Positions 1 to 64,000 of a DNA stretch of 64,000 bases are shown here, one piece after another. Position 1 is the first letter of the stretch, and the number at the start of each line of letters is the position of its first letter. The notes beneath the pieces were generated by a model that was not told the DNA's origin, did no database searches, and saw nothing but the letters and a program-made list of their open reading frames with translations. The DNA comes from an uncultured Mycoplasmatota bacterium (GTDB lineage: Bacteria; Bacillota_I; Bacilli_A; RF39; UBA660). The stretch spans positions 62,001 through 126,000 of the forward strand of contig CANTCQ010000002.1 in NCBI GenBank assembly GCA_947652325.1, written 5' to 3'. The position numbers and the translations under genes are program-made.

Positions 1-2
1 AA

Positions 3-326
3 CATAAAATAAAAGATTATTATCGTTTTTGTTATAATGAAAAATGGATGACTCTTTTTTTCAATAAAGAAGAGCAGGAATACAATTATCCTTCTTCTAT
101 AAATATTGAAAAAAGTATTACTTTAAAACTAGATACCGAATTGGTCTGGAATTTTTTAAAAAGGAAAAAAGTGATTATATTTCAAATTTTTTATCTTTAT
201 TATGTTTTGGAATTGACCATCAAAGAGATTGCATCTTTACTTCATCTAACCGAATCCAATGTAAAACATTATTTATACCGAACACTTCATGAGTTACAAG
301 AAATAGTAAAAAAGGAGGAAATCTAA
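3..326 (+). CDS. ECF-type RNA polymerase sigma factor, 5'-truncated by window edge
   Basis: The C-terminal half matches sigma region 4: a helix-turn-helix in which a FYLYYVLELTIKEIA-type first helix is followed by LHLTESNVKHYLYR. The reading frame is open upstream of the ATG at 48 to the left edge, and the extra residues (for example DYYRFCYNEKW) fit the end of sigma region 2, so the ATG is probably internal and the gene starts outside the window. The stop overlaps the next ATG as TAATG, a translational coupling typical of a sigma/anti-sigma pair. Role by family: redirects RNA polymerase to a small regulon in response to an envelope signal. The signal is unknown. Confidence 0.8.
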   Translation, partial: HKIKDYYRFCYNEKWMTLFFNKEEQEYNYPSSINIEKSITLKLDTELVWNFLKRKKVIIFQIFYLYYVLELTIKEIASLLHLTESNVKHYLYRTLHELQEIVKKEEI

Positions 327-970
327 TGGCAAATAAAAATACGTTAAAACAAATTTTAGAAGAGAAAATAAATAAAGAAACTATATATAAGAAAGTAATA
401 AAGAAGCAGGAAAAAAAGCCAAGAAGAATCGAAAAATGGATTTTGATACCTATCTGTATGATAACATTGTGTCTTTTCATCGAAAAAAAAGAAACAAAGT
501 ACCAAGCAAATGAAAATAATAATGGAATAGAAAAAACGGAAAAAGAGGAAAACTATACAAATTCCAATGGCAAAACATATTCCCTACAGGAAGATACTAT
601 ATACATTCCTAAAGAATCCAATGAAAATATGATTCTTCCTTTTAAAATACAACTTCCTAAAAATTTAGTCGAAAAGAAAAACCTAATACTATATCTGCAA
701 GAAGAAATTTATGCTTATCAAAAAATTTATGAAAATGATAGCCAAAGCCAAAGTATCGTAATCACTATATTTCTAGACAAAATAAAAAAAGCAGAAGGAA
801 AAACAGAAGTGATACAAAATAGAGAATATAGAATTCATAAATCTTCTGGTAGTGCAAATCGGTCTATAGTACAATGGGATTATAAAGAACAGACAATAAG
901 CATGGAAATTACAAATTTCAAAGAAGAAGAAATAATAAAAATTTTAAAAACGATAGGAGAAGAAAAATGA
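326..970 (+). CDS. Membrane-anchored putative anti-sigma factor (DUF4367-like)
   Basis: This 214-residue protein has a basic N-terminal cytoplasmic segment (about residues 1-37), one membrane helix (about 38-52) and an extracytoplasmic domain. The C-terminal part (IVQWDYKEQTISMEIT... EEIIKIL) resembles the DUF4367 domain found on many anti-sigma proteins of Bacillota. It is coupled to the sigma gene by TAATG and to the next gene by ATGA. By topology and position it probably holds the sigma factor inactive at the membrane. No zinc-binding anti-sigma HxxxCxxC motif is present, so the binding mode is not the ZAS type. Function is inferred from context. Confidence 0.6.
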   Translation: MANKNTLKQILEEKINKETIYKKVIKKQEKKPRRIEKWILIPICMITLCLFIEKKETKYQANENNNGIEKTEKEENYTNSNGKTYSLQEDTIYIPKESNENMILPFKIQLPKNLVEKKNLILYLQEEIYAYQKIYENDSQSQSIVITIFLDKIKKAEGKTEVIQNREYRIHKSSGSANRSIVQWDYKEQTISMEITNFKEEEIIKILKTIGEEK

Positions 971-1461
971 AAAAAATAGGGATAACGGTAGGAATTATAA
1001 TTTTATTAATTCTTTTCTTTCCCATTCGCTATGCTTACAAAGATGGAGGCTCTATTCGTTATAAAGCATTTTTATATGAAGTCACAAAACACCACAAAAC
1101 CATTCCTTGCAATAGCGCTACACCTAAATACCAAACAGGCATAACAATAAAGGTGTTAAATAAAACCATTTATGAGAAAATCACCAATCCATCTATAGAG
1201 GAAGAAATTAAAAAAGAAGAACCAAAAGAAAAAATGTTAAGACTTGATAATGAGTTATATTATGATACGGGAATGATTGTAACAGAAGGAAGATGCGGAG
1301 TAGGGATAGAAGAAATAAAAAAGTTTGTGCCCAAAACAGAAATACCTACTCATAACGAAGAAATAAATTTTATAGGAGGAATAAAATACCAAAGAATAAC
1401 AGATACAAGAGTCGATGTCTTAATAATAGAAGCATGGCATCAATTTGAAAAAAAAGAGTAG
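967..1461 (+). CDS. Small membrane-anchored protein of unknown function, sigma operon
   Basis: This 164-residue protein has an N-terminal membrane helix (about residues 5-21) followed by an extracytoplasmic domain beginning YKDGGSIRYKAFLYEV. The DGG-x-x-x-Y-x-A-x-x-Y pattern recalls a family of short uncharacterised clostridial envelope proteins, recognised only from memory. The start ATG overlaps the preceding stop (ATGA), so it is translated with the sigma/anti-sigma genes. Two cysteines lie in the external domain (CNSA and GRCGVG). No enzymatic motif is seen. Confidence 0.6.
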   Translation: MKKIGITVGIIILLILFFPIRYAYKDGGSIRYKAFLYEVTKHHKTIPCNSATPKYQTGITIKVLNKTIYEKITNPSIEEEIKKEEPKEKMLRLDNELYYDTGMIVTEGRCGVGIEEIKKFVPKTEIPTHNEEINFIGGIKYQRITDTRVDVLIIEAWHQFEKKE

Positions 1462-1476
1462 AAAAGAGGAAGAGAA

Positions 1477-2532
1477 ATGAATAATAAAATAAAAACGATA
1501 CTCACAGGCATAATAGCGATTCTCTTACTTGTGGCAATTACATATAAAGAAAAAATAGTAAAAAACGAATACCAAAATACAGATTTAAACATTGTTTTAT
1601 CTTTAGAAGATGAAATAAATAAGAATAGTGTATGGTGTGGAACATTCAACTTAATTTGGAATGATTTAAAAAAAGATTTAGTAAAACAAGATATCGTATT
1701 TTCACCTCAACTGGAAATGGTGAAACATTTAAACAAAGGAACTTTTACCGAAAAGGAGTTGAAAGAAAAAGATTATTATAAGGTAATAGGGAAACCTACT
1801 TTTGCCTTAAAAAAACAAATAGAAGAAGAGATACAAAGAAAATTTAAGGAAAAAAGTGATATTTTAGAGGATTTTGAATGGCAAGAAGAAGGGAATGAAG
1901 ATTATTTTTTATATGCCATGCTAAAAAAAGAATTTCATTTTAAAAAGAAATTTACACAATTAGAAAACAGTACCTTTAAAAATTACCAAAACATTGCTTA
2001 CTTTGGAATTGATAGTACTACAGAGGAAGAAGTGTATAACCAAGTAAAAGTACTTTATTATAAAGATAAAAATAACTTTGCAATTACATTAAAAACCGAA
2101 GAACAAGAAGAAATTATTTTGATGCGAGGAGAAGCCAAAAAAACTTTTCTAAAAACGTATGAAGAGATAAAAAAGGAACAAGAAAATTACGAAGGAAGTA
2201 AAATTTTTAAAAAAGGCGATAGTTTAAAAGTTCCCTATTTAAATCTAAGGTTTAAAAAAGAATTTGAAGAACTAGAACACAAATACTTTACCTTTACAAA
2301 TGGAGAAAAATATTATATTGAAAAAGCAATTCAAACTATTAAATTTGAGTTAAACGAAAAGGGTGGTAAAATAAAAAGTGAGGCAGGAATGCACAACAAA
2401 AACTTTTCAGCAATCGAAACAACCCAAAGAGAATTTCATCTAGAAGATACTTTCACACTTTTCCTAAAAGAAAAAGAAGCATCTCTTCCTTATTTTGGCG
2501 CCTACATAGAAGATATAACGCAATTTAATTAA
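1477..2532 (+). CDS. Membrane-anchored serpin-like protein
   Basis: This 351-residue protein has a signal-anchor helix at about residues 7-23. The rest follows the serpin order: FNLIWNDLKKDL...DIVFSP near the N-terminus, then FLYAMLKKEFHFKKKF, which resembles the serpin NALYFKG-W-x-x-x-F block, then LKVPYLNLRFKKEFE resembling the s2C/s6A strands. A NEKGGK hinge-like segment and a C-terminal FTLFLKEKEASLPYFGAY resembling PFLFLIRD...LFMGRV complete the series. The hinge lacks the small-residue run (TEAAAAT) of inhibitory serpins, so protease inhibition is doubtful. It has a good RBS (gaggaagag) and closes the sigma-factor operon. The serpin assignment is my inference from motif order. Confidence 0.5.
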   Translation: MNNKIKTILTGIIAILLLVAITYKEKIVKNEYQNTDLNIVLSLEDEINKNSVWCGTFNLIWNDLKKDLVKQDIVFSPQLEMVKHLNKGTFTEKELKEKDYYKVIGKPTFALKKQIEEEIQRKFKEKSDILEDFEWQEEGNEDYFLYAMLKKEFHFKKKFTQLENSTFKNYQNIAYFGIDSTTEEEVYNQVKVLYYKDKNNFAITLKTEEQEEIILMRGEAKKTFLKTYEEIKKEQENYEGSKIFKKGDSLKVPYLNLRFKKEFEELEHKYFTFTNGEKYYIEKAIQTIKFELNEKGGKIKSEAGMHNKNFSAIETTQREFHLEDTFTLFLKEKEASLPYFGAYIEDITQFN

Positions 2533-2581
2533 AAATAACCATCCAACTAAAATAATTTCATTTTTTTGTTAGAAAAAAGAG

Positions 2582-2587
2582 TATAAT
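2582..2587 (+). promoter_or_regulatory. Putative -10 element for the GDPD gene
   Basis: A TATAAT box lies 44 bases before the ATG at 2632. Transcription would begin near 2594, leaving the AAAGAGAAG Shine-Dalgarno sequence inside the leader. No convincing -35 is visible. This favours the ATG at 2632 over the TTG at 2608. Confidence 0.4.
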
Positions 2588-2631
2588 AAAGAAGGCATAC
2601 AAAAAAATTGAAAGAAAGAGAAGTTGAAAAT

Positions 2632-4458
2632 ATGAAAAAATTGAGCGAAGCAAAAAAAATGATTACTTATAATTTATGGACACTGGTAGGATTTGAAAGT
2701 GCTTTTAAAATTTTATCATTTTTTATCTTTACTCCTCTGTTTTTTAAAGTTTTTAATTTTATTATGAAAGTCACAGGATATAAATATTTAACATTTGAAA
2801 ATTTATTTTCCTTTTTAAAAAATCCCCTTACTTTATTTTTATTACTTGTTTTGCTGTTGCTTCTTCTAATTTATACTATGTTTGATATTACAACCATCAT
2901 TGTTATTTTAGATGCATCTTATCACGAGCAAAAAATAAAGATTTTAGATGCCATTCTTTTATCATTGAAAAAATGTATACGCCTTTTTAATCCCAAGAAT
3001 ATGATGCTTTCTTTTTTAGTGTTGTTTTTAATTCCTTTATTAAATGTAGGGGTTGCTTCAAACTTTATTACAACGATTAAAATTCCTGAATATATTTTAG
3101 AATTTATTATACAAAATAAACTTTTTTTAATTTTGCTTATTATTGTTTTTATTATATTAATGATTATATTTTTTCGATGGATTTATGCGCTTCATTATTT
3201 TGTTTTAGAAGAAGTAAATTTTAAAGAAGCAAGAGAAAAAAGTGTTTTTTTAAGTAAAGAAAAACGCGGAAAAGATATTGTAGTTTTAATAATTCTACAA
3301 CTTGTGATTACCATGATTTATTTTTTCTTTATTCTAATAGGCATTTTTATAATTCTATTTTTTAATAAAATATTTGGAAGCATCATATTGCTTAAAAGTA
3401 TTGCAACAACGATTATTTGGGTTTTTATTGCCTTGTCTTTTCTAATCCTTACGGTTTTAACCACACCCATTAGTTATGCAGTTTTAAGTGTTCTTTATTA
3501 TTTGCATAAAAACGAGTGTAAAGAAATAATAAAAGCTTTACCACTTGCAGTAGAAACACAAGAAGAAAAGAAAAAAAGTATTATCAAAAGAATTATTTGT
3601 TTTTTAATTTTTCTAGCCCTAATAGGAGCAACAATTTTTACATATGGTATATATAACGGAAAATACAATCTAAACATAGAACATACAAGAATGGAAGAAG
3701 TAACAGCCCATCGTGGGGCTAGTAAGGAATGTCCTGAAAATACCATGAGCGCTTTTATAAAAGCCAAAGAATTAGGAGCTGATTATATAGAATTAGATGT
3801 AGGGCAAACAAAAGACAATTATCTTATTATTTTGCATGATACAAGTTTAAAAAGAACAACGGGTTTAGATAAAAAAGTTTGGGAGCTAACTTATGAAGAA
3901 ATCAAAAAATTAGATGCAGGTCATATTTTTGATGAAAAATTTGCAGGAGAAAAAATTCCCACTTTAGAAGAAGTACTCATCTTTGCCAAAGAAAAAAATA
4001 TAAAACTAAACATTGAATTAAAACCAACGGGCCATGAAAATCATTTTGAGAGTAGTGTTGTTGATTTAATATTAAAATATGATTTAGTAAAGTCTTCTGT
4101 TATAACTTCTAGTCATTATGAGGTATTAGAAAATATAAAAAATTATAATAGTGAAATAAAAACAGGATATGTAAAAAGCCTTTTATATGGAGACGTATCT
4201 TCCTTTACAGCAGCCGATATTTTTAGTATCGAAGCAACTAGTATTACAAAATCTTTAGTGAATCAAATTCATGCAGAAGGAAGACAAATCTATGCTTGGA
4301 CTGTAAATACCAAAGAAAATATAGAAAAAGCAATTGACTTAAGAGTAGATAATATCATAACCGATGATGTAACACTAGCCAAAGAAACCATTTATAAAAA
4401 GAAAACCAGTAACTTAATAAACGATTTTGTTAAATGGATAGAAGAGACTTTTAGGTAA
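2632..4458 (+). CDS. Glycerophosphodiester phosphodiesterase with N-terminal membrane domain
   Basis: The first 340 or so residues are strongly hydrophobic, with about eight membrane helices, as in the GDPD-associated membrane domain. The C-terminal domain is a GDPD TIM barrel: AHRGA (catalytic His near residue 360), PENTMSAF, ELDVGQTKD and HD in LIILHDTSLKRTTG, then LNIELK and YAWTVN. It hydrolyses glycerophosphodiesters to glycerol-3-phosphate and an alcohol, possibly from lipids or lipoteichoic acid. An in-frame TTG at 2608 would add eight residues, but the RBS spacing and the -10 box favour ATG 2632. A short gap separates it from the sigma operon. Confidence 0.88.
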   Translation: MKKLSEAKKMITYNLWTLVGFESAFKILSFFIFTPLFFKVFNFIMKVTGYKYLTFENLFSFLKNPLTLFLLLVLLLLLLIYTMFDITTIIVILDASYHEQKIKILDAILLSLKKCIRLFNPKNMMLSFLVLFLIPLLNVGVASNFITTIKIPEYILEFIIQNKLFLILLIIVFIILMIIFFRWIYALHYFVLEEVNFKEAREKSVFLSKEKRGKDIVVLIILQLVITMIYFFFILIGIFIILFFNKIFGSIILLKSIATTIIWVFIALSFLILTVLTTPISYAVLSVLYYLHKNECKEIIKALPLAVETQEEKKKSIIKRIICFLIFLALIGATIFTYGIYNGKYNLNIEHTRMEEVTAHRGASKECPENTMSAFIKAKELGADYIELDVGQTKDNYLIILHDTSLKRTTGLDKKVWELTYEEIKKLDAGHIFDEKFAGEKIPTLEEVLIFAKEKNIKLNIELKPTGHENHFESSVVDLILKYDLVKSSVITSSHYEVLENIKNYNSEIKTGYVKSLLYGDVSSFTAADIFSIEATSITKSLVNQIHAEGRQIYAWTVNTKENIEKAIDLRVDNIITDDVTLAKETIYKKKTSNLINDFVKWIEETFR

Positions 4459-4525
4459 AAGAGCATTTGTTTTTAGTAAGTTAGTACAAAGCTATAAGAT
4501 CTAGGAATCATTTAGTATGAACATT

Positions 4526-4554
4526 TTGACAGAATATATGGAATTTTGTATAAT
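4526..4554 (+). promoter_or_regulatory. Consensus sigma-A promoter
   Basis: TTGACA at 4526-4531 and TATAAT at 4549-4554 are separated by 17 bases. Both boxes are perfect. It drives the gene starting at 4585. Confidence 0.75.
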
Positions 4555-4584
4555 AGCAATCAATTATGAAAGGAAAAAAATAAT

Positions 4585-4908
4585 ATGAAAGAAAGTTTTT
4601 ATAGCCTTTGGATAGATTATCATTCTGGAAATATCAACAGAGCATTAACAGAAAGAGAATATAGTGAAATAAGAGCGTGCGATTTTTCTATGCATCTACT
4701 TATTCCAACCAAAGCTTTGTTAAAAATGTGTGGCGGATTAAATAAATTAAAACAAATGGATATATATCATAATAATGATGTAATAAGAAAAATGGCTTTA
4801 GCTTTTCGTGTACCAGAAGAAGTAATGTTTTTTAAGATGGACTATATAATTAAGCAGGAAAATAACAACAAATTCATAAAAAGAATTTTAAAGAAAAAGA
4901 ACCAATAA
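4585..4908 (+). CDS. Small ImmA/IrrE-like protein lacking HExxH
   Basis: This 107-residue protein resembles the C-terminal half of ImmA/IrrE (DUF955) proteins: a helix with E-x-x-A (YSEIRACDFSMHLLIP), then VIRKMALAFRVPEEVMFFKM, matching the usual lA-x-x-F-x-V-s-x-x-x-v-x-x-R segment. The zinc-binding HExxH that normally precedes it is absent, and too little sequence lies upstream to hold it. It may therefore be a non-catalytic regulator or a remnant. It stands alone behind a perfect promoter, with an AAAGGAAA RBS. The assignment is by pattern only. Confidence 0.45.
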   Translation: MKESFYSLWIDYHSGNINRALTEREYSEIRACDFSMHLLIPTKALLKMCGGLNKLKQMDIYHNNDVIRKMALAFRVPEEVMFFKMDYIIKQENNNKFIKRILKKKNQ

Positions 4909-4959
4909 CTAGAAAAAAATTTAAGAAGAAACAAAAAATAAAGAAATTCCATGTCTTAT

Positions 4960-4987
4960 TTGCCAAATCAAAAAAATTGTGTATAAT
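4960..4987 (+). promoter_or_regulatory. Putative sigma-A promoter
   Basis: TTGCCA at 4960-4965 and TATAAT at 4982-4987 with a 16-base spacer lie about 60 bases before the thioredoxin-like gene. Confidence 0.5.
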
Positions 4988-5047
4988 AGATACAGAGAAA
5001 AAATGTAATCTTTAGTCGAAAAAGATTAAAAAAGGAAGGAATTTTAT

Positions 5048-5743
5048 ATGAAAAAGAAATTATTTACTTTAATAGCAATATTTGGAATCATCTTAATACC
5101 ATTTCAAACAAAAGCAGCGGAAACCTCTATGAATTTAGAAGAAACTTTAAAAGATGCAGGTATTACATTTGACTTATCCAATTACAAAGAAAGTGATGAA
5201 CAAACCACTATTTATTTGTTTAGAGGAAGTAGTTGTGGATATTGTCACAAGTTTTTAGAGTTTTTAAATAGTATTCTACCAGAATATGGAAAATATTTTA
5301 AAGTAAAATCTTATGAGGTATGGCAAAATACTGACAATGCGAAGTTAATGAAAAAAATAGCAAACTTCCTAGATGAAACGGCCAATGGTGTTCCTTTTAT
5401 TGTAATTGGAGATAAAGTTTTTACGGGATATTCTAATACATTTGATGACCAAATCAAAAAAGCAATTGTAGAGGAGTTCAATAATAAAAATGGAAATGAT
5501 GTTTTAAAAGCTATAGAAAAAGCAGATAAAGAAAAAAATAAATCTTCTGTAGGAAGTGCAACAGTTATTATTTGGAATTTTATATTTGTTGGTATTGGTA
5601 CAGGAATTGTTTTACTATATGTAAATAATAAGGTAAATACTACCAATCATAAAGTGGAAGAAGTAAAAGTTTTTTTAGAAAAAACGATGAAATCAAATAA
5701 AACAGAAGAAAAGGGTACTACAAAGAAGAAACAAAAAAAGTAA
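5048..5743 (+). CDS. Exported thioredoxin-like protein
   Basis: A signal peptide (residues 1-24, ending TKAAE) is followed by a thioredoxin-fold domain with IYLFRGSSCGYCHKFLEF, giving a CGYC redox site at Cys63 and Cys66, and a cis-Pro-like GVPFIVIGD. A membrane helix follows at about residues 174-193 and a Lys-rich tail ends the protein. It is therefore a cell-surface dithiol/disulfide oxidoreductase anchored at the C-terminus. The partner and direction of the reaction cannot be told from sequence. The RBS is AGGAAGGA. A terminator follows directly. Confidence 0.75.
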   Translation: MKKKLFTLIAIFGIILIPFQTKAAETSMNLEETLKDAGITFDLSNYKESDEQTTIYLFRGSSCGYCHKFLEFLNSILPEYGKYFKVKSYEVWQNTDNAKLMKKIANFLDETANGVPFIVIGDKVFTGYSNTFDDQIKKAIVEEFNNKNGNDVLKAIEKADKEKNKSSVGSATVIIWNFIFVGIGTGIVLLYVNNKVNTTNHKVEEVKVFLEKTMKSNKTEEKGTTKKKQKK

Positions 5744-5772
5744 GAATAGGTTTTTAAAATCTATTCTTTTTT
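5743..5772 (+). terminator. Rho-independent terminator
   Basis: AGAATAG and CTATTCT form the stem, with an A/T-rich loop and a T-tract after it. The first base overlaps the stop codon of the thioredoxin-like gene. Confidence 0.7.
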
Positions 5773-5795
5773 AACAAAGAAAGATGGTTTTTTAA

Positions 5796-6683
5796 ATGAT
5801 TTTAAATGTTAGTGGAAGAACAGATATTGTAGCCTTTTACACTCCTTGGTTATTAAAAAGAATAAAAGATGGATACTTTGATGTTCGAAATCCATTTAAC
5901 AGACATCTAATAAGTCGTATTTATATGGAAGATGTAGATGCTATACTGTTTTGTACCAAAAATCCTGTTCCCATTTTGAACCATTTAAATGAAATAAAAA
6001 AGCCTATTGTTTTTCAAGTAACATTAACGCCTTATAAAAAAGATATAGAGCCAAATGTACCAGATAAAAAAGAAATAATCGATGCTATAAAAAAAATAAG
6101 TTTATTGGTTGGAAAAGAAAATTTTTATATTCGATATGACCCCATTTTTCTAAGTGAAAAATACAACATTTCGTATCACCAAAAGGCATTTGAAAAGATA
6201 TGTAGTTTAGTAGAAGGGTATGTAGAACATATCATAATTTCTTTTATAGATGATTATAAAAATGTACGAAAAAATCAAAATATTTTAAAACAGCGAGATT
6301 TTACAGAACAAGATTATGAAACGATTGGAAAAAGTTTTTCTAAATCTGCTAAAAAGCATAACATGACAGTACAAACATGTTTTGAAGATAGAAATTTAAT
6401 AGAATATGGTTTTATTAAAGGAGAATGCCTATCCCATGAAATGGCTTATAAATTGACTGGAAAAACATATAAAAATTGGAAAGCAAGAAAGATGCAAAAG
6501 TGCAACTGTGTAGAAATGGTAGATATAGGAGATTATAATTCTTGTAAACATTTATGCAAATACTGTTATGCTAACTTTTGCGAATCCCAAGTACAACAAA
6601 AAATGTTAGAACACGATGTAAATTCTTCTTTATTAATCGGACACGTAGAAGAAAAAGATAAAGTGGTAGTGCGAAAAAAATAA
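5796..6683 (+). CDS. DUF1848 family protein with Fe-S-type cysteine cluster
   Basis: This 295-residue protein begins MILNVSGRTDIVAFY, the signature start of DUF1848, and carries FCTKNPVP and QVTLTPY characteristic of the family. The C-terminus has clustered cysteines (KCNCVEMVDIG, then CKHLCKYCYANFC) that resemble a radical-SAM or Fe-S ligand set. Family members are annotated as DNA repair photolyase-like, but no activity is established to my knowledge. Substrate is unknown. The gene stands alone between a terminator and the PAP2-DgkA gene. Confidence 0.8.
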   Translation: MILNVSGRTDIVAFYTPWLLKRIKDGYFDVRNPFNRHLISRIYMEDVDAILFCTKNPVPILNHLNEIKKPIVFQVTLTPYKKDIEPNVPDKKEIIDAIKKISLLVGKENFYIRYDPIFLSEKYNISYHQKAFEKICSLVEGYVEHIIISFIDDYKNVRKNQNILKQRDFTEQDYETIGKSFSKSAKKHNMTVQTCFEDRNLIEYGFIKGECLSHEMAYKLTGKTYKNWKARKMQKCNCVEMVDIGDYNSCKHLCKYCYANFCESQVQQKMLEHDVNSSLLIGHVEEKDKVVVRKK

Positions 6684-6786
6684 AAGAATGACTTATATTA
6701 GAATACAGTTTTTGTATATTTTAGTATTGATTTTTATAGAAAGTGCATAATAATTTAGAAAATAAAACTTTTTAGGAGAAGAGAAA

Positions 6787-7776
6787 ATGGCAAAAAAAAG
6801 TTTAAAAAATAAAATACTTTGGATAACTGCTTTTGTTTGTTTTATCTTTTTTTTGATAGGTAGTCAAATTATCTTTTCCAGTCAAATAGAAAAAATAGAT
6901 AACGGAGTGTATTGTTTTCTAAAAGACCACATTATAAAAGAACAAGTAACGCTATTAATGAAATGTTTTACATGGTTAAGTAGTCCCATCTGTTTATTTG
7001 CTGTTTTTTTATTATTTTCCTTTATTTTCAAAAAGAAAAAAGAAAAAATAGCTCTTTTTTTTAATCTAATCGGAGTAGGGAGTTTAAACCAAATATTCAA
7101 AATAATTTTAAAAAGACCAAGACCGAATGTCTACCAATTAATCCCCATTACTGGCTATAGTTTTCCTTCTGCTCATGCTATGGTAAGTTTATCCTTTTAT
7201 GGATTTATTACATATCTTTTAGGTAAAAAAATGCAAAAGAAACAGAAACAAAAAGCAATTATTTTAGCTACAAGTTTTCTAATACTTGGGATTGGATTTA
7301 GCAGAATCTATTTAGGTGTACATTATTTTTCGGATGTTTTAGCAGGATTTCTTATTTCGTTATGTTATTTAAGTTTATTTATAAAAGCCTATAATAACTT
7401 TGGTAAGTCTAAAAATAGAATAAAGTTTTTAAATAGTTTTAAATATGCTTTTACAGGAATTTTTAGTGCTTTCAAAAGTGAGCGAAATATGAAAATTCAT
7501 ACAATTATCATGTGTTTTGTTATTCTTTTTGGTTTTATGCTAAAAATTAGTAGTACAGAATGGCTTCTATGTATTGTTTGTTTTGCACTTGTAATTAGTG
7601 GAGAGATGTTTAATACAGCGTTAGAGGAAGTAGTCGATTTAATAACAAAAGAACAAAATCCCAAAGCAAAACTTGCGAAAGATATTGCAGCAGGAGCTGT
7701 TTTGGTTTTAGCAATAGCGAGTTTATTTATTGGGATAATTATATTTTTTCCTAAAATAGTAGCTCTGCTTACATAA
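6787..7776 (+). CDS. PAP2 phosphatase fused to DgkA-type kinase
   Basis: Residues 1-200 are a PAP2 phosphatase with KRPRPNVY, YSFPSAHAM and SRIYLGVHYFSDVLAG, the three classical motifs. Residues 215-325 are a DgkA domain with FKSERNMKIH and EMFNTALEEVVDL plus three membrane helices. The PAP2 part would dephosphorylate a lipid pyrophosphate such as undecaprenyl-PP or phosphatidylglycerophosphate. The DgkA part in Gram-positives is usually an undecaprenol kinase. The fusion would unite two routes to undecaprenyl phosphate, the carrier for cell-wall synthesis. Both catalytic motif sets look intact. It is a single-gene unit. Confidence 0.88.
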   Translation: MAKKSLKNKILWITAFVCFIFFLIGSQIIFSSQIEKIDNGVYCFLKDHIIKEQVTLLMKCFTWLSSPICLFAVFLLFSFIFKKKKEKIALFFNLIGVGSLNQIFKIILKRPRPNVYQLIPITGYSFPSAHAMVSLSFYGFITYLLGKKMQKKQKQKAIILATSFLILGIGFSRIYLGVHYFSDVLAGFLISLCYLSLFIKAYNNFGKSKNRIKFLNSFKYAFTGIFSAFKSERNMKIHTIIMCFVILFGFMLKISSTEWLLCIVCFALVISGEMFNTALEEVVDLITKEQNPKAKLAKDIAAGAVLVLAIASLFIGIIIFFPKIVALLT

Positions 7777-7778
7777 TT

Positions 7779-7787
7779 TGTTATAAT
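7779..7787 (+). promoter_or_regulatory. Extended -10 promoter
   Basis: TG at 7779-7780, one base, then TATAAT at 7782-7787, directly behind the PAP2-DgkA stop. It serves the ybaK-like gene. Confidence 0.55.
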
Positions 7788-7820
7788 AAAATAAAAATTA
7801 AAAAACAAGGAGAAAGAAAT

Positions 7821-8297
7821 ATGTCATTTATAAAAGCAAAAAAACATTTGGCAAAATACAATTTAGAAAACAATATTTTAGAATTCATGGAATCTTCAGC
7901 AACTGTAAAAGAAGCTGCAATAGCACTACATTGTGAAGAAAAAGAAATTGCAAAAACATTAGGATTTTTAGTGGAGAATGAACCTATTTTGATAATAACA
8001 GCAGGAGACCAAAAAATTGACAATTCAAAATACAAAGAAAAATTTAAAGAAAAAGCTAAAATGATACCATTTGATGAAGTGGAAAATATAACGGGACATG
8101 AAATAGGAGGAGTATGTCCTTTTGGAATAAAGGAAAATATCAAAGTATACTTAGATAACTCTTTAAAACGCTTTAAAACGGTTTACCCTGCATGCGGAAG
8201 CCATAATAGTGCTGTTAAATTAACATTAGAAGAATTAATGAAGGCATCTTGTTTTTTAGAATGGGTTGATGTTTGTAAAACGATAGATAAAAAATAG
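7821..8297 (+). CDS. YbaK/EbsC family aminoacyl-tRNA deacylase
   Basis: The 158-residue single-domain protein has VKEAAIALHCEEKEIAKTLGF, with the conserved substrate-pocket Lys, then GHEIGGVCPFGI and the C-terminal YPACGSHNSAVKLTLEEL, all hallmarks of the YbaK/EbsC fold. Family members hydrolyse mischarged tRNAs, mostly Cys-tRNA(Pro). It therefore acts as trans-editing quality control in the cytoplasm. The RBS is AAGGAG with good spacing. It is transcribed alone and ends before a strong terminator. Confidence 0.87.
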   Translation: MSFIKAKKHLAKYNLENNILEFMESSATVKEAAIALHCEEKEIAKTLGFLVENEPILIITAGDQKIDNSKYKEKFKEKAKMIPFDEVENITGHEIGGVCPFGIKENIKVYLDNSLKRFKTVYPACGSHNSAVKLTLEELMKASCFLEWVDVCKTIDKK

Positions 8298-8354
8298 TAA
8301 AGTAAAAATACAATGTTTAAAAAGAAATAAAATAAATAGGCAAACATATCGTGG

Positions 8355-8400
8355 AAAGAATTATTTTTTAAGGCTTAGCAATAAAATAATTCTTTTTTTT
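8355..8400 (+). terminator. Rho-independent terminator
   Basis: AAGAATTATTTT (8356-8367) pairs with AAAATAATTCTT (8383-8394), followed by a run of T. It ends the ybaK-like transcript and abuts the next promoter. Confidence 0.8.
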
Positions 8401-8401
8401 A

Positions 8402-8410
8402 TGTTATAAT
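8402..8410 (+). promoter_or_regulatory. Extended -10 promoter
   Basis: TG at 8402-8403, T, then TATAAT at 8405-8410, only 20 bases before the sirtuin start codon. Confidence 0.65.
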
Positions 8411-8430
8411 AAAAATACTAGGAGGCTTTC

Positions 8431-9144
8431 ATGGAAAAGATAAGAAAACTACAAAAAATCATAAAAAATAGCAATAGTATTGTTTTCTTTGGAGGAGCTG
8501 GAGTATCAACGGAAAGCGGCATTCCAGATTTTAGAAGCCAAGCTGGATTATATAACCAAAAATACAAATACCCACCAGAAAAAATTTTAAGTCACACATT
8601 TTTTATACAACATCCTAAAGAGTTTTATGAATTTTACAAAGAAAAAATGAATTTTTTATCTTTTCATCCAAATATTACCCATTACAAATTAACAGAATTT
8701 GAAAACTGTGGAAAACTAAAAGCAGTGATTACCCAAAATATTGATGGTTTACACCAAAAATCTGGAACAAAAAGTGTCTTGGAACTTCATGGAAGTGTGT
8801 TAAGAAATTATTGTATGGATTGTCATAAATTTTATGATGCTTCCTTTGTTTTTAATAGTGAGGATATTTCAAGATGTAGTTGTGGAGGAATGATTAAACC
8901 AGATGTGGTTTTGTATGAAGAACCTTTAAATGATGAGACAGTAACAGAAGCAATTGAAAAAATAAAAGAGGCCGAAGTATTCATCGTAGCTGGGACCTCT
9001 TTAAAAGTATTTCCTGCAAATAGTTTAATCCGTTATTTTAAAGGAAAACATTTAATTTTGATTAATAAAGAAAAAACAGATTTTGATGACCAAGCGGATT
9101 TAGTTATTCACGAAAGATTAGGAAAAGTTTTTAAAGAATTATAG
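8431..9144 (+). CDS. cobB: NAD-dependent protein deacylase, sirtuin family
   Basis: This 237-residue protein has all sirtuin motifs: GGAGVSTESGIPDFRS (NAD site), TQNIDGLHQKSG, the catalytic His in ELHGSV, a zinc site with CMDC and CSC, GGMIKPDVVLYEE, and VAGTSLKVFPAN. It removes acetyl or other acyl groups from lysine with NAD. The usual acyl-selectivity Tyr/Arg pair cannot be judged with certainty. The RBS (AGGAGG) is strong. The gene ends 14 bases before the nuclease gene, with which it is probably cotranscribed. Confidence 0.93.
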   Translation: MEKIRKLQKIIKNSNSIVFFGGAGVSTESGIPDFRSQAGLYNQKYKYPPEKILSHTFFIQHPKEFYEFYKEKMNFLSFHPNITHYKLTEFENCGKLKAVITQNIDGLHQKSGTKSVLELHGSVLRNYCMDCHKFYDASFVFNSEDISRCSCGGMIKPDVVLYEEPLNDETVTEAIEKIKEAEVFIVAGTSLKVFPANSLIRYFKGKHLILINKEKTDFDDQADLVIHERLGKVFKEL

Positions 9145-9158
9145 AAAGAAGATTATTT

Positions 9159-9869
9159 ATGGCTAGAAGAAGAAAAAATAATCCTAAAAGTATAGCATTA
9201 ACACTTATTGTTGCTATTGGACTTGGAATAGTAGGATTTTATGAAACAAAAGAACAAATGCCCAATATTCCTTCTTATCAATTAGAAGAAGTTCCTGTTT
9301 ATAATGGTTTTTCTTATGTTGTTTTAAATAACAATGAACCTACATTTATTGAAAGTGATTATACAACAACATCATTTGAAAATTATAGTAAATTAGATAA
9401 CTTAGGGAGATGTGGACCTGCTTTTGCTAACATCGGAATCGATTTAATGCCTACAGAAGAACGAGGAAGCATTGGCTCGATAAAACCAAGTGGCTGGCAA
9501 ACCAGAAAGTATGATTTTATTGATGGAAAATACCTATATAATCGGTGCCACTTAATTGGATACCAACTAACAGGTGAAAATGCCAATGTATTAAATTTAA
9601 TAACTTGTACTAGATTTATGAACACCAAGGGAATGCTTGAATTTGAAAATAGAGTCGCTGACTATATAAAAGCAACCCATAATCACGTGTTATATCGTGT
9701 AATTCCTATTTTCGATAAGGATAACTTAGTGGCTAGTGGTGTGGTAATGGAAGGCTACTCTGTAGAAGATAAAGGAGAAGGAGTAAAATTTAATGTATAC
9801 GTTTATAATGTGCAAGAAGGTATTACAATTGATTACAAAACAGGAGAAAGCAAAGAAACAGACAAATAA
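9159..9869 (+). CDS. Membrane-anchored DNA/RNA non-specific endonuclease
   Basis: An N-terminal basic stretch and one membrane helix (about residues 10-26) anchor a nuclease domain with LYNRCHLIGYQLTGENANVLNLITCTRFMN. This corresponds to the EndA/NucA beta-beta-alpha-metal motif, whose usual form is D/R-R-G-H. Here the residue before Cys-His is Arg, and the Gly of RGH is Cys. The downstream Asn ligand (TCTRFMN) is present. It would cut DNA or RNA at the cell surface for nutrition or uptake. It follows the sirtuin gene closely. Confidence 0.82.
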   Translation: MARRRKNNPKSIALTLIVAIGLGIVGFYETKEQMPNIPSYQLEEVPVYNGFSYVVLNNNEPTFIESDYTTTSFENYSKLDNLGRCGPAFANIGIDLMPTEERGSIGSIKPSGWQTRKYDFIDGKYLYNRCHLIGYQLTGENANVLNLITCTRFMNTKGMLEFENRVADYIKATHNHVLYRVIPIFDKDNLVASGVVMEGYSVEDKGEGVKFNVYVYNVQEGITIDYKTGESKETDK

Positions 9870-9950
9870 ATGTCAAAAATAAGAGAACCATTTTGTGATT
9901 AAACGACTATATGTTAAACTAAATATAAGATAATAAAAAGGAGTATAGGT

Positions 9951-10394
9951 ATGGAAATAAAATTTAGAATAGCAGACGCGTCCCATATACATGGGATAGT
10001 GGATTTATGTAACGAGGTATTTGAAGAAAATACAACGTACGAAGAAGCAGATAGAAGGTATAAAGAAAATGAAAACGATAAAAATCAACTTTATATCATT
10101 GGAGAAATTGATGGAAAAATAATTGCTCACACAAGAGTAGCAATTATCTCAACAATTTTTGATGGAATGGAAACTTATGCCATTCTAAATCATGTTTGTG
10201 TGAAACCAGAATATCGTAAACATAAAATTGCTACACATATGTTAGAAGTTGTAAAAAAGGTATGTCAAGAAAGAAATTGTATTGCTATAAAATTATGGAG
10301 TCGAAATTTTCGGGTTCCAGCCCATACTTGTTATAAGAAATTTGGTTTCGTACCAGACGATGCAACCTTTTTTAACCTAGACATTCGAAAATAA
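9951..10394 (+). CDS. GNAT family N-acetyltransferase
   Basis: This 147-residue protein has GNAT topology, with a first strand FRIADASHIHGIVDLCNEV and the acetyl-CoA loop HVCVKPEYRKHKIATHMLEVV (motif A, R-x-x-x-I-A-T). The C-terminal ACYKKFGF-like segment here reads HTCYKKFGFVPDD. The substrate cannot be assigned. It has a clear AAAGGAG RBS and is followed after 24 bases by the next gene, which may be cotranscribed. Confidence 0.85.
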   Translation: MEIKFRIADASHIHGIVDLCNEVFEENTTYEEADRRYKENENDKNQLYIIGEIDGKIIAHTRVAIISTIFDGMETYAILNHVCVKPEYRKHKIATHMLEVVKKVCQERNCIAIKLWSRNFRVPAHTCYKKFGFVPDDATFFNLDIRK

Positions 10395-10418
10395 AAGAAA
10401 GAAAGTGTGAAGTAAAGT

Positions 10419-11624
10419 ATGAAAATAACAAATGTTTATATCGGTGGTTGGTTTCAAAGGACTATGTTACAATTAACAGAAATATATGATTTTTTAAGGG
10501 CTAAAAGTTCAAAACTTGATTTAGACCAGGAAAAATTAAATGAGCTTCATAAAAATTTAGCCATTGGAAAAATTGATTATGGAGTGGCTGGTGAAGAATA
10601 TATTGAATTTACAACGGCTTATGAGATAACGGTAAAAATTTTTGAAGATGGGCTTATTTCTTTAAACAACAAGCATGTTTCGGAAGACACTTTGTTCGTT
10701 GACCTTGATAAAGTAACTGATTATTATGAAAATAAACTTTCTCCGGCCTTTAGTTATTTATTTAGCCTAGGAGCTCCGATTCCTAAAGAACTTGCAAATA
10801 TTGAAACTGTTTATCCTTATTTTATTATTTGTGATAAAGCATCGAAAGAAGATATTTCTGTCCTTTTGTCTCGTACTGAAAAACAAAAATATTTTGAATT
10901 TAACAATCCAAGATATGATGTTGTTAGAGGTGATAAATATTATTTCATTAATAATAAAACACAATCTCTGGAAAAAATAGAAAAATATATTGAAGAGCAA
11001 ATTTTTATTCGAGAGTTTAAAGGCCAACTACATCGTTATTTAAATCTTCATCGTGTTATTTGGGAAAAAATTGACCATGTTAAAGAAAATGCTGTAGTAA
11101 AAGGTGCAGACATTGTAGCATTCAATTCTAAATTAGAAGGATATGCAAAAACAGTCAATTTAATTGATGGTAGAATTAATCAAATGGGAACGTATATAGG
11201 AACTCGTGAGCGCATTGCGAAAAGTGATGCAGAATTAACAGAATTTTTAGCAATTTCTGGATATCGTTTTGAAACTTTGAGAGATACTTTGGATTACATT
11301 AAATATTTATGGGACATGACCCAGACCTATATTTCTTCTGCTCAAAAATTATTTGCTAGTTTAAAGTCAGATGTTACAAGTAAATCGATTAATAGTTTAA
11401 CTATTGTAACTAGTATGAGTGCTGGAGCCTCTGTTATTAGTTTGCTTACCAAATCAGAACCTACGTTTACAGTATTTGGAATTATTTATTTCTTTATTTT
11501 AGCTTTTATTGGTTGGGCATCTACTTCGCTATTAGGATATATTGGCAAAACAAGGAAATATGAAGTTTCAGATATTTCATATGACAAAAATATTGATAAA
11601 CCAGAAACCAAAGAAAGCAAATAA
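10419..11624 (+). CDS. Unknown membrane protein, CorA-like architecture
   Basis: This 401-residue protein is not recognised. The first 190 residues look globular, residues about 200-320 are long amphipathic helices (for example FLAISGYRFETLRDTL, YISSAQKLFASL), and two membrane helices lie near the C-terminus (about 325-345 and 350-375). That order recalls CorA or RMD1-type proteins. However, no GMN motif ends the first membrane helix, so ion transport is not supported. It is probably cotranscribed with the GNAT gene. A terminator overlaps its stop. Confidence 0.5.
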   Translation: MKITNVYIGGWFQRTMLQLTEIYDFLRAKSSKLDLDQEKLNELHKNLAIGKIDYGVAGEEYIEFTTAYEITVKIFEDGLISLNNKHVSEDTLFVDLDKVTDYYENKLSPAFSYLFSLGAPIPKELANIETVYPYFIICDKASKEDISVLLSRTEKQKYFEFNNPRYDVVRGDKYYFINNKTQSLEKIEKYIEEQIFIREFKGQLHRYLNLHRVIWEKIDHVKENAVVKGADIVAFNSKLEGYAKTVNLIDGRINQMGTYIGTRERIAKSDAELTEFLAISGYRFETLRDTLDYIKYLWDMTQTYISSAQKLFASLKSDVTSKSINSLTIVTSMSAGASVISLLTKSEPTFTVFGIIYFFILAFIGWASTSLLGYIGKTRKYEVSDISYDKNIDKPETKESK

Positions 11625-11640
11625 AAAGCTTTCTTTTCTT
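11611..11640 (+). terminator. Rho-independent terminator
   Basis: AAGAAAGC pairs with GCTTTCTT, followed by TTCTT. The stop codon at 11622-11624 lies in the loop. Confidence 0.65.
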
Positions 11641-11641
11641 A

Positions 11642-11650
11642 TGCTATAAT
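11642..11650 (+). promoter_or_regulatory. Extended -10 promoter
   Basis: TG at 11642-11643, C, then TATAAT at 11645-11650, 20 bases before the U32 gene start. Confidence 0.6.
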
Positions 11651-11670
11651 ATATAAAAAGAGTTGATATT

Positions 11671-13938
11671 ATGATAAAAAAAGAATTACTTTCACCAGTT
11701 GGAAATTTCGAAAGTTTAAAACAAGCAGTTAGTAATGGTGCGGATGCTGTTTACCTAGGTGGAAAAAAATTTGGAGCACGTGCTTTTGCAGATAATTTTA
11801 ATGAAGAGGAAATGGTTAATGCTATAAAATATTGCCATTTATACGATGTGAAAATTTACGTGACAGTAAACACAATGATTTATGAAAAAGAATTAGAAGA
11901 ATGTCTAAATTATATAGGTTTCCTTCATCAAAATAACGTAGATGCGGTTATTATGCAAGATTTAGGATTAATAAAAATGGTTAGAAAAACGTATCCAAAT
12001 TTAGAAATTCATGCATCTACTCAAATGCATAATCACAACCAAGAACAATTAAAATTACTAGAAAAAATAGGAATAAAAAGAGTAGTACTCGCAAGAGAAT
12101 TATCTCTAGGAGAAATGGCCAATTTAAATACCAATATGGAAACAGAAGCATTTATTCATGGCGCTCTTTGCATCTCTTATTCAGGGCAATGTTTGTTTAG
12201 TAGTCTACTTCTTGGTAGAAGTGGAAATCGCGGCAGTTGTGCGGGTATTTGTAGGCTACCCTTTAAACTAATGAAAGAGAATATAGAAATGCAAACGCAA
12301 GGTGAATATCTATTAAGCCCAAAAGAATTCAGCACTTTAGACAACTTTAAAGAAATTATGGAATCCAATATTTATTCTTTAAAAATAGAAGGACGAATGA
12401 AAAGTCCAGCTTATGTGGGATTTATTACCAAGTTATATCGCAATTTAATTGATAATTACAGCGAAAACAAAAAACTATTTATCACCGAGAAACAAAGAAA
12501 AGAACTATCTGTACTATTTAATCGAGGTTTTACTAAAGGACATTTATTATATGCCGAAAACGATGAATTAATAAACATATTTTCATCTAATCATCAAGGA
12601 ATTGAAATTGGAGAAGTATTAGAAATAAAAAAAGCCAAAATAAAAATCAAATTAAAAGAGGAATTAAATCAAGAAGATGGTATTCGTTTTATAAGTGAAG
12701 ACAAAGGACTTATGGTTAATTTTTTATATAACGAAAAAGGGCTTTTCATTAATAGCGCCCCTAAAAATTCGATTTGTTATATAGATAATAAAATTGGTTT
12801 AAAAACCAAGGGTATCGTTTTAAAAACAATTGACAGTAAATTCATAAAAGAATTAGAAAAAATAAAAGAAAAAAAAATACCAATCGATTGTGAAGTGGTA
12901 GCAAGAAAAGGACATCCTTTAGAAATAACTTTTAAGGATAAAGAGAATACTATTACAAAATATGGGGTAGTTGTTGAAAAAGCTAGGAGTAAAAATACAG
13001 AAAAAGAAATTATCCAAGAAAAAATAAGCAGTTTAGGGAATACGCCTTTTGTTATAAAAAAGATAAAAACAGATTTGGATAAAGATGTATTTATTTCAAT
13101 GAGTGAACTTAAAAATATGCGAAGAGAATTAGAAACAGAATTGCAACGAGTAAGGGAAAACAAAATACCTCATCCTTTTTTAGAAAATCAAATAATTCCA
13201 ATTCAACAAAATAAAACAACAAAATGTGAAAGTATAAATTTAAATGTACTAATAAGAAGTGAAGAACAACTAAAAGCTTGCTTAGAAGAAAGAGTAAATA
13301 CAATTTATGTTACAGAAGAAAAATTATATGATAAATATAAGCATTTAGGAAATATTGTTTTACGTCTTCCACGAGTACAACAAAAATTTAAGGAGTACGT
13401 TAATGAAAACTTACTTATTGGAGAAACAGGTGCCTTGTATAAATATGGAGAAAACAATAAGGTAGTAACGGATTATTTTTTTAATGTAGCTAATAGCAAA
13501 AGCGTATCTTTTTTAGTAAAAAATAAAGCATGTAGAGTCACCTTATCCATAGAAAATAAAATAGAAGAAGTAAAAGAAATTATGAAAAATATTGATAATA
13601 TAGATAATGTAGAAATGTATCTTTATGGCAAACCAGAAGTCATGATTTTAAAACATTGTCCTTTAAAAATGCTCGTAAATAAAGAAAGGGTTTGTAGCGT
13701 TTGTAAAAAGAAAGAGGTTTATTTTCTAAAAGATAGAAATGGTGCTCTCTATCCCATTATAACAAATCCTGAAGAAAACCATTTAACCCATATTTTTTAT
13801 TATAAAAATATAGATTTAATAAACCATTTAGAAGAATATAGAAAAATAGGCATAAAAGAATACCGTGTAGAATTTTTTAAGGAAACGAAAGAAGAAATAA
13901 AGTCTATATTATGTAAAATAAGAAAATGTCAAATTTAG
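11671..13938 (+). CDS. Peptidase U32 family protein (tRNA/rRNA hydroxylation type)
   Basis: The first 330 residues are a U32 domain: ELLSPVGNFESLKQAVSNGADAVYLGG-type start and the family signature EAFIHGALCISYSGQC with its conserved cysteines, followed by SCAGICRLPF. The C-terminal half (residues about 340-755) is the long collagenase-like extension of the YhbU/RlhA/TrhP branch, ending with another Cys set (CSVCKKKEVYFLKDR). Characterised relatives hydroxylate C2501 in 23S rRNA or U34 in tRNA. Which RNA is modified here cannot be decided. Length (755) fits the two-domain subfamily. It is its own transcription unit. Confidence 0.85.
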   Translation: MIKKELLSPVGNFESLKQAVSNGADAVYLGGKKFGARAFADNFNEEEMVNAIKYCHLYDVKIYVTVNTMIYEKELEECLNYIGFLHQNNVDAVIMQDLGLIKMVRKTYPNLEIHASTQMHNHNQEQLKLLEKIGIKRVVLARELSLGEMANLNTNMETEAFIHGALCISYSGQCLFSSLLLGRSGNRGSCAGICRLPFKLMKENIEMQTQGEYLLSPKEFSTLDNFKEIMESNIYSLKIEGRMKSPAYVGFITKLYRNLIDNYSENKKLFITEKQRKELSVLFNRGFTKGHLLYAENDELINIFSSNHQGIEIGEVLEIKKAKIKIKLKEELNQEDGIRFISEDKGLMVNFLYNEKGLFINSAPKNSICYIDNKIGLKTKGIVLKTIDSKFIKELEKIKEKKIPIDCEVVARKGHPLEITFKDKENTITKYGVVVEKARSKNTEKEIIQEKISSLGNTPFVIKKIKTDLDKDVFISMSELKNMRRELETELQRVRENKIPHPFLENQIIPIQQNKTTKCESINLNVLIRSEEQLKACLEERVNTIYVTEEKLYDKYKHLGNIVLRLPRVQQKFKEYVNENLLIGETGALYKYGENNKVVTDYFFNVANSKSVSFLVKNKACRVTLSIENKIEEVKEIMKNIDNIDNVEMYLYGKPEVMILKHCPLKMLVNKERVCSVCKKKEVYFLKDRNGALYPIITNPEENHLTHIFYYKNIDLINHLEEYRKIGIKEYRVEFFKETKEEIKSILCKIRKCQI

Positions 13939-13950
13939 TCAAGAAAAGTA

Positions 13951-13988
13951 AAAAAAAGAGTAAACTATTTATTGGTTTACTTTTTTTT
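13951..13988 (+). terminator. Rho-independent terminator
   Basis: AGTAAAC pairs with GTTTACT, with A-rich and T-rich flanks extending the stem and giving the U-tract. It ends the U32 transcript. Confidence 0.75.
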
Positions 13989-13996
13989 GCTATAGT
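13988..13996 (+). promoter_or_regulatory. Extended -10 promoter overlapping the terminator tail
   Basis: TG at 13988-13989, C, then TATAGT at 13991-13996. It serves deoD. The promoter begins within the T-tract of the preceding terminator. Confidence 0.55.
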
Positions 13997-14024
13997 ATAG
14001 TTAGAATAATAAGGAGTGATTATT

Positions 14025-14768
14025 GTGAAGGCACCAAAAGTTTTAGAGCATATAAAACCCGCACACATCGCTTGTACAAAAGAGGATATTGCACCTATTG
14101 TTGTAATGCCTGGAGACCCATTGCGTGCGAAATATATTGCCGAAAACTTCTTAAGTGAAGCAAAACTTGTGAGTGATACAAGAAATATGTTTGTATTTAC
14201 AGGAGACTATAAAGGAACTCGCGTAACCGTTATGGGTAGTGGAATGGGAATGCCAAGTATGAGCATCTATGCTTTTGAACTATTTTATTTTTTCGGGGTT
14301 GAAAAAATAATTAGAGTTGGAACATGCGGAGGTTTAATTCCGGAATTAAATGTACCCGATATAGTAATTGTAGATTGTGCATATAACGAAGGAAATTTTG
14401 CTTATTCTTATAATGGAGACCCCACTCATTTGGCTTATCCAAGCAAGGAATTAAATTCTACTATAAATATAGTTGCAAAGGAAAATGCTTTACATGTTTA
14501 TAATGGTACAGCCATGAGTACTGAACAATTTGGTTTTTATAGTGACAATGAACATGTACTTGCAAGAGTTCCTAAAAATATTAAAATTGTTGCAGAAGAA
14601 ATGGAAGCATTTGCTTTATTTCATATAGCAGATTCCTTTGAAAAGCAAGCTTCTTGTATCTTAACGGTTGTTGATAGCAAATTTAGTGAAGTATTTATGA
14701 GTCAAGAAGACCGTGAAAAATCATTAAATGAATCGATAACCTTAGCCTTAGAATCAATCATTAAATAA
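14025..14768 (+). CDS. deoD: Purine-nucleoside phosphorylase, DeoD type
   Basis: This 247-residue protein has the PNP/UDP family features HIACTKEDIAPIVVMPGDPLRAKYIA, GSGMGMPSMSIYAFEL, RVGTCGGL and EEMEAFALF, followed by VVDSKFSE with the catalytic Asp region. It cleaves purine (deoxy)nucleosides with phosphate for salvage. The start is GTG at 14025: an upstream in-frame GTG at 14016 lies inside the AAGGAG Shine-Dalgarno sequence and cannot be used. It is a single-gene unit between two terminators. Confidence 0.93.
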   Translation: MKAPKVLEHIKPAHIACTKEDIAPIVVMPGDPLRAKYIAENFLSEAKLVSDTRNMFVFTGDYKGTRVTVMGSGMGMPSMSIYAFELFYFFGVEKIIRVGTCGGLIPELNVPDIVIVDCAYNEGNFAYSYNGDPTHLAYPSKELNSTINIVAKENALHVYNGTAMSTEQFGFYSDNEHVLARVPKNIKIVAEEMEAFALFHIADSFEKQASCILTVVDSKFSEVFMSQEDREKSLNESITLALESIIK

Positions 14769-14795
14769 AAGAACCAATTTATTTTTGGTTCTTTT
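14767..14795. terminator. Bidirectional terminator between deoD and XRE gene
   Basis: AAAAGAACCAA pairs with TTGGTTCTTTT, with runs of A and T on either side. It can serve both convergent genes and overlaps the XRE stop codon. Confidence 0.8.
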
Positions 14796-15051
14796 ATTTT
14801 TTAGAAAGTTCATCATCTTCCTTAATTATGCTTTTAGGATATGGCTTTCTAACATCTGTTCGATAAAGCAAATAATCAATACTTGTGTCATACAAATCAG
14901 CTAAACGTTTTAAAGTATCCAGAGGAATACTAATTTTTTCTAATTCATATTTACTATAATTGGATTGGTCAATTTGAATAATCTTTGCAATATCTTTTTG
15001 GTATAAATCTTTATCTTCTCGAAGTTCTTTTAATCTATTCATAATGTTCAC
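14794..15051 (-). CDS. XRE-family transcriptional regulator
   Basis: This 85-residue protein is essentially one Cro/CI-type helix-turn-helix: RLKELREDKDLYQKDIAKII, then IDQSNYSKYELEKISIPLDTLKRLADLYDTSIDYLL. It lacks a sensor domain. It is divergent from the TasA/BspA-like gene. The shared 109-base region carries a perfect palindrome over the promoter of that gene and a related half-site next to its own start. Auto-repression and repression of the neighbour are the simple prediction. Either ATG at 15051 or the one at 15042 could be the start. Confidence 0.85.
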   Translation of the reverse strand: MNIMNRLKELREDKDLYQKDIAKIIQIDQSNYSKYELEKISIPLDTLKRLADLYDTSIDYLLYRTDVRKPYPKSIIKEDDELSKK

Positions 15052-15063
15052 CTAAAGGCATTC

Positions 15064-15080
15064 TATAATAGGTAAATTGT
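15064..15080. promoter_or_regulatory. Putative operator half-site
   Basis: ATAATAGGTAAATT repeats one arm of the palindrome at 15091-15113 (TTATAGGTAAA) and lies just upstream of the XRE start. It could mediate autoregulation. Confidence 0.4.
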
Positions 15081-15085
15081 AACTA

Positions 15086-15114
15086 TTGACTTATAGGTAA
15101 AATTTACCTATAAT
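15086..15114 (+). promoter_or_regulatory. Sigma-A promoter of the surface-protein gene
   Basis: TTGACT at 15086-15091 and TATAAT at 15109-15114 with a 17-base spacer. The spacer is occupied by the palindromic operator. Confidence 0.7.
15091..15113. promoter_or_regulatory. Perfect palindromic operator
   Basis: The arms TTATAGGTAAA and TTTACCTATAA are exact reverse complements around one central A (23 bases). It overlaps the last base of the -35 and most of the -10. A dimeric HTH protein bound here would block RNA polymerase. The adjacent XRE protein is the obvious candidate. Confidence 0.65.
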
Positions 15115-15159
15115 AACTAATGTAGTCAAATCTATAAAAAGGAGAATAGAGGTAAAAAT

Positions 15160-16518
15160 TTGAAAAAAAGTAAAATAATATTAATCCTAGTAAAAATAAT
15201 TATTGTTTTAGGAATATTAATAGGAATAAGTTATGCGTGGTGGAGTGCTAAAGTTACTCAAAAAACAATTAACAAAATAACAAGTGATTGCCTAAGAATA
15301 GAAATAGAAGATATAGAAAATAGTGCTATTAACTTAGAAAAAGCATATCCAATAACGGATATAGAAGCATCACATTTAAAACCATATACATTTAAAATAA
15401 AAAACGAATGTAACAGAGAGGTAGAGTATAGTGTAAATCTAGAAATTATGGAAAGTAATAATCAATTGCCAACCAAATTTTTAAATATAGATTTTAATGG
15501 AGAAGGAAAAAAAAGCTTAATTGATTACCAAATGGTAGAACCTAGTTATAAAGAGGATTATTCCGCAATTGAAGCAAGACATTTAATCAATGGTATATTA
15601 AATAAAAAAGGAGAAGAAAAAGATAGCATTGTTTATACAATGAAATTATGGATAGATGAAAATGTCACAATAGAAGATAATATAATGAATAAAGAATTTA
15701 TTGGAAAAATTAGTATACTAGGGGCTATTCCGATAAAAGTAAAAAATACCTTAATTGCTGCAAATTATTCATCTTTTGATACAACAACAATTGGAGCATT
15801 TTGGGATTACAAAACCAAAATAACAAAAATAGTATTTGAACCAACAATGCAAGCAAAGAAAAACGCGGATTATATATTTGATGTATCCGAAGAGCAAGAT
15901 GGAAGTGTTATAAGTTATTTAGTTCCAAATGCAGAAGAAACAGATACGTATGTTTTATATATTCAGTTTACTGAAAAATTATTTGCCCCAGAAAATTGTA
16001 CATATTTATTTGCATGGTTTAATAAATTAGAAGCGATAGAAGGATTAGAATATTTTGATACAAGCAATGTTATAAATATGGAATATATGTTTGCATATAA
16101 TGTCAGTATTTCAAACTTAGACTTAAGTGCTTTTGATACATCAAATGTGTCAACTATGAGAAATATGTTTGCACTGAATTATGAACTAATACAATTAAAT
16201 GTAAGTAATTGGAATACTAAAAAAGTGAAAGATATAGGTTGGATGTTCTATAAAAATAGAAAACTAACAAGTTTAGATTTAAATAATTGGGATACCACTA
16301 ATCTTGAAACAATGGATGTAATTTTTTACGATTGTGTCAATTTGATTTATTTGGATATAAGTAACTTTAATAATAGTTCTATTATATCTGATAGAGAATT
16401 TGCAGGCTTACCATCAAGTGCTAAAATAAAAGTAAAAAATAAAGAAATGAAAGATTGGGTATTAAATACAACTAGTAGACCTCCATTATGGACAGCTAAT
16501 AATATTATAATAGTTTAA
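15160..16518 (+). CDS. TasA/camelysin-like surface protein with BspA-type DUF285 repeats
   Basis: The start is TTG with GAGGT six bases upstream. An N-terminal membrane helix (about residues 6-24) ends ISYAWWSAK, resembling the signal of SipW-dependent proteins. It is followed by a camelysin/TasA-like beta domain (SHLKPYTFKIKNECNREVEYSVNLEI). Residues about 270-430 hold about four BspA/DUF285 repeats of roughly 24 residues (W-D/N-T-S-N-V-x-x-M-x-x-M-F...L-x-x-L-D-L-S). Such repeats are common in mycoplasma and gut-bacterial surface proteins. Its likely role is cell-surface adhesion or matrix. Expression is probably controlled by the divergent XRE protein. Confidence 0.7.
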   Translation: MKKSKIILILVKIIIVLGILIGISYAWWSAKVTQKTINKITSDCLRIEIEDIENSAINLEKAYPITDIEASHLKPYTFKIKNECNREVEYSVNLEIMESNNQLPTKFLNIDFNGEGKKSLIDYQMVEPSYKEDYSAIEARHLINGILNKKGEEKDSIVYTMKLWIDENVTIEDNIMNKEFIGKISILGAIPIKVKNTLIAANYSSFDTTTIGAFWDYKTKITKIVFEPTMQAKKNADYIFDVSEEQDGSVISYLVPNAEETDTYVLYIQFTEKLFAPENCTYLFAWFNKLEAIEGLEYFDTSNVINMEYMFAYNVSISNLDLSAFDTSNVSTMRNMFALNYELIQLNVSNWNTKKVKDIGWMFYKNRKLTSLDLNNWDTTNLETMDVIFYDCVNLIYLDISNFNNSSIISDREFAGLPSSAKIKVKNKEMKDWVLNTTSRPPLWTANNIIIV

Positions 16519-16596
16519 AAATAAATGAAGTAAAAATATAAAAAATCTTAAATTCAATTTTGTCCATAATAAGTATAAAATTAAATGGAAAAATAA

Positions 16597-16644
16597 AAAG
16601 AATTTACTTAAATTGTTCAACAACTTCAGTAAATTCTTTTTTTA
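16597..16644. terminator. Bidirectional terminator overlapping the mutase 3' end
   Basis: AAAGAATTTACT (16597-16608) pairs exactly with AGTAAATTCTTT (16628-16639), and a smaller TTGTT/AACAA hairpin sits in the loop. T-tracts follow on both strands. The stem encodes the last codons and stop of the convergent mutase gene. Confidence 0.7.
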
Positions 16645-17965
16645 AACTTTCTAAATATTTTTCTGTTTTTGCTTCAAAACGGAGTGTTAAATTTGGTCCA
16701 GTATTGCTTGCCCTTATAAGTGCCCACCCCTCATCGAAGGTAACACGAACACCATCTATATCATTATAAGAGTATTCTTTTTGTTTTACATATTCTAAAA
16801 CCTTCTTTACAATTTCAAATTTTTTTTCATTAGTAGTAGGAATTTTTATTTCAGGAGTAGAGTAGTACTTGGAAATATCGTTTAAAATTTCACTTGCTTT
16901 TTTATCTGTTTTAGATAGTATTTCAATTAATCGTAAACCTGCATAAATGCCACTACCCAAAGCATAATCTCTGTCATTAAAAAATACATGCCCAGAAAAT
17001 TCTCCACCAAATGCTAAATTTAGCTCTTTGGTTTTTGCTTCAGTATAACTTGTACCTGTACGATAACAATAAGGAGTACCACCTAACTTTTTTATTTCAT
17101 CTTCTAGAGATTTCGAACATTTTACATCATAAAGAATTGTTTTATTTTCTATTTCTGGAAGTAAATATTTAACAATCATAATCATAAATTGGTCCGCTGA
17201 AATATATTCTCCATTTTCCAAAACAATTCCGATTCTATCTCCATCTCCATCATAAGCAATTCCAATATCGGCGCGCTCTTTTTTTACTTTTTCGATTAAC
17301 ATTTGCATATTTTCATAAACAGCTGGGTCTGGATGATGATTTGGGAAACTACCATCGTTTGTGTCGCAAATATAAGTAGCTTGAATATTTGGAAATAATT
17401 CATGCACTTCTTTTGCAATACAAGTAGTAGCACCATTTCCTAAATCAATAATAGCTTTTATCTTTTTATTTCCCATATGAATATTTTTTCGCATATAGGT
17501 AAGATAGTCTTTTTTGATATCTTTTTGGATAACTTTTCCCGAACCTTCTAAAAAGTTCCCCGCTAAAATATAATTTTGAAATTGATAAATCATTTCTCCA
17601 CGCGCATTGGCAAGTTTATCAAAAGAAAATTTAAAACCATTATCCTCTTTTGGATTATGACTTGCTGTAACCATAATGCCATACAAATTGTTCGTATATC
17701 TTGTTAAATAATGCATTGGTGTTGTAATCTGGCCATAATTAAAAACATCGCAACCACTATCTGTAATTCCTTCAATTAAAGCATTGCTTAAGGTTAGACT
17801 AGATAAACGATTATCTCTTCCAACAACACAAGCGGTTGCATCTAACTTTTCTCTTAAATAACTACCATATCCACGACCTATTAAATAAGCGATTTCTTTA
17901 TTTAAATTAATGCCATAAGTGCCACGGATATCATATTCTTTAAAAATAGATGTATCTATATTCAT
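16604..17965 (-). CDS. Phosphomannomutase/phosphoglucomutase
   Basis: This 453-residue alpha-D-phosphohexomutase shows all four loops: VTASHNPKEDNGFK (catalytic Ser), YDGDGDR (metal), GGEFSGHVFF (sugar binding) and IRASNTGPNLTLRFEA (phosphate binding). It converts mannose-6-P or glucose-6-P to the 1-phosphates for wall polymers and glycolipids. The GEFSGH loop with the overall length fits the bifunctional AlgC/ManB type. The RBS reads AGAAAGAGG. It is convergent with the surface-protein gene and divergent from the gene at 18164. Confidence 0.9.
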   Translation of the reverse strand: MNIDTSIFKEYDIRGTYGINLNKEIAYLIGRGYGSYLREKLDATACVVGRDNRLSSLTLSNALIEGITDSGCDVFNYGQITTPMHYLTRYTNNLYGIMVTASHNPKEDNGFKFSFDKLANARGEMIYQFQNYILAGNFLEGSGKVIQKDIKKDYLTYMRKNIHMGNKKIKAIIDLGNGATTCIAKEVHELFPNIQATYICDTNDGSFPNHHPDPAVYENMQMLIEKVKKERADIGIAYDGDGDRIGIVLENGEYISADQFMIMIVKYLLPEIENKTILYDVKCSKSLEDEIKKLGGTPYCYRTGTSYTEAKTKELNLAFGGEFSGHVFFNDRDYALGSGIYAGLRLIEILSKTDKKASEILNDISKYYSTPEIKIPTTNEKKFEIVKKVLEYVKQKEYSYNDIDGVRVTFDEGWALIRASNTGPNLTLRFEAKTEKYLESLKKEFTEVVEQFK

Positions 17966-18046
17966 AAAAAACCTCTTTCTATACTAATAATATCATACTA
18001 TTAAAACAAGAAAAAATTATATTTTTGTAAAGTATTTGACTATACA

Positions 18047-18075
18047 TTGACAAAAAAGAAAGAAAATAGTATAGT
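18047..18075 (+). promoter_or_regulatory. Consensus sigma-A promoter
   Basis: TTGACA at 18047-18052 and TATAGT at 18070-18075 with a 17-base spacer. Predicted start of transcription is near 18082. Confidence 0.7.
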
Positions 18076-18100
18076 AAAAAATAGAAAAGTTGGTGCTAAA

Positions 18101-18160
18101 ATGCATGGAAATAATGACGAATTAAAATTTTTAAATTTAGATAAAGGATATACGAAATAA
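18101..18160 (+). CDS. Possible 19-residue leader peptide or small protein
   Basis: ATG at 18101 opens a 19-codon frame (MHGNNDELKFLNLDKGYTK) ending TAA three bases before the next ATG. A weak GGTG lies upstream. Its position between a strong promoter and the first gene suggests a translated leader or a short protein, but chance is possible. Confidence 0.3.
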   Translation: MHGNNDELKFLNLDKGYTK

Positions 18161-18163
18161 AAA

Positions 18164-18751
18164 ATGAACAGTAAAATCACAGATTTTGAGGAATATAAAA
18201 AGAAATTAGTAAAATCTAGTAAAAAAACAAGTATAAAACCAGGATGCAAAGTTTCCAATATAAGAGAAAAAATGCAAATTTCTAAAACAAAAATAGCACT
18301 AGGACTGGGTTTAGTTGGAATGTGTACTTCTATCATTGTATCACCAATAGTAGCCAAAAAAATCAAACAAAATAATGCTTTAAATACATCATTAGATGAA
18401 TATCAAGAAGATATTGTAGTACCAAATACAACTTTTTTTATTAACCATAATGAAGTAATAAATCATACAGCGGGACACAATCATAAAGAAAAAGAAATAT
18501 TAGAGCAATTAAAAGAAAAACATGAAAATCATCTCGTTACTTTTTATTTATTTTACCAATCGCTTATGAAAGATGAACAATGCAGAAACCATTATAAACA
18601 AGTTTGGATGCAAGTATATAATAATGTAAACAATACAGACTATACCAGTTTAGAAGATTTCTTAGAAAAAAATAATTTTGGAACTTATGATGAACTAAGA
18701 GAATATGTAGCTTTAGAACTACAAGCAGAAAACATAAGAGAGGGAAGATAA
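18164..18751 (+). CDS. Unknown protein with one membrane helix
   Basis: This 195-residue protein is not recognised. A basic N-terminal region (residues 1-43) is followed by a membrane helix (about 44-65: TKIALGLGLVGMCTSIIVSPIVA). After that comes a hydrophilic, helical, His-rich external or cytoplasmic domain (HTAGHNHKEKEILEQLKEKHENH). The His cluster could bind metal, which is a guess. It sits one base upstream of the DUF1292-like gene and is surely cotranscribed with it. Confidence 0.55.
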   Translation: MNSKITDFEEYKKKLVKSSKKTSIKPGCKVSNIREKMQISKTKIALGLGLVGMCTSIIVSPIVAKKIKQNNALNTSLDEYQEDIVVPNTTFFINHNEVINHTAGHNHKEKEILEQLKEKHENHLVTFYLFYQSLMKDEQCRNHYKQVWMQVYNNVNNTDYTSLEDFLEKNNFGTYDELREYVALELQAENIREGR

Positions 18752-18752
18752 T

Positions 18753-18986
18753 ATGGTAGAAGCAGAAGTAGTACCTCTAGAAAATGGCAAAAAATATATG
18801 ATTTTAGATACAATAGAAATAGATGGTATAAAATATATATATCTAAGTCAAATAGAAAATGACCAAGAATTTTGCATTCGAAAATTATCTTTAGATGAAT
18901 TAGATATTTTAGGATTAGATAGTGAAGAAGAATATAATAAAGCTCTAAAAGCTTATGCAGAAAAAGAAAAAAGTGCAATTTCTTAG
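18753..18986 (+). CDS. DUF1292-like small protein
   Basis: This 77-residue acidic protein (YMILDTIEIDGIKYIYLSQIEND...LDELDILG...EEEYNKALKAY) has the pattern of DUF1292/YrzB-like proteins, which are uncharacterised and widespread in Bacillota. It follows the previous gene by one base. The ileS T-box promoter begins at its stop codon. Confidence 0.6.
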   Translation: MVEAEVVPLENGKKYMILDTIEIDGIKYIYLSQIENDQEFCIRKLSLDELDILGLDSEEEYNKALKAYAEKEKSAIS

Positions 18987-19015
18987 TTGACTAAAAATCA
19001 AAAAGTACGTATACT
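18987..19015 (+). promoter_or_regulatory. Sigma-A promoter of the ileS T-box transcript
   Basis: TTGACT at 18987-18992 and TATACT at 19010-19015 with a 17-base spacer. The -35 begins right behind the preceding stop codon. Confidence 0.7.
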
Positions 19016-19019
19016 AAAG

Positions 19020-19243
19020 TAGAAAAAACAAGGAACAAGAAAAGTAGAAAAAAGAAGGCTTTAAAAGAGAGTTCATGGTTGGTGGAAATGAGCAAGGACT
19101 TTTTTTGAAAATCACTTGGGAGTTGAATATCTGAAAAAAGTAAGATATTTCCGCAAAAATATTTGCGTTACCAAAAAAGAGTATAAATGTAAGGTGGTAC
19201 CACGAATTATTTTCGTCCTTTGTGGTATCCCTTTTTTTATTTT
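19020..19243 (+). promoter_or_regulatory. T-box riboswitch, isoleucine
   Basis: The T-box core AAGGTGGTACCACG lies at 19191-19204. The stem I specifier region reads GAATATCTGA, with ATC (Ile) at 19129-19131 as the likely specifier. A terminator stem pairs GGTACCAC with GTGGTATCC and ends in a run of T (19232-19238). Uncharged tRNA-Ile would stabilise the antiterminator and allow ileS transcription. Confidence 0.88.
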
Positions 19244-19255
19244 AGGAGGAATATT

Positions 19256-22200
19256 ATGAAAAATTTTAAAGAGTTAGAAAAGCGTCCAGTAAGCGATGTA
19301 GAAGAAAGCATTTTAGCTTCATGGGGTTCCACTAATAAGGTCATGGAGCGCCAAAATGAAATCAGAAAAGGCAGTGACAATTTCGTATTTTATGATGGCC
19401 CTGCAACAGCAAACGGTTTTCCGGGGCTTCATCATATGCTTGCTAAATTTTTAAAAGACACATTTTGTAAATATCATGTGATGCAAGGAAAAAGAGTGTT
19501 AAGAAAAGTGGGATGGGATACACATGGATTGCCTGTTGAATTGGGTGTTGAAAAAACATTAGGTTTTACAGGGAAAGGTGATATCGAAAAATTTGGAATA
19601 AAGGAATTTAATGAAAAATGTAAAGAATCTGTTTGGAAGAATAAGGAATCTTTTACAGAGTTAACTGAAAAAATGGGCCAATTTATTGATACAGAACATC
19701 CATATATAACATATGATAATGATTATATTGAAACAGAATGGTATATTTTAAAAGAATTCTTTAAAAAAGGATTATTTTATGAAGGGCATAAAATATTACC
19801 GTATTGTCCTCGTTGTGGAACAGGGCTTGCTAGTCACGAGGTTGCCCAAGGATATAAGGAAATAACAGTGGAAACGGTTATTGTTCCTTTTAAGAAAAAG
19901 GCAGAGGATGTTTATTTTCTTGTTTGGACAACAACACCATGGACCCTAATTTCTAATGTTGCTCTTTGTGTAAATCCTAATTTAACATATGTTTTAGTAA
20001 AGAGTGGAGATTTTAAATTCATTTTAGCAGAAAGTTTAGTGCCAAAAGTATTAGGAGAAGAAGTAGAAATTTTAGAATCCTACAAAGGAACAGATTTAGA
20101 ATATATGGAATACGAGCAATTAATTCCAGAACTTACAGTAGATAAAAAAGCTTTTTTTGTAACAGTAGATGATTATGTTACAGATAGTGATGGAACAGGA
20201 ATTGTGCATATTGCTCCTTCTTTTGGTGAAGATGATGCTAATGTTGGAAAAAAATACAATTTACCTTACTTAAACCCTGTTGGAGAAGATGGACATTACA
20301 CCGAGGGGCCATGGAAAGGGATGTTAATCTTTGATGCCGATGTAGAAGTGATTCAATACTTAAAAGAAAATGATAAATTATTTAAAAAACAAAAAATGCT
20401 CCATAACTATCCACATTGCTGGCGTTGTGATTCTCCACTTGTTTACTATTCAAAACCATCTTATTATCTAAAAGTTACTGAGATTAAAGACCAAATCGTA
20501 GAAGCTAATAAAAAAGTAAATTGGTATCCTGCCTATGTAGGAGAAAAACGTTTTGGTAATTGGTTAGAAAATATGAACGATTGGGCTATCTCTAGAAGCC
20601 GTTATTGGGGAACACCACTTCCATACTGGACTTGTAGTTGTGGGCATGATGAGATGATTGGTTCAAGAAAAGAACTAGTAGAAAAAGCAATTGAGGATAT
20701 CGACGAATCTATTGATTTACATCGTCCATTTGTAGATGATGTTCACTTGAAATGTCCAGAATGTGGTGGCGTTATGACAAGGTGTAAAGATGTAATTGAT
20801 TGTTGGTTTGATTCTGGTTCCATGCCTTTTGCACAATACCATTATCCATTTGAAAACGAAAAATTATTTAATTCCCAATTTCCCGCTGACTTTATTTGTG
20901 AAGGAATAGACCAAACAAGAGGATGGTTCTATACGCTAATTATTATTTCGGTATTCCTAAAAGGATGTGCTCCTTATAAAAATGTTTTAGTAAACGACCT
21001 CATTCAAGATGCAGAGGGAAAGAAAATGAGCAAAAGTAAAGGGAATATTGTAGAACCCTTTACAACCATGAAAGAGTATGGTGCAGATGTAGTAAGATTT
21101 TATCTTCCTTACGTTTCACCTGTTTGGACACCTCTTCGTTTTGATATTAATGGCTTAAAAGAAGTGTATTCTAAATTCTTTAATCCATTAAAAAACACCT
21201 ATAGTTTCTTTGCCTTATACGCAAACACCGATAAAATCGATACAAATGAATGTAACGTAAAATACGAAGATAGAGAAGAGATAGACAAATGGTTGTTATC
21301 AAAATACAATCGTTTATTAAAATATGTAACGAGTTCTTATGAAGAATACGACTTAAACAAAGTAGTAAAGGCTGTAACAGAATTTACTTCCGAAGACTTA
21401 TCTAATTGGTATATTAGAAGAAATAGAAATCGTTTTTGGGCATCAGACTTAGATAACTCTAAAAAAAGTGTTTACATCACGACTTATGAAGTTTTAGAAG
21501 GACTGTGTCGTATGATGGCTCCCGTTGTACCTTTTACAACAGAAGAAATTTATCGCAACTTAACAGGAAAAGAATCTGTTCATTTAAGTGATTTTCCTAA
21601 ATATAATGAAGCCTTAATAAATGATAAACTAGAAGAGAAAATGGATTTAGTAAGAAGTTTAATTAGTGTTGGAAGATTTGTACGTGAAGAAGCAAAAATA
21701 AAGGTTCGTGAACCTCTTTGTGAAGCGTTAATTGATGGTAAAAATAAAGAATTAATTGGTGACTTGGTTTCTCTAATGAAAGAAGAATTGAATGTCAAAG
21801 AAGTTGTTTTTGCTGATGATTTAAATCATTATATGAATTTTACTTTTAAACCAAACTTTAAAGTAGTTGGGAAAATCTTTGGCTCAAATATCAAAGAGTT
21901 CCAAACAAAACTAGAGAATCTAACGGAAGAAGAAATAAATAAGCTAAATAATAACGAAAGCATAAAAATGAATATTAATAACGAAGCGTATAGTATTACA
22001 AAAGAAATGGTAGATATTCGTATTTCCTCAAAAGAAGGATTTAATGTCGGAATGGAAAACAATAATTTTATTATTTTAAATGTAGAAAGAACAGAAGAAT
22101 TAATATTAGAAGGAATTGCTCGGGAATTTGTATCCAAAGTACAAAATATGCGTAAGGCAAACGACTACAATGTAGTTGACCGTATTCATATTTATGTAAA

Positions 22201-22357
22201 TGGTGATGAAATATTTAAAAAATCTTTAGAAAACTTTAAAGATTATATCCAAAAAGAAACATTGGCTATCCATGTAGAATACAAAGAAAACTTACAAGAA
22301 AAACAGGATTTAAACGGACATGAAGTATTTATGGAAATAGAAAAAGCAATCGATTAA
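19256..22357 (+). CDS. ileS: Isoleucyl-tRNA synthetase, type 2, with GXHH signature
   Basis: The 1033-residue class Ia synthetase has YDGPATANGFPGLHH at the HIGH site (Gly57-Leu-His59-His60), GWDTHGLPVE, an editing CP1 domain (TTTPWTLISN), WAISRSRYWGTPLPYW, and KMSKSKGN. The length and sequence fit the eukaryote-like type 2 IleRS. The signature motif reads GXHH instead of HXGH, a form published for mupirocin-hyper-resistant IleRS2. The start is ATG 19256 with AGGAGGA. An upstream in-frame TTG at 19220 lies within the T-box terminator. Regulation is by T-box. Confidence 0.95.
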   Translation: MKNFKELEKRPVSDVEESILASWGSTNKVMERQNEIRKGSDNFVFYDGPATANGFPGLHHMLAKFLKDTFCKYHVMQGKRVLRKVGWDTHGLPVELGVEKTLGFTGKGDIEKFGIKEFNEKCKESVWKNKESFTELTEKMGQFIDTEHPYITYDNDYIETEWYILKEFFKKGLFYEGHKILPYCPRCGTGLASHEVAQGYKEITVETVIVPFKKKAEDVYFLVWTTTPWTLISNVALCVNPNLTYVLVKSGDFKFILAESLVPKVLGEEVEILESYKGTDLEYMEYEQLIPELTVDKKAFFVTVDDYVTDSDGTGIVHIAPSFGEDDANVGKKYNLPYLNPVGEDGHYTEGPWKGMLIFDADVEVIQYLKENDKLFKKQKMLHNYPHCWRCDSPLVYYSKPSYYLKVTEIKDQIVEANKKVNWYPAYVGEKRFGNWLENMNDWAISRSRYWGTPLPYWTCSCGHDEMIGSRKELVEKAIEDIDESIDLHRPFVDDVHLKCPECGGVMTRCKDVIDCWFDSGSMPFAQYHYPFENEKLFNSQFPADFICEGIDQTRGWFYTLIIISVFLKGCAPYKNVLVNDLIQDAEGKKMSKSKGNIVEPFTTMKEYGADVVRFYLPYVSPVWTPLRFDINGLKEVYSKFFNPLKNTYSFFALYANTDKIDTNECNVKYEDREEIDKWLLSKYNRLLKYVTSSYEEYDLNKVVKAVTEFTSEDLSNWYIRRNRNRFWASDLDNSKKSVYITTYEVLEGLCRMMAPVVPFTTEEIYRNLTGKESVHLSDFPKYNEALINDKLEEKMDLVRSLISVGRFVREEAKIKVREPLCEALIDGKNKELIGDLVSLMKEELNVKEVVFADDLNHYMNFTFKPNFKVVGKIFGSNIKEFQTKLENLTEEEINKLNNNESIKMNINNEAYSITKEMVDIRISSKEGFNVGMENNNFIILNVERTEELILEGIAREFVSKVQNMRKANDYNVVDRIHIYVNGDEIFKKSLENFKDYIQKETLAIHVEYKENLQEKQDLNGHEVFMEIEKAID

Positions 22358-22373
22358 TTTTGATTGCTTTTTC
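22341..22373 (+). terminator. Rho-independent terminator of ileS
   Basis: AAAGCAATC pairs with GATTGCTTT, followed by T residues. The ileS stop codon lies in the loop. Confidence 0.75.
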
Positions 22374-22382
22374 ATATAATAT

Positions 22383-22961
22383 TTAGCTTATTTCAATTAC
22401 AGCAGAACTGTTTTCTAACCATTTTATTATTGTAAGCATTTCTTCTTTATTAACAGCTATACAACCAGCAGTATACTCCTTGTTTTTAACATGCAAGAAT
22501 ATAGCGCTTCCTTTATTTTTTTGTATAGGATTTACATTATATGCAATAACGAGAGCTAATTGATATTGTATTTTATAATCAATTAAATGCTCTGCTTCTT
22601 GCCAATCTATTTTTTTACATGTAGACATGTAAGAGTAACTGTATGTCTTTTCATTTTTTGATACTTCTATCCATTTGTTGTAGTAGGGAGAATTAGGGTC
22701 ACTAACCCAATAAATATTGTCCTTTAGCTCGTAATAAGGATAACTAGTTTTTAAAATTTCAGTTCCAAAAGCAAAATCAATTGGAAAAGTTCCAAGAGGT
22801 GTACAGCCATCTCCCTCATTTTTTGTTTTTGTTACTCCATTTTTGCCAAAACAAACATTTTTAAAAGTTTGTTGTAATTTTTCATTTTCATATAAAGAAA
22901 GCGTTTTTTCTTTGCTATTTGCTATTATCTTTTTTTTATTTCCTTGTTCTTGTTTGTGCAT
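22383..22961 (-). CDS. L,D-transpeptidase (YkuD) domain protein without signal peptide
   Basis: The C-terminal part carries a YkuD catalytic pattern: FLHVKNKEYTAGCIAV with His157 and Cys167. GGDGCTPLGTFPI-like sequence near residue 50 (GDGCTPLGTFPIDF) matches the substrate-side segment of such proteins. YkuD enzymes cross-link or modify peptidoglycan stem peptides, normally outside the membrane. No signal peptide or membrane helix is visible in these 192 residues, which is odd. The start overlaps the end of the M14 gene by 26 bases, so the two are translated as an operon. GGAAAGG precedes the ATG. Confidence 0.75.
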   Translation of the reverse strand: MHKQEQGNKKKIIANSKEKTLSLYENEKLQQTFKNVCFGKNGVTKTKNEGDGCTPLGTFPIDFAFGTEILKTSYPYYELKDNIYWVSDPNSPYYNKWIEVSKNEKTYSYSYMSTCKKIDWQEAEHLIDYKIQYQLALVIAYNVNPIQKNKGSAIFLHVKNKEYTAGCIAVNKEEMLTIIKWLENSSAVIEIS

Positions 22962-24435
22962 AATAATTTACCTTTCCGTTATTATTGTATTTTACTTGAT
23001 ATGTTTTGTCATATAAATGTTCTAATTCTAAAATTGTATCCATTATTTTTTGACAAGCTCTAAAATTTGCTTCCATTGTTAGATGATAATTTGGCATTAT
23101 ATAAGGTCCAAGGGGATTTCCACCAGCTTTTGATAACTCTAAAAGGAAATGTCCTATATATTTTGAACGTAATAAATCAGCCATTCCTGTAATTTTATTT
23201 GGGTACCCCATTTTTTCATAGGAAGATTTAATTCCTGTTTTTTCAATATAAGTTTTTTCTATTTCTTTTAAATATTCTGTTGCAATGCGATTGTTGATGT
23301 AAAAGGAAAAATCACGAAAATTAGATTTATCGTTTATATCATAAAACGGTTCTACATATAATTGTCCTCCTGTACCATGACAATTAAAAAAAGCATAACA
23401 AGAATTTTCCATGTCTTTAAAAAATTTTAAAATGGCCACATTTTCTGGAGCATGAATGAATTTTGTGAAGTCTATACTAGTAGTTCCAAATGGACTTATA
23501 CAACTTTTTGGTAATGGGTAAATTGGACTTGAATAAACTATTTTTTCTTTTTCTATGCGCTTATTTAGTTCCTGAAAATAAAATTCATTATTATCATTTA
23601 AATTTACTCCGCTTGCATTTGCAATAAAATTGGCGAGTGTACAAAATGGAAATTTATTATTTTGGTATAATTTTTCTAAGGCATTTCTTAATTCTATATG
23701 GTTATTATCTATTAGAGGAATGCAGTCTAAATTTATATTGTTAAAAGGTTCTAAATAAACTATTTTTGTATTATCTATGTATGTTTCTTGTATATTTTCT
23801 TCCCATAAATATTTTATATCATTTTTTATTTGATTTTCTTCTACAAATAATGTTTCTGTTAAAAATTGTATTAATTCTTTAGAACTAAATTTTTTATTAT
23901 AAAAATTTTTCCAAAAAGAAGTAATAATATTCTTTTCTTGGGTAGAAAAATCATATTTTTGACAACAAGTACAGATAATTTGATTTAAATTATTAATTTT
24001 AACATTACGATTTCGATAATTTAAATAGTATTGTTTACAAAAATGTAAAATTTCCTTTTGATTCATATCTTTCATTACAGATTTTAAAGCATAAGTAGTA
24101 GTAAAATATCCTTCAGGATTTTGGCAAGGTATAAAATCAACTGTAAATAAATCAGGATTAAAATTTTTAAAAACACCATTTCCTAAAGCTAGATTATTCA
24201 TAAGTTGTAAAATAAAATCTACACTAATAATTTCATTACCATGAGTTCCACCCATATAAACAATATGTAGAGGACCATCACCTACTTTAAAATGTTCAAT
24301 AGGAAATCCACAAGAGCTTTTGCCAATAGGTTTCAATTTAATTAATGGAAACTTATTTTGCTTATTTTTTTCTATTATTTCTAAATGTTTATAAAATAAA
24401 ACAAAATCTATTACTTGAGAAGATATTTTATACAT
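22936..24435 (-). CDS. M14-family zinc carboxypeptidase without signal peptide
   Basis: The zinc site is GGTHGNE (His65, Glu68) with a third ligand in FFNCHGTGG (His353). NPEGY matches the substrate-binding NPDGY, and the catalytic Glu lies in FLLELSKAGG (Glu433). At 499 residues it is longer than most M14 peptidases because of an insert of about 150 residues (130-280) containing CTCC. Relatives include gamma-D-glutamyl-diaminopimelate peptidases, which fits the neighbouring YkuD gene and murF. No signal peptide is evident. It is the middle gene of a three-gene minus-strand operon. Confidence 0.78.
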   Translation of the reverse strand: MYKISSQVIDFVLFYKHLEIIEKNKQNKFPLIKLKPIGKSSCGFPIEHFKVGDGPLHIVYMGGTHGNEIISVDFILQLMNNLALGNGVFKNFNPDLFTVDFIPCQNPEGYFTTTYALKSVMKDMNQKEILHFCKQYYLNYRNRNVKINNLNQIICTCCQKYDFSTQEKNIITSFWKNFYNKKFSSKELIQFLTETLFVEENQIKNDIKYLWEENIQETYIDNTKIVYLEPFNNINLDCIPLIDNNHIELRNALEKLYQNNKFPFCTLANFIANASGVNLNDNNEFYFQELNKRIEKEKIVYSSPIYPLPKSCISPFGTTSIDFTKFIHAPENVAILKFFKDMENSCYAFFNCHGTGGQLYVEPFYDINDKSNFRDFSFYINNRIATEYLKEIEKTYIEKTGIKSSYEKMGYPNKITGMADLLRSKYIGHFLLELSKAGGNPLGPYIMPNYHLTMEANFRACQKIMDTILELEHLYDKTYQVKYNNNGKVNYYAQTRTRK

Positions 24436-24444
24436 TTACATCAC

Positions 24445-24927
24445 CTAATTTTTTTGTTTGAAAAGGGGAGTAATAACCAGTTTTTTAATTAAATATTGAT
24501 TATGGTTTAGTATGATTTCATTTAATTTCACTTTTCCCAAAAAAATTAAGTCGCTTTCAATTTCTATACTATGGTCTTCAAATTTATCTAAAGCTATTTC
24601 GGCAAAACTAAATTCTTCTAAAGAATATTCTTGGTAATCTGATAAATTTATTCTATCATTTACATATCCTCTAATATCATAAAAGTTATCTCCGATTTTA
24701 GTTATTACATGACTTTCAGAAACGTAAAATGATACATTTCCATTAAATATAGCGTATAAAATACGTGCAAAAGAGGGGCAATGTCCCAAATAGTAAAAAG
24801 AAATAGCATCTCGATGTACATAATTGTATTTATAATAAAAATTAGGAAAAGTAGATGCTAAAGTAGTAATGAAATCTTCTATAATATCTGGGTTATTTAT
24901 AATATATGATAGTGAATAATCTTTCAT
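24445..24927 (-). CDS. Putative papain-like (C-H-D) hydrolase, first gene of operon
   Basis: The start is ATG 24927, preceded by AAAGGAG at ideal spacing. A longer frame to 24969 has no RBS. The 160-residue protein shows GHCPSFARIL (Cys50), SHVITKIGD (His73) and FYDIRG (Asp84), the Cys-His-Asp order of papain, NlpC or transglutaminase-like folds. This is a motif-level inference and the family is not identified. It lies 9 bases upstream of the M14 gene. The role could be amide bond cleavage or transfer in wall-peptide metabolism. Confidence 0.45.
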   Translation of the reverse strand: MKDYSLSYIINNPDIIEDFITTLASTFPNFYYKYNYVHRDAISFYYLGHCPSFARILYAIFNGNVSFYVSESHVITKIGDNFYDIRGYVNDRINLSDYQEYSLEEFSFAEIALDKFEDHSIEIESDLIFLGKVKLNEIILNHNQYLIKKLVITPLFKQKN

Positions 24928-25061
24928 GAAAAAACTCCTTTTTGTTAATATAATATTATACATGGTCATAAAAAATTATTAAAACAGAAAGCATTCATAA
25001 TTACATTTACTTTACATATAAAACTATGATAAGATAAAGTCGATTTGGAGGTTTTTAGAAT

Positions 25062-26453
25062 ATGCAAAATGCATTAACCATAGAAGAGATAACTAAAATT
25101 TGTGAGGGACAGTTATTTTGTGGAGATAAAAGTATAATTTGTAATATATTTACAAAAGACACAAGAACCATAAAAGAAGGAGATACTTATATTGGAATAA
25201 AAGGAGACAATTTTGATGGGAATCTTTTTTACAAAGAAGCTTTTTCAAAGGGAGCCAATGCAGTCATTTTAGAAAAGTCTTCTTTTATAAAAGAAGAAAA
25301 CTATTCCTATAACAAACCAATAATTCTTGTAGACAGTGCCAAAGTTGCTTTAAAAAAATTAGGTGAATACAAAAGGAATACATCTTCTGCTTGTTTTGTA
25401 GGAATTACTGGAAGTGTTGGAAAAACAAGTACTAGAGATATGATTTATAGCGTTTTAAATAGAGAATATAAAACACTAAAAACAGAAGGAAATTACAACA
25501 ACAATATAGGACTTCCTTTAACACTTTTGCGCCTTACCAATGAAGAGGCAGCAGTTATTGAAATGGGGATGAATGCTTTAGGAGAAATAGATTATTTAAC
25601 AAAAATAGCACGACCCCATATTAGCGTAATTACAAATGTAGGAACAGCACACATTGGAGAGCTAGGTTCAAGAGAAAATATCTTAAAAGCGAAATTGGAA
25701 ATAAAAAATGGAATGGATGAAGAAGGAATCTTAGTGATTAATAATGATAATGACTTACTACATGAATATTCCAAAAACAATCTTAAAAATATAATAACCA
25801 TTGGTATAGATAATGAAAGTAATTACCAAGCCAAAAATATAAAATTATTACAAAATTCTTCTTTATTTACAATTGTTTATGAAGGAAAAGAAGAAGAAAT
25901 CTATTGTCCAGCTCCTGGAAAAGTTTTTGTATACAATAGTTTAGTAGCTTTTGCTGTAGGAACTCTTCTTAAAATGACTCCTGAAAAAATAAAACAAGGA
26001 ATATCTTCTTTTCAAATGACAAAAAATCGTTTAGAGACATTTGAAATAAGAGAAGGGATAACAATTATTAACGATGCATATAACGCTAGTGTAGATTCGA
26101 TGAAATCGAGTTTAGAAATATTAAAAAATAAAAAGGCAACTAGAAAAATAGCAGTTTTAGGGGATATGTTAGAATTGGGAGATTTTTCAGAGGCTCTTCA
26201 TAGAGAAGTTGGAAAGTGCATCTATGAAAACGAAATCAACATTTTAATTGTTGTAGGAGAAGATGCGAAATGTATAGCAGAAGAAGCTATAAAAAGTGGG
26301 ATGAAAGAAGAAAATATAAAACATTTTGGTACGAATAAAGATGTTGTGGATTTCCTTTTAAAAAATTTAAGAAAGGATGATGCGGTTTTACTAAAAGCCT
26401 CTAATGGAATGCATTTTATGGAAATTGCAGAAAGTTTAAAAAAATGGCAATAG
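25062..26453 (+). CDS. murF: UDP-MurNAc-tripeptide:D-Ala-D-Ala ligase
   Basis: This 463-residue Mur ligase has the ATP-binding GITGSVGKTSTRDM, EGNYNNNIGLPLTLL, EMGMNALGEIDYL and the C-terminal NDAYNASVDSMKSSL and LGDMLELG, specific for MurF. It adds D-Ala-D-Ala to the UDP-MurNAc-tripeptide in the cytoplasm, the last soluble step of peptidoglycan precursor synthesis. The RBS is GGAGG. It diverges from the three-gene peptidase operon and is not next to ddl or other mur genes here. Confidence 0.95.
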   Translation: MQNALTIEEITKICEGQLFCGDKSIICNIFTKDTRTIKEGDTYIGIKGDNFDGNLFYKEAFSKGANAVILEKSSFIKEENYSYNKPIILVDSAKVALKKLGEYKRNTSSACFVGITGSVGKTSTRDMIYSVLNREYKTLKTEGNYNNNIGLPLTLLRLTNEEAAVIEMGMNALGEIDYLTKIARPHISVITNVGTAHIGELGSRENILKAKLEIKNGMDEEGILVINNDNDLLHEYSKNNLKNIITIGIDNESNYQAKNIKLLQNSSLFTIVYEGKEEEIYCPAPGKVFVYNSLVAFAVGTLLKMTPEKIKQGISSFQMTKNRLETFEIREGITIINDAYNASVDSMKSSLEILKNKKATRKIAVLGDMLELGDFSEALHREVGKCIYENEINILIVVGEDAKCIAEEAIKSGMKEENIKHFGTNKDVVDFLLKNLRKDDAVLLKASNGMHFMEIAESLKKWQ

Positions 26454-26523
26454 CATCTTGTTCTAAATTTCTTGTAATCTACATATTTTAGTAGTATATT
26501 AAAGTCATAAAAGAGGTGAAGTT

Positions 26524-26949
26524 ATGGAAATGTGGATGATTTGGTTAGTTATCATATTTCTCTTAATCATAGCAGAAGTAAGTACAATTAACCTAGTATC
26601 CATTTGGTTTATTGCAAGCGGAATTGTATCTTTAATAATATCTATATTTTATGATAATTTTTATGTTCAATTTGCCATATTTGTTATCTTAGGAATTATT
26701 TTATTATTAACTACTAGAAGCTTCTTAGAACGCTTTATTAAACCAAAAAAAGAATCGACCAATCTAGACCGAGTGATTGGAATGGAAGCGGTGGTTACGG
26801 AACCAATTAAAAAACATGTAATTGGAGAAGTAAAAGTCGATGGAAAGAAATGGAGTGCTATTTCGGGTGAAGAATTTTCTATCGGTGAAGAAGTTATCGT
26901 TGAAAAAATCGATGGCGTAAAATTAATGGTTAGAAAGAAGGAGAAGTAA
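26524..26949 (+). CDS. NfeD family membrane protein
   Basis: This 141-residue protein has two to three membrane helices in residues 4-72 and a C-terminal OB-fold-like domain (RVIGMEAVVTEPIKKHVIGEVKVDGKKWSAISGE...IVEKIDGVKLMVRK), as in short NfeD proteins. Such proteins pair with stomatin-like SPFH proteins in membrane microdomains. The SPFH gene follows one base after its stop, which supports both calls. Confidence 0.87.
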   Translation: MEMWMIWLVIIFLLIIAEVSTINLVSIWFIASGIVSLIISIFYDNFYVQFAIFVILGIILLLTTRSFLERFIKPKKESTNLDRVIGMEAVVTEPIKKHVIGEVKVDGKKWSAISGEEFSIGEEVIVEKIDGVKLMVRKKEK

Positions 26950-26950
26950 A

Positions 26951-27844
26951 ATGCCATTTTTAATTGCTATATTTATATTAATTATATTGATTGCTATTCC
27001 CAGCATCAAAGTTGTACCACAAGCGAAAAGTTATGTAATAGAAAGATTAGGTTCTTATTATACAACATGGAAAAACGGACTACATTTTAAAATACCATTT
27101 GTAGACCGTGTTGCAAATTCTGTAACATTAAAAGAAATTGTAAAAGATTTTGCACCCCAACCAGTGATTACAAAAGATAATGTCACAATGCAAATTGATA
27201 CTGTAGTCTACTTTCAAATTACCGACCCAAAATTATATACATATGGAGTAGAATATCCTGTAAGTGCTATTGAAAATTTAACAGCTACGACATTACGTAA
27301 TATTATTGGAGAATTAGAACTTGACCAAACGTTAACAAGTAGAGACATTATAAATTCTAAAATGCGTTCTATCTTAGATGAAGCAACCGACCCATGGGGG
27401 ATTAAAGTAAACAGAGTAGAAGTGAAAAATATTCTTCCGCCAAAAGATATTCAAGAAGCAATGGAAAAACAAATGCGTGCAGAACGTGAACGTCGTGAAA
27501 AAATTCTGCAAGCGGAAGGAGAAAAAAAATCAAGCATTCTAATAGCAGAAGGAGAAAAAGAAAGTGCAATTTTAAGAGCTGAAGCCGATAAAGAAGCGCA
27601 AATAAAACGCGCTGAAGGAGAAGCAGAAGCCATGCTTAAAATAAAAAATGCAGAAGCAGAAGGAATTAAACTTCTAAAAGATGCAAAAGCGGATAGTTCA
27701 GTACTTACTCTAAAAAGTTATGAAGCACTTGCAAATGTAGCCAATGGACAGGCAACGAAAATTATTGTTCCATCAGAATTACAATCTATTGCTACTATTG
27801 GAACTACACTAAAAGAAATGATGTCTGATAAGAAGTCAAAGTAA
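26951..27844 (+). CDS. Stomatin-like SPFH/band 7 protein
   Basis: This 297-residue protein has an N-terminal membrane hairpin (residues 2-20) and an SPFH domain starting IKVVPQAKSYVIERLGSYYTTWKNGLHFKIPFVDRV. A long charged coiled coil rich in A-E-G-E-K/R repeats follows (residues about 180-250). It scaffolds protein complexes in the inner membrane together with NfeD. Length and order match the YbbK/QmcA group. It is cotranscribed with the NfeD gene. Confidence 0.92.
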   Translation: MPFLIAIFILIILIAIPSIKVVPQAKSYVIERLGSYYTTWKNGLHFKIPFVDRVANSVTLKEIVKDFAPQPVITKDNVTMQIDTVVYFQITDPKLYTYGVEYPVSAIENLTATTLRNIIGELELDQTLTSRDIINSKMRSILDEATDPWGIKVNRVEVKNILPPKDIQEAMEKQMRAERERREKILQAEGEKKSSILIAEGEKESAILRAEADKEAQIKRAEGEAEAMLKIKNAEAEGIKLLKDAKADSSVLTLKSYEALANVANGQATKIIVPSELQSIATIGTTLKEMMSDKKSK

Positions 27845-27862
27845 AAAACTTTGCTTTTTTAT
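27836..27862 (+). terminator. Rho-independent terminator
   Basis: CAAAGT pairs with ACTTTG, followed by CTTTTTTA. It overlaps the SPFH stop codon. Confidence 0.6.
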
Positions 27863-27870
27863 TGAAAAAG

Positions 27871-27879
27871 TGTTATAAC
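27871..27879 (+). promoter_or_regulatory. Extended -10 promoter
   Basis: TG, T, then TATAAC at 27874-27879, 57 bases before the lipoprotein start. Confidence 0.45.
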
Positions 27880-27936
27880 TGGAAAGGACCAAAAAAGTCT
27901 AAAGGTGTAAAAAAATAGAAAGAAGAAAAGAATTTT

Positions 27937-28620
27937 ATGAACAAGAAAAAAAAACGTTTACAATTAGCTTCTATTCTTATTGGACTTGGAGCCATGCTAA
28001 CACTTACAGGATGTAAAAAAGAAGAAAGTTCTAATGTTAAATACGAAGTTATTGAGGATGAGGTTTTAACGGTTTCAGATACTATTTTTACTTTAAATAC
28101 TTATAATGATTATTTAAAAAAAATTGGAAGTACTAAAGAGCTAAAAAAAGAAGATTTAGAAAATATTTTGAAAAATACTACAGATTCTTTGGTTTTAGTA
28201 AAAATAGAAAACGAAGAATACATACAAGTAAATCCTAAAGAATACTCTTTTGTTGAAAATGAAGAAGGGGAATTTTATTTGTTTTTAACTTTTGAAATTG
28301 AAAATAGCAAAGATTATCGGAAAGATTTATTGACAAAAAAATTAGTAACTTCCAAGGAACAACTTATCATTTTAGATTCTTTGGGAGAATGTATAAAAAA
28401 AGCGAATATAAAAAGTATTGGCTATGCACCTGCTCTTTATAAAGGAGCAACATTGGAAGAAGAAGACTATATCAAGACATATTATGGCGAAGAAGTATGG
28501 GAATGTTTTGAAAATCTTGGTATTCCAAGAAAATTATATGATATTGACGATTTTTATGAATATTATAATATAGTTTTTCAATCTAGAATTTTAAAAAATA
28601 TCAGAATGTTGAAAATATAA
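27937..28620 (+). CDS. Lipoprotein of unknown function
   Basis: A type II signal peptide ends in the lipobox LTGC (Cys26). The mature part is acidic and has no recognised domain. It would be anchored on the outer face of the membrane. It has its own putative promoter, and a convergent terminator follows. No transporter genes neighbour it, so it is not obviously a binding protein. Confidence 0.65.
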   Translation: MNKKKKRLQLASILIGLGAMLTLTGCKKEESSNVKYEVIEDEVLTVSDTIFTLNTYNDYLKKIGSTKELKKEDLENILKNTTDSLVLVKIENEEYIQVNPKEYSFVENEEGEFYLFLTFEIENSKDYRKDLLTKKLVTSKEQLIILDSLGECIKKANIKSIGYAPALYKGATLEEEDYIKTYYGEEVWECFENLGIPRKLYDIDDFYEYYNIVFQSRILKNIRMLKI

Positions 28621-28621
28621 G

Positions 28622-28660
28622 AAAGACATATACGTTTTTAAAAACGCAATGTCTTTTTAT
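28622..28660. terminator. Bidirectional terminator
   Basis: AAAGACAT (28622-28629) pairs with ATGTCTTT (28649-28656), with an inner CGTTTTTAAAAACG palindrome. It sits between the convergent lipoprotein gene and the minus-strand gene. Confidence 0.8.
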
Positions 28661-29865
28661 ATTTTCATATGTGTTGTATACAAAGAAACAATTTCTTGCA
28701 TTAATTCTTGAATGCCTTCTTGATTTTGTAATTTGTTTATAATATCTATTTTTTCTTTTTCAGTTAAATCATTAATAAAAACTGTATTTGAAGTATCGAT
28801 AGAGGGAATATTCTCCTTATTAAAATTGCATTCCACTGTAATAGTACCTTTTGTTTGTTTAGTGTTTAATGTGATTTGAAATCGATAATTTTCTTCATTT
28901 TTCAATATGTCCAAACTTCCTGAAGATGTTTCATTCTTTATTTTTAACGAAAAATCATAATGGGTATTCTTATTTTTTAAAATTATGAAGCTATCTTCTT
29001 TATTTTCTATAGCAATTCCTATAAAATTATTTTTTAATCCTTTGGTATAGATGGAAAAAACTAACTCATCATCTTGAGATAAAGAAATTTGTCCTTTTTT
29101 CATTTTATTTATAATGGATTTTATTTGTTCTTTACTTTTGTTTAGTAATTTAGACAGACTGGAAATAAAATAATCGTTATCTAATTCTTGTCCTAAAGTA
29201 ATATAGATTTCTTTTCCATTTTCTTGATTTAAAATGAGTTGATTACGAGTAACTTTCACACGTTTTTGGTCGAGTAAAAGTGTTGTATTTTCTTTTTTAA
29301 AATATTTGTCTTTTAAAGATTTTTGTAAAGCATCTTTGATGTAATCTAAAACTATCTGCATATCTTCAGTATTTCTCTTAGTGGAAAATTTCGTTTTAAA
29401 TTCATTTATAGGAACTTCCAAATATTTTGAATAAAGTTCTTTTAAGAAAATGTAGGCCTTTTCTTTTTCAAAATGCATTTGAAAAGAAAGTAAATTTTTA
29501 GATTTATATTGCGAATTAAAATCAACATAAGCTTTTTGCTTTTCAAAAGAAACACCATACTGCATTTGTAAAGTAAAATGATTTAATAAAGTTAAAATGC
29601 GTGCTTGTTCTTCTTCTGAGCTTATCAAATTTGTTTGTAAAGTAATATTAGCTCCTGAAAAATTAGAATCAGAGACGTTACGAGTTGTTGCAGAATATAC
29701 TGTTTCAATAGCAGCCGTAAATACTTTTTTAGGGCTGATTTTCTTAAGAGGGTAAAGAATTGTTCCTATAATTATAAATAAAATGAAAAAACAAGAAAAA
29801 CTCCAATATAGTTTCTTTTTTTTAGGAGGTAATGAACCTTCATTTACTACATAATTATCATTCAA
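28657..29865 (-). CDS. Unknown single-pass membrane protein with large external domain
   Basis: This 402-residue protein has a short Lys-rich N-terminus, one membrane helix (about residues 20-41) and a long external part with alternating beta strands (for example NLLSFQMHFEKEKAYIFLKELY, FSLKIKNETSSGSLDI). It resembles the general build of secreted lipoproteins that bind lipid or wall material, but no family is recognised. It has a good AAGGAGTG RBS and is divergent from the glycosylase gene. Confidence 0.55.
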   Translation of the reverse strand: MNDNYVVNEGSLPPKKKKLYWSFSCFFILFIIIGTILYPLKKISPKKVFTAAIETVYSATTRNVSDSNFSGANITLQTNLISSEEEQARILTLLNHFTLQMQYGVSFEKQKAYVDFNSQYKSKNLLSFQMHFEKEKAYIFLKELYSKYLEVPINEFKTKFSTKRNTEDMQIVLDYIKDALQKSLKDKYFKKENTTLLLDQKRVKVTRNQLILNQENGKEIYITLGQELDNDYFISSLSKLLNKSKEQIKSIINKMKKGQISLSQDDELVFSIYTKGLKNNFIGIAIENKEDSFIILKNKNTHYDFSLKIKNETSSGSLDILKNEENYRFQITLNTKQTKGTITVECNFNKENIPSIDTSNTVFINDLTEKEKIDIINKLQNQEGIQELMQEIVSLYTTHMKI

Positions 29866-29978
29866 ATTGTATCACTCCTTTTTTTATTCGAATGAATATT
29901 TTCTAAATCTATGATATCATATTTTTTCTAATGTTATTTTTTTTTAAAATTTATCATACAAAAAAAGAGGGATAAATT

Positions 29979-30485
29979 ATGAAATCAATAGTAAAACACC
30001 AATTTGAACCGATTTTTGATACAAATTCGAAAATCCTTATATTAGGTACTATTCCCAGTGTAAAATCAAGAAGCGTTGGTTTTTATTATGGTCATCCCAA
30101 AAATAGATTTTGGGAAGTATTAGAAGAAATTTTTGAAGAAAAAATAAAAGACAAAAGAGAATTCTTATTAAGAAGAAGAATTGCTTTATGGGATGTTTTG
30201 GCAAGCTGTGAAATAGAAGGTTCTAGTGATGCCAGTATAAAAAAAGCCATTCCTAATGATTTAGAAAAGCTTATACATAATAGTCATATAAAAACAATTT
30301 TTACAACGGGAAAAACAGCATACAAATATTATATGCAATTTTTTAAAGATAAAGTAGATTTACCTGTGTATTGTTTACCAAGCCCTTCTCCTGCAAATTG
30401 CAGAGTGAAAAAAGAGGAACTCATAAAAAGTTATCAATGGATAAAAGAAAAATTAGTAGAAAATGATAAAAAGAAAAAGATATAG
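29979..30485 (+). CDS. DNA-deoxyinosine glycosylase (UDG superfamily)
   Basis: This 168-residue uracil-DNA-glycosylase-fold protein has LGTIPSVKSRSVGFYYGHPKNRFW (motif A) and LPSPSPAN (motif B), the pattern of hypoxanthine/deoxyinosine glycosylases. ALWDVLASCEIEGSSDASI lies between. It removes deaminated bases such as hypoxanthine from DNA to start base excision repair. The RBS reads AGAGGG. It is a lone gene divergent from the membrane protein gene. Confidence 0.87.
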   Translation: MKSIVKHQFEPIFDTNSKILILGTIPSVKSRSVGFYYGHPKNRFWEVLEEIFEEKIKDKREFLLRRRIALWDVLASCEIEGSSDASIKKAIPNDLEKLIHNSHIKTIFTTGKTAYKYYMQFFKDKVDLPVYCLPSPSPANCRVKKEELIKSYQWIKEKLVENDKKKKI

Positions 30486-30551
30486 ATTTTTCTTGCTTCC
30501 GTAGTAATTTTAAGATAAAATAAGTATCGTTTAAAAAAAGGGGGAAACTAT

Positions 30552-31367
30552 GTGATTACTTATCAAAATGAAGAAAAATGTTTTGATTGTGTATCTTTTA
30601 AAAAAATTCTAAAATTATCTCGCAAGTACAAATTAGAAAAAGCTTTGGTAAAATTTCAAGAATATTTAATGAGGTATCCTAAAGATATAGAGGCTTACAT
30701 TTATTATGCTGATACTTTAATAAAATTAAATGCTTTACAAGAAGCAGAGAAAATATTAGAAACAGCCAAAAGATTAATGACAAAAGAAACAATTTTAGCA
30801 ACCCAAGAAGATTATTATATTATGAAAATAAAATTACTTTGTTGCCAAAGAAAATATCATGAGTGTTATCAGTTATTTCGAGCAAATATGAAAATTTATG
30901 TTAAAAGAAATATGGATACAACGTGTCTTCTGTTGTTTTTAAAACAAAAATTGGGCATTTTATCACCAAAAGATTATAAGTATAATGGTTATTTGGTCAA
31001 TCAAATTCTTTCTTACAATGAACAAAGAGCTTTACAACATATTAAAGAACATTTCCATTTTGATGAGAAATACAAATCTCAATTCTTAGATGACTTTCCT
31101 GCGGAAGAGGTATATTATAATTTACGAAAATGGCTTCCTTTTGAAAATAAATGTATTTCTGGAACTATTACAGAACTTTATTTGTTGAGATATGAAAATA
31201 ACGGAAAAGTAAGTGGACGTTTTGCAAATTACTTAGAAATTGTTACTCTACAAAATTCCAATAAAATCATTAGCCTATATCCTTATGAAAATACAGAGTG
31301 TAGAAATTATATGAAATATACCACTTTTTTAGAAGAAGAAAACAAATTGAAGAGAAGTATTGGTTAA
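30552..31367 (+). CDS. Unknown protein with TPR-like helical repeats
   Basis: This 271-residue protein starts at GTG 30552 behind GGGGG. The N-terminal half has two to three TPR-like helix pairs (ALVKFQEYLMRYPKDIEAYIYYADTL, ALQEAEKILETAKRL). The C-terminal half, with a conserved-looking TFLEEENKLKRS tail, is not recognised. A CFDC pair lies near the N-terminus. No signal peptide is seen, so it is likely cytoplasmic. It sits just upstream of priA but has a separate promoter between them. Confidence 0.55.
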   Translation: MITYQNEEKCFDCVSFKKILKLSRKYKLEKALVKFQEYLMRYPKDIEAYIYYADTLIKLNALQEAEKILETAKRLMTKETILATQEDYYIMKIKLLCCQRKYHECYQLFRANMKIYVKRNMDTTCLLLFLKQKLGILSPKDYKYNGYLVNQILSYNEQRALQHIKEHFHFDEKYKSQFLDDFPAEEVYYNLRKWLPFENKCISGTITELYLLRYENNGKVSGRFANYLEIVTLQNSNKIISLYPYENTECRNYMKYTTFLEEENKLKRSIG

Positions 31368-31425
31368 AAATAGAAAGATAGAAGAAAATAGTAAAAAATC
31401 AGAACTAGTGTTTTTCTTTCTTTTT

Positions 31426-31434
31426 TGTTACAAT
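31426..31434 (+). promoter_or_regulatory. Extended -10 promoter of priA
   Basis: TG at 31426-31427, T, TACAAT at 31429-31434, 18 bases before the priA start. Confidence 0.5.
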
Positions 31435-31452
31435 CTTATTAGGTGAAACAAC

Positions 31453-33636
31453 ATGTTTATTGATGTCTTAGTAGAATTAAGAAATAAACAAACTGACCAA
31501 ACGTATACTTATGAAGTACCAAAATATTTAGCAAAGAGTATAGCGCTTGGAAAACGGGTAAAAGTTCCATTTAATAATCGAACTCTAGAGGGATTTATTT
31601 TAAATATAAAAATGAACGCACAAGAAGATAGACAAATTCTTCCTATAAAAGAAGTAGTAGATGAAGATATTGTTTTGAATGAAGAACTTTTAAAAATAGG
31701 GGAGTTTATTAAAAAAGAATGTTTATGTAGTTTATCAAGTGCTTACCAAACAATGCTCCCAAAGGCTTTAAAAGCAAGTGATAAAATAAAAGTGAATAAA
31801 AAGTTTCAAACATGTTTATTTTTAGAAAAAACGTATGAGGAAGCTCTAACAACTTGTAGAAATACTTCTCAAAAAGAAATAATAAATTTCATAAAAAATA
31901 CAGAGCATGCTTTAAAAAAAGAAGCAAGTTTGATTTCCGTTTCTAGTGTAAATACCCTTTTAAAAAAGAAAGTAATAAAAGAAGTACAAGAGGAAGTGTA
32001 TCGCCTAAAAGAGATAGAATATAAAACGGAACAAAAAAAAGAATTAAATGAAGAACAAAAACAAGTTTTTCTGGCAATAACAAACAAATTAAATCAATAT
32101 CAAAAATTTTTATTATGGGGAGTAACCGGAAGTGGAAAAACCGAAATTTATATGCAAGTAATAGAGTGTGTTTTAAAACAAGGGAAGTCTGCCATTGTTT
32201 TGGTTCCTGAAATTAGTTTAACTCCTCAATTTGTTTTTCATTTTAAATCGCGATTTCAAGGAGAAGTAGCAGTTTTACATAGTGGTTTATCTGATGGAGA
32301 AAGATTCGACGAATGGCGAAAAATTATTCGTGATGAAGCAAAAATCGTAATTGGAGCCCGTAGTGCTATTTTTGCATCCTTAAAAAATTTAGGAATTATT
32401 ATAGTTGATGAAGAACATTCTGAATCTTATAAGCAAGAAAACAACCCAAGATATAATGCAATAGATGTTGCTGAATTTCGCGCCGAATATAACCAAATTC
32501 CCATCATACTTGGAAGTGCTACCCCAACACTTGAACGAATGGCAAAATCCAGTAAAAATTTATATGAACTTTTAACTCTAAAACATCGTGTAAATGAAAA
32601 ATTACTCCCAATGTGTACTATTGTAGATATGGCCCCTGAAATAAAAAAAGGGAACTATTTATTAAGTGAGCGATTGAAAGTGGAAATAGAAAGTGCAGTA
32701 AGCAGAAACGAACAAATTATTTTACTTTTAAATCGAAGGGGATATGCAACCACCATTACTTGCAGTAATTGTGGCTTTACCTATAAGTGTCCGAATTGCG
32801 ATATCACTTTAACTTACCATAAAACCAAAAACAATTTAAGATGCCATTATTGTGGATATACTCTTTTTAAAAACGATAAATGCCCTAAATGCCAAACGGA
32901 TTTGAATTTTTATGGGTATGGGACAGAAAAAGTAGAAGCATATTTAAAACAAGAATGGGAATATATAAGAGTTCTTCGTATGGATACAGATACAACTAGA
33001 AGAAAAAATAGTTATGCAAAAATGATAGAACAATTTAAAAATCAAGAATACGACATTTTACTTGGTACCCAAATGATTAGCAAAGGTCTTGATTTTCCCA
33101 ATGTTTCAGTAGTAGGAATTATTAATGCCGATACAACCTTAAACATTCCAGATTTCAGGAGTGGAGAAAGAACGTTTGACTTGCTTTATCAAGCAGCAGG
33201 AAGAGCAGGAAGAGGCAATACACTTGGCAATGTCATAATTCAAACATTTAATAAAGACAACTTTATCTTAAAATGTGTAGCAGAACAAGATTATGAAAAA
33301 TTTTACAAATATGAAATGAACATTCGAAAAAAACTAAAATATTCTCCTTATTACTATTTAGTAAGTTTAAAAGTTACTAGCAAAGATTATGAACTTTGTG
33401 GATGTGAAGCCAAAAAGGTTGCAAATTACTTAAAAGGACATTTGTCTAGTGAATCCATCGTTTTAGGACCCACAACTTCGAATGTATTTAAAGTAAACAA
33501 TGTTTATCGTTTTCAAATTATTATCAAATATCGTTTTGATAAATCCCTTACTTCTACTTTAGAAGATTTAGATAAACTATTTTCTATCAATAACAAGGTG
33601 AAGTTAGAAATTGATAAAAATCCTTTAAAAATATAG
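31453..33636 (+). CDS. priA: Primosomal protein N', replication restart helicase
   Basis: This 727-residue SF2 helicase has an N-terminal 3'-end-binding domain (FIDVLVELRNKQTDQTYTYEVP), Walker A GVTGSGKTEIYMQ, Walker B DEEHSESYKQ, and GARSAIFASL. Two zinc-binding pairs sets follow (CSNCGFTYKCPNC, then CHYCG and CPKC), and then GTQMISKGLDFPNV and AGRAGRG. It reloads the replisome at stalled forks. In Bacillota priA commonly lies upstream of def-fmt. Here two small genes separate it from fmt. Confidence 0.95.
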   Translation: MFIDVLVELRNKQTDQTYTYEVPKYLAKSIALGKRVKVPFNNRTLEGFILNIKMNAQEDRQILPIKEVVDEDIVLNEELLKIGEFIKKECLCSLSSAYQTMLPKALKASDKIKVNKKFQTCLFLEKTYEEALTTCRNTSQKEIINFIKNTEHALKKEASLISVSSVNTLLKKKVIKEVQEEVYRLKEIEYKTEQKKELNEEQKQVFLAITNKLNQYQKFLLWGVTGSGKTEIYMQVIECVLKQGKSAIVLVPEISLTPQFVFHFKSRFQGEVAVLHSGLSDGERFDEWRKIIRDEAKIVIGARSAIFASLKNLGIIIVDEEHSESYKQENNPRYNAIDVAEFRAEYNQIPIILGSATPTLERMAKSSKNLYELLTLKHRVNEKLLPMCTIVDMAPEIKKGNYLLSERLKVEIESAVSRNEQIILLLNRRGYATTITCSNCGFTYKCPNCDITLTYHKTKNNLRCHYCGYTLFKNDKCPKCQTDLNFYGYGTEKVEAYLKQEWEYIRVLRMDTDTTRRKNSYAKMIEQFKNQEYDILLGTQMISKGLDFPNVSVVGIINADTTLNIPDFRSGERTFDLLYQAAGRAGRGNTLGNVIIQTFNKDNFILKCVAEQDYEKFYKYEMNIRKKLKYSPYYYLVSLKVTSKDYELCGCEAKKVANYLKGHLSSESIVLGPTTSNVFKVNNVYRFQIIIKYRFDKSLTSTLEDLDKLFSINNKVKLEIDKNPLKI

Positions 33637-33647
33637 AAAAATATTTT

Positions 33648-33676
33648 TTGACAATTTCTTTTTATTATAATAGAAT
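33648..33676 (+). promoter_or_regulatory. Sigma-A promoter
   Basis: TTGACA at 33648-33653 and TAGAAT at 33671-33676 with a 17-base spacer. A TATAAT also lies at 33666-33671 at non-standard distance. Confidence 0.55.
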
Positions 33677-33720
33677 ACCTACCAACGAAAGACAAAACAA
33701 AAAAAGAGAGTTTGAAGAAA

Positions 33721-34239
33721 ATGGAATACAAAACAATAGAGAAAAAGATGCAAGAATATAAACAAGAAATGGAAAAGAATGTCTTAAATTTTAAAAGAGT
33801 AACTAAAAAAATAAAAGAATTAAATCAGGAAAAGGAATCTTTAACCAAAATGATGTTGGAATGTAAGATTTTGCTCATATTATGTCCAATACTATCAATA
33901 GTTATAAGTAGTAAATTTACCCATCTATCTTTTAAAATGATTATAATTTGTATAGCCTTATCTTTTGCTATACTTTTTTGCTTATATAATAAAGATTATG
34001 AAAATTATAGAAATAATAAAAAGAAAATAAATAAAGAAATACAAAAAATGCTATCAATAAAAAAGAAAATGACAGAAGTCAATACAATTTTAGAAAATTT
34101 AGAAAAAGAAAAACCAGATCCCAGTAAAGAAAAACTTTCTGAACTTTCAGATTATAAAGCCTTCTTAAAAAGGAAAAAATTACAAATGCTAAAACAAAAA
34201 CTATTACAATCGAAAAATAAAAAAGAAATTGAATTTTAA
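33721..34239 (+). CDS. Unknown coiled-coil protein with two membrane helices
   Basis: The 172-residue protein has a charged helical N-terminus (residues 1-42), two adjacent membrane helices (about 45-62 and 68-84) and a charged coiled-coil C-terminus (KKKINKEIQKMLSIKKKMTEVNTILENLEKEK is helical and heptad-like). The ATG at 33721 is chosen because the TTG at 33712 is only two bases from the AGAGAG Shine-Dalgarno sequence. The function is unknown. It lies in the gap between priA and fmt. Confidence 0.5.
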   Translation: MEYKTIEKKMQEYKQEMEKNVLNFKRVTKKIKELNQEKESLTKMMLECKILLILCPILSIVISSKFTHLSFKMIIICIALSFAILFCLYNKDYENYRNNKKKINKEIQKMLSIKKKMTEVNTILENLEKEKPDPSKEKLSELSDYKAFLKRKKLQMLKQKLLQSKNKKEIEF

Positions 34240-34268
34240 AATATAAAAAGAAGATTATTTAAAAATAA

Positions 34269-34754
34269 TATTCCTTTAATGTTTACAGCTTGTTTTACAA
34301 TGAAATATCTTATGAAGAAGCAGTTCAAACTGGAGAAGAATTTGCAAAAGTGTATAATAAAAGTATTACAATAGCACAAGATGCAAACAGAGATTGGAAA
34401 ATATATCCAGAAATAGCATATGTTATTTATGAAACAGAAGAAATGTTTGAAAAGGGAGCTTTGGTTATGGGATTAGAAGAAAGAAATGATAATCAAAGTA
34501 TATATAGAAGTCTAACGACTCCTGAAATAACTTTAATAGTAAAGCAAAATAAGGAAACTAATAAAACGGAATATAAACTTGTAAAAGGTAATTAATATCC
34601 AAAAAATAAAAATAAAGAATTTTCTGACAAAACAAATGTTATTAGCGTAGTAAGCGCTTCAAGTGAAAATTATACTTTGCATTTTGAGGAAATACAAGCA
34701 TTCGAATTAGAGTTATTTGAAAGAGAAAACGAGGAAATAAGCCAAGGAAGATAG
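34269..34754 (+). pseudogene. Degraded gene of unknown function
   Basis: A frame open from 34269 encodes about 107 residues (NEISYEEAVQTGEEFAKVY...) but has no ATG or RBS; only a TTG at 34290 could start it. A TAA at 34593-34595 interrupts the frame. The same frame then stays open for another 52 codons (VISVVSASSENYTLHFEEIQ...) to TAG at 34752. Continuous coding-like sequence with a single in-frame stop and no usable start points to a decaying gene. The original family is not recognised. A short functional product from the first part cannot be excluded. Confidence 0.5.
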
Positions 34755-34773
34755 CAATATCTTCTTTTTTTTT
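34747..34773 (+). terminator. Rho-independent terminator
   Basis: GAAGATA pairs with TATCTTC over a four-base loop, followed by nine T. It lies at the end of the degraded frame and directly before the fmt promoter. Confidence 0.75.
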
Positions 34774-34774
34774 G

Positions 34775-34780
34775 TATAAT
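34775..34780 (+). promoter_or_regulatory. -10 element of fmt
   Basis: TATAAT follows the terminator T-tract and lies 17 bases before the ATG at 34798. Transcription would begin near the Shine-Dalgarno sequence. Confidence 0.5.
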
Positions 34781-34797
34781 ATTTTTAGGTGAACAAT

Positions 34798-35736
34798 ATG
34801 AAAGATTTAAAAGTAATATTTATGGGAACTCCTGATTTTGCTGTTCCTGTTTTACAAAAATTAATTGAAAATACAAATGTTTTATTAGTAGTGACCCAAC
34901 CAGATAAAAGTGTAGGAAGAAAACAACTGTTAACACCTTCTCCAATAAAAAAATTAGCAGTAGAAAATAATATTCCTGTTTTTCAACCAAACAGAATAAA
35001 AGAAGAATATGAAAAAATTTTGAATACAAAAGCAGATATTATCATTACTTGTGCTTATGGACAAATTATTCCAAAAAAAATTTTAGATTATCCTTCTCTT
35101 GGTTGTATCAATGTTCATGCATCTTTACTTCCTAAATATAGAGGAGGGGCTCCCATTCATTGGTGTTTATTAAATGGCGAAGAAAAAACAGGAATTACCA
35201 TTATGTATATGGCTGAAAAAATGGATGCTGGGGATATCATATCTCAAGTAGAATATAAAATAACAGATACAGATAATGTAGGAACTTTACATGAAAAATT
35301 GTCGATTATGGGGGCAGAACTATTAATAAAAACACTTCCAAGTATCATAAATAAAACGAATGCAAGAACAAAACAAGAAGAAGAAAAAGTAACGTATGCT
35401 TATAATATAAAAAGAGAAGATGAAAGACTTACATTTCATGCATCAGGTAAACAAATTATTAACCACATTCGAGGACTAAATCCTTGGCCACTTGCCAATT
35501 TTTTATTAGATGATGTAGAATGCAAAATAATAGAAGCAAAATTTGTTTTTGGAAATGTAAAAAAAGAACCAGGAACCATTGTAGAAGTTACTAAAAATAC
35601 ATTAGGCATTGCATGTCAAAATGGTATCATTTATTTAGAAAAAGTAAAACCTTTTGGTAAAAAAGAAATGCTTATTAAAGATTATTTAAATGGTTTAAAT
35701 AAGAGTGAATTAATGAATAAAAAAGTAGGTGAATAA
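34798..35736 (+). CDS. fmt: Methionyl-tRNA formyltransferase
   Basis: This 312-residue protein has VIFMGTPDFAVPVL, INVHASLLPKYRGGAPI (the SLLP formyl-folate motif with catalytic His) and GITIMYM. The C-terminal OB domain begins with NHIRGLNPWPLA. It formylates Met-tRNA for initiation with 10-formyl-THF. ATG 34798 is the start. The in-frame GTG at 34789 is part of the AGGTG Shine-Dalgarno sequence. The def gene that usually precedes fmt is absent here. The stop overlaps the next start (TAATG). Confidence 0.95.
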   Translation: MKDLKVIFMGTPDFAVPVLQKLIENTNVLLVVTQPDKSVGRKQLLTPSPIKKLAVENNIPVFQPNRIKEEYEKILNTKADIIITCAYGQIIPKKILDYPSLGCINVHASLLPKYRGGAPIHWCLLNGEEKTGITIMYMAEKMDAGDIISQVEYKITDTDNVGTLHEKLSIMGAELLIKTLPSIINKTNARTKQEEEKVTYAYNIKREDERLTFHASGKQIINHIRGLNPWPLANFLLDDVECKIIEAKFVFGNVKKEPGTIVEVTKNTLGIACQNGIIYLEKVKPFGKKEMLIKDYLNGLNKSELMNKKVGE

Positions 35737-36368
35737 TGAATAAAGCGTTTTTTAAAGAATGTTGGAAAAACCCGAGATGGCATTCTTTAATAGTGTTAAT
35801 TATTTGGATTGTATCATTATCATTTTTAATGGGAATCGTTTCTATAATAAACAGTATAAATCCTCCAGAAAAAAGACAAACACCTAAGTTAAAAGAAAAA
35901 CAAAAAGGAATAAGTTATGAAGAAAAATTACAAAACTTACTAAGCGATGAATATTTATTATCTTTTCTCATAATCACCAAAGATAATAATTTAAAATGGG
36001 AAGGTACAGAAAGCATCGGAGTAGTAAATGGATACAAAGAAGATAGAAATGGAATAAAGAAATACAGAGTAGAAAATGGGATTTCTTATGAAGTAATACT
36101 CGACCAAGTAAAGGAAATAGAAGGAATTTACAATGGAATAACGAAAGAATTTTTAGATAGAAATACATTAACTTCCTTGCTAGACGAAGTAGAAGAAAAA
36201 AGCATTATTGAAAATGAGGATACTTTTATTCATGAATACAATCTCATTTATAATGAAAAAAATAGCAAAATAAATGTAATCGAAACAAAAGAAAAAATTG
36301 AAAAAATAATAATAGAAGAAGAACAAGTAGAATATCAATTGTTATTTAGTGAAAATAAAAACGAATAG
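35736..36368 (+). CDS. Unknown single-pass membrane protein in the rsmB position
   Basis: This 210-residue protein has an N-terminal membrane helix (about residues 18-40) and a hydrophilic external domain. It begins on the last base of the fmt stop (TAATG), so it is translationally coupled to fmt. In many Bacillota rsmB follows fmt at this place. This protein has no methyltransferase motifs. The C-terminal half (SKINVIETKEKIEKIIIEEEQVEYQLLF) is beta-rich. The function is unknown. Confidence 0.55.
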   Translation: MNKAFFKECWKNPRWHSLIVLIIWIVSLSFLMGIVSIINSINPPEKRQTPKLKEKQKGISYEEKLQNLLSDEYLLSFLIITKDNNLKWEGTESIGVVNGYKEDRNGIKKYRVENGISYEVILDQVKEIEGIYNGITKEFLDRNTLTSLLDEVEEKSIIENEDTFIHEYNLIYNEKNSKINVIETKEKIEKIIIEEEQVEYQLLFSENKNE

Positions 36369-36369
36369 A

Positions 36370-36410
36370 AAGCAAAAGATAGCAAAATAGGCTATTTTTT
36401 CTTTTTTTAT
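36370..36410 (+). terminator. Rho-independent terminator
   Basis: GATAGC and GGCTAT form the core stem, followed by TTTTTTCTTTTTTT. Confidence 0.6.
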
Positions 36411-36415
36411 AAGTA

Positions 36416-36424
36416 TGGTATACT
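36416..36424 (+). promoter_or_regulatory. Extended -10 promoter of rlmN operon
   Basis: TG at 36416-36417, G, TATACT at 36419-36424, only 15 bases before the rlmN start, giving a leader of about nine bases. Confidence 0.5.
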
Positions 36425-36439
36425 GAATATGGTGAATAA

Positions 36440-37459
36440 ATGAAAAATATATATGGAATAACAAGAGAAAAATTAGAACAATATTTTTTAGAAAATAATG
36501 AAAAAAAATTTAAAGCTTTGCAAGTTTTTGAATGGCTGTATATTCACAAAGAAGAAAATATAGAAAATTGGAGCAATATAAAAAAAGAAGTACGTGATAA
36601 AATGAAAGAAGACTTCTCTTTTGCTATTCCCAAAATAAAACGCTGTGAAAAAGATACACTAACTCGCAAATATTTATTTGAACTTTATGACGAAAACTGT
36701 ATTGAGGCTGTTGTAATGTTTCATGATTACGGTACAAGCCTTTGTGTATCAAGTCAAGTAGGATGTAATATGGGATGTGCTTTTTGTGAATCAGGTAGAT
36801 TAAAAAAGGTACGAGATTTAGAAACGTATGAGATGGTTAGCCAAATTTTATTAGTAGAAAAAGATTTAGGAATGCGTATTTCAAGTGTTGTGATTATGGG
36901 AATAGGAGAACCTCTAGATAATTATGAAAATGTTATGGCCTTTATTCGAATAATCAACGATGCCAAAGGACTAGCTTTAGGAATACGCCATATCACACTT
37001 TCCACAAGTGGACTTGTTCCTAAGATATACGATTTAAAAAAAGAAAACATCCAAATAAATCTTGCTATCTCTTTACATGCTCCCAATGATACTTTACGTA
37101 GTAAGTTAATGAAAGTAAACCAAGTGTACAATATTAGTCAACTAGTAGAGGCAATAAAGGATTATATTCAACATACCAATAGACGAGTAACCATAGAATA
37201 TGTTATGCTTAAAGGGATAAATGATAGTGAAGCATGTGCAATAGAACTTGCAAATCTCTTGCATGGCATGAATATTTATGTGAATTTAATTCCTTATAAT
37301 GAAACAAATCACATAGAATTTAAAAAAAGTGAAAAAAATACAATTAGTAAATTCTGTGAACTGTTAAAAAAGAAAGGCATAAATGTAACTATCAGAAAAG
37401 AATTTGGTAGCGCAATATCCGCTGCCTGTGGACAGCTAAGAAGCAAAGAGGTGGAATAA
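36440..37459 (+). CDS. rlmN: 23S rRNA/tRNA adenine-C2 methyltransferase
   Basis: This 339-residue radical-SAM enzyme has SSQVGCNMGCAFCESGRLKKVRDL with the CxxxCxxC cluster, MGIGEPLDNY, HITLSTSGL, AISLHAPND and a C-terminal FGSAISAACGQL with the mechanistic Cys. It methylates A2503 of 23S rRNA and A37 of some tRNAs. ESG replaces the more usual TG after the third Cys. It starts the run rlmN-PP2C-kinase-rsgA-rpe, with adjacent or overlapping starts. Confidence 0.94.
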   Translation: MKNIYGITREKLEQYFLENNEKKFKALQVFEWLYIHKEENIENWSNIKKEVRDKMKEDFSFAIPKIKRCEKDTLTRKYLFELYDENCIEAVVMFHDYGTSLCVSSQVGCNMGCAFCESGRLKKVRDLETYEMVSQILLVEKDLGMRISSVVIMGIGEPLDNYENVMAFIRIINDAKGLALGIRHITLSTSGLVPKIYDLKKENIQINLAISLHAPNDTLRSKLMKVNQVYNISQLVEAIKDYIQHTNRRVTIEYVMLKGINDSEACAIELANLLHGMNIYVNLIPYNETNHIEFKKSEKNTISKFCELLKKKGINVTIRKEFGSAISAACGQLRSKEVE

Positions 37460-38209
37460 ATGAAAAGTTTTTATCTAACGGATGCTGGTCGTGTTCGTAG
37501 TCATAATGAGGATAGTGTTACCATACTAAAAAATGCAGGTGGTGAATATTTACTAATGGTAGCAGATGGTATGGGAGGACATAGAGCTGGAGAAGTGGCA
37601 TCAAGTCTTGCTGTCACGCATCTAGGAAAAAGATTTAGTAATATTTCATCTGTTGGCTCAAAATTAGATGCAGTCAATTGGTTAAATGATAATGCCAATG
37701 AAATAAATAGTGAAATTATAGAATACGCTAAAAATAATCCAGATGCAACTGGACTTGGTACAACACTTGTTTTAGCACTTTTAACAAAAGAATATTTAAT
37801 ATTTGGTAATATCGGAGATTCTACAGGTTATGTTTTAAAAAATGGACATTTACATCAAGTAACGAAACCCCATTCTTTAGTAAATTTGCTTGTAGAAACA
37901 GGACAATTAACAGAAGAAGAAGCTAAATATCATCCCAAAAAAAATGTTTTAATGAAGGCTTTGGGAGCCATGGAAAAAGTAGAACTTGATATTTTTGATG
38001 TTGATTTAACGAGTGAAGCGATTCTTTTATGTAGTGATGGACTTACCAATATGTTAAGCAATGACCAAATTGAACGAGTTTTAAATGATGAAACATTAGA
38101 AGTAGAAGAAAAAATAATAAAATTAATTCGAAAATGCAACGCTAGAGGGGGGCAAGACAATATATCAATCGCTTATTTAGTCATAAAAGAAAGTGGTGAA
38201 AAAGAATGA
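37460..38209 (+). CDS. prpC: PP2C-type serine/threonine phosphatase
   Basis: This 249-residue PPM phosphatase has RSHNEDS, LLMVADGMGGHRAGEVAS, GLGTTLVLAL, GNIGDSTGYVL and RGGQDNISIAYL, with the metal-binding aspartates. It reverses the phosphorylation made by the adjacent PASTA kinase. Its ATG immediately follows the rlmN stop and its own stop overlaps the kinase start (ATGA). The pair regulates wall growth and division in Bacillota. Confidence 0.94.
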   Translation: MKSFYLTDAGRVRSHNEDSVTILKNAGGEYLLMVADGMGGHRAGEVASSLAVTHLGKRFSNISSVGSKLDAVNWLNDNANEINSEIIEYAKNNPDATGLGTTLVLALLTKEYLIFGNIGDSTGYVLKNGHLHQVTKPHSLVNLLVETGQLTEEEAKYHPKKNVLMKALGAMEKVELDIFDVDLTSEAILLCSDGLTNMLSNDQIERVLNDETLEVEEKIIKLIRKCNARGGQDNISIAYLVIKESGEKE

Positions 38210-39954
38210 TAATGAAGGGGCAAAAGATTAGTGACCGTTACCAAATTATAAAAAGTATTGGGGAAGGTGGAATGGCAAATGTATATTTAGCCTATGATAC
38301 CATTTTAGACCGAAACGTTGCTATCAAGCTTTTACGAGGAGATTTAGCGAGTGATGAAAAATTTGTCCATCGCTTTCAAAGAGAAGCTTTATCTGCTAGT
38401 AGCCTAAATCACCCTAATATTGTAGAAGTTTACGATGTTGGAGAAGATAATGGAGACTACTACATTGTAATGGAATATATTGAAGGAAAACATTTAAAGG
38501 ATTTAATTAAGAAACGAGGAAAGTTGACTACAAGTGAAGTCATTGATATAATGCTACAAATTACGGATGGTATGAGTGTTGCACATGACTCCTATATTAT
38601 TCATAGAGATATAAAACCACAAAACATTATGATTTTAGAAAATGGACTCGTAAAAATTACGGATTTTGGTATTGCTATGGCCATGAACGCTACTCAACTT
38701 ACACAAACCAATTCTGTGATGGGAAGCGTTCATTATATACCACCTGAACAAGCAAGTGGAAAAGGTGCAAGCCTGCAAAGCGATATTTATTCCATGGGAA
38801 TAGTGATGTACGAGCTTTTAACTGGTAAACTTCCTTTTAGAGGAGATAATGCGGTGGAAATTGCTTTAAAACACTTAAAAGAACCAATGCCTGATATCAA
38901 AGAAGAACTCCCCAATTTATCCCAATCGATTGCCAATATCATTTTACGGGCAACAGCTAAAAATCCAAAAAATCGTTATACAGATGCTCGCGAAATGCAT
39001 GAGGATTTAAAAACCTGTATGTCGGATACAAGGATTCATGAAAGAAAAGTGGAATTCAAATATTCAGAAAATAATTTTGAAGACACAAAAGTAGCTAAAA
39101 TGTTAAAAGAAACAAAAAAAGAAAATGAAGGAGGAACTCCTATAGCAAAGCAAATAACAAAAGAAGATTTAAAAAAACAAAATAAATTATTAATAATTTT
39201 AGCTTGTATATTTACAGGATTGGTTGTAATCATTACTTCTGTTGTTTTATTGATTCCTATAATAACAAATGAAAAAGAAATTGAAGTACCAAATGTCACA
39301 AATATGACAGTAAATGAAGCTGTAAAAACCTTACAAGATGCAGGATTTAAAATTAGTGATGAGCAACAAGAACAAGCTTCTAGTGAAGTAGAAGAAGGGC
39401 ATGTAATTAAAACAAATCCAACAACAGGAAGTAAAAGAACGAAAAATACAACAATAACTTTATATGTATCAATGGGAGATACAAAAATTACAATGGAAAA
39501 CTACATCGGGAAAAACTATTTAGAAATAAAGGGAGCTTTGGAAGCAAAAGGTTTACAAGTATTAATAGAGAAAAAAGACATAAATAATCCAGAAACAGCA
39601 AAAGATGGAGAAATTATTGACCAGTCAACAAAAGAAGGCGAGAAATTATCTGTCGGAGATACCATTACATTATATATTCCCAATATTATTAGTAAATATC
39701 CAAATTTTACAGATGGTAGTTTTAGTGTGGAAGAAATACAAGCTTTTTGTGAGGAATATGGAATAACTTTAGAAGTTGTAGAAGAAGAAAAAGAAGGGGT
39801 AGAAGAAGGGACAATTATTGCTCAATCAAAACCTGAAGGATACATTATTCGTTCTGGAACCTCTTTAAAAATAACTGTTGCCAAAAAAACGGAGTCTACA
39901 TCTGGAAATGAAGTTTGTGATGAGGCAGCAAGAGAATTAGGACAATGTGAATAA
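38206..39954 (+). CDS. prkC: PASTA-domain Ser/Thr protein kinase
   Basis: The kinase domain (residues about 8-270) has GEGGMANVYLAYD, the VAIK lysine, HRDIKPQNIM, DFGIAMA and a CMGSVHYIPPEQ-like activation segment (MGSVHYIPPEQASG). A membrane helix follows at about 328-352, and then three PASTA repeats (about 359-425, 426-496, 497-562). The external repeats bind muropeptides or lipid II. The last repeat begins YPNFTDGSF and is more diverged. The protein ends in a CDEAARELGQCE tail with two Cys. It is coupled to prpC. Confidence 0.95.
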   Translation: MIMKGQKISDRYQIIKSIGEGGMANVYLAYDTILDRNVAIKLLRGDLASDEKFVHRFQREALSASSLNHPNIVEVYDVGEDNGDYYIVMEYIEGKHLKDLIKKRGKLTTSEVIDIMLQITDGMSVAHDSYIIHRDIKPQNIMILENGLVKITDFGIAMAMNATQLTQTNSVMGSVHYIPPEQASGKGASLQSDIYSMGIVMYELLTGKLPFRGDNAVEIALKHLKEPMPDIKEELPNLSQSIANIILRATAKNPKNRYTDAREMHEDLKTCMSDTRIHERKVEFKYSENNFEDTKVAKMLKETKKENEGGTPIAKQITKEDLKKQNKLLIILACIFTGLVVIITSVVLLIPIITNEKEIEVPNVTNMTVNEAVKTLQDAGFKISDEQQEQASSEVEEGHVIKTNPTTGSKRTKNTTITLYVSMGDTKITMENYIGKNYLEIKGALEAKGLQVLIEKKDINNPETAKDGEIIDQSTKEGEKLSVGDTITLYIPNIISKYPNFTDGSFSVEEIQAFCEEYGITLEVVEEEKEGVEEGTIIAQSKPEGYIIRSGTSLKITVAKKTESTSGNEVCDEAARELGQCE

Positions 39955-40781
39955 TGGAAGGCAGAATTATTAAAATTATTAGTAATTTATACACTGTTCA
40001 AACAAAAGAAATTCAAATAGAATGTAGAGCAAGAGGAAAATTTCGCAATGAAAAAATCATACCACTTGTAGGGGACACATGTACAATTGATGTGGAAAAT
40101 GCCTATATTTTGGAAATACTTCCTCGAAAAAATTATTTAAATCGCCCCATGATTGCCAATGTAGATGTAGCCCTTTTAGTCACCAGTGTAAAAAAGCCAG
40201 ACTTATCTTTAAATTTACTTGATAAAATGATTGCTTCTGTGGAGATAAATAAAATAGAGCCAATTCTTTGTTTTTCAAAAATAGATTTACTTTCAAAAGA
40301 AGAAAAAACAGAACAAAAAAAAATAAGAGATTATTATAAAAGAATAGGATATACTGTGATTACAAACGATAAATATAAAAAATTAAATAAAATTTTAAAA
40401 AAGAAGATGGTTGTGATTACAGGACAAACAGGAGCTGGAAAAAGCACGCTGTTAAATAAACTAGATAAATCATTACATTTAAAAACAGATGAAATTTCTG
40501 AAAGTCTAGGAAGAGGAAAGCATACAACGAGGCATGTTGAACTTTTTTGTTTTCAAGATTTTTATATTGCGGATACACCTGGTTTTTCTAGTTTGGATTT
40601 TGAAGATGTATCCAAAGAAGAAATTCGAAATAGTTTTAAAGAATTTCAATACTATGTTTGCCCATTTAAAAACTGCATGCATTATAAAGAAAAAGATTGT
40701 AATGTGAAAAAAGCAGTAGAAAAAAAAGAAATTTTAAAGTCAAGATATGATAATTATATTAATTTTATAAAGAATAAATAG
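39954..40781 (+). CDS. rsgA: Ribosome small subunit-dependent GTPase A
   Basis: This 275-residue protein has an N-terminal OB fold, a circularly permuted GTPase with G4 CFSKIDL, G1 GQTGAGKSTLLNKL, G2 RGKHTTRH and G3 DTPGFSS, and a C-terminal zinc site (CPFKNCMHYKEKDC). It helps 30S subunit maturation. The ATG overlaps the kinase stop (TAATG). Confidence 0.95.
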   Translation: MEGRIIKIISNLYTVQTKEIQIECRARGKFRNEKIIPLVGDTCTIDVENAYILEILPRKNYLNRPMIANVDVALLVTSVKKPDLSLNLLDKMIASVEINKIEPILCFSKIDLLSKEEKTEQKKIRDYYKRIGYTVITNDKYKKLNKILKKKMVVITGQTGAGKSTLLNKLDKSLHLKTDEISESLGRGKHTTRHVELFCFQDFYIADTPGFSSLDFEDVSKEEIRNSFKEFQYYVCPFKNCMHYKEKDCNVKKAVEKKEILKSRYDNYINFIKNK

Positions 40782-40790
40782 GAGAATTAT

Positions 40791-41441
40791 ATGAAAGTAG
40801 CTTTATCTTTTTTGAGTAATCACGATGATTTTGAAAGAACCATGGAAAAAATCAACAAATCAAATGCTGATTTTATTCATGTGGATGTTGCGGATGGAAT
40901 ATTTGTAAATAATGTAACTCCTTTTGATAGAAAAAAACTAGAAATTTTGAAAAAAAGTAAAAAGTCCAAAGATGTCCATTTAATGACTTTGCATGTAAAA
41001 CAATTTATTGATGTTTTTTCTTACATTAAGCCAAATTACATTACTTATTCCTTTGAAGCCACAACAGAACACAACAAAATCATAAAATATATTCAAGAAA
41101 AAAATTGTAAAGTGGGAATAGCTATTAGTCCTTTCACGAAAATAGAAGAGATAATTCCCTATATTAAAAAAATTAATTTAGTATTGATTATGGCAATAAT
41201 TCCTGGATATGGAGGCCAAAAATTTTTAAAAGAAACGAAAGAAAGAATCAAAGAACTTATACAATTAAAAGAAAAATATAAAGTAGATTTTTTAATCAAT
41301 GTAGATGGCGGAATAAATAAAGAAAGTATTAAAGATTTAAGTGATACTTTAGTAGATATGATAGTAGCTGGTTCTTATGTATGTAATAGTGGCGATTTTA
41401 ATGAAAAAATAAAAATACTAAAAAACAAGGGCAATTCCTAA
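40791..41441 (+). CDS. rpe: Ribulose-phosphate 3-epimerase
   Basis: This 216-residue TIM-barrel enzyme has FIHVDVADGIFVNN, DVHLM, IIPGYGGQKF and INVDGGINKES, with the metal and proton-transfer residues. It interconverts ribulose-5-P and xylulose-5-P. It ends the rlmN operon, as in Bacillus. The thiN and spoVM genes that follow rpe in Bacillus are not present before the convergent rpmB. Its N-terminus (LSFLSNHDDFERTMEKI) is slightly diverged from the usual SILSAD. Confidence 0.9.
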   Translation: MKVALSFLSNHDDFERTMEKINKSNADFIHVDVADGIFVNNVTPFDRKKLEILKKSKKSKDVHLMTLHVKQFIDVFSYIKPNYITYSFEATTEHNKIIKYIQEKNCKVGIAISPFTKIEEIIPYIKKINLVLIMAIIPGYGGQKFLKETKERIKELIQLKEKYKVDFLINVDGGINKESIKDLSDTLVDMIVAGSYVCNSGDFNEKIKILKNKGNS

Positions 41442-41464
41442 ATTAGAAACATAATTTGATGGAA

Positions 41465-41500
41465 GTTTAGATAAAATATTTTTTTATCTAAACATTTTTT
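41465..41500 (+). terminator. Strong rho-independent terminator of the rpe operon
   Basis: GTTTAGATAAAA (41465-41476) pairs with TTTTATCTAAAC (41482-41493), followed by a T-rich tail. The sequence from 41500 to 41611 holds no gene that I can see. Confidence 0.85.
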
Positions 41501-41611
41501 ATTTTGTTACTCTAGTTTAAAAAAATCTTATGATTTTAAAATATAAATTGTATTTAATTTAAATAGATAGTCATACAAAAGTATAGAAAAAATAAAAAAA
41601 TTTGGTCTCAA

Positions 41612-41648
41612 AAAAAGAATTCAAATTTATTTTTTGAATTCTTTTTTA
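41612..41648 (-). terminator. Terminator of rpmB
   Basis: AAAAGAATTCAAA pairs with TTTGAATTCTTTT, with the T-tract read on the minus strand. It overlaps the rpmB stop codon. Confidence 0.75.
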
Positions 41649-41804
41649 AGCAATTTTTTTAGCTTCTCTAGCACTAATTAAAACAGTTTTTCCATTGATT
41701 TTTTTCTTTTGTAAATTTGGTTTTTGTTTGCTTTTTGTAGCATTACAAGCTTTGCTTCTTAAATTTACAGTTAAAGGTTTCTTTTTTGATACATTTGTTG
41801 CCAT
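41646..41804 (-). CDS. rpmB: Ribosomal protein bL28, short form
   Basis: A 52-codon frame behind an excellent GGAGGTGG Shine-Dalgarno sequence encodes a basic protein with NLRSKACNATKSKQKPNLQ and VLISAREAKKI. These match the bL28 core (N-R-S-H-A-x-N-A-T-K-R-x-x-x-x-N-L-Q-K and V-S-A-R-x-L-K). The usual N-terminal CxxTGK segment is replaced by MATNVSKKKPLTV, so the zinc-type N-terminus is lost. Its place, convergent with the prpC-prkC-rsgA-rpe operon, is that of rpmB in Bacillus. Confidence 0.85.
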   Translation of the reverse strand: MATNVSKKKPLTVNLRSKACNATKSKQKPNLQKKKINGKTVLISAREAKKIA

Positions 41805-41834
41805 TTTGCCACCTCCAAAATTTCTTTCTATAAA

Positions 41835-41863
41835 ATCTTATCATTATTTATGTATGAAGTCAA
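41835..41863 (-). promoter_or_regulatory. Sigma-A promoter of rpmB
   Basis: On the minus strand, TTGACT and TAAGAT are separated by 17 bases, about 30 bases before the rpmB start. Confidence 0.55.
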
Positions 41864-41931
41864 ATATTATTCCAATGGTTAGGTGAAAATCAAAGAATTT
41901 TTAGAATAATGTAGTTTTGTAGCATAGTAAT

Positions 41932-43947
41932 TTACTTTTCTAAATCATAAATATAAAGTTCGTGTTGTGCTCGAGTGACAGCAACATAATAAAGTTTTTT
42001 TTCATTCTCTTTAAAACAATGGAATGGATTTTGATAAACAATAACAGAATCAAATTCCAATCCTTTAGCCAAATAAGCAGGAATAATGATAAAATCTTTT
42101 ATAAATTCTTCTGTTTTAGTGTCTACGTAAGATAAAGAGAAGTCCTTATTTAGAGATTCATACAATTCTTTTGCCATTTCTGTATTTTTTGTAATAATAG
42201 CAAGAGATTTATATTTTGTTTTTAAATGCCTAATATCATCTTTTAACAAAGTTTTATCTTTTCGAATAATGACCGGTTTCTTTTCATTTTTACGAATAGC
42301 ACAAATATGATTTAATTGCAAAATTTGATTTGCGTATGTAATAATTTCTTCACTAGAACGATACGTTTTTGTAAGTTCAATGTATTTTCCAGAAAAAAGT
42401 GGAATTAATTCTTCTAAGCTATGATAATTGTAAAAAGGGTTAATATTTTGATGTACATCTCCTAAAATAGTGAAAGAAGCTTTTTTAAATATTTTAGATA
42501 ATAGAAAATATTGCAAATAACTATAATCTTGCGCTTCATCAATGATAACTTGTTCGATATATTTTTCATAATAAAACCCTTCCATCAAACCTTTTAAATA
42601 GACAAGTAAAAGGGCATCATCATAATGGATTTCCTGAATATTATTTAGCTTTTTTATTTCATTTTCACTCATTTTTTCTCGAAAAAAAGAACTCCTATAA
42701 AACATTTGTAAAATAGATTTATAATCTTTTTTTAACCCTAAAGTTTCTAGAAGAAGTTTATGATAAGTCCCTTTCTTTTTTTTGCTTCCATTATAATTAT
42801 TTTCTGACATTTTGATAGCCATTTGCGTTATTCTTTCAAAAAAAGGAAGAGAAGAATAACGGTCATGAAAAAGAAAATTTAATTCCTCTTTTGAATAGGA
42901 ATATATTTTATTTTCTGTAAAACCATTTTTAAAAAAAGTATTTTTTTCTAAATCTGCTACAAAAAGTTTTAAATCTTTTATAATTTGATTGCTTTGTTTG
43001 TATTTTAGCAAAGCAAAAAAATTTTTGTTACCTAAATAATAATTATTTAGAAAATCGATGTAAGATTCTACCTTTTTATATTCAGAAATCATTTTGTTTA
43101 AATAATCATGAAAAGTAGTTTGTAACGTATTTTCTTCTCCCAATTCTGGTAAAACATTTGAAATATATTCTGTAAAAATTTGATTAGGAGAAAAGATTAA
43201 CACTTTATCCGAAGATAAATTTTTTATTTTATAAAGCAAAAAAGCAATTCGATGTAAGGCTACACTGGTTTTTCCAGAACCAGCAATTCCTTGTACAATT
43301 AAATGTTTGTCTTTTATATTCCTTATAACACTATTTTGCTCTTGCTGAATCGTTGTTACAATATTTTTCATTTTATCGCTAGATTCACTTGCTAAAGCTT
43401 CTTGCAGTATTTCATCATCAATTGTAATAGCACTATCGATAATGCGTAAGAGCTTTTGATTTTCAATTTTATACTGACGTTTTTGAAACAAATAAGAATC
43501 AATTATTCCCATAGGAGCTTCATACCTACATTTTCCAATTTCATAGTCATAAAAAATACTACAAATGGGAGCACGCCAATCATAAATTAAATTATCTAGA
43601 TTTTCATCTTTTAAATAAGTCATACCAATATAAATCTTTTGTTTTTTTTCTTGTTCATCAAGAATTACAATGGATGCAAAATAAGGAGTATTTTGAATAC
43701 GTAATAATTTTTTAAAATAGTCACGTTCTTGTAAAAGAAGGAAAGCTTCTTGCTCGTTAGTAGTTCGAACAGCATTTAATTCTTGTTTATCCATCCCTCC
43801 TTTATTTTCCCAAGCGTATTTTCGAAATTCTTTAATTTTTTCAGTGTCTTCAAAAATGCTTATTTCCATTTCTGAAATTTTTGTATTTAAATATCTGACT
43901 GTTTTTTTTAGATTTTCTTGTTCAAGTTTTTTTTCCTTTTCGTCCAT
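41932..43947 (-). CDS. helD: HelD-type UvrD-family helicase/RNA polymerase recycling factor
   Basis: The 671-residue protein starts at ATG 43947, preceded by GAAGGG. The open frame running on to 44157 crosses a promoter and a leader terminator and is not coding. It has a coiled-coil N-terminal arm (MDEKEKKLEQENLKKTVRYLN), IYDWRAPICSIFYDYE, Walker A GIAGSGKTSVALHRIAFL, Walker B IIDEAQDYSYLQ, LTKTYRSSEEI and AVTRAQHELYIY. This architecture is that of HelD, which pulls stalled RNA polymerase off DNA; some relatives protect from rifamycins. An intrinsic terminator in its leader suggests attenuation. Confidence 0.85.
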   Translation of the reverse strand: MDEKEKKLEQENLKKTVRYLNTKISEMEISIFEDTEKIKEFRKYAWENKGGMDKQELNAVRTTNEQEAFLLLQERDYFKKLLRIQNTPYFASIVILDEQEKKQKIYIGMTYLKDENLDNLIYDWRAPICSIFYDYEIGKCRYEAPMGIIDSYLFQKRQYKIENQKLLRIIDSAITIDDEILQEALASESSDKMKNIVTTIQQEQNSVIRNIKDKHLIVQGIAGSGKTSVALHRIAFLLYKIKNLSSDKVLIFSPNQIFTEYISNVLPELGEENTLQTTFHDYLNKMISEYKKVESYIDFLNNYYLGNKNFFALLKYKQSNQIIKDLKLFVADLEKNTFFKNGFTENKIYSYSKEELNFLFHDRYSSLPFFERITQMAIKMSENNYNGSKKKKGTYHKLLLETLGLKKDYKSILQMFYRSSFFREKMSENEIKKLNNIQEIHYDDALLLVYLKGLMEGFYYEKYIEQVIIDEAQDYSYLQYFLLSKIFKKASFTILGDVHQNINPFYNYHSLEELIPLFSGKYIELTKTYRSSEEIITYANQILQLNHICAIRKNEKKPVIIRKDKTLLKDDIRHLKTKYKSLAIITKNTEMAKELYESLNKDFSLSYVDTKTEEFIKDFIIIPAYLAKGLEFDSVIVYQNPFHCFKENEKKLYYVAVTRAQHELYIYDLEK

Positions 43948-43961
43948 TTTTTCCCTTCTTT

Positions 43962-43997
43962 CTATTCGGAAACAAAAAAACTCTCGAAAATAATCAT
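43962..43997 (-). CDS. Possible 11-residue leader peptide upstream of helD
   Basis: ATG at 43997 opens MIIFESFFVSE and stops at TAG (43962-43964), 14 bases before the helD ATG. The ATG lies in the loop of the leader hairpin. No strong RBS is visible, so translation is uncertain. Confidence 0.25.
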   Translation of the reverse strand: MIIFESFFVSE

Positions 43998-44002
43998 TCG
44001 AG
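43973..44002 (-). terminator. Intrinsic terminator in the helD leader (attenuator candidate)
   Basis: On the minus strand CTCGAA and TTCGAG form a stem with an eight-base loop, followed by AG and seven T. It lies between the predicted promoter and the helD start, where it would abort transcription unless relieved. Confidence 0.6.
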
Positions 44003-44043
44003 CTATAAAAAATAAAATAAGTTGTAAGTAAAAAGTCCATTTT

Positions 44044-44072
44044 ATTGTAGCGAAATTTAAAAATCTTGTCAA
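44044..44072 (-). promoter_or_regulatory. Sigma-A promoter of helD
   Basis: On the minus strand TTGACA and TACAAT with a 17-base spacer. Predicted start is near 44037, giving a 90-base leader that holds the attenuator. Confidence 0.7.
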
Positions 44073-44162
44073 TGAAAAAAGTGATAATATAAATTAAATT
44101 TTGCTTATAAAACAAACGAATAAAAATTAGAGCAATAGTCTCTTTAAGAAAGAACATTTTTT

Positions 44163-44171
44163 TGGTATAAT
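44163..44171 (+). promoter_or_regulatory. Extended -10 promoter of dnaE-polC
   Basis: TG, G, TATAAT at 44166-44171, 24 bases before the dnaE ATG, with GGAGGG as RBS. Confidence 0.6.
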
Positions 44172-44195
44172 AATATTACAACATGGAGGGTTTTT

Positions 44196-47099
44196 ATGTA
44201 CATACCACTAAAAATAACAACAGACTATAGTTTATTAAAAAGTACAATAAAAATAGATGATTTAATCAATCATTTAGTAGAAAAAAATATATCCTCATGT
44301 GCTCTATGTGATGAATACTTATATGGAGTAATGGAATTTTATAACAAATGCAAAAAGAATAATATAAAACCCATTATTGGTCTTTCTATTACATTAAATA
44401 AAATGCCCATTTATTTATATGCAAAAAATTATATTGGGTATCAAAGCCTTTTAAAATTAAATACTTTAAAAGGAGAACGAGAATTAAATTTTGTTGATAT
44501 TGAAATGTACAAAAAAGAAGTAATAGCTATTGTTCCATTTTCTTCTTTTTCCCTTTTTAAAGAAGTGACGGCTATTTTTTTGCAGACGTATGCAGGATAC
44601 CAAAATGATTATGAAAAAACACATGCTTTATTAAAAACCGAAAAGATTGTATTTTTAAATGATGTCCGTTCTTTAAAGAAAGAAGATACGATTTATTTAG
44701 ACTATTTGCAAATGATAGCAGAAGATAAAAAAAGAAGTATGTATACAAAAGGAAATTATGAAAAAAATTATTTTTTGGAAGAAATAGAAAATGTGGATGC
44801 ACAAACAACGCTTTCTTTTGCCAGTGAAATCAATTTAGAAATTCCTAAAAATGAAAATAGAATTCCCATATATGATGAAAATATAAAAGATTCCTTTCTT
44901 TATTTAAAAAATTTAACACAAAAGGGGTTACATAAACGTTTAAACGGTGAAATTTCCAAAATTTATGAAGAACGTCTACATTATGAATTAAGCATAATAA
45001 AAACAATGGGATTTGTAGATTATATTTTAATTGTATATGATTATGTCCTATTTGCTAAAAAAAACAATGTCTTTGTAGGTCCTGGAAGAGGAAGTGCAGC
45101 AGGTTCTTTAGTTTGTTTTTGTCTAGGAATTACCGATATCGACCCTTTAGAATATAATCTTTTATTTGAACGGTTTTTAAATCCTGAGCGAATTACAATG
45201 CCTGATATTGATATAGATTTTGAAAATACCAAACGAGGCAAAGTAATTGAATATATACGATTTCGTTATGGAGAAAAAAAGGTTGCATCCATTATGACTT
45301 TTGCTACTTTAAAAAGTAAGCTAGTTTTGCGAGAAATTGCTCGAATTATAGAATATACAGAAAAAGACTTTGAAACTTTTATAAAAGAAATCAATTCTAT
45401 GAAAAGTTTGCATGAAAATTTAGAAAATGAAAAAATAAAGCAAATGCTGGAAAAGAATAAAGCTTTGCAAAAAATCTATAAAATTGGTTTAAAGTTAGAA
45501 GGAATCAAGAAAAATATTTCTACTCATGCAGCAGGTGTTGTTATATCCAAGGTGAATTTGGATGAAGTAATCCCTATTTTAAAATTAGGAGATACAACAT
45601 TAACCGGAATTACGATGGAATATTTAGAAGAATTAGGACTCCTAAAAATGGATTTGTTAGCTATAAAAAATTTAACCATGATATCCAATATTTTAGAATT
45701 AATTGAAAAAGATACCAAAAAAAGAATAGCTCTAAACAAAATCAATCTAAATGATAACGAGGTATTGGATTTGTTTACAAAAGCAGACACAACCGGAATC
45801 TTTCAATTTGAAAGCAGTGGGATGCGTAGCTTTTTACAAAAATTAAAACCACGAAATTTTAGTGATATAGTGGCATCCATTGCTCTTTATAGACCAGGTC
45901 CTATGGAGAATATTGATTCTTTCATAAGAAGAAAAGAGAAAAAAGAAAAAATTACCTACCTCATACCAGCCTTAGAACCGATTTTAAAAGAAACCGAAGG
46001 AATTATAGTTTATCAAGAACAAGTCATGCAAATTTTAGCAAGCATCGCAAGTTATTCTTATGCGGAGGCTGATTTAGTAAGAAGAGCCATGAGCAAAAAG
46101 AAAAAAGAAGTCATTCTAAGTGAACAAGAAAAATTTATTTCTCGGGCCATAAAAAATGGGTATGATAAAAATATTTCTGAAAAATTGTATCAATTGATTT
46201 TAAAATTTGCCGGCTACGGCTTTAATAAATCGCATTCTGTATCCTATTCTTTAATTGGATATCAAATGGCGTATTTGAAGGTGAAATTTCCAACCTATTT
46301 TATCACGAATTTATTAAACATGAGTATTGGAAGTGAAATTAAAACCAAAGAGTATTTAAGAGAAGCCAAAAGTCATCAATTAGAAATAGTACATCCAACC
46401 ATTAATGAAAGCGAAAGTACATATAAAATAAAGGAAAATAAGCTTATTCTTCCTTTATCCATTATTAAAGGGCTTGGAAATATAACTATCGAAAATATTT
46501 TAAAAGAACGAGAACAAAATGGCAAGTACATAGATTTTATTGATTTTGTAACCCGTACTTTAAACAAAAATGTGAATACTAGAATTTTAGAAATCTTAAT
46601 TCATGCAGGAGTATTTGATGATTTTGCTAACAAAACAACCTTAAAAGAAAATGTAAATGCCGTAATAAATTACGCAGAACTTGCATGTGACATGGATTCT
46701 CCTTTGGTTATTAAACCTATATTAAAAGAATACGAAGAAAATGAAAATGAAAATAAATTAGAACTAGAAAGTTATGGATTTTATATTACAAATCATCCTA
46801 CTAGTATTTATATGGGAGAAAACATTATGAAGTTAAAAGACCTAAAAAATAATTTTGACAAATATATTCGAAGTGTTGTATTAATAGAAAGTATAAAGAA
46901 AACAAAAACAAAAACGGGAGAAGAGATGGCTTTTGTGGAAGCAAGCGATGAAACAGGTTCTTCTTTTTTTGTCGTATTCGCTCGCCAAATAAGACTATTA
47001 GATAATTTAAAAGCAAGAGATATTGCGGAGATGCAAGGGCGGGTAACCAAAAGATACGATAAATACCAAATTAACGTAAACAATATCATAAAAAAATAG
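44196..47099 (+). CDS. dnaE: DNA polymerase III alpha subunit, DnaE type
   Basis: This 967-residue C-family polymerase has GPGRGSAAGSLV, the palm PDIDIDFENTKR near residue 340, THAAGVVIS, FQFESSGMRSFL, YRPGPMENI, and a C-terminal OB fold. The N-terminal PHP domain is degenerate: the usual H-x-H-S and T-D-H motifs read ITTDYSLL and LCDEY, so metal-dependent phosphatase or proofreading activity is lost. In Bacillota DnaE extends primers before hand-over to PolC. It lies directly upstream of polC, 13 bases before its ATG. Confidence 0.94.
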   Translation: MYIPLKITTDYSLLKSTIKIDDLINHLVEKNISSCALCDEYLYGVMEFYNKCKKNNIKPIIGLSITLNKMPIYLYAKNYIGYQSLLKLNTLKGERELNFVDIEMYKKEVIAIVPFSSFSLFKEVTAIFLQTYAGYQNDYEKTHALLKTEKIVFLNDVRSLKKEDTIYLDYLQMIAEDKKRSMYTKGNYEKNYFLEEIENVDAQTTLSFASEINLEIPKNENRIPIYDENIKDSFLYLKNLTQKGLHKRLNGEISKIYEERLHYELSIIKTMGFVDYILIVYDYVLFAKKNNVFVGPGRGSAAGSLVCFCLGITDIDPLEYNLLFERFLNPERITMPDIDIDFENTKRGKVIEYIRFRYGEKKVASIMTFATLKSKLVLREIARIIEYTEKDFETFIKEINSMKSLHENLENEKIKQMLEKNKALQKIYKIGLKLEGIKKNISTHAAGVVISKVNLDEVIPILKLGDTTLTGITMEYLEELGLLKMDLLAIKNLTMISNILELIEKDTKKRIALNKINLNDNEVLDLFTKADTTGIFQFESSGMRSFLQKLKPRNFSDIVASIALYRPGPMENIDSFIRRKEKKEKITYLIPALEPILKETEGIIVYQEQVMQILASIASYSYAEADLVRRAMSKKKKEVILSEQEKFISRAIKNGYDKNISEKLYQLILKFAGYGFNKSHSVSYSLIGYQMAYLKVKFPTYFITNLLNMSIGSEIKTKEYLREAKSHQLEIVHPTINESESTYKIKENKLILPLSIIKGLGNITIENILKEREQNGKYIDFIDFVTRTLNKNVNTRILEILIHAGVFDDFANKTTLKENVNAVINYAELACDMDSPLVIKPILKEYEENENENKLELESYGFYITNHPTSIYMGENIMKLKDLKNNFDKYIRSVVLIESIKKTKTKTGEEMAFVEASDETGSSFFVVFARQIRLLDNLKARDIAEMQGRVTKRYDKYQINVNNIIKK

Positions 47100-47112
47100 A
47101 GGTGTGATGAAC

Positions 47113-50100
47113 ATGACTGAAGAATTAAAAAGATTTTTTAAAAGCATATCTTTTGAAGCTGATGAAAACGATTTTATAGGAGCAAGTGTAGAAAAAGTAA
47201 TTTATTTAAAACAAAAAGATAGATTTGAGGTATATTTAAGCATACCAAAAGTTCTTCCTTATAAAATTGCCAGTGATTTAATAAAAGCATCGGAAAATAA
47301 AATCAATAAAGAAAAGGCGTGTACTATTCATTTTCTAATTCAAAAGAAAACCAAAGAAGATATTTTAGCGTACGTAAGAGAACTTATTTTGGAGCTAACC
47401 TTTAAAAGACCGTCATTAATCAATTTAAAGGAAGCACAAATTCATATGGAAGAGGATATTATAACCTTAGAAGTAAGTACAAAACTAGAAGAATTAGAAG
47501 TAAAAAAGGAAGCAAAAGGTTTGAAAAATAAACTGTATTTGTATGGTTTAGGAGAATATGAGTTTACCAGTATTTTAAATGAATGGCTAAATAAAGAAGT
47601 AAAGGCCGATATCGAAAAAGAAAAAACAAGCGAAATGCCTATTATACAATCAAGTTTTATAAAAGAAGAAAGAGACAAAGGAAAGCCTATTGAGGGAGAA
47701 ATTACAGTAATTAATAACATTATGGGAGATATTAAAAATATCGTAGTAGAGGCGTATGTATTTGGAATAGACACAATGGAACACGAAAAAATAAACATCA
47801 TTACTTTAAAAATTAGTGATAAAACCAATAGTTTAATGGCCAAAATTTTTAAAAAGGATAAGCAAGACTTTCAAAATGCTAAAAAAGATTTTAAAGAAGG
47901 GTCTTGGTATCGCTTCAAAGGAAATGTAGAATTCGATACCTATAGCAAAGATTTAGTGTTAAAAATCAGAAATTATGAAGCCATTGATTCCAAAGAGGAA
48001 TTTGTAAAAGAAGTAACCAATAACCCAAGAGTAGAACTACATACTCACACGATGATGAGTGCTATGGATGGTGTGATTGATGCAAAAACACTAGTAAAAC
48101 ATGCGATAAAAATGGGACAAAAAGCCATTGCTGTAACGGACCATAACTGTGTCCAAGCTTTTCCAGACCTTTATCACGCAGTTTGTGATTACAACAAGGG
48201 AAAAGAAAAGAGTGAGCATTTTAAAGTATTATATGGGGCCGAAATGAATTTGGTTGCAGATGATGTTGATATAATTTTTAACAATCGTACTTTTAATTTA
48301 CTTGAAGATACATTTGTAGTATTTGATACCGAAACAACTGGTTTTTACGCTGGCTCTGACCAAATGATTGAAATTGGAGCTGTAAAAATAAAGAGTGGCA
48401 AAATTATCGACCGTTTTGATGAATTAATCGACCCACATCGTCCTATACCGAAAAAAATTACCGAACTTACCTTTATTACGGATGAAATGGTAAAGGGAAA
48501 AGACAACGAAGAAAATGTAACTAAACGTTTTTTAGAATGGGCAGAAGATTTACCAATGGTTGCTCATAATGCAAAGTTTGATATATCTTTTATGAAAGCA
48601 GCTTGCAATAAATATCATTTAAAAGAGTTTGATACTACCGTTTTAGATACCATGAGCATTGCTAGAATGTTACATCCCGAATGGCCAAATCATAAATTAC
48701 AAACCCTAACCAAAAGATTAGACATTCCTTGGGATGAAGAGAAGCATCACCGAGCAGATTACGATGCCGAAGGAACCGCTCTTGCTTATCATAAAATGTG
48801 CAAATCTTTATATGACCAAAATATAAGTACAACCGATGATTTACTAGCTAACATTGATTTAGAATCACTAGTTCGTTTTTCTTTTCCTTTTCATGCAACT
48901 ATGATTGCTAAAAATAGACCAGGTCTAAAAAATCTATTTAAAATCGTATCGATTGCCAATACGAAATACTTATATAAAAACGAACAACCAAAAATTCCTA
49001 GAAACGAAGTGGAACATTTGCGGGAAGGTTTGCTTATTGGCTCTGGTTGTATTCATGGAGAAATCTTTGATAAAGCAGCTGGAAAAGAAGATGAAGAACT
49101 TGTAAATATGATGAACTTCTATGACTATATAGAGGTCCAACCCATTCGTGCTTTTTCCCATCTAATTGGACCAGAAGCTAAATTTCCTACTACAACTGCT
49201 GCGGAAGAGTACTTAAAACGGATTGTAAGAGTAGCAAAAGAAGCAGGAAAGCCAGTTGTAGCAACGGGTGATGTTCATAATCTAAAAAAAGAAGATAAGA
49301 TTTATCGTGAAATTATCATTAACCAAAAGTTCAATGGGAAACTACATCCTTTAAAAAGAAAAGGTTTAGAAATCCCTAGTCAATATTTAAAAACAACCGA
49401 AGAGATGCTAGAAGATTTTTCCTTTTTAGGAGAAGAAATGGCTCGTGAAATTGTAGTTGAAAATCCAAATAAAATTGCAAATTTTTGTGAAGAAATTGAA
49501 GTCATTATTGATACACCTAATCCATTTGCTCCTAAAATTGAACGTTCTGTTGAAACAATGACAGAGTTAGTATACACCAAAGCAGATGAATTATATGGTG
49601 CTCCTCTCCCTTTAAATATTGAAGAAAGACTTGCTAAAGAACTGTATGGAGATGCGCTTATCAAGGCTTGTAAGAGTGAAACAAGTGATGAAGCCAGTGC
49701 CTTTTTACTTGTACATGAAACAATTAATAAAGGAAAAGATGCTGTAAAAAATATGGTAAAGAAGCATTTACCAGAAGAAGAGATACAAGAGAAAACAGAG
49801 GAAGAAATCGATAATATCGCTTATAAAAAATTGGGTGGTATTATTGGTGCCAATTATGATGTTATTTATTTAATTGCCCAAAAACTTGTAAAACACTCAA
49901 ACGATGAGGGATTTTTAGTAGGTTCTAGAGGTTCTGTGGGGTCCTCATTCGTTGCCAACATGATGGGTATTACAGAAGTAAACAGTATGCCAGCTCATTA
50001 CCGTTGTCCAAAATGCAAAAAAAGTATATTTGAAGATGAATCGGGGTCTTCTTTAGGAGTTACTTATTCTTGTGGTTTTGACTTACCTGATAAAAAATGT

Positions 50101-51630
50101 CCTAACTGTGGAACGAAAATGGCAAAAGATGGCCATGATATTCCATTTGCAACTTTTCTTGGATTTAATGCTGATAAAGTACCAGATATTGACCTTAACT
50201 TCTCCGATTTAAATCAAGCAAGTGCTCATGAATATACAAAAGTATTATTCGGCGTTGATAATGTATATCGCGCAGGAACAATTGGGACAGTTGCTGAAAA
50301 AACGGCTTATGGCTATGTAAAAGGATACTGTGAAGAAAAAGGAATTATCATGCGAAATATCGAAGTAGAACGTTTAGCAAAAGGCTGTACAGGTTGCAAA
50401 AGAACAACAGGACAACATCCAGGAGGAATTGTTGTTATTCCAGATTATATGGAAGTTTCTGATTTTACACCCTTTCAATTTCCAGCAGAAGACCCAACAA
50501 GTGCCTGGCGGACTACGCATTTCGACTACCATGCCATTGATGCCGATGTATTAAAACTAGATATATTAGGACATACTGACCCAACACAATTAAGAATGAT
50601 TCAAGATTTAACTGGAGATGATGTAACAGAAGTACCTCTAGATGATAAAAAAACGATGGCACTCTTTACAGGAACAAAATCTTTAGGAGTCACGAAAGAA
50701 GAAATTATGTGTGACACAGGGACTCTTGGAGTTCCAGAATTTGGAACACCTTTTACTATTCAACTGGTAAAAGATGCAAAACCAACAACATTTGCAGAAC
50801 TGGTTAAAATATCAGGGCTTGCTCACGGAACAGATGTATGGCTTGGCAATGCTCAAGAATTAATTCAAAAAAACATTTGTCCTTTTAAAGATGTTATTGG
50901 ATGTCGTGATGACATTATGGTAGAACTTATGAATAAAGGAGTTCCTGCAATAAAAGCGTTTAAAATCATGGAGTTTGTTCGTAAAGGAAAAGCGAGTAAA
51001 GCAGGAGAGGCAGAAACATGGAAAGAATATGTAGAGATACTAAAAGAGTATAATATTCCTGATTGGTACATTACTTCTTGTCAAAAAATAAAATACATGT
51101 TCCCAAAAGCTCATGCAGCAGCCTATGTAACCAGTGCATTTCGTATTGCTTGGTATAAAGTGCATAAACCTCTTGTATATTATTGTACGTATTTTTCTAC
51201 CCGGTTTACCGACTTTGACCCAGAATGCATGGTAAAAGGATATGATGCCATAAAAGCCAAAATGTTAGAAATTCAAAACAAAGGATACGATGCTACAAAC
51301 AAAGATGCGTCGTTACTTGAAACGTTGAAACTTGCTTTAGAAGCAACAGCTAGGGGAATTAAATTTAAAATGATTGACATAAAGAAAAGCGAAGGCGACA
51401 ACTTTGTAATGATAGAAGATGAAAATGCGCTTATTTTACCATTTAGCAGTCTAGATGGACTAGGGGATGCGGTTGCTACAAAAATTATGGAAGAAAGAAA
51501 TCAAAAACAATTTTATAGTGTAGAAGATTTTAGTATGCGTGGAAAAGTAAATCAATCCACTGTTGAGCGTATGCGCACTATGGGGATATTTGAAGGAATG
51601 CCTGAAACAAGTCAATTAAGTTTATTTTAA
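47113..51630 (+). CDS. polC: DNA polymerase III PolC
   Basis: This 1505-residue replicative polymerase has, in order, an N-terminal domain, an OB domain (GEITVINNIMGDIKNIVVEAYVFG region), PHP motifs (LHTHTMMSAMDG near 310, VTDHN), and an inserted DnaQ-like 3'-5' exonuclease (VVFDTETTGFYAGSDQMIEIG near 405, with HNAKFD and HRADYDAEGTA). A zinc site (CPKC, CPNC) and the palm with VPDIDLNFS follow. The exonuclease and PHP residues look intact. ATG 47113 fits AGGTG spacing best; GTG 47104 and ATG 47107 are too close. It is in tandem with dnaE. Confidence 0.96.
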   Translation: MTEELKRFFKSISFEADENDFIGASVEKVIYLKQKDRFEVYLSIPKVLPYKIASDLIKASENKINKEKACTIHFLIQKKTKEDILAYVRELILELTFKRPSLINLKEAQIHMEEDIITLEVSTKLEELEVKKEAKGLKNKLYLYGLGEYEFTSILNEWLNKEVKADIEKEKTSEMPIIQSSFIKEERDKGKPIEGEITVINNIMGDIKNIVVEAYVFGIDTMEHEKINIITLKISDKTNSLMAKIFKKDKQDFQNAKKDFKEGSWYRFKGNVEFDTYSKDLVLKIRNYEAIDSKEEFVKEVTNNPRVELHTHTMMSAMDGVIDAKTLVKHAIKMGQKAIAVTDHNCVQAFPDLYHAVCDYNKGKEKSEHFKVLYGAEMNLVADDVDIIFNNRTFNLLEDTFVVFDTETTGFYAGSDQMIEIGAVKIKSGKIIDRFDELIDPHRPIPKKITELTFITDEMVKGKDNEENVTKRFLEWAEDLPMVAHNAKFDISFMKAACNKYHLKEFDTTVLDTMSIARMLHPEWPNHKLQTLTKRLDIPWDEEKHHRADYDAEGTALAYHKMCKSLYDQNISTTDDLLANIDLESLVRFSFPFHATMIAKNRPGLKNLFKIVSIANTKYLYKNEQPKIPRNEVEHLREGLLIGSGCIHGEIFDKAAGKEDEELVNMMNFYDYIEVQPIRAFSHLIGPEAKFPTTTAAEEYLKRIVRVAKEAGKPVVATGDVHNLKKEDKIYREIIINQKFNGKLHPLKRKGLEIPSQYLKTTEEMLEDFSFLGEEMAREIVVENPNKIANFCEEIEVIIDTPNPFAPKIERSVETMTELVYTKADELYGAPLPLNIEERLAKELYGDALIKACKSETSDEASAFLLVHETINKGKDAVKNMVKKHLPEEEIQEKTEEEIDNIAYKKLGGIIGANYDVIYLIAQKLVKHSNDEGFLVGSRGSVGSSFVANMMGITEVNSMPAHYRCPKCKKSIFEDESGSSLGVTYSCGFDLPDKKCPNCGTKMAKDGHDIPFATFLGFNADKVPDIDLNFSDLNQASAHEYTKVLFGVDNVYRAGTIGTVAEKTAYGYVKGYCEEKGIIMRNIEVERLAKGCTGCKRTTGQHPGGIVVIPDYMEVSDFTPFQFPAEDPTSAWRTTHFDYHAIDADVLKLDILGHTDPTQLRMIQDLTGDDVTEVPLDDKKTMALFTGTKSLGVTKEEIMCDTGTLGVPEFGTPFTIQLVKDAKPTTFAELVKISGLAHGTDVWLGNAQELIQKNICPFKDVIGCRDDIMVELMNKGVPAIKAFKIMEFVRKGKASKAGEAETWKEYVEILKEYNIPDWYITSCQKIKYMFPKAHAAAYVTSAFRIAWYKVHKPLVYYCTYFSTRFTDFDPECMVKGYDAIKAKMLEIQNKGYDATNKDASLLETLKLALEATARGIKFKMIDIKKSEGDNFVMIEDENALILPFSSLDGLGDAVATKIMEERNQKQFYSVEDFSMRGKVNQSTVERMRTMGIFEGMPETSQLSLF

Positions 51631-51631
51631 A

Positions 51632-51655
51632 AAAAGCCAATTTGGCTTTTTTCTT
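51632..51655. terminator. Bidirectional terminator after polC
   Basis: AAAAAGCC pairs with GGCTTTTT over AATT, with a T-tract on the plus strand and an A/T tract on the other. Confidence 0.75.
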
Positions 51656-52393
51656 TTACAAAATTTTTCTTGCTAATTTTAACTCGTCTTCTAAATTTTG
51701 CTTTTCCATTTTTAATTGCATTATTTCATCATCCGCCATCTCCCATATACCAGTAACGGTTTTTACTAAAGCATTAATATCATTTTCGATAGAGTAGAAT
51801 TTCATAGCATCTTTTGGCCAATGAGCACGAGCATTCTCAAAAAGAGATGGAAAAAAAGTATTTGTTTCATCAAGATATTCAAACATTTTTTCTTTTTTAA
51901 AAGCCCCACCTGTCATAGTTGATAAGCAATCTTTTCGGTCAAGTCCTTTTAAATAAGTAGTGATATAGTATTTTTCAATTTCTTTATAATAAGGAGTTTG
52001 TGCTTGTCTTTTTTTCTCTAATTCAAAAAGAGAAAATTTAGAACCTTTATAAGTGAGAACCTCTACATAAAATTTAATTTCTTCTGTAATATCTAATGCA
52101 TTTAATGCATTGAAACTACAGGACTTTTCTTCTTTTGTATCATGAAGAAGGGCAGTGGCAATATATATATCTCCAAGCCCTAAAAGGGCTCCTTGTAATG
52201 CAACTCGTAAAGGGTGAATATAGTAAGGAGCTTTTGCTTCTCCTCTTCTAAAAGTACCTTCGTGCACCTTTCCTGCATAAGGCAAAGCTTTTAAAGCATT
52301 CTCAAAATGATTTTCTTCACAAAATGATTTTAACATAGCATATAAATTTTTAGTTTCTTCTATTTTTCTTTTTTGCATTTCCAATAACTCCAT
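51656..52393 (-). CDS. HD-domain hydrolase (RelA/SpoT-HD-like)
   Basis: This 245-residue protein carries an HD domain: AGKVHEGTFRRGEAKAPYYIHPLRVALQG and ATALLHDTKEE, as in (p)ppGpp hydrolases where H-P-L and H-D-x-x-E-D bind metal. Here the last motif reads HDTKEE. No synthetase or TGS domain is attached. The C-terminal part ends in a coiled coil (MKMEKQNLEDELKLARKI). It may hydrolyse a nucleotide, but the substrate is not assigned. It diverges from a LysR gene, which may control it. Confidence 0.65.
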   Translation of the reverse strand: MELLEMQKRKIEETKNLYAMLKSFCEENHFENALKALPYAGKVHEGTFRRGEAKAPYYIHPLRVALQGALLGLGDIYIATALLHDTKEEKSCSFNALNALDITEEIKFYVEVLTYKGSKFSLFELEKKRQAQTPYYKEIEKYYITTYLKGLDRKDCLSTMTGGAFKKEKMFEYLDETNTFFPSLFENARAHWPKDAMKFYSIENDINALVKTVTGIWEMADDEIMQLKMEKQNLEDELKLARKIL

Positions 52394-52409
52394 ACAATAC
52401 CTCTTTCTA

Positions 52410-52439
52410 TTGACAATATAACATAGCTATTTTTATAAT
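52410..52439 (+). promoter_or_regulatory. Sigma-A promoter of the lysR-type gene
   Basis: TTGACA at 52410-52415 and TATAAT at 52434-52439 with an 18-base spacer. Confidence 0.65.
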
Positions 52440-52482
52440 AAAAATATATATATATTATAAAAAGTATAACTGGAGGTTATAA

Positions 52483-53373
52483 ATGAATTTAGATGTTTGG
52501 AAAATATTTTATGAAGTAGCCAATGCAAAAAATATTTCAAAAGCAAGTGATAAATTGCACATCTCGCAGCCTGCTATTACAAAACAAGTCAAAAACTTAG
52601 AAGAATACTTGCATTGCAAATTGTTTATCAGAAGTCAAAAAGGAGTCACTCTTACCACCGAAGGCGAATTAATTTATGGAGATATCAAAAACGGATTAAA
52701 CGCTTTTGAACTTGCCGAAAAAAAGATAAGTGACAACAACACTATTTTATCGGGAACGATAAAAATAGGAGTGAGTACAACCTTAACCAAAACCTACCTA
52801 TTACAATACATTCGTCTTTTTCATCAAAAATATCCAAAAGTAACCTTTGAAATTAGCACAGACCCGACAAGTACATTAAAAATGGAATTGAAAAAAGGAA
52901 AAATTGACTTTATTATTGCGAAATTTCCTTTGCAAACAAAAGATGATTTTTTATATACCAAAATTGGAGAAATGCAGGATATATTTATTGTAAGTGATGC
53001 TTATAAAGAATTAGTTTCAAAAAAGTTAGCGTTAAAAGAAATTGTACATTATCCTATTCTTTTGCAAAAACAGCCCTCTAGTTCTAGAGATTATATTGAA
53101 AAATATTGTTTTACCAATAAAATAAAACTTCATAGCGTTATGGAAATTGCCAGTTCGAATCTTTTAATTGAATTTACGAAAATTGGTTATGGAATAGGAG
53201 TAGTGACAAAAGAATATGTCTTGCGAGAATTACAAAACAAAGAAATCTATGAACTAGAGGTAACTCCTAAAATTCCCAAAAGAACTTTTGGCATTATTGC
53301 TCTAAAAAAAGATTATTTATCAAGAGGAAGTACTGAATTTTTACGAATGCTCTTAAAAGAAAAAGAGGAATAA
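52483..53373 (+). CDS. LysR-family transcriptional regulator
   Basis: This 296-residue protein has the typical N-terminal winged HTH (VWKIFYEVANAKNISKASDKLHISQPAITKQVKNLEEYL) and a two-lobed substrate-binding domain (TIKIGVSTTLTKTYLL and LIEFTKIGYGIGVVTKEYV). The effector is unknown. LysR regulators often act on the divergent gene, here the HD hydrolase. The RBS is TGGAGG. Confidence 0.92.
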   Translation: MNLDVWKIFYEVANAKNISKASDKLHISQPAITKQVKNLEEYLHCKLFIRSQKGVTLTTEGELIYGDIKNGLNAFELAEKKISDNNTILSGTIKIGVSTTLTKTYLLQYIRLFHQKYPKVTFEISTDPTSTLKMELKKGKIDFIIAKFPLQTKDDFLYTKIGEMQDIFIVSDAYKELVSKKLALKEIVHYPILLQKQPSSSRDYIEKYCFTNKIKLHSVMEIASSNLLIEFTKIGYGIGVVTKEYVLRELQNKEIYELEVTPKIPKRTFGIIALKKDYLSRGSTEFLRMLLKEKEE

Positions 53374-53411
53374 AGAAATTTTAAATAATTAGAAGAAGAA
53401 AAGAAACCTTA

Positions 53412-53420
53412 TGTTATAAT
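53412..53420 (+). promoter_or_regulatory. Extended -10 promoter of polA
   Basis: TG at 53412-53413, T, TATAAT at 53415-53420, 22 bases before the polA ATG. Confidence 0.6.
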
Positions 53421-53442
53421 GTAATTATATAGGGAGGATGTA

Positions 53443-56025
53443 ATGAAAAAATTAATATTAGTAGATGGGAATAACCTTTTGTTTAGGAGTTATTATGCAA
53501 CTGCCTATACAGGAAAAATGATGAAAAATTCAAAAAACTTTCCAACCAATGCCCTTTATGGATTTGTTTCCATGATGAGCAAAATTATTACAGAAGAAAA
53601 TCCAGAGTATATAGCTGTGGCTTTTGATATTGGCAAAAACTTTCGAGCGGAAAAATATGATTTTTACAAAGAAGGGCGAAAAGAAACACCAAACGAGTTA
53701 ATTATGCAAATGCCATATGCAAGAAAAATACTAAAGGGAATGGGAATCCAATATTTTGAACTGGCTCCATACGAAGCAGATGATATTATTGGAACGCTTT
53801 CTAAAAAAGTAGTAGAAGACCTAAATTTTGTGGCGACCATTATCTCAAGCGATAGAGACTTACTTCAGCTTATTAATGACCAAGTCGATATGAAACTATT
53901 AAAACAAAAAGGGCACATTCGTTACAATCCGATTAGCTTTTTTGCTGATTTTCAAATAGAACCTGTAAACATTATTGATTTAAAAGCCCTTGCTGGAGAT
54001 GCATCTGACAATATTCCAGGAGTAAAAGGAATCGGAGAAAAAACAGCCCTTCATTTACTTTCTACTTATAAAACTATAGAAGGGATTTATGAAAATATCG
54101 ATAACATTAAAGGAAAAATGCAAGAAAAATTAATTTCAGATAAAGACATGGCTTTTGTAAGTAAAGAAATTGCAACTATTTATAATGAAGTACCCCTGGA
54201 TATAAAAGATTTAGAAGATTTAAAATACGTTCCAACAATAGAAAGTAAGGAATTACAAGAAATTTATGAGGAATTGGAATTTTATTCTTTATTAAAAAAT
54301 TTTACGAAGAAAGAAAAAACCAATTATTTAGAAAATATGATAAGATTAGAAAATTCAGAAGACTTAAAATTAGATAATATTGTATCCTTTTATATCGAAG
54401 TAGATAGTCCAAATTATCATACGGGAAATATTTTAGGAATGGCTTTAACAGATAAAGAAAATACGTATTATATAAAAAAAGATTTCATAAAAGAATGTAT
54501 ACCTAAATTAAAAGACAAAATCTTATATACTTTTGATTTAAAGAAAAGTATAGTCTCTTTACATAAATTAGGGATTTCTTTAACTGAAGTGAACTACGAT
54601 TTAATGCTTGCAAGTTATCTTTTAAACTATAATATAAAAGATGATATTGCATACCTTATGAAATCAGAAGGATATGAAGTTGAATTCTACGAAGATACCA
54701 TTGCCAAAGGAAAGTTTGAAATCGAAAAAATCATTCCTGAGATAGCTTTAAAAAGTAAATTTATTTATGATACTCGGGATAAATTTATTCTCGATTTGAA
54801 ACGAGAAGATATGTTTGAATTATTTTCTACCATGGAAATGCCTTTAATTTCGGTTCTTGCAGATATGGAAATAACTGGAGTAAAAGTGGACCGTCAAATT
54901 CTTGAAGAAATGAAAGAAGAATTAAAAATTAAAATTGAACGTATATCCCATGAAATTTATAATTTAGCAGGAGAAGAATTTAATATCGCAAGTACTAAAC
55001 AACTTGGAGAAATTTTATTTATTAAATTAGGTTTACCAGGAGGCGTAAAAACGCAAAAAGGATACAAGACAGATGTAAAAGTGATGCATAAATTACTAGG
55101 AAGCCATCCAATTATTGAAAAAGTATTGGAATATCGAAATTTAACGAAAATTTATTCCACCTACATTGAAGGACTTGAAAACTTTATTTACGAAGATGGT
55201 CGTGTGCATACTATTTTTAAACAAACCCTAACTCGTACAGGAAGATTATCTTCTGTTGAACCAAACATTCAAAATATTCCTATCCGTGACGAAGGAGGAA
55301 GAAAAATAAGAAAAGCATTCTTACCTTCTAACGACTCATTTTTAAGCGCTGATTATTCGCAAATCGAATTAAGAATACTAGCACATATTTCGGACAGCCA
55401 AGAACTAAAGAATGCGTTTATAAACGATGCAGATATTCATACCAAAGTAGCAGCAGATATTTATGGAGTGCCAGAAATAGCGGTTACCAAAAAAATGCGT
55501 TCAACAGCGAAAGCAGTTATTTTTGGAATCGTTTATGGGATAAGTGGGTTTGGTTTAGGAGAAAATTTAGAAATTAGTGCCAAAGAAGCTAAAAAATTTA
55601 TTGAAAAATACTATGAATTATACCCTGGCGTAAAACGATATATGTATGAAATTGTTGCAGAAGCTTATCAAGAAGGAAGTGTACGCACTTTATTTAACCG
55701 TAAAAGAGAAATTGAAGAGTTAAATTCTTCTAATTTTATGGTCCGTCAAGCAGGAGAGAGAATAGCTCTTAATACTCCAATACAAGGCACCAGTGCAGAC
55801 ATTATAAAAAAAGCCATGATTGATATTTATGAAGAATTTAAACGTTTAGATATTAAAAGCAAATTAGTGATTCAAGTACACGATGAACTTATCATTGATT
55901 TAATCGAAAGTGAAAAAGAATTAGTAACCAAAATCGTAACAGAAAAAATGACAAATGCGATAAAACTTTCTGTACCTTTAAAAGTAAGTAGTGATTATGG
56001 ACGAGATTGGTATGAGACAAAATAG
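53443..56025 (+). CDS. polA: DNA polymerase I
   Basis: The 860-residue protein has an N-terminal 5'-nuclease domain (ILVDGNNLLFRSYYA, EADDIIGTL, SSDRDLLQL, GDASDNIPGVKGIGEKTA), a degenerate 3'-5' exonuclease domain lacking the DxE motif (VSFYIEVDSP), and a polymerase domain. The polymerase shows TGRLSSVEPNIQNIPIR, SADYSQIELRILAH, MRSTAKAVIFGIVYGISGFGL and VHDELI. It fills gaps in repair and removes RNA primers. Loss of proofreading is usual in Bacillota PolA. An ATG for the following broken gene overlaps its end. In Bacillus mutM follows polA; here 2.6 kb intervenes. Confidence 0.96.
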   Translation: MKKLILVDGNNLLFRSYYATAYTGKMMKNSKNFPTNALYGFVSMMSKIITEENPEYIAVAFDIGKNFRAEKYDFYKEGRKETPNELIMQMPYARKILKGMGIQYFELAPYEADDIIGTLSKKVVEDLNFVATIISSDRDLLQLINDQVDMKLLKQKGHIRYNPISFFADFQIEPVNIIDLKALAGDASDNIPGVKGIGEKTALHLLSTYKTIEGIYENIDNIKGKMQEKLISDKDMAFVSKEIATIYNEVPLDIKDLEDLKYVPTIESKELQEIYEELEFYSLLKNFTKKEKTNYLENMIRLENSEDLKLDNIVSFYIEVDSPNYHTGNILGMALTDKENTYYIKKDFIKECIPKLKDKILYTFDLKKSIVSLHKLGISLTEVNYDLMLASYLLNYNIKDDIAYLMKSEGYEVEFYEDTIAKGKFEIEKIIPEIALKSKFIYDTRDKFILDLKREDMFELFSTMEMPLISVLADMEITGVKVDRQILEEMKEELKIKIERISHEIYNLAGEEFNIASTKQLGEILFIKLGLPGGVKTQKGYKTDVKVMHKLLGSHPIIEKVLEYRNLTKIYSTYIEGLENFIYEDGRVHTIFKQTLTRTGRLSSVEPNIQNIPIRDEGGRKIRKAFLPSNDSFLSADYSQIELRILAHISDSQELKNAFINDADIHTKVAADIYGVPEIAVTKKMRSTAKAVIFGIVYGISGFGLGENLEISAKEAKKFIEKYYELYPGVKRYMYEIVAEAYQEGSVRTLFNRKREIEELNSSNFMVRQAGERIALNTPIQGTSADIIKKAMIDIYEEFKRLDIKSKLVIQVHDELIIDLIESEKELVTKIVTEKMTNAIKLSVPLKVSSDYGRDWYETK

Positions 56026-56472
56026 TGTATTATTAACAGGATTTAAAAATAGTAGCTCGACTTTATTATTAGATAAAGTTTCTAAGCAATATTCTAAATT
56101 TCTTTTTACAAAAAATTGATACATTATTTGAAATGAAAAAAACAGAATTATGTGATTATGTTTGGACAAAAACTCTTAATTAAAAATCTAGCAATAGAAG
56201 TGATGTGTAAACAGAAAACGAATTTTTTAAAAACGAATTTTCCTTTGAAAAAATTACTGGCTATTTTGGAAAAAAACAAGATTAGCTATATAATAAGTCA
56301 AAATCCAGGAACATCTTATTGTAATTTTGCTTACTATTATGTTTTAAAATATTTAGAGGCTAGAAAAATAGATACAAAAGTTATTTTTATTCATATTCTT
56401 TATGAAAAGAATTTTACAGAGTTTGATGCTTTGGTTGCTTTATTAAATCAAATAGACAAAGGGAGAGTATGA
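56012..56472 (+). pseudogene. Pyroglutamyl-peptidase I (Pcp) gene broken by two frameshifts
   Basis: Three frames together spell a Pcp-like protein of about 153 residues: SVLLTGFKNSSSTLLLDKVS from ATG 56012, then KIDTLFEMKK, then NYVIMFGQKLLIKNLAIEV and YIISQNPGTSYCNFAYYYVLKYL with the catalytic Cys and a FIHI His. The shifts fall exactly in an A6 run (56110-56115) and an A7 run (56136-56142). Removing one A from each joins the frames without stops. The product would be shorter than usual Pcp (about 200-215). Either decay or homopolymer sequence error explains this. The start overlaps the polA stop. Confidence 0.75.
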
Positions 56473-56473
56473 T

Positions 56474-57734
56474 ATGACCAAAAACCAGTGATAGGAATTA
56501 TTCCTACTTTCAATTTAAATAATGATGCAAATGACCCCTATCAAGATAGAGCAAGTTTTGTCACTATGTATAGTGAAAAAATTAAGGAAAGTGGAGGTAT
56601 CCCTCTTGGAATTTTAAGTGATGCTTCCTTATATACCTCTTTATGTGATGGCTATTTGTGGCCTGGAGGGAACAAGATTTTAAAAGAATACATTCCTATA
56701 ATAGAAGATGCCGTGAAAAATAATAAACCTGTGTTAGGAATTTGCCTCGGTGCCCAAACGATTGCCACAGTTTTAAATGTAATAGAAGACCAACAAGAAA
56801 ATCAAGCAAAAAGTTTTAAAGAAACTTATGACTTAAACAAAGAAACAAAACCTTATTTAAGAAAATTAGAAGATGAAAATATCCATTTACATGTTGTTAC
56901 GAAAGAAAAAGAAACAATAGATAAGGCTAGACATAAAGTGAAAATACAAAAGAATAGTTTATTGCATGAAATTTTTGGTTGTGATGATTTAAGTTTACAT
57001 GGAATGTTTATTGCAAGAACACCAAAAATGTACTTGTAAGTGCCCAGTCAGAAGATAAAGTGATAGAAGCAGTAGAATACAAAGAAAATGGTTCTTTATT
57101 ATTAGGAGTTCAATTTCATCCAGAAATAGAAGAAGAGAACCCATTATTTGATTGGTTAGTTTCATCAACTAAAAAATATTTGACGTTAGTAAATCGCGAA
57201 AACCCTATAAAATATTATGAAAATTACAAAATTGTTCCTTATAAGTCAAAATATCCGAAATGCCAAAGAGATAGTAATCTAGAGGAAAATACAGCAATAG
57301 CTTGGAAAAAATTACAGAATTTTCTAAAAGAAAATGGCTATAATGCAGAAATTGAAAGTGCTTATCGCCCAAAGGGACTACAAGAAGAAATTTACAATCA
57401 AATAAAAAGCGATGAAGGTACTGATTATGCAGAGGTTTATGTAGCAAAACTTGGATATAGTGAGCATGAACTTGGACTTGCCATTGATGTATGTTTACAA
57501 AAGAATGAATTATGGCTTTGTGGTTTTGAAGAAGAACTTAGTCCTTTTTATACTTTTTTAGAAGAACACTGTTCTAATTTTGGTTTTATTATTCGCTACC
57601 CAAAAGGAAAAGAACAAATTACAAAGTACAACTATGAGCCTTGGCATATAAGATATGTTGGTTCTATAGAGATAGCAAAAGAAATAATGGCCAAACATGT
57701 AACACTTGAAGAATACTTATGCGAAAAATACTGA
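56474..57734 (+). pseudogene. Class-I glutamine amidotransferase-like / VanY D,D-carboxypeptidase fusion gene broken by two frameshifts
   Basis: From ATG 56474 (RBS GGGAGAG) the frame MTKK shifts in an A5 run (56480-56484) to PVIGIIPTFNLN. It continues as a C26-type gamma-glutamyl hydrolase/GATase domain with LWPGGN, GICLGAQ (nucleophile Cys) and HGMF. A second shift in an A5 run (57024-57028) leads to NVLVSAQSEDKVIEAV and GVQFHPEIEE (His-Glu of the triad). It then continues as an M15 VanY domain (SAYRPKGL, GYSEHELGLAIDV, EPWHIRYVG). Adding one A at each run restores one frame of about 420 residues. No signal peptide is seen. All catalytic residues are kept, so decay is recent or the shifts are sequence errors. 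Confidence 0.75.
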
Positions 57735-57749
57735 AATTAGGAATAATTC

Positions 57750-57778
57750 TTGTATTTTTTTAAGAATAACATTATAAT
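57750..57778 (+). promoter_or_regulatory. Sigma-A promoter
   Basis: TTGTAT at 57750-57755 and TATAAT at 57773-57778 with a 17-base spacer, upstream of the zincin-like gene. Confidence 0.55.
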
Positions 57779-57801
57779 AGGGCTCAAATGAGGAATTAAT
57801 C

Positions 57802-58617
57802 ATGACATTAGAAGAAAAAACAATTTTCAATTTAAAAAAACTATTAAATGAACATATAAAATCAAAAGTAGGTCTTGATTTTTTTTATGACAGTATTGCG
57901 TTATTAAATCAAGATTGCTTATTCCAAAATTGTTTGCAAACAAAAATTGTGGAAAAAGAACAAGGACTATCCTTTTCCACCAAAACGCTAGAAATTCAAA
58001 TAAATCCTCAAAGTAATGAAAAAATGATTGAAAAAGAAATAAAAGAACTTGTACAGTATCAAACATTAGAAAGAAAAATACAAGTATTTAATATGTATTT
58101 TATTTTTGCTCTTTTACACGAAGTAAAACACATTAATCAAGTGGAAGTAGCACTAAATTCACATTTAGAACAAAATTTTACGCAACAAGCACATCGTATT
58201 TGGTATGATTTTATGCTAAGCCCTATGTCTAACTATAAGCAAAGAATTTATGAATTGTATAATAAGTATCATAACTTTCTCTTTTTTGAACGAGAAGCAA
58301 ATATTTTCAGTTTGCAAATTGTTTTACAATTATTTGATGTTCCTCTATTAAAAAGTTATTGCCAAAGGAATTTACTATCCCATTTTAAAATTGGCTATAT
58401 TAATAAAGGTCCTTTTATTAAATCCCCAATAGAATATACATGCAATTTATTTGGAAGTAGTATTGATATAACAGCAATGCCAAATTGCACTTTTATGGAA
58501 AAAATGGAAATGGGACTTCCTCTTAAGGAGAGCGAAATGCTACAATTAATAAATATTTTTAAATTGAAATATGAAACAAATGAAGAGATTATTAAAAGTT
58601 TAAAGAAAATTGCTTAA
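57802..58617 (+). CDS. Zincin-like protein of unknown family (HExxH)
   Basis: This 271-residue protein carries HEVKH (residues 106-110) in a helix YFIFALLHEVKHINQVE, and a downstream Glu-rich FEREAN helix (about 162-167) able to give the third zinc ligand, as in gluzincins. There is no signal peptide or membrane helix, so a cytoplasmic metalloprotease or a phage-derived protein is possible. The family is not recognised. Its stop lies 17 bases before mutM, whose RBS it overlaps, so the two are cotranscribed. Confidence 0.55.
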   Translation: MTLEEKTIFNLKKLLNEHIKSKVGLDFFYDSIALLNQDCLFQNCLQTKIVEKEQGLSFSTKTLEIQINPQSNEKMIEKEIKELVQYQTLERKIQVFNMYFIFALLHEVKHINQVEVALNSHLEQNFTQQAHRIWYDFMLSPMSNYKQRIYELYNKYHNFLFFEREANIFSLQIVLQLFDVPLLKSYCQRNLLSHFKIGYINKGPFIKSPIEYTCNLFGSSIDITAMPNCTFMEKMEMGLPLKESEMLQLINIFKLKYETNEEIIKSLKKIA

Positions 58618-58633
58618 TAAAGGAGAAAGTTTT

Positions 58634-59452
58634 ATGCCAGAAATTGCGGAAGTGGAAACGGTAAGAAATACATTAAAAAAGCAAATATTATATAAAAAAA
58701 TAAGAGAAGTAAAAATTTTATATGAGCAAATGATAGAAAGTGATATAGAAGAATTTAAAAATAGCTTAAAAAACAATCAGTTTGTAGATATTAAAAGAAG
58801 AGGAAAATGGCTCTTATTTGAATTAGAAAATCATTATCTTTTGAGCCATTTACGTATGGAAGGAAAATTCTTTTTAAAATTCCACCATGAACCTATTGTA
58901 AAACATGAACATATTATTATTACTTTTAGCGATAATACTGATTTAAGATATCATGATACAAGGAAATTTGGCCGCATGAATTTAATCAAAAAAGAAGAAT
59001 TAAAAACTTGCAAGTCTATTGCTAAACAAGGCTTAGAGCCAGGAGAAAAAGAATTAACGGCAGATTATTTATTAGAAAGTTTTAAAAGCAAAACGATGCC
59101 CATTAAAACCATTTTACTGGACCAAACCATTATTAGTGGTCTTGGAAATATCTATGCTAACGAAGTGTTATTTGCATCTAAAATTAATCCGTTTAAAAAA
59201 GGAAATAGGATTACAAAAAAAGAGGCCCAAATGATTGTAATATCAGCAGATAAAATTATTACAAGAGCTATAGAACTTGGTGGCACAACTATTAAAAGTT
59301 ACACCTCAAGCCTTGGGGTTACAGGAAGATTTCAACAAGAACTTATGGTACATAAAAGAGAAAATGAAGAATGTAGGAATTGCCATAACAAAATAAAAAA
59401 GGAAAAAATCGGTGGGAGAAGTACTTATTATTGTCCAACTTGTCAAAAATAA
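58634..59452 (+). CDS. mutM: Formamidopyrimidine-DNA glycosylase
   Basis: The start ATG 58634 gives the essential N-terminal MPEIAEVETV (Pro2 is the nucleophile and Glu3 the catalytic acid), behind AAAGGAG. The 272-residue enzyme has HLRMEGKF, YHDTRKFGRM, the H2TH region GLGNIYANEVLF, and a C-terminal zinc finger with CRNC and CPTC. It excises 8-oxoguanine and Fapy lesions. In Bacillus it follows polA; here a block of unrelated peptidase-like genes separates them. Confidence 0.96.
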   Translation: MPEIAEVETVRNTLKKQILYKKIREVKILYEQMIESDIEEFKNSLKNNQFVDIKRRGKWLLFELENHYLLSHLRMEGKFFLKFHHEPIVKHEHIIITFSDNTDLRYHDTRKFGRMNLIKKEELKTCKSIAKQGLEPGEKELTADYLLESFKSKTMPIKTILLDQTIISGLGNIYANEVLFASKINPFKKGNRITKKEAQMIVISADKIITRAIELGGTTIKSYTSSLGVTGRFQQELMVHKRENEECRNCHNKIKKEKIGGRSTYYCPTCQK

Positions 59453-59525
59453 CCAAATGATTAAAAATTTTTGATTTTGGAAAAAGGATGGGAACGATTG
59501 TTTAAAATGGTATTCGAGTAATTAT

Positions 59526-59554
59526 TTGACAAAATATTCAAAAAAGAATAGTAT
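59526..59554 (+). promoter_or_regulatory. Sigma-A promoter
   Basis: TTGACA at 59526-59531 and TAGTAT at 59549-59554 with a 17-base spacer. This shows that the following gene starts at ATG 59580 rather than further upstream. Confidence 0.6.
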
Positions 59555-59579
59555 AGAGAGCAATAAAAGAGGGAGATTT

Positions 59580-60191
59580 ATGGAATTTGAAGAATTATTT
59601 GTTGCTTATTTAAACGAATGGACTCTTGAAATTGAAAACAAAAAAACGAGTAAAATTTATAAATCAATTTTAAAAGATATTAAAATTTGGTTTTATGAAG
59701 TTTCTAAAACCAAGAAAAACATTCAAAAAAGTAGAAAAAAAATGGAAAGAGAATATTTAGCTATAAGAATACAATTTCCAAGTATAGAAGAAGCTGTTAT
59801 TTTAAAGGACACTCAAATCGTTTTAAATGGTTTTAATAGATTAATGATATATTTTGATGAACAAGAAAACAATATAGATACTTACTTGAATATTTTAGAA
59901 GGTTTGCATAATATAACAATGGAATATTATAAAGATGTAAAAACAGAAAATAAAAACACTTTATTATATATTCGTGTATTACTAGAAATATTTTTAGAAG
60001 CATATGAAAGAGACATAACAACTTTTGAAAAAGTTACTTTACAAATAACCGATGCTATAGAAAAAGAACAAATACCTATTTTAGATTATGCCCATCATGT
60101 TTATTTCTTAAAAGATTTCCTTTTACAAAAAATAAGTTGTGAAAAAAATTTAAATTTTGCTAGATATCAAAAAGAAACAATGAATCGTTGA
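59580..60191 (+). CDS. Unknown all-helical cytoplasmic protein
   Basis: The 203-residue protein starts at ATG 59580 with GAGGGAGA. It is predicted helical throughout (for example FEELFVAYLNEWTLEIENK, LLYIRVLLEIFLEAYERD), without membrane segments or recognised motifs. It is a lone gene convergent with tmcAL. The name and role cannot be assigned. Confidence 0.5.
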   Translation: MEFEELFVAYLNEWTLEIENKKTSKIYKSILKDIKIWFYEVSKTKKNIQKSRKKMEREYLAIRIQFPSIEEAVILKDTQIVLNGFNRLMIYFDEQENNIDTYLNILEGLHNITMEYYKDVKTENKNTLLYIRVLLEIFLEAYERDITTFEKVTLQITDAIEKEQIPILDYAHHVYFLKDFLLQKISCEKNLNFARYQKETMNR

Positions 60192-60263
60192 AAGAAGGAT
60201 TTTAATAAATTTTAAAAAATATAAAGAATAATTTTCAACAGTAGAAGAAAGTCCTAATTGTCA

Positions 60264-61379
60264 TTAGAGCTTTTTAATTGGAAAATTGCGTTTTTCAAAA
60301 ACATAAGTATTTGTATCCATAATTAAGTCATAGACTAAAGAAGCTTTTATTTCTGTTTTATACTGTAAAGAGTTTTTATCAATACTTATAGGCAAAGGAC
60401 TTGTTTTTTTTATTGCTTTTAAATAATTTTGACCCCTTTTGCTAAATCCAAGTATTTTGATGTAAGAAAGAGTAGTTTTTTTATTATCCTCTTTTGTAAT
60501 ACCAAGAAGAACATGGATACACATTCTTCTGATTTTATTGTAAGTATATCGTTTTGTTTTAATATTTTGTTGAAACTCTTCTAAAGTAAAACTTTTTTTT
60601 ACCATTTCTACTAAACGACTTTCTATGCCTTCATCAACTGTTAAAAAGGAATCGAGATGAGGTGTTGTTAAAATTTTAGTCTTTATTAATTTAAAAAAGA
60701 TTTCCTCGTTTTCTTTTAAAAGAGCATTTTGACTATCTTTTGGCAAATATTTTGTGATATTTTCTTTATTTTTCCATTTTTTTCGAATATTAGAAGCGCT
60801 AATTATAGACTCTGTACTTTGTAAGTCATGATAAGAATTTGTACGTTTTATAGAAACAGGTTCAATAATGAAATTATTATGTTTTATGGCCTTCAAATAA
60901 GAAATAGCAAGCAAATCATTTGGATGATTAAAATTTTTTTCAGATGGAATAGCTTTGGCAAGTGCTGTAGGATAATTTACTCCAGTTTTTAAAAGTTCTT
61001 GTACTTTTTTTTCATAAAGAGGATTTTCAATACAATCTACAATTTTTTTTAAAGTGTTTATATCATTAAGTTCACTTCCAAATACGAGTTTTTGAACACC
61101 GAAAGTATTTAAAATAGTAAGTGCCGTATTTGCAAAAGTATCAGCTGATTGTGTACCAAATAAAACAGGAAGCTCTAATACAATATCAATGCCATATTCC
61201 AAAGACAGTTTTACTTTATCTTCTTTGGTTAAAATACTAATTTCTCCGCGTTCTAAAAAATAACCATTTAAAACAAGAATTAAAAGGGAATTTGAAAACA
61301 TTTCTTTTATTTTTTTTATATGATATAAATGCCCATTATGAAAAGGATTGTATTCACATACTAAACCAATGATTTCCAT
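60264..61379 (-). CDS. tmcAL: tRNA(Met) cytidine acetate ligase
   Basis: The start ATG 61379 is supported by GGAGGT. The 371-residue protein begins MEIIGLVCEYNPFHNGHLYHI with the nucleotidyltransferase HxGH motif, followed by VLNGYFLERGE, LELPVLFGTQSAD and SASNIRKKW. The C-terminal domain has FSKRGQNYLK. It forms acetyl-AMP and makes N4-acetylcytidine at the wobble position of elongator tRNA-Met. It is divergent from yceD-rpmF, the cluster seen in Bacillus (ylbM-ylbN-rpmF). Confidence 0.93.
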   Translation of the reverse strand: MEIIGLVCEYNPFHNGHLYHIKKIKEMFSNSLLILVLNGYFLERGEISILTKEDKVKLSLEYGIDIVLELPVLFGTQSADTFANTALTILNTFGVQKLVFGSELNDINTLKKIVDCIENPLYEKKVQELLKTGVNYPTALAKAIPSEKNFNHPNDLLAISYLKAIKHNNFIIEPVSIKRTNSYHDLQSTESIISASNIRKKWKNKENITKYLPKDSQNALLKENEEIFFKLIKTKILTTPHLDSFLTVDEGIESRLVEMVKKSFTLEEFQQNIKTKRYTYNKIRRMCIHVLLGITKEDNKKTTLSYIKILGFSKRGQNYLKAIKKTSPLPISIDKNSLQYKTEIKASLVYDLIMDTNTYVFEKRNFPIKKL

Positions 61380-61439
61380 AAATACCTCCAAAATGTAAAA
61401 CTAGTGTATCAAAGATAATGAAAAAAATCTATCTAGTAC

Positions 61440-61468
61440 TTGGAATAAGATAAATAGTAAGATATAAT
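61440..61468 (+). promoter_or_regulatory. Sigma-A promoter of yceD-rpmF
   Basis: TTGGAA at 61440-61445 and TATAAT at 61463-61468 with a 17-base spacer, directly before the AGGTG RBS. Confidence 0.55.
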
Positions 61469-61484
61469 ACATATAGGTGAAAAC

Positions 61485-61970
61485 ATGATTATAGAGTTAA
61501 ATAAGATTCCTACCAATGGACTTGCAATAGATACGGATATCATTTTAAATAAAGAATTGTATAAAAATGCAGATATTCTAGATATAAAAAAATTGCATAT
61601 AATGGGTATTATACAATATGATTATGAAAACAATTTAGTATTTGATTTAGAAGTAAAAGGCTGTTTTTTAATCGAAGATGCCATTACTTTAGAACCGATT
61701 GAATTTCCTTTTTCTTGTAGAATAGAAGAAAAAGTAGAGAGTTTAGAAATATCTTATCAAGATTTTTATGAAAAAAGTAAAAATACACTTGATATTAGTG
61801 AAATTTTATGGGAGAATATTGTATTGGAAATTCCCATAAGTGCCACCAACTCAAGTAGAGAAGCTATGTCTTTGCAAGGAGATGGATGGGAACTAGTGAA
61901 TGAAAATAAGAAAAAAATTGACCCAAGGTTAGCAAAATTAGAAGAGCTACTACGGGAAGGGAAGGAGTGA
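61485..61970 (+). CDS. yceD: YceD family (DUF177) protein
   Basis: This 161-residue acidic protein matches YceD/DUF177: a first half with strand pattern and VKGCFLIEDAITLEPIEFPFSCRIEEK (the usual C-x-R-C-L... here mutated to GCFLI), then LDISEILWENIVLEIPISA and DPRLAKLEELL at the end. It is linked to 23S rRNA or L32 incorporation, and rpmF follows with its Shine-Dalgarno sequence inside the end of this gene. Confidence 0.85.
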   Translation: MIIELNKIPTNGLAIDTDIILNKELYKNADILDIKKLHIMGIIQYDYENNLVFDLEVKGCFLIEDAITLEPIEFPFSCRIEEKVESLEISYQDFYEKSKNTLDISEILWENIVLEIPISATNSSREAMSLQGDGWELVNENKKKIDPRLAKLEELLREGKE

Positions 61971-61974
61971 GATT

Positions 61975-62184
61975 ATGTTACAGTTTAACATTCAAAGATT
62001 TGCTGTTCCATTTAGAAGAACAAGTAAAACAAAAAAAAGAATGCGCCGTACTCACTTAAAAAAAGAGATAGGGGCTATAGAAAAATGCTCTAAATGTGGT
62101 GCAGCTATTAGACCTCATCGTGCTTGTACAAAGTGTGGAAATTACAAAAATAAAGAAGTAATTAAAGTAGCAGAAGAAAAGTAA
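61975..62184 (+). CDS. rpmF: Ribosomal protein bL32 with N-terminal extension
   Basis: The core AVPFRRTSKTKKRMRRTHLKKEI and a zinc site (CSKCGAAIRPHRACTKCG) identify bL32 of the zinc-binding type. The ATG at 61975 has AAGGAG at good spacing and adds MLQFNIQRF before the usual AVPFRR start. No ATG, GTG or TTG in frame lies closer, so the eight-residue extension appears real. It ends in a small terminator. Confidence 0.94.
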   Translation: MLQFNIQRFAVPFRRTSKTKKRMRRTHLKKEIGAIEKCSKCGAAIRPHRACTKCGNYKNKEVIKVAEEK

Positions 62185-62212
62185 ACTTTTAAAAGTACTT
62201 TTCTTTTTTTGT
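62174..62212 (+). terminator. Terminator of rpmF
   Basis: GAAAAGTA pairs with TACTTTTC over an A/T-rich loop, followed by a run of T. Confidence 0.75.
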
Positions 62213-62274
62213 GCAAATAAAATATATTATATGTTATTAAGATTTTAAAAATTCTTGTAAAAAACTATACAATA

Positions 62275-62294
62275 AAAAAAGCCTTTAAAGGCTT
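62275..62294 (-). terminator. Terminator of the tRNA-Arg gene
   Basis: On the minus strand AAGCCTTTAAAGGCTT is a perfect palindrome followed by a T run. Confidence 0.75.
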
Positions 62295-62305
62295 AAATTC
62301 TCAAG

Positions 62306-62382
62306 TGGTGTCCTGGGAGTGATTCGAACACTCGACCGTACGCTTAGAAGGCGTATGCTCTATCCAGCTGAGCTACCAGGAC
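62306..62382 (-). tRNA. tRNA-Arg (UCU)
   Basis: On the minus strand the 77-base gene has acceptor arms GTCCTGG and CCAGGAC, a D arm with AGCTCAGCTGG, an anticodon stem TACGC/GCGTA with loop CTTCTAA (anticodon TCT, decoding AGA), and a T arm with GTTCGAATC. The 3' CCA is encoded. AGA is the main Arg codon in this AT-rich DNA. Confidence 0.96.
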
Positions 62383-62403
62383 AAAAATCAGCTTTCGTAA
62401 CTG

Positions 62404-62432
62404 ATTATATAATAATATTCTGGATTATTCAA
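62404..62432 (-). promoter_or_regulatory. Sigma-A promoter of the tRNA gene
   Basis: On the minus strand TTGAAT and TATAAT with a 17-base spacer. The -35 box overlaps the stop codon of gerM. Confidence 0.6.
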
Positions 62433-63378
62433 GAGAATTTATAACTAAATTTACATTTTTGTCGCCTTCTTGAACTGAAAATTCCACTTGTTCTATATGA
62501 TACGTATCACGTAAAGATAAATAAATCGTATATTGAACTTCTTCTAAAATGGTTGAGTTTTCAATACCATCTAATAAATATTCATTAAAAGACAATTTAA
62601 TTTCTTTTTCCATAATTTCATAATTGGTAATCTCTGCATTGGCATTTAAATAGCTAATCAAATTTGACTCATAAATAGGAGAACTCTTTAATTTTTCGAC
62701 AATAATTTCTACTTTTTCTTGAGTCAAATTACTTACATAAGTTACTGGAACGTAATAAAACATATCTTCTGTCTTACTTCCGTAATAAATAGTTGTTTTT
62801 GATGTATTTTTCATACTTTCGATATCATAAACTTTATTTACGCCAAAATTTTTATTTAAAAGAGTAGGTAATTTTTCTTTACTAAAGGGAAGTTCTGTTA
62901 ATTGTTTTCCTTCAACAAAAAGTAATACGTTCTCAATATTTGGGAGTTCTGTAACGGAATACACAATAGATTCTACCATTTTTCGTTCTAATTCTTGAGT
63001 AGTATTTAAAAACTCTTTAGAAAAATCGAGTTTTAAAAGTTTATTTTCTAAAGTAGCATTTAGAATCATAGTTCCTTGTGGTATTACTCCATAAAAATCG
63101 GTAGGAATGTATTCATTATTTTTACTCTTTAAGGTTAAAATAGCTATGATTTCTTTTATTTTATCAATACTTTCTTTCGAAGTAATTGCCATGTTAACTC
63201 TAGAAACATAATGATTCTTATCTAAAAGATAAACGACTCCCTTTTGTACCTCTGTATAGGATAAATTTTGTTTATATGGATTTTCTTCTAATTTAGTTGG
63301 AAAAAAATAAGTGACGAGTAGAATAAGAAGAGCCAAAGAAGAAATTGTAATACGCCTTATTATGCCTTTTTTTAACAT
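62425..63378 (-). CDS. gerM: GerM-type spore germination/sporulation protein
   Basis: This 317-residue protein has an N-terminal membrane helix (about residues 9-26) and two GerMN domains: one with IPQGTMILNATLENKLLKLDFSKEFLN and IVYSVTELPNIENVLLFVEGK, and a second with TIYYGSKTEDMFYYVPVTYV to LSFNEYLLDG. GerM is exported to the intermembrane space and works in engulfment and the SpoIIQ-SpoIIIAH channel. A lipobox Cys is absent, so it is anchored by the helix. It lies downstream of gerE on the same strand. Confidence 0.88.
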   Translation of the reverse strand: MLKKGIIRRITISSLALLILLVTYFFPTKLEENPYKQNLSYTEVQKGVVYLLDKNHYVSRVNMAITSKESIDKIKEIIAILTLKSKNNEYIPTDFYGVIPQGTMILNATLENKLLKLDFSKEFLNTTQELERKMVESIVYSVTELPNIENVLLFVEGKQLTELPFSKEKLPTLLNKNFGVNKVYDIESMKNTSKTTIYYGSKTEDMFYYVPVTYVSNLTQEKVEIIVEKLKSSPIYESNLISYLNANAEITNYEIMEKEIKLSFNEYLLDGIENSTILEEVQYTIYLSLRDTYHIEQVEFSVQEGDKNVNLVINSLE

Positions 63379-63431
63379 CTATGCTTCACCTAATAAAATA
63401 TATTAAAATAAAAACATTTTATTCCAAAAAA

Positions 63432-63461
63432 ATAAAAAAATCTCATCTAATGGTAGATGAG
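63432..63461 (-). terminator. Terminator of gerE
   Basis: CTCATCTA pairs with TAGATGAG over a four-base loop, followed on the minus strand by ATTTTTTT. Confidence 0.8.
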
Positions 63462-63476
63462 CATTTATTAGGCATT

Positions 63477-63683
63477 TTATATCGTAATTTCTCCAAGTTT
63501 TAATAATTCAACAACAGCTTGCGCTCTTCCTTTAACACCTAGTTTTTGCATGGCATTTGAAATATGATTACGTACTGTTTTCTCGCTAATTCCTAAAAAT
63601 TCAGCAATTTCTTTTGTTGATTTATTTAAAACAAGTAATTCAAAAACTTCTTGTTCTCGCATTGTTAATATTCCTTTTTTCAC
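63477..63683 (-). CDS. gerE: GerE-type LuxR-family sporulation regulator
   Basis: The 68-residue protein is a bare LuxR/GerE helix-turn-helix: LTMREQEVFELLVLNKSTKEIAEFLGISEKTVRNHISNAMQKLGV. The start is GTG with GAGG upstream. In Bacillus GerE adjusts sigma-K-dependent transcription late in the mother cell. Size and linkage to spoIIIAH and gerM support GerE over a general LuxR protein. A candidate mother-cell promoter lies upstream. Confidence 0.87.
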   Translation of the reverse strand: MKKGILTMREQEVFELLVLNKSTKEIAEFLGISEKTVRNHISNAMQKLGVKGRAQAVVELLKLGEITI

Positions 63684-63725
63684 TCTGATTCCTCACTTTC
63701 TACTTAATACTTTTTGTAACTATAG

Positions 63726-63752
63726 TATTTTATGAAGTATTAATTTTTAAGT
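63726..63752 (-). promoter_or_regulatory. Candidate sigma-K/sigma-E-type promoter of gerE
   Basis: On the minus strand AC (63751-63752) is followed after 16 bases by CATAAAATA (63726-63734), matching AC-N16-CATAnnnTA of sigma-K. AT-rich DNA makes chance matches possible. Confidence 0.45.
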
Positions 63753-63778
63753 GAGGTAAATCTGCCTAAAAAATAAGA

Positions 63779-64000
63779 TTATCCTTGAAATTTTACAACA
63801 ATATACATTTTTGTATCGTATTCTTCTTGTATGGTTCTAATAATATTATTTGCTAAAGCACTATTATGTTCTTGACTTGCAACTGTTACACTAATCTGTT
63901 CATTTTTAATTTTAATAAAAGAGTCTAACTTGAATTTTTCTTTAATCTTTTTTTCTAGACTTTCTTCTTTTCCTTTATTTGCATTTAAGGTTTGAAGAGA
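63779..64000 (-). CDS. spoIIIAH: SpoIIIAH-like C-terminal end (partial, start beyond window)
   Basis: The minus-strand frame enters from the right edge and ends at TAA 63779-63781, giving 73 residues. It ends FIKIKNEQISVTVASQEHNSALANNIIRTIQEEYDTKMYIVVKFQG. This resembles the C-terminal ring-building domain of SpoIIIAH (strand, V-x-V-x-V, helix with I-x-x-I-V, then final strand I-x-I-x-F). SpoIIIAH pairs with SpoIIQ in the forespore channel. Identification rests on this short end and the gerE/gerM context. Confidence 0.7.
   Translation of the reverse strand, partial: SLQTLNANKGKEESLEKKIKEKFKLDSFIKIKNEQISVTVASQEHNSALANNIIRTIQEEYDTKMYIVVKFQG

Follow-up and report, generated by a model that had tools for sequence, protein, structure and literature searches.

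Two adjacent genes between polA and mutM, one for a Pcp-like peptidase and the other for a Peptidase_C26 GATase fused to a VanY domain, are broken by at least five small lesions relative to their counterparts in related genomes (net -23, +1, -1, -9 and -1 bases). Joint and recent pseudogenization of the pair is the probable explanation, and we hold it with good confidence. The genome is a 1.27 Mb draft in 16 contigs, and the window, which is the whole stretch of DNA that was analysed, comprises 64,000 nucleotides (bases 62001-126000 of contig C2) with a G+C content of 28%. Its nearest named relatives in a scan of reference genomes are metagenome-assembled genomes of uncultured 'Bacilli' or 'Tenericutes', one of them from wild mice; the matches are sister species only, and the scan may leave out records of the genome itself or of one very near to it. 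A preliminary description of this DNA had offered three explanations for the broken frames: a recent loss of function in both genes together, phase variation through slippage at the A-tracts, and homopolymer error in the assembly. The first is the best supported of the three.

Results

All genes of the locus lie on the + strand. The upstream neighbour polA (53443-56025) is intact, full length and in one frame when compared with G015, a genome of the same genus, and its stop overlaps the start of the Pcp-like gene, exactly as it does in G015 and in a second same-genus genome, G019. The Pcp-like gene, of the Peptidase_C15 family (56012-56472), is divided into an N-terminal frame (56012-56110) and a C-terminal frame (56152-56472), the latter holding the Cys and His of the catalytic triad. 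The fusion gene (56475-57734) is likewise divided, into a GATase frame (56488-57039) and a VanY frame (57027/57060-57734). Re-reading the frames placed the breaks about where the preliminary description had put them, and its statement that the catalytic residues are kept agrees with our alignments, in which the broken pieces hold the same active-site residues as the relatives' intact proteins. Further downstream are an intact gene for a 271-aa protein with no assigned family (57802-58617), in a slot position common only to G005, and an intact mutM (58610-59452). The 271-aa protein is without a Pfam or NCBIfam match and has a counterpart in G005 only, at 53% identity, whereas the genes around it are 71-80% identical to those of G005. 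The region 3' of mutM (59526-60191) encodes a 221-aa protein with only a weak NCBIfam match (ESAT6_2, far under the cut-off), and in the relatives its place is taken by various other small genes.

The lesions are more varied than the four single-base frameshifts, all in poly(A) runs, that had initially been described. The A6 run at 56110-56115, which had been thought to carry one A too many, is instead the junction of a net 23-base deletion in a DNA alignment of the locus with G015, G019 and G005, with G015 and G019 both having 23 bases more. The FLF...YV segment measures 26 codons in five of the six intact Pcps and 25 in G019, against 56 nt in the window. A net gain of one base falls within 56129-56152 in the DNA alignment, an interval containing the A7 run at 56136-56142; the extra base probably sits in that run, as had been proposed, a placement taken from the alignment alone. 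In the start region of the fusion gene, an A5 run (56480-56484) is one base under the A6 of G015 and G019, with loss of the in-frame ATG, which fits the one missing A postulated there. A 9-base in-frame deletion at 56992-56993, absent from the earlier list of lesions, takes out part of a VVSLH strand that does not vary among the 11 relatives compared. At the boundary between the GATase and VanY frames, DNA alignment shows a net loss of one base at CC/A5 (57022-57028). One base is indeed missing here, but the loss may adjoin the A5 run at 57024-57028 to which it had been assigned: G005, which has the closest fusion, reads CCG followed by an identical A5, and the base lost may have been the wobble position of the proline codon, next to the run, rather than one of its adenines. 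What stands of the original count is thus three single-base events in or beside A-runs, whereas the 23- and 9-base deletions and the base that possibly lay outside a run depart from it.

To set these lesions against the local background, 95 kb of G015 was compared with the window, which gave a control of 20 collinear genes (29.3 kb). All 20 are in one frame against G015 and only Pcp and the fusion are broken, so that the clustering of lesions noted at the outset is strong. The control genes contain 428 A/T runs of 5 or more, and the two broken genes 25. With no error among the 428, the 95% upper bound is 0.7% per run; at that bound, three or more errors among the 25 would have a probability of ~0.0007. 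Because 20 collinear genes with 428 runs all remain in frame, uniform or random homopolymer error is unlikely as the cause. The position of the single-base events adds little: A-runs of at least 5 make up 6% of the locus, and because 14-35% of intervals of 6-30 nt fall within 5 nt of such a run, three of three events at A-runs represent only a modest enrichment, consistent with slippage as the mutational source. A more selective form of error would have the three single-base events as homopolymer miscalls or artefacts of a consensus built from mixed strains, with the 23- and 9-base differences being real variation. Such a combination would account for the placement of all three events in or beside A-runs and for a substitution pattern without decay (see below), and a 24-base in-frame deletion with one extra A would mimic the first lesion. 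However, there is no other frameshift in the collinear coding DNA despite its many comparable runs, and the 23- and 9-base deletions, for which homopolymer error gives no account, removed conserved sequence and would probably have damaged Pcp, at the least, in any case. We consider assembly or sequencing error unlikely overall, and the lesions as a whole are not explained by it; a local failure of the consensus or a mixture of strains may conceivably lie behind the three single-base events.

Relative-rate tests on the GATase and VanY parts against G005, G015 and G019 gave no excess of amino-acid replacements on the window lineage (all non-significant), and dN/dS between the window copy and its relatives is 0.09-0.31. 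At positions invariant in the other copies, the window fusion deviates no more than the intact ones; the window Pcp has leucine at two otherwise invariant proline positions, and distant intact copies deviate equally often. Relaxed selection, which is expected of old pseudogenes but not required of recent ones, was not seen, given that the fusion is without a replacement excess and Pcp is ambiguous. Across 542 codons no in-frame stop has been gained, and this rules out more than ~45 neutral substitutions. Because there is no excess decay in substitutions and no stop has been acquired, the inactivation, if real, was recent. The missing decay counts against pseudogenization, as does the high number of indels, five, relative to the few substitutions; a mutator background was considered and rejected, the mismatch repair genes mutS (847 aa) and mutL (583 aa) both being present and open. 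The same constraint could be read as a sign that each piece works as a protein in its own right, such as a lone VanY domain made from an internal start, and the VanY frame runs open over 224 codons, with intact zinc-ligand motifs and a low dN/dS. Yet no good internal start is evident, the sole one listed being a GTG preceded by a weak purine stretch, and the GATase part is constrained as well, so the constraint reflects recency. Separate function is very improbable.

Short A-runs could also act as switches. Phase variation, in which replication slippage at the runs would toggle the two peptidase genes, would suit the presence of several runs across two adjacent genes and the intact catalytic residues. 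The runs are only A5-A7, however, with no long conserved homopolymer tract among them: G015, G019 and G005 do not conserve them, and at two sites they are absent or interrupted in the relatives. This lack of conservation makes both phase variation and programmed slippage unlikely; moreover, expression would depend on a number of independent sites being correct simultaneously, and two of the lesions are larger deletions rather than run slippage, which leaves phase variation with hardly any probability. Alternatively, the genes could be pseudo-pseudogenes whose reading is restored by slippage during transcription or by frameshifting on the ribosome, a rescue reported from insect endosymbionts with long poly(A) tracts. 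Rescue would be in keeping with an AT-rich genome and is known for A-tracts of ~9 or more (PMC1088944, PMC3017870), nine being a widely used length for slippage-prone runs (PMC1088944). But runs of A5-A7 are too short for efficient rescue, a shortness already remarked on in the preliminary description. The endosymbiont cases are single shifts in longer tracts (PMC3017870), whereas each gene here would need two shifts corrected, and one-base slippage cannot restore the ancestral Pcp across a 23-base deletion. Rescue is therefore extremely improbable.

Joint pseudogenization presupposes intact orthologs, and the comparison with relatives suggested earlier does find them in the same genus at the polA-mutM position. 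An intact Pcp is present there in six same-genus genomes (G015, G019, G011, G014, G020 and G021), and a full-length open fusion in seven relatives (G006, G007, G010, G013, G015, G017 and G018), with a partial copy in G005 that is open up to the contig end. Pcp occurs in 7 of 22 genomes and the fusion in 10, the window genome included; C26 alone is found in G002 and G020, and some relatives are without one or both of Pcp and the fusion. Apparent internal stops in G011 and G020 were rejected as they are the ends of ordinary genes. The deep branches of a tree of polA and mutM are weakly supported. Elsewhere in the window genome there are one further C26 gene and three further VanY genes, and no other Pcp family match was found in it.

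The content of the polA-mutM slot is species-dependent in the genus (window 56012-58617; loci L035, L036, L079-L082 and L057), the alternatives being Pcp, C26 alone, the C26-VanY fusion, a serine-hydrolase-like gene (G021), a 170-aa gene (G011) and the 271-aa gene (G000, G005). The fusion of G019 (L036, G019:C53) has a TGA in place of a leucine codon directly after the cysteine that is the GATase catalytic nucleophile and is otherwise intact, an apparent independent inactivation. Recoding of this TGA was rejected, as it stands for a leucine and not a tryptophan codon.

All three families were recognized above Pfam cut-offs: Peptidase_C15 at 28 bits (cut-off 22.7) in a partial match (profile 113-169), Peptidase_C26 at 45.8 (20.5) and VanY (PF02557) at 110 (25). 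The Pcp-like protein resembles pyroglutamyl-peptidase I (Peptidase_C15, PF01470; TIGR00504) in that the E, C, H triad can be aligned in the intact relatives and the PF01470 match spans its C-terminal half, but it has ~160 aa rather than ~205-215 and scores far under the NCBIfam equivalog cut-offs (39 versus 202 bits). The fusion has the GICLGAQ and FHPE motifs of the Peptidase_C26/gamma-glutamyl hydrolase class I GATases (PF07722) and the SEHELGLAID and EPWH motifs of VanY/VanXY/LdcB (PF02557); it differs from both systems in joining the two domains in a single protein of cytosolic type that lacks a signal peptide. In intact fusions (L035 in G015 and those of other relatives) each half scores with known families. 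No NCBIfam model spans both the C26 and VanY halves, and nothing specific on a C26-VanY enzyme was found in the literature. In their intact form both proteins probably process peptides in the cytosol, as a short Pcp-like pyroglutamyl peptidase and a gamma-glutamyl-hydrolase-type GATase fused to a D,D/L,D-carboxypeptidase, and they plausibly act on murein-derived or gamma-glutamyl peptides.

Discussion

Joint and recent loss of the two genes would have begun with a pair that was dispensable in the window lineage; after a first hit, small indels would have built up, including some from slippage in the short A-runs of a 28% G+C genome. The variable gene set of the slot, the TGA in G019 and the further C26 and VanY genes of the window genome support loss of a dispensable pair. 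The locus resembles the recent small-indel pseudogenes of AT-rich reduced host-associated genomes such as Blochmannia (PMC3017870) in its single-base shifts at A-runs, its intact relatives and the convergent loss in sister lineages, but differs in its far shorter runs (A5-A7) and in having larger deletions among its lesions.

Incomplete peptidoglycan pathways, lost several times, have been reported for RF39 and related orders (PMC10868615); in a genome of that kind, the need for murein-peptide enzymes could disappear. It is possible, although on balance doubtful, that the polA-mutM slot of the genus is an optional cassette, repeatedly gained and lost, whose intact form, an uncharacterised C26 GATase-VanY fusion enzyme with a minimal Pcp, makes up a murein-peptide scavenging pathway, and that its loss marks lineages no longer using or making those peptides.

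A cluster of frameshifts that resembles homopolymer trouble can be resolved by alignment with sister species. The intact fusion enzyme of the relatives is of modest biochemical interest, and the broken pair, if pseudogenized as we think probable, would be a clean example of how gene loss begins in a genus of uncultured gut Bacilli.
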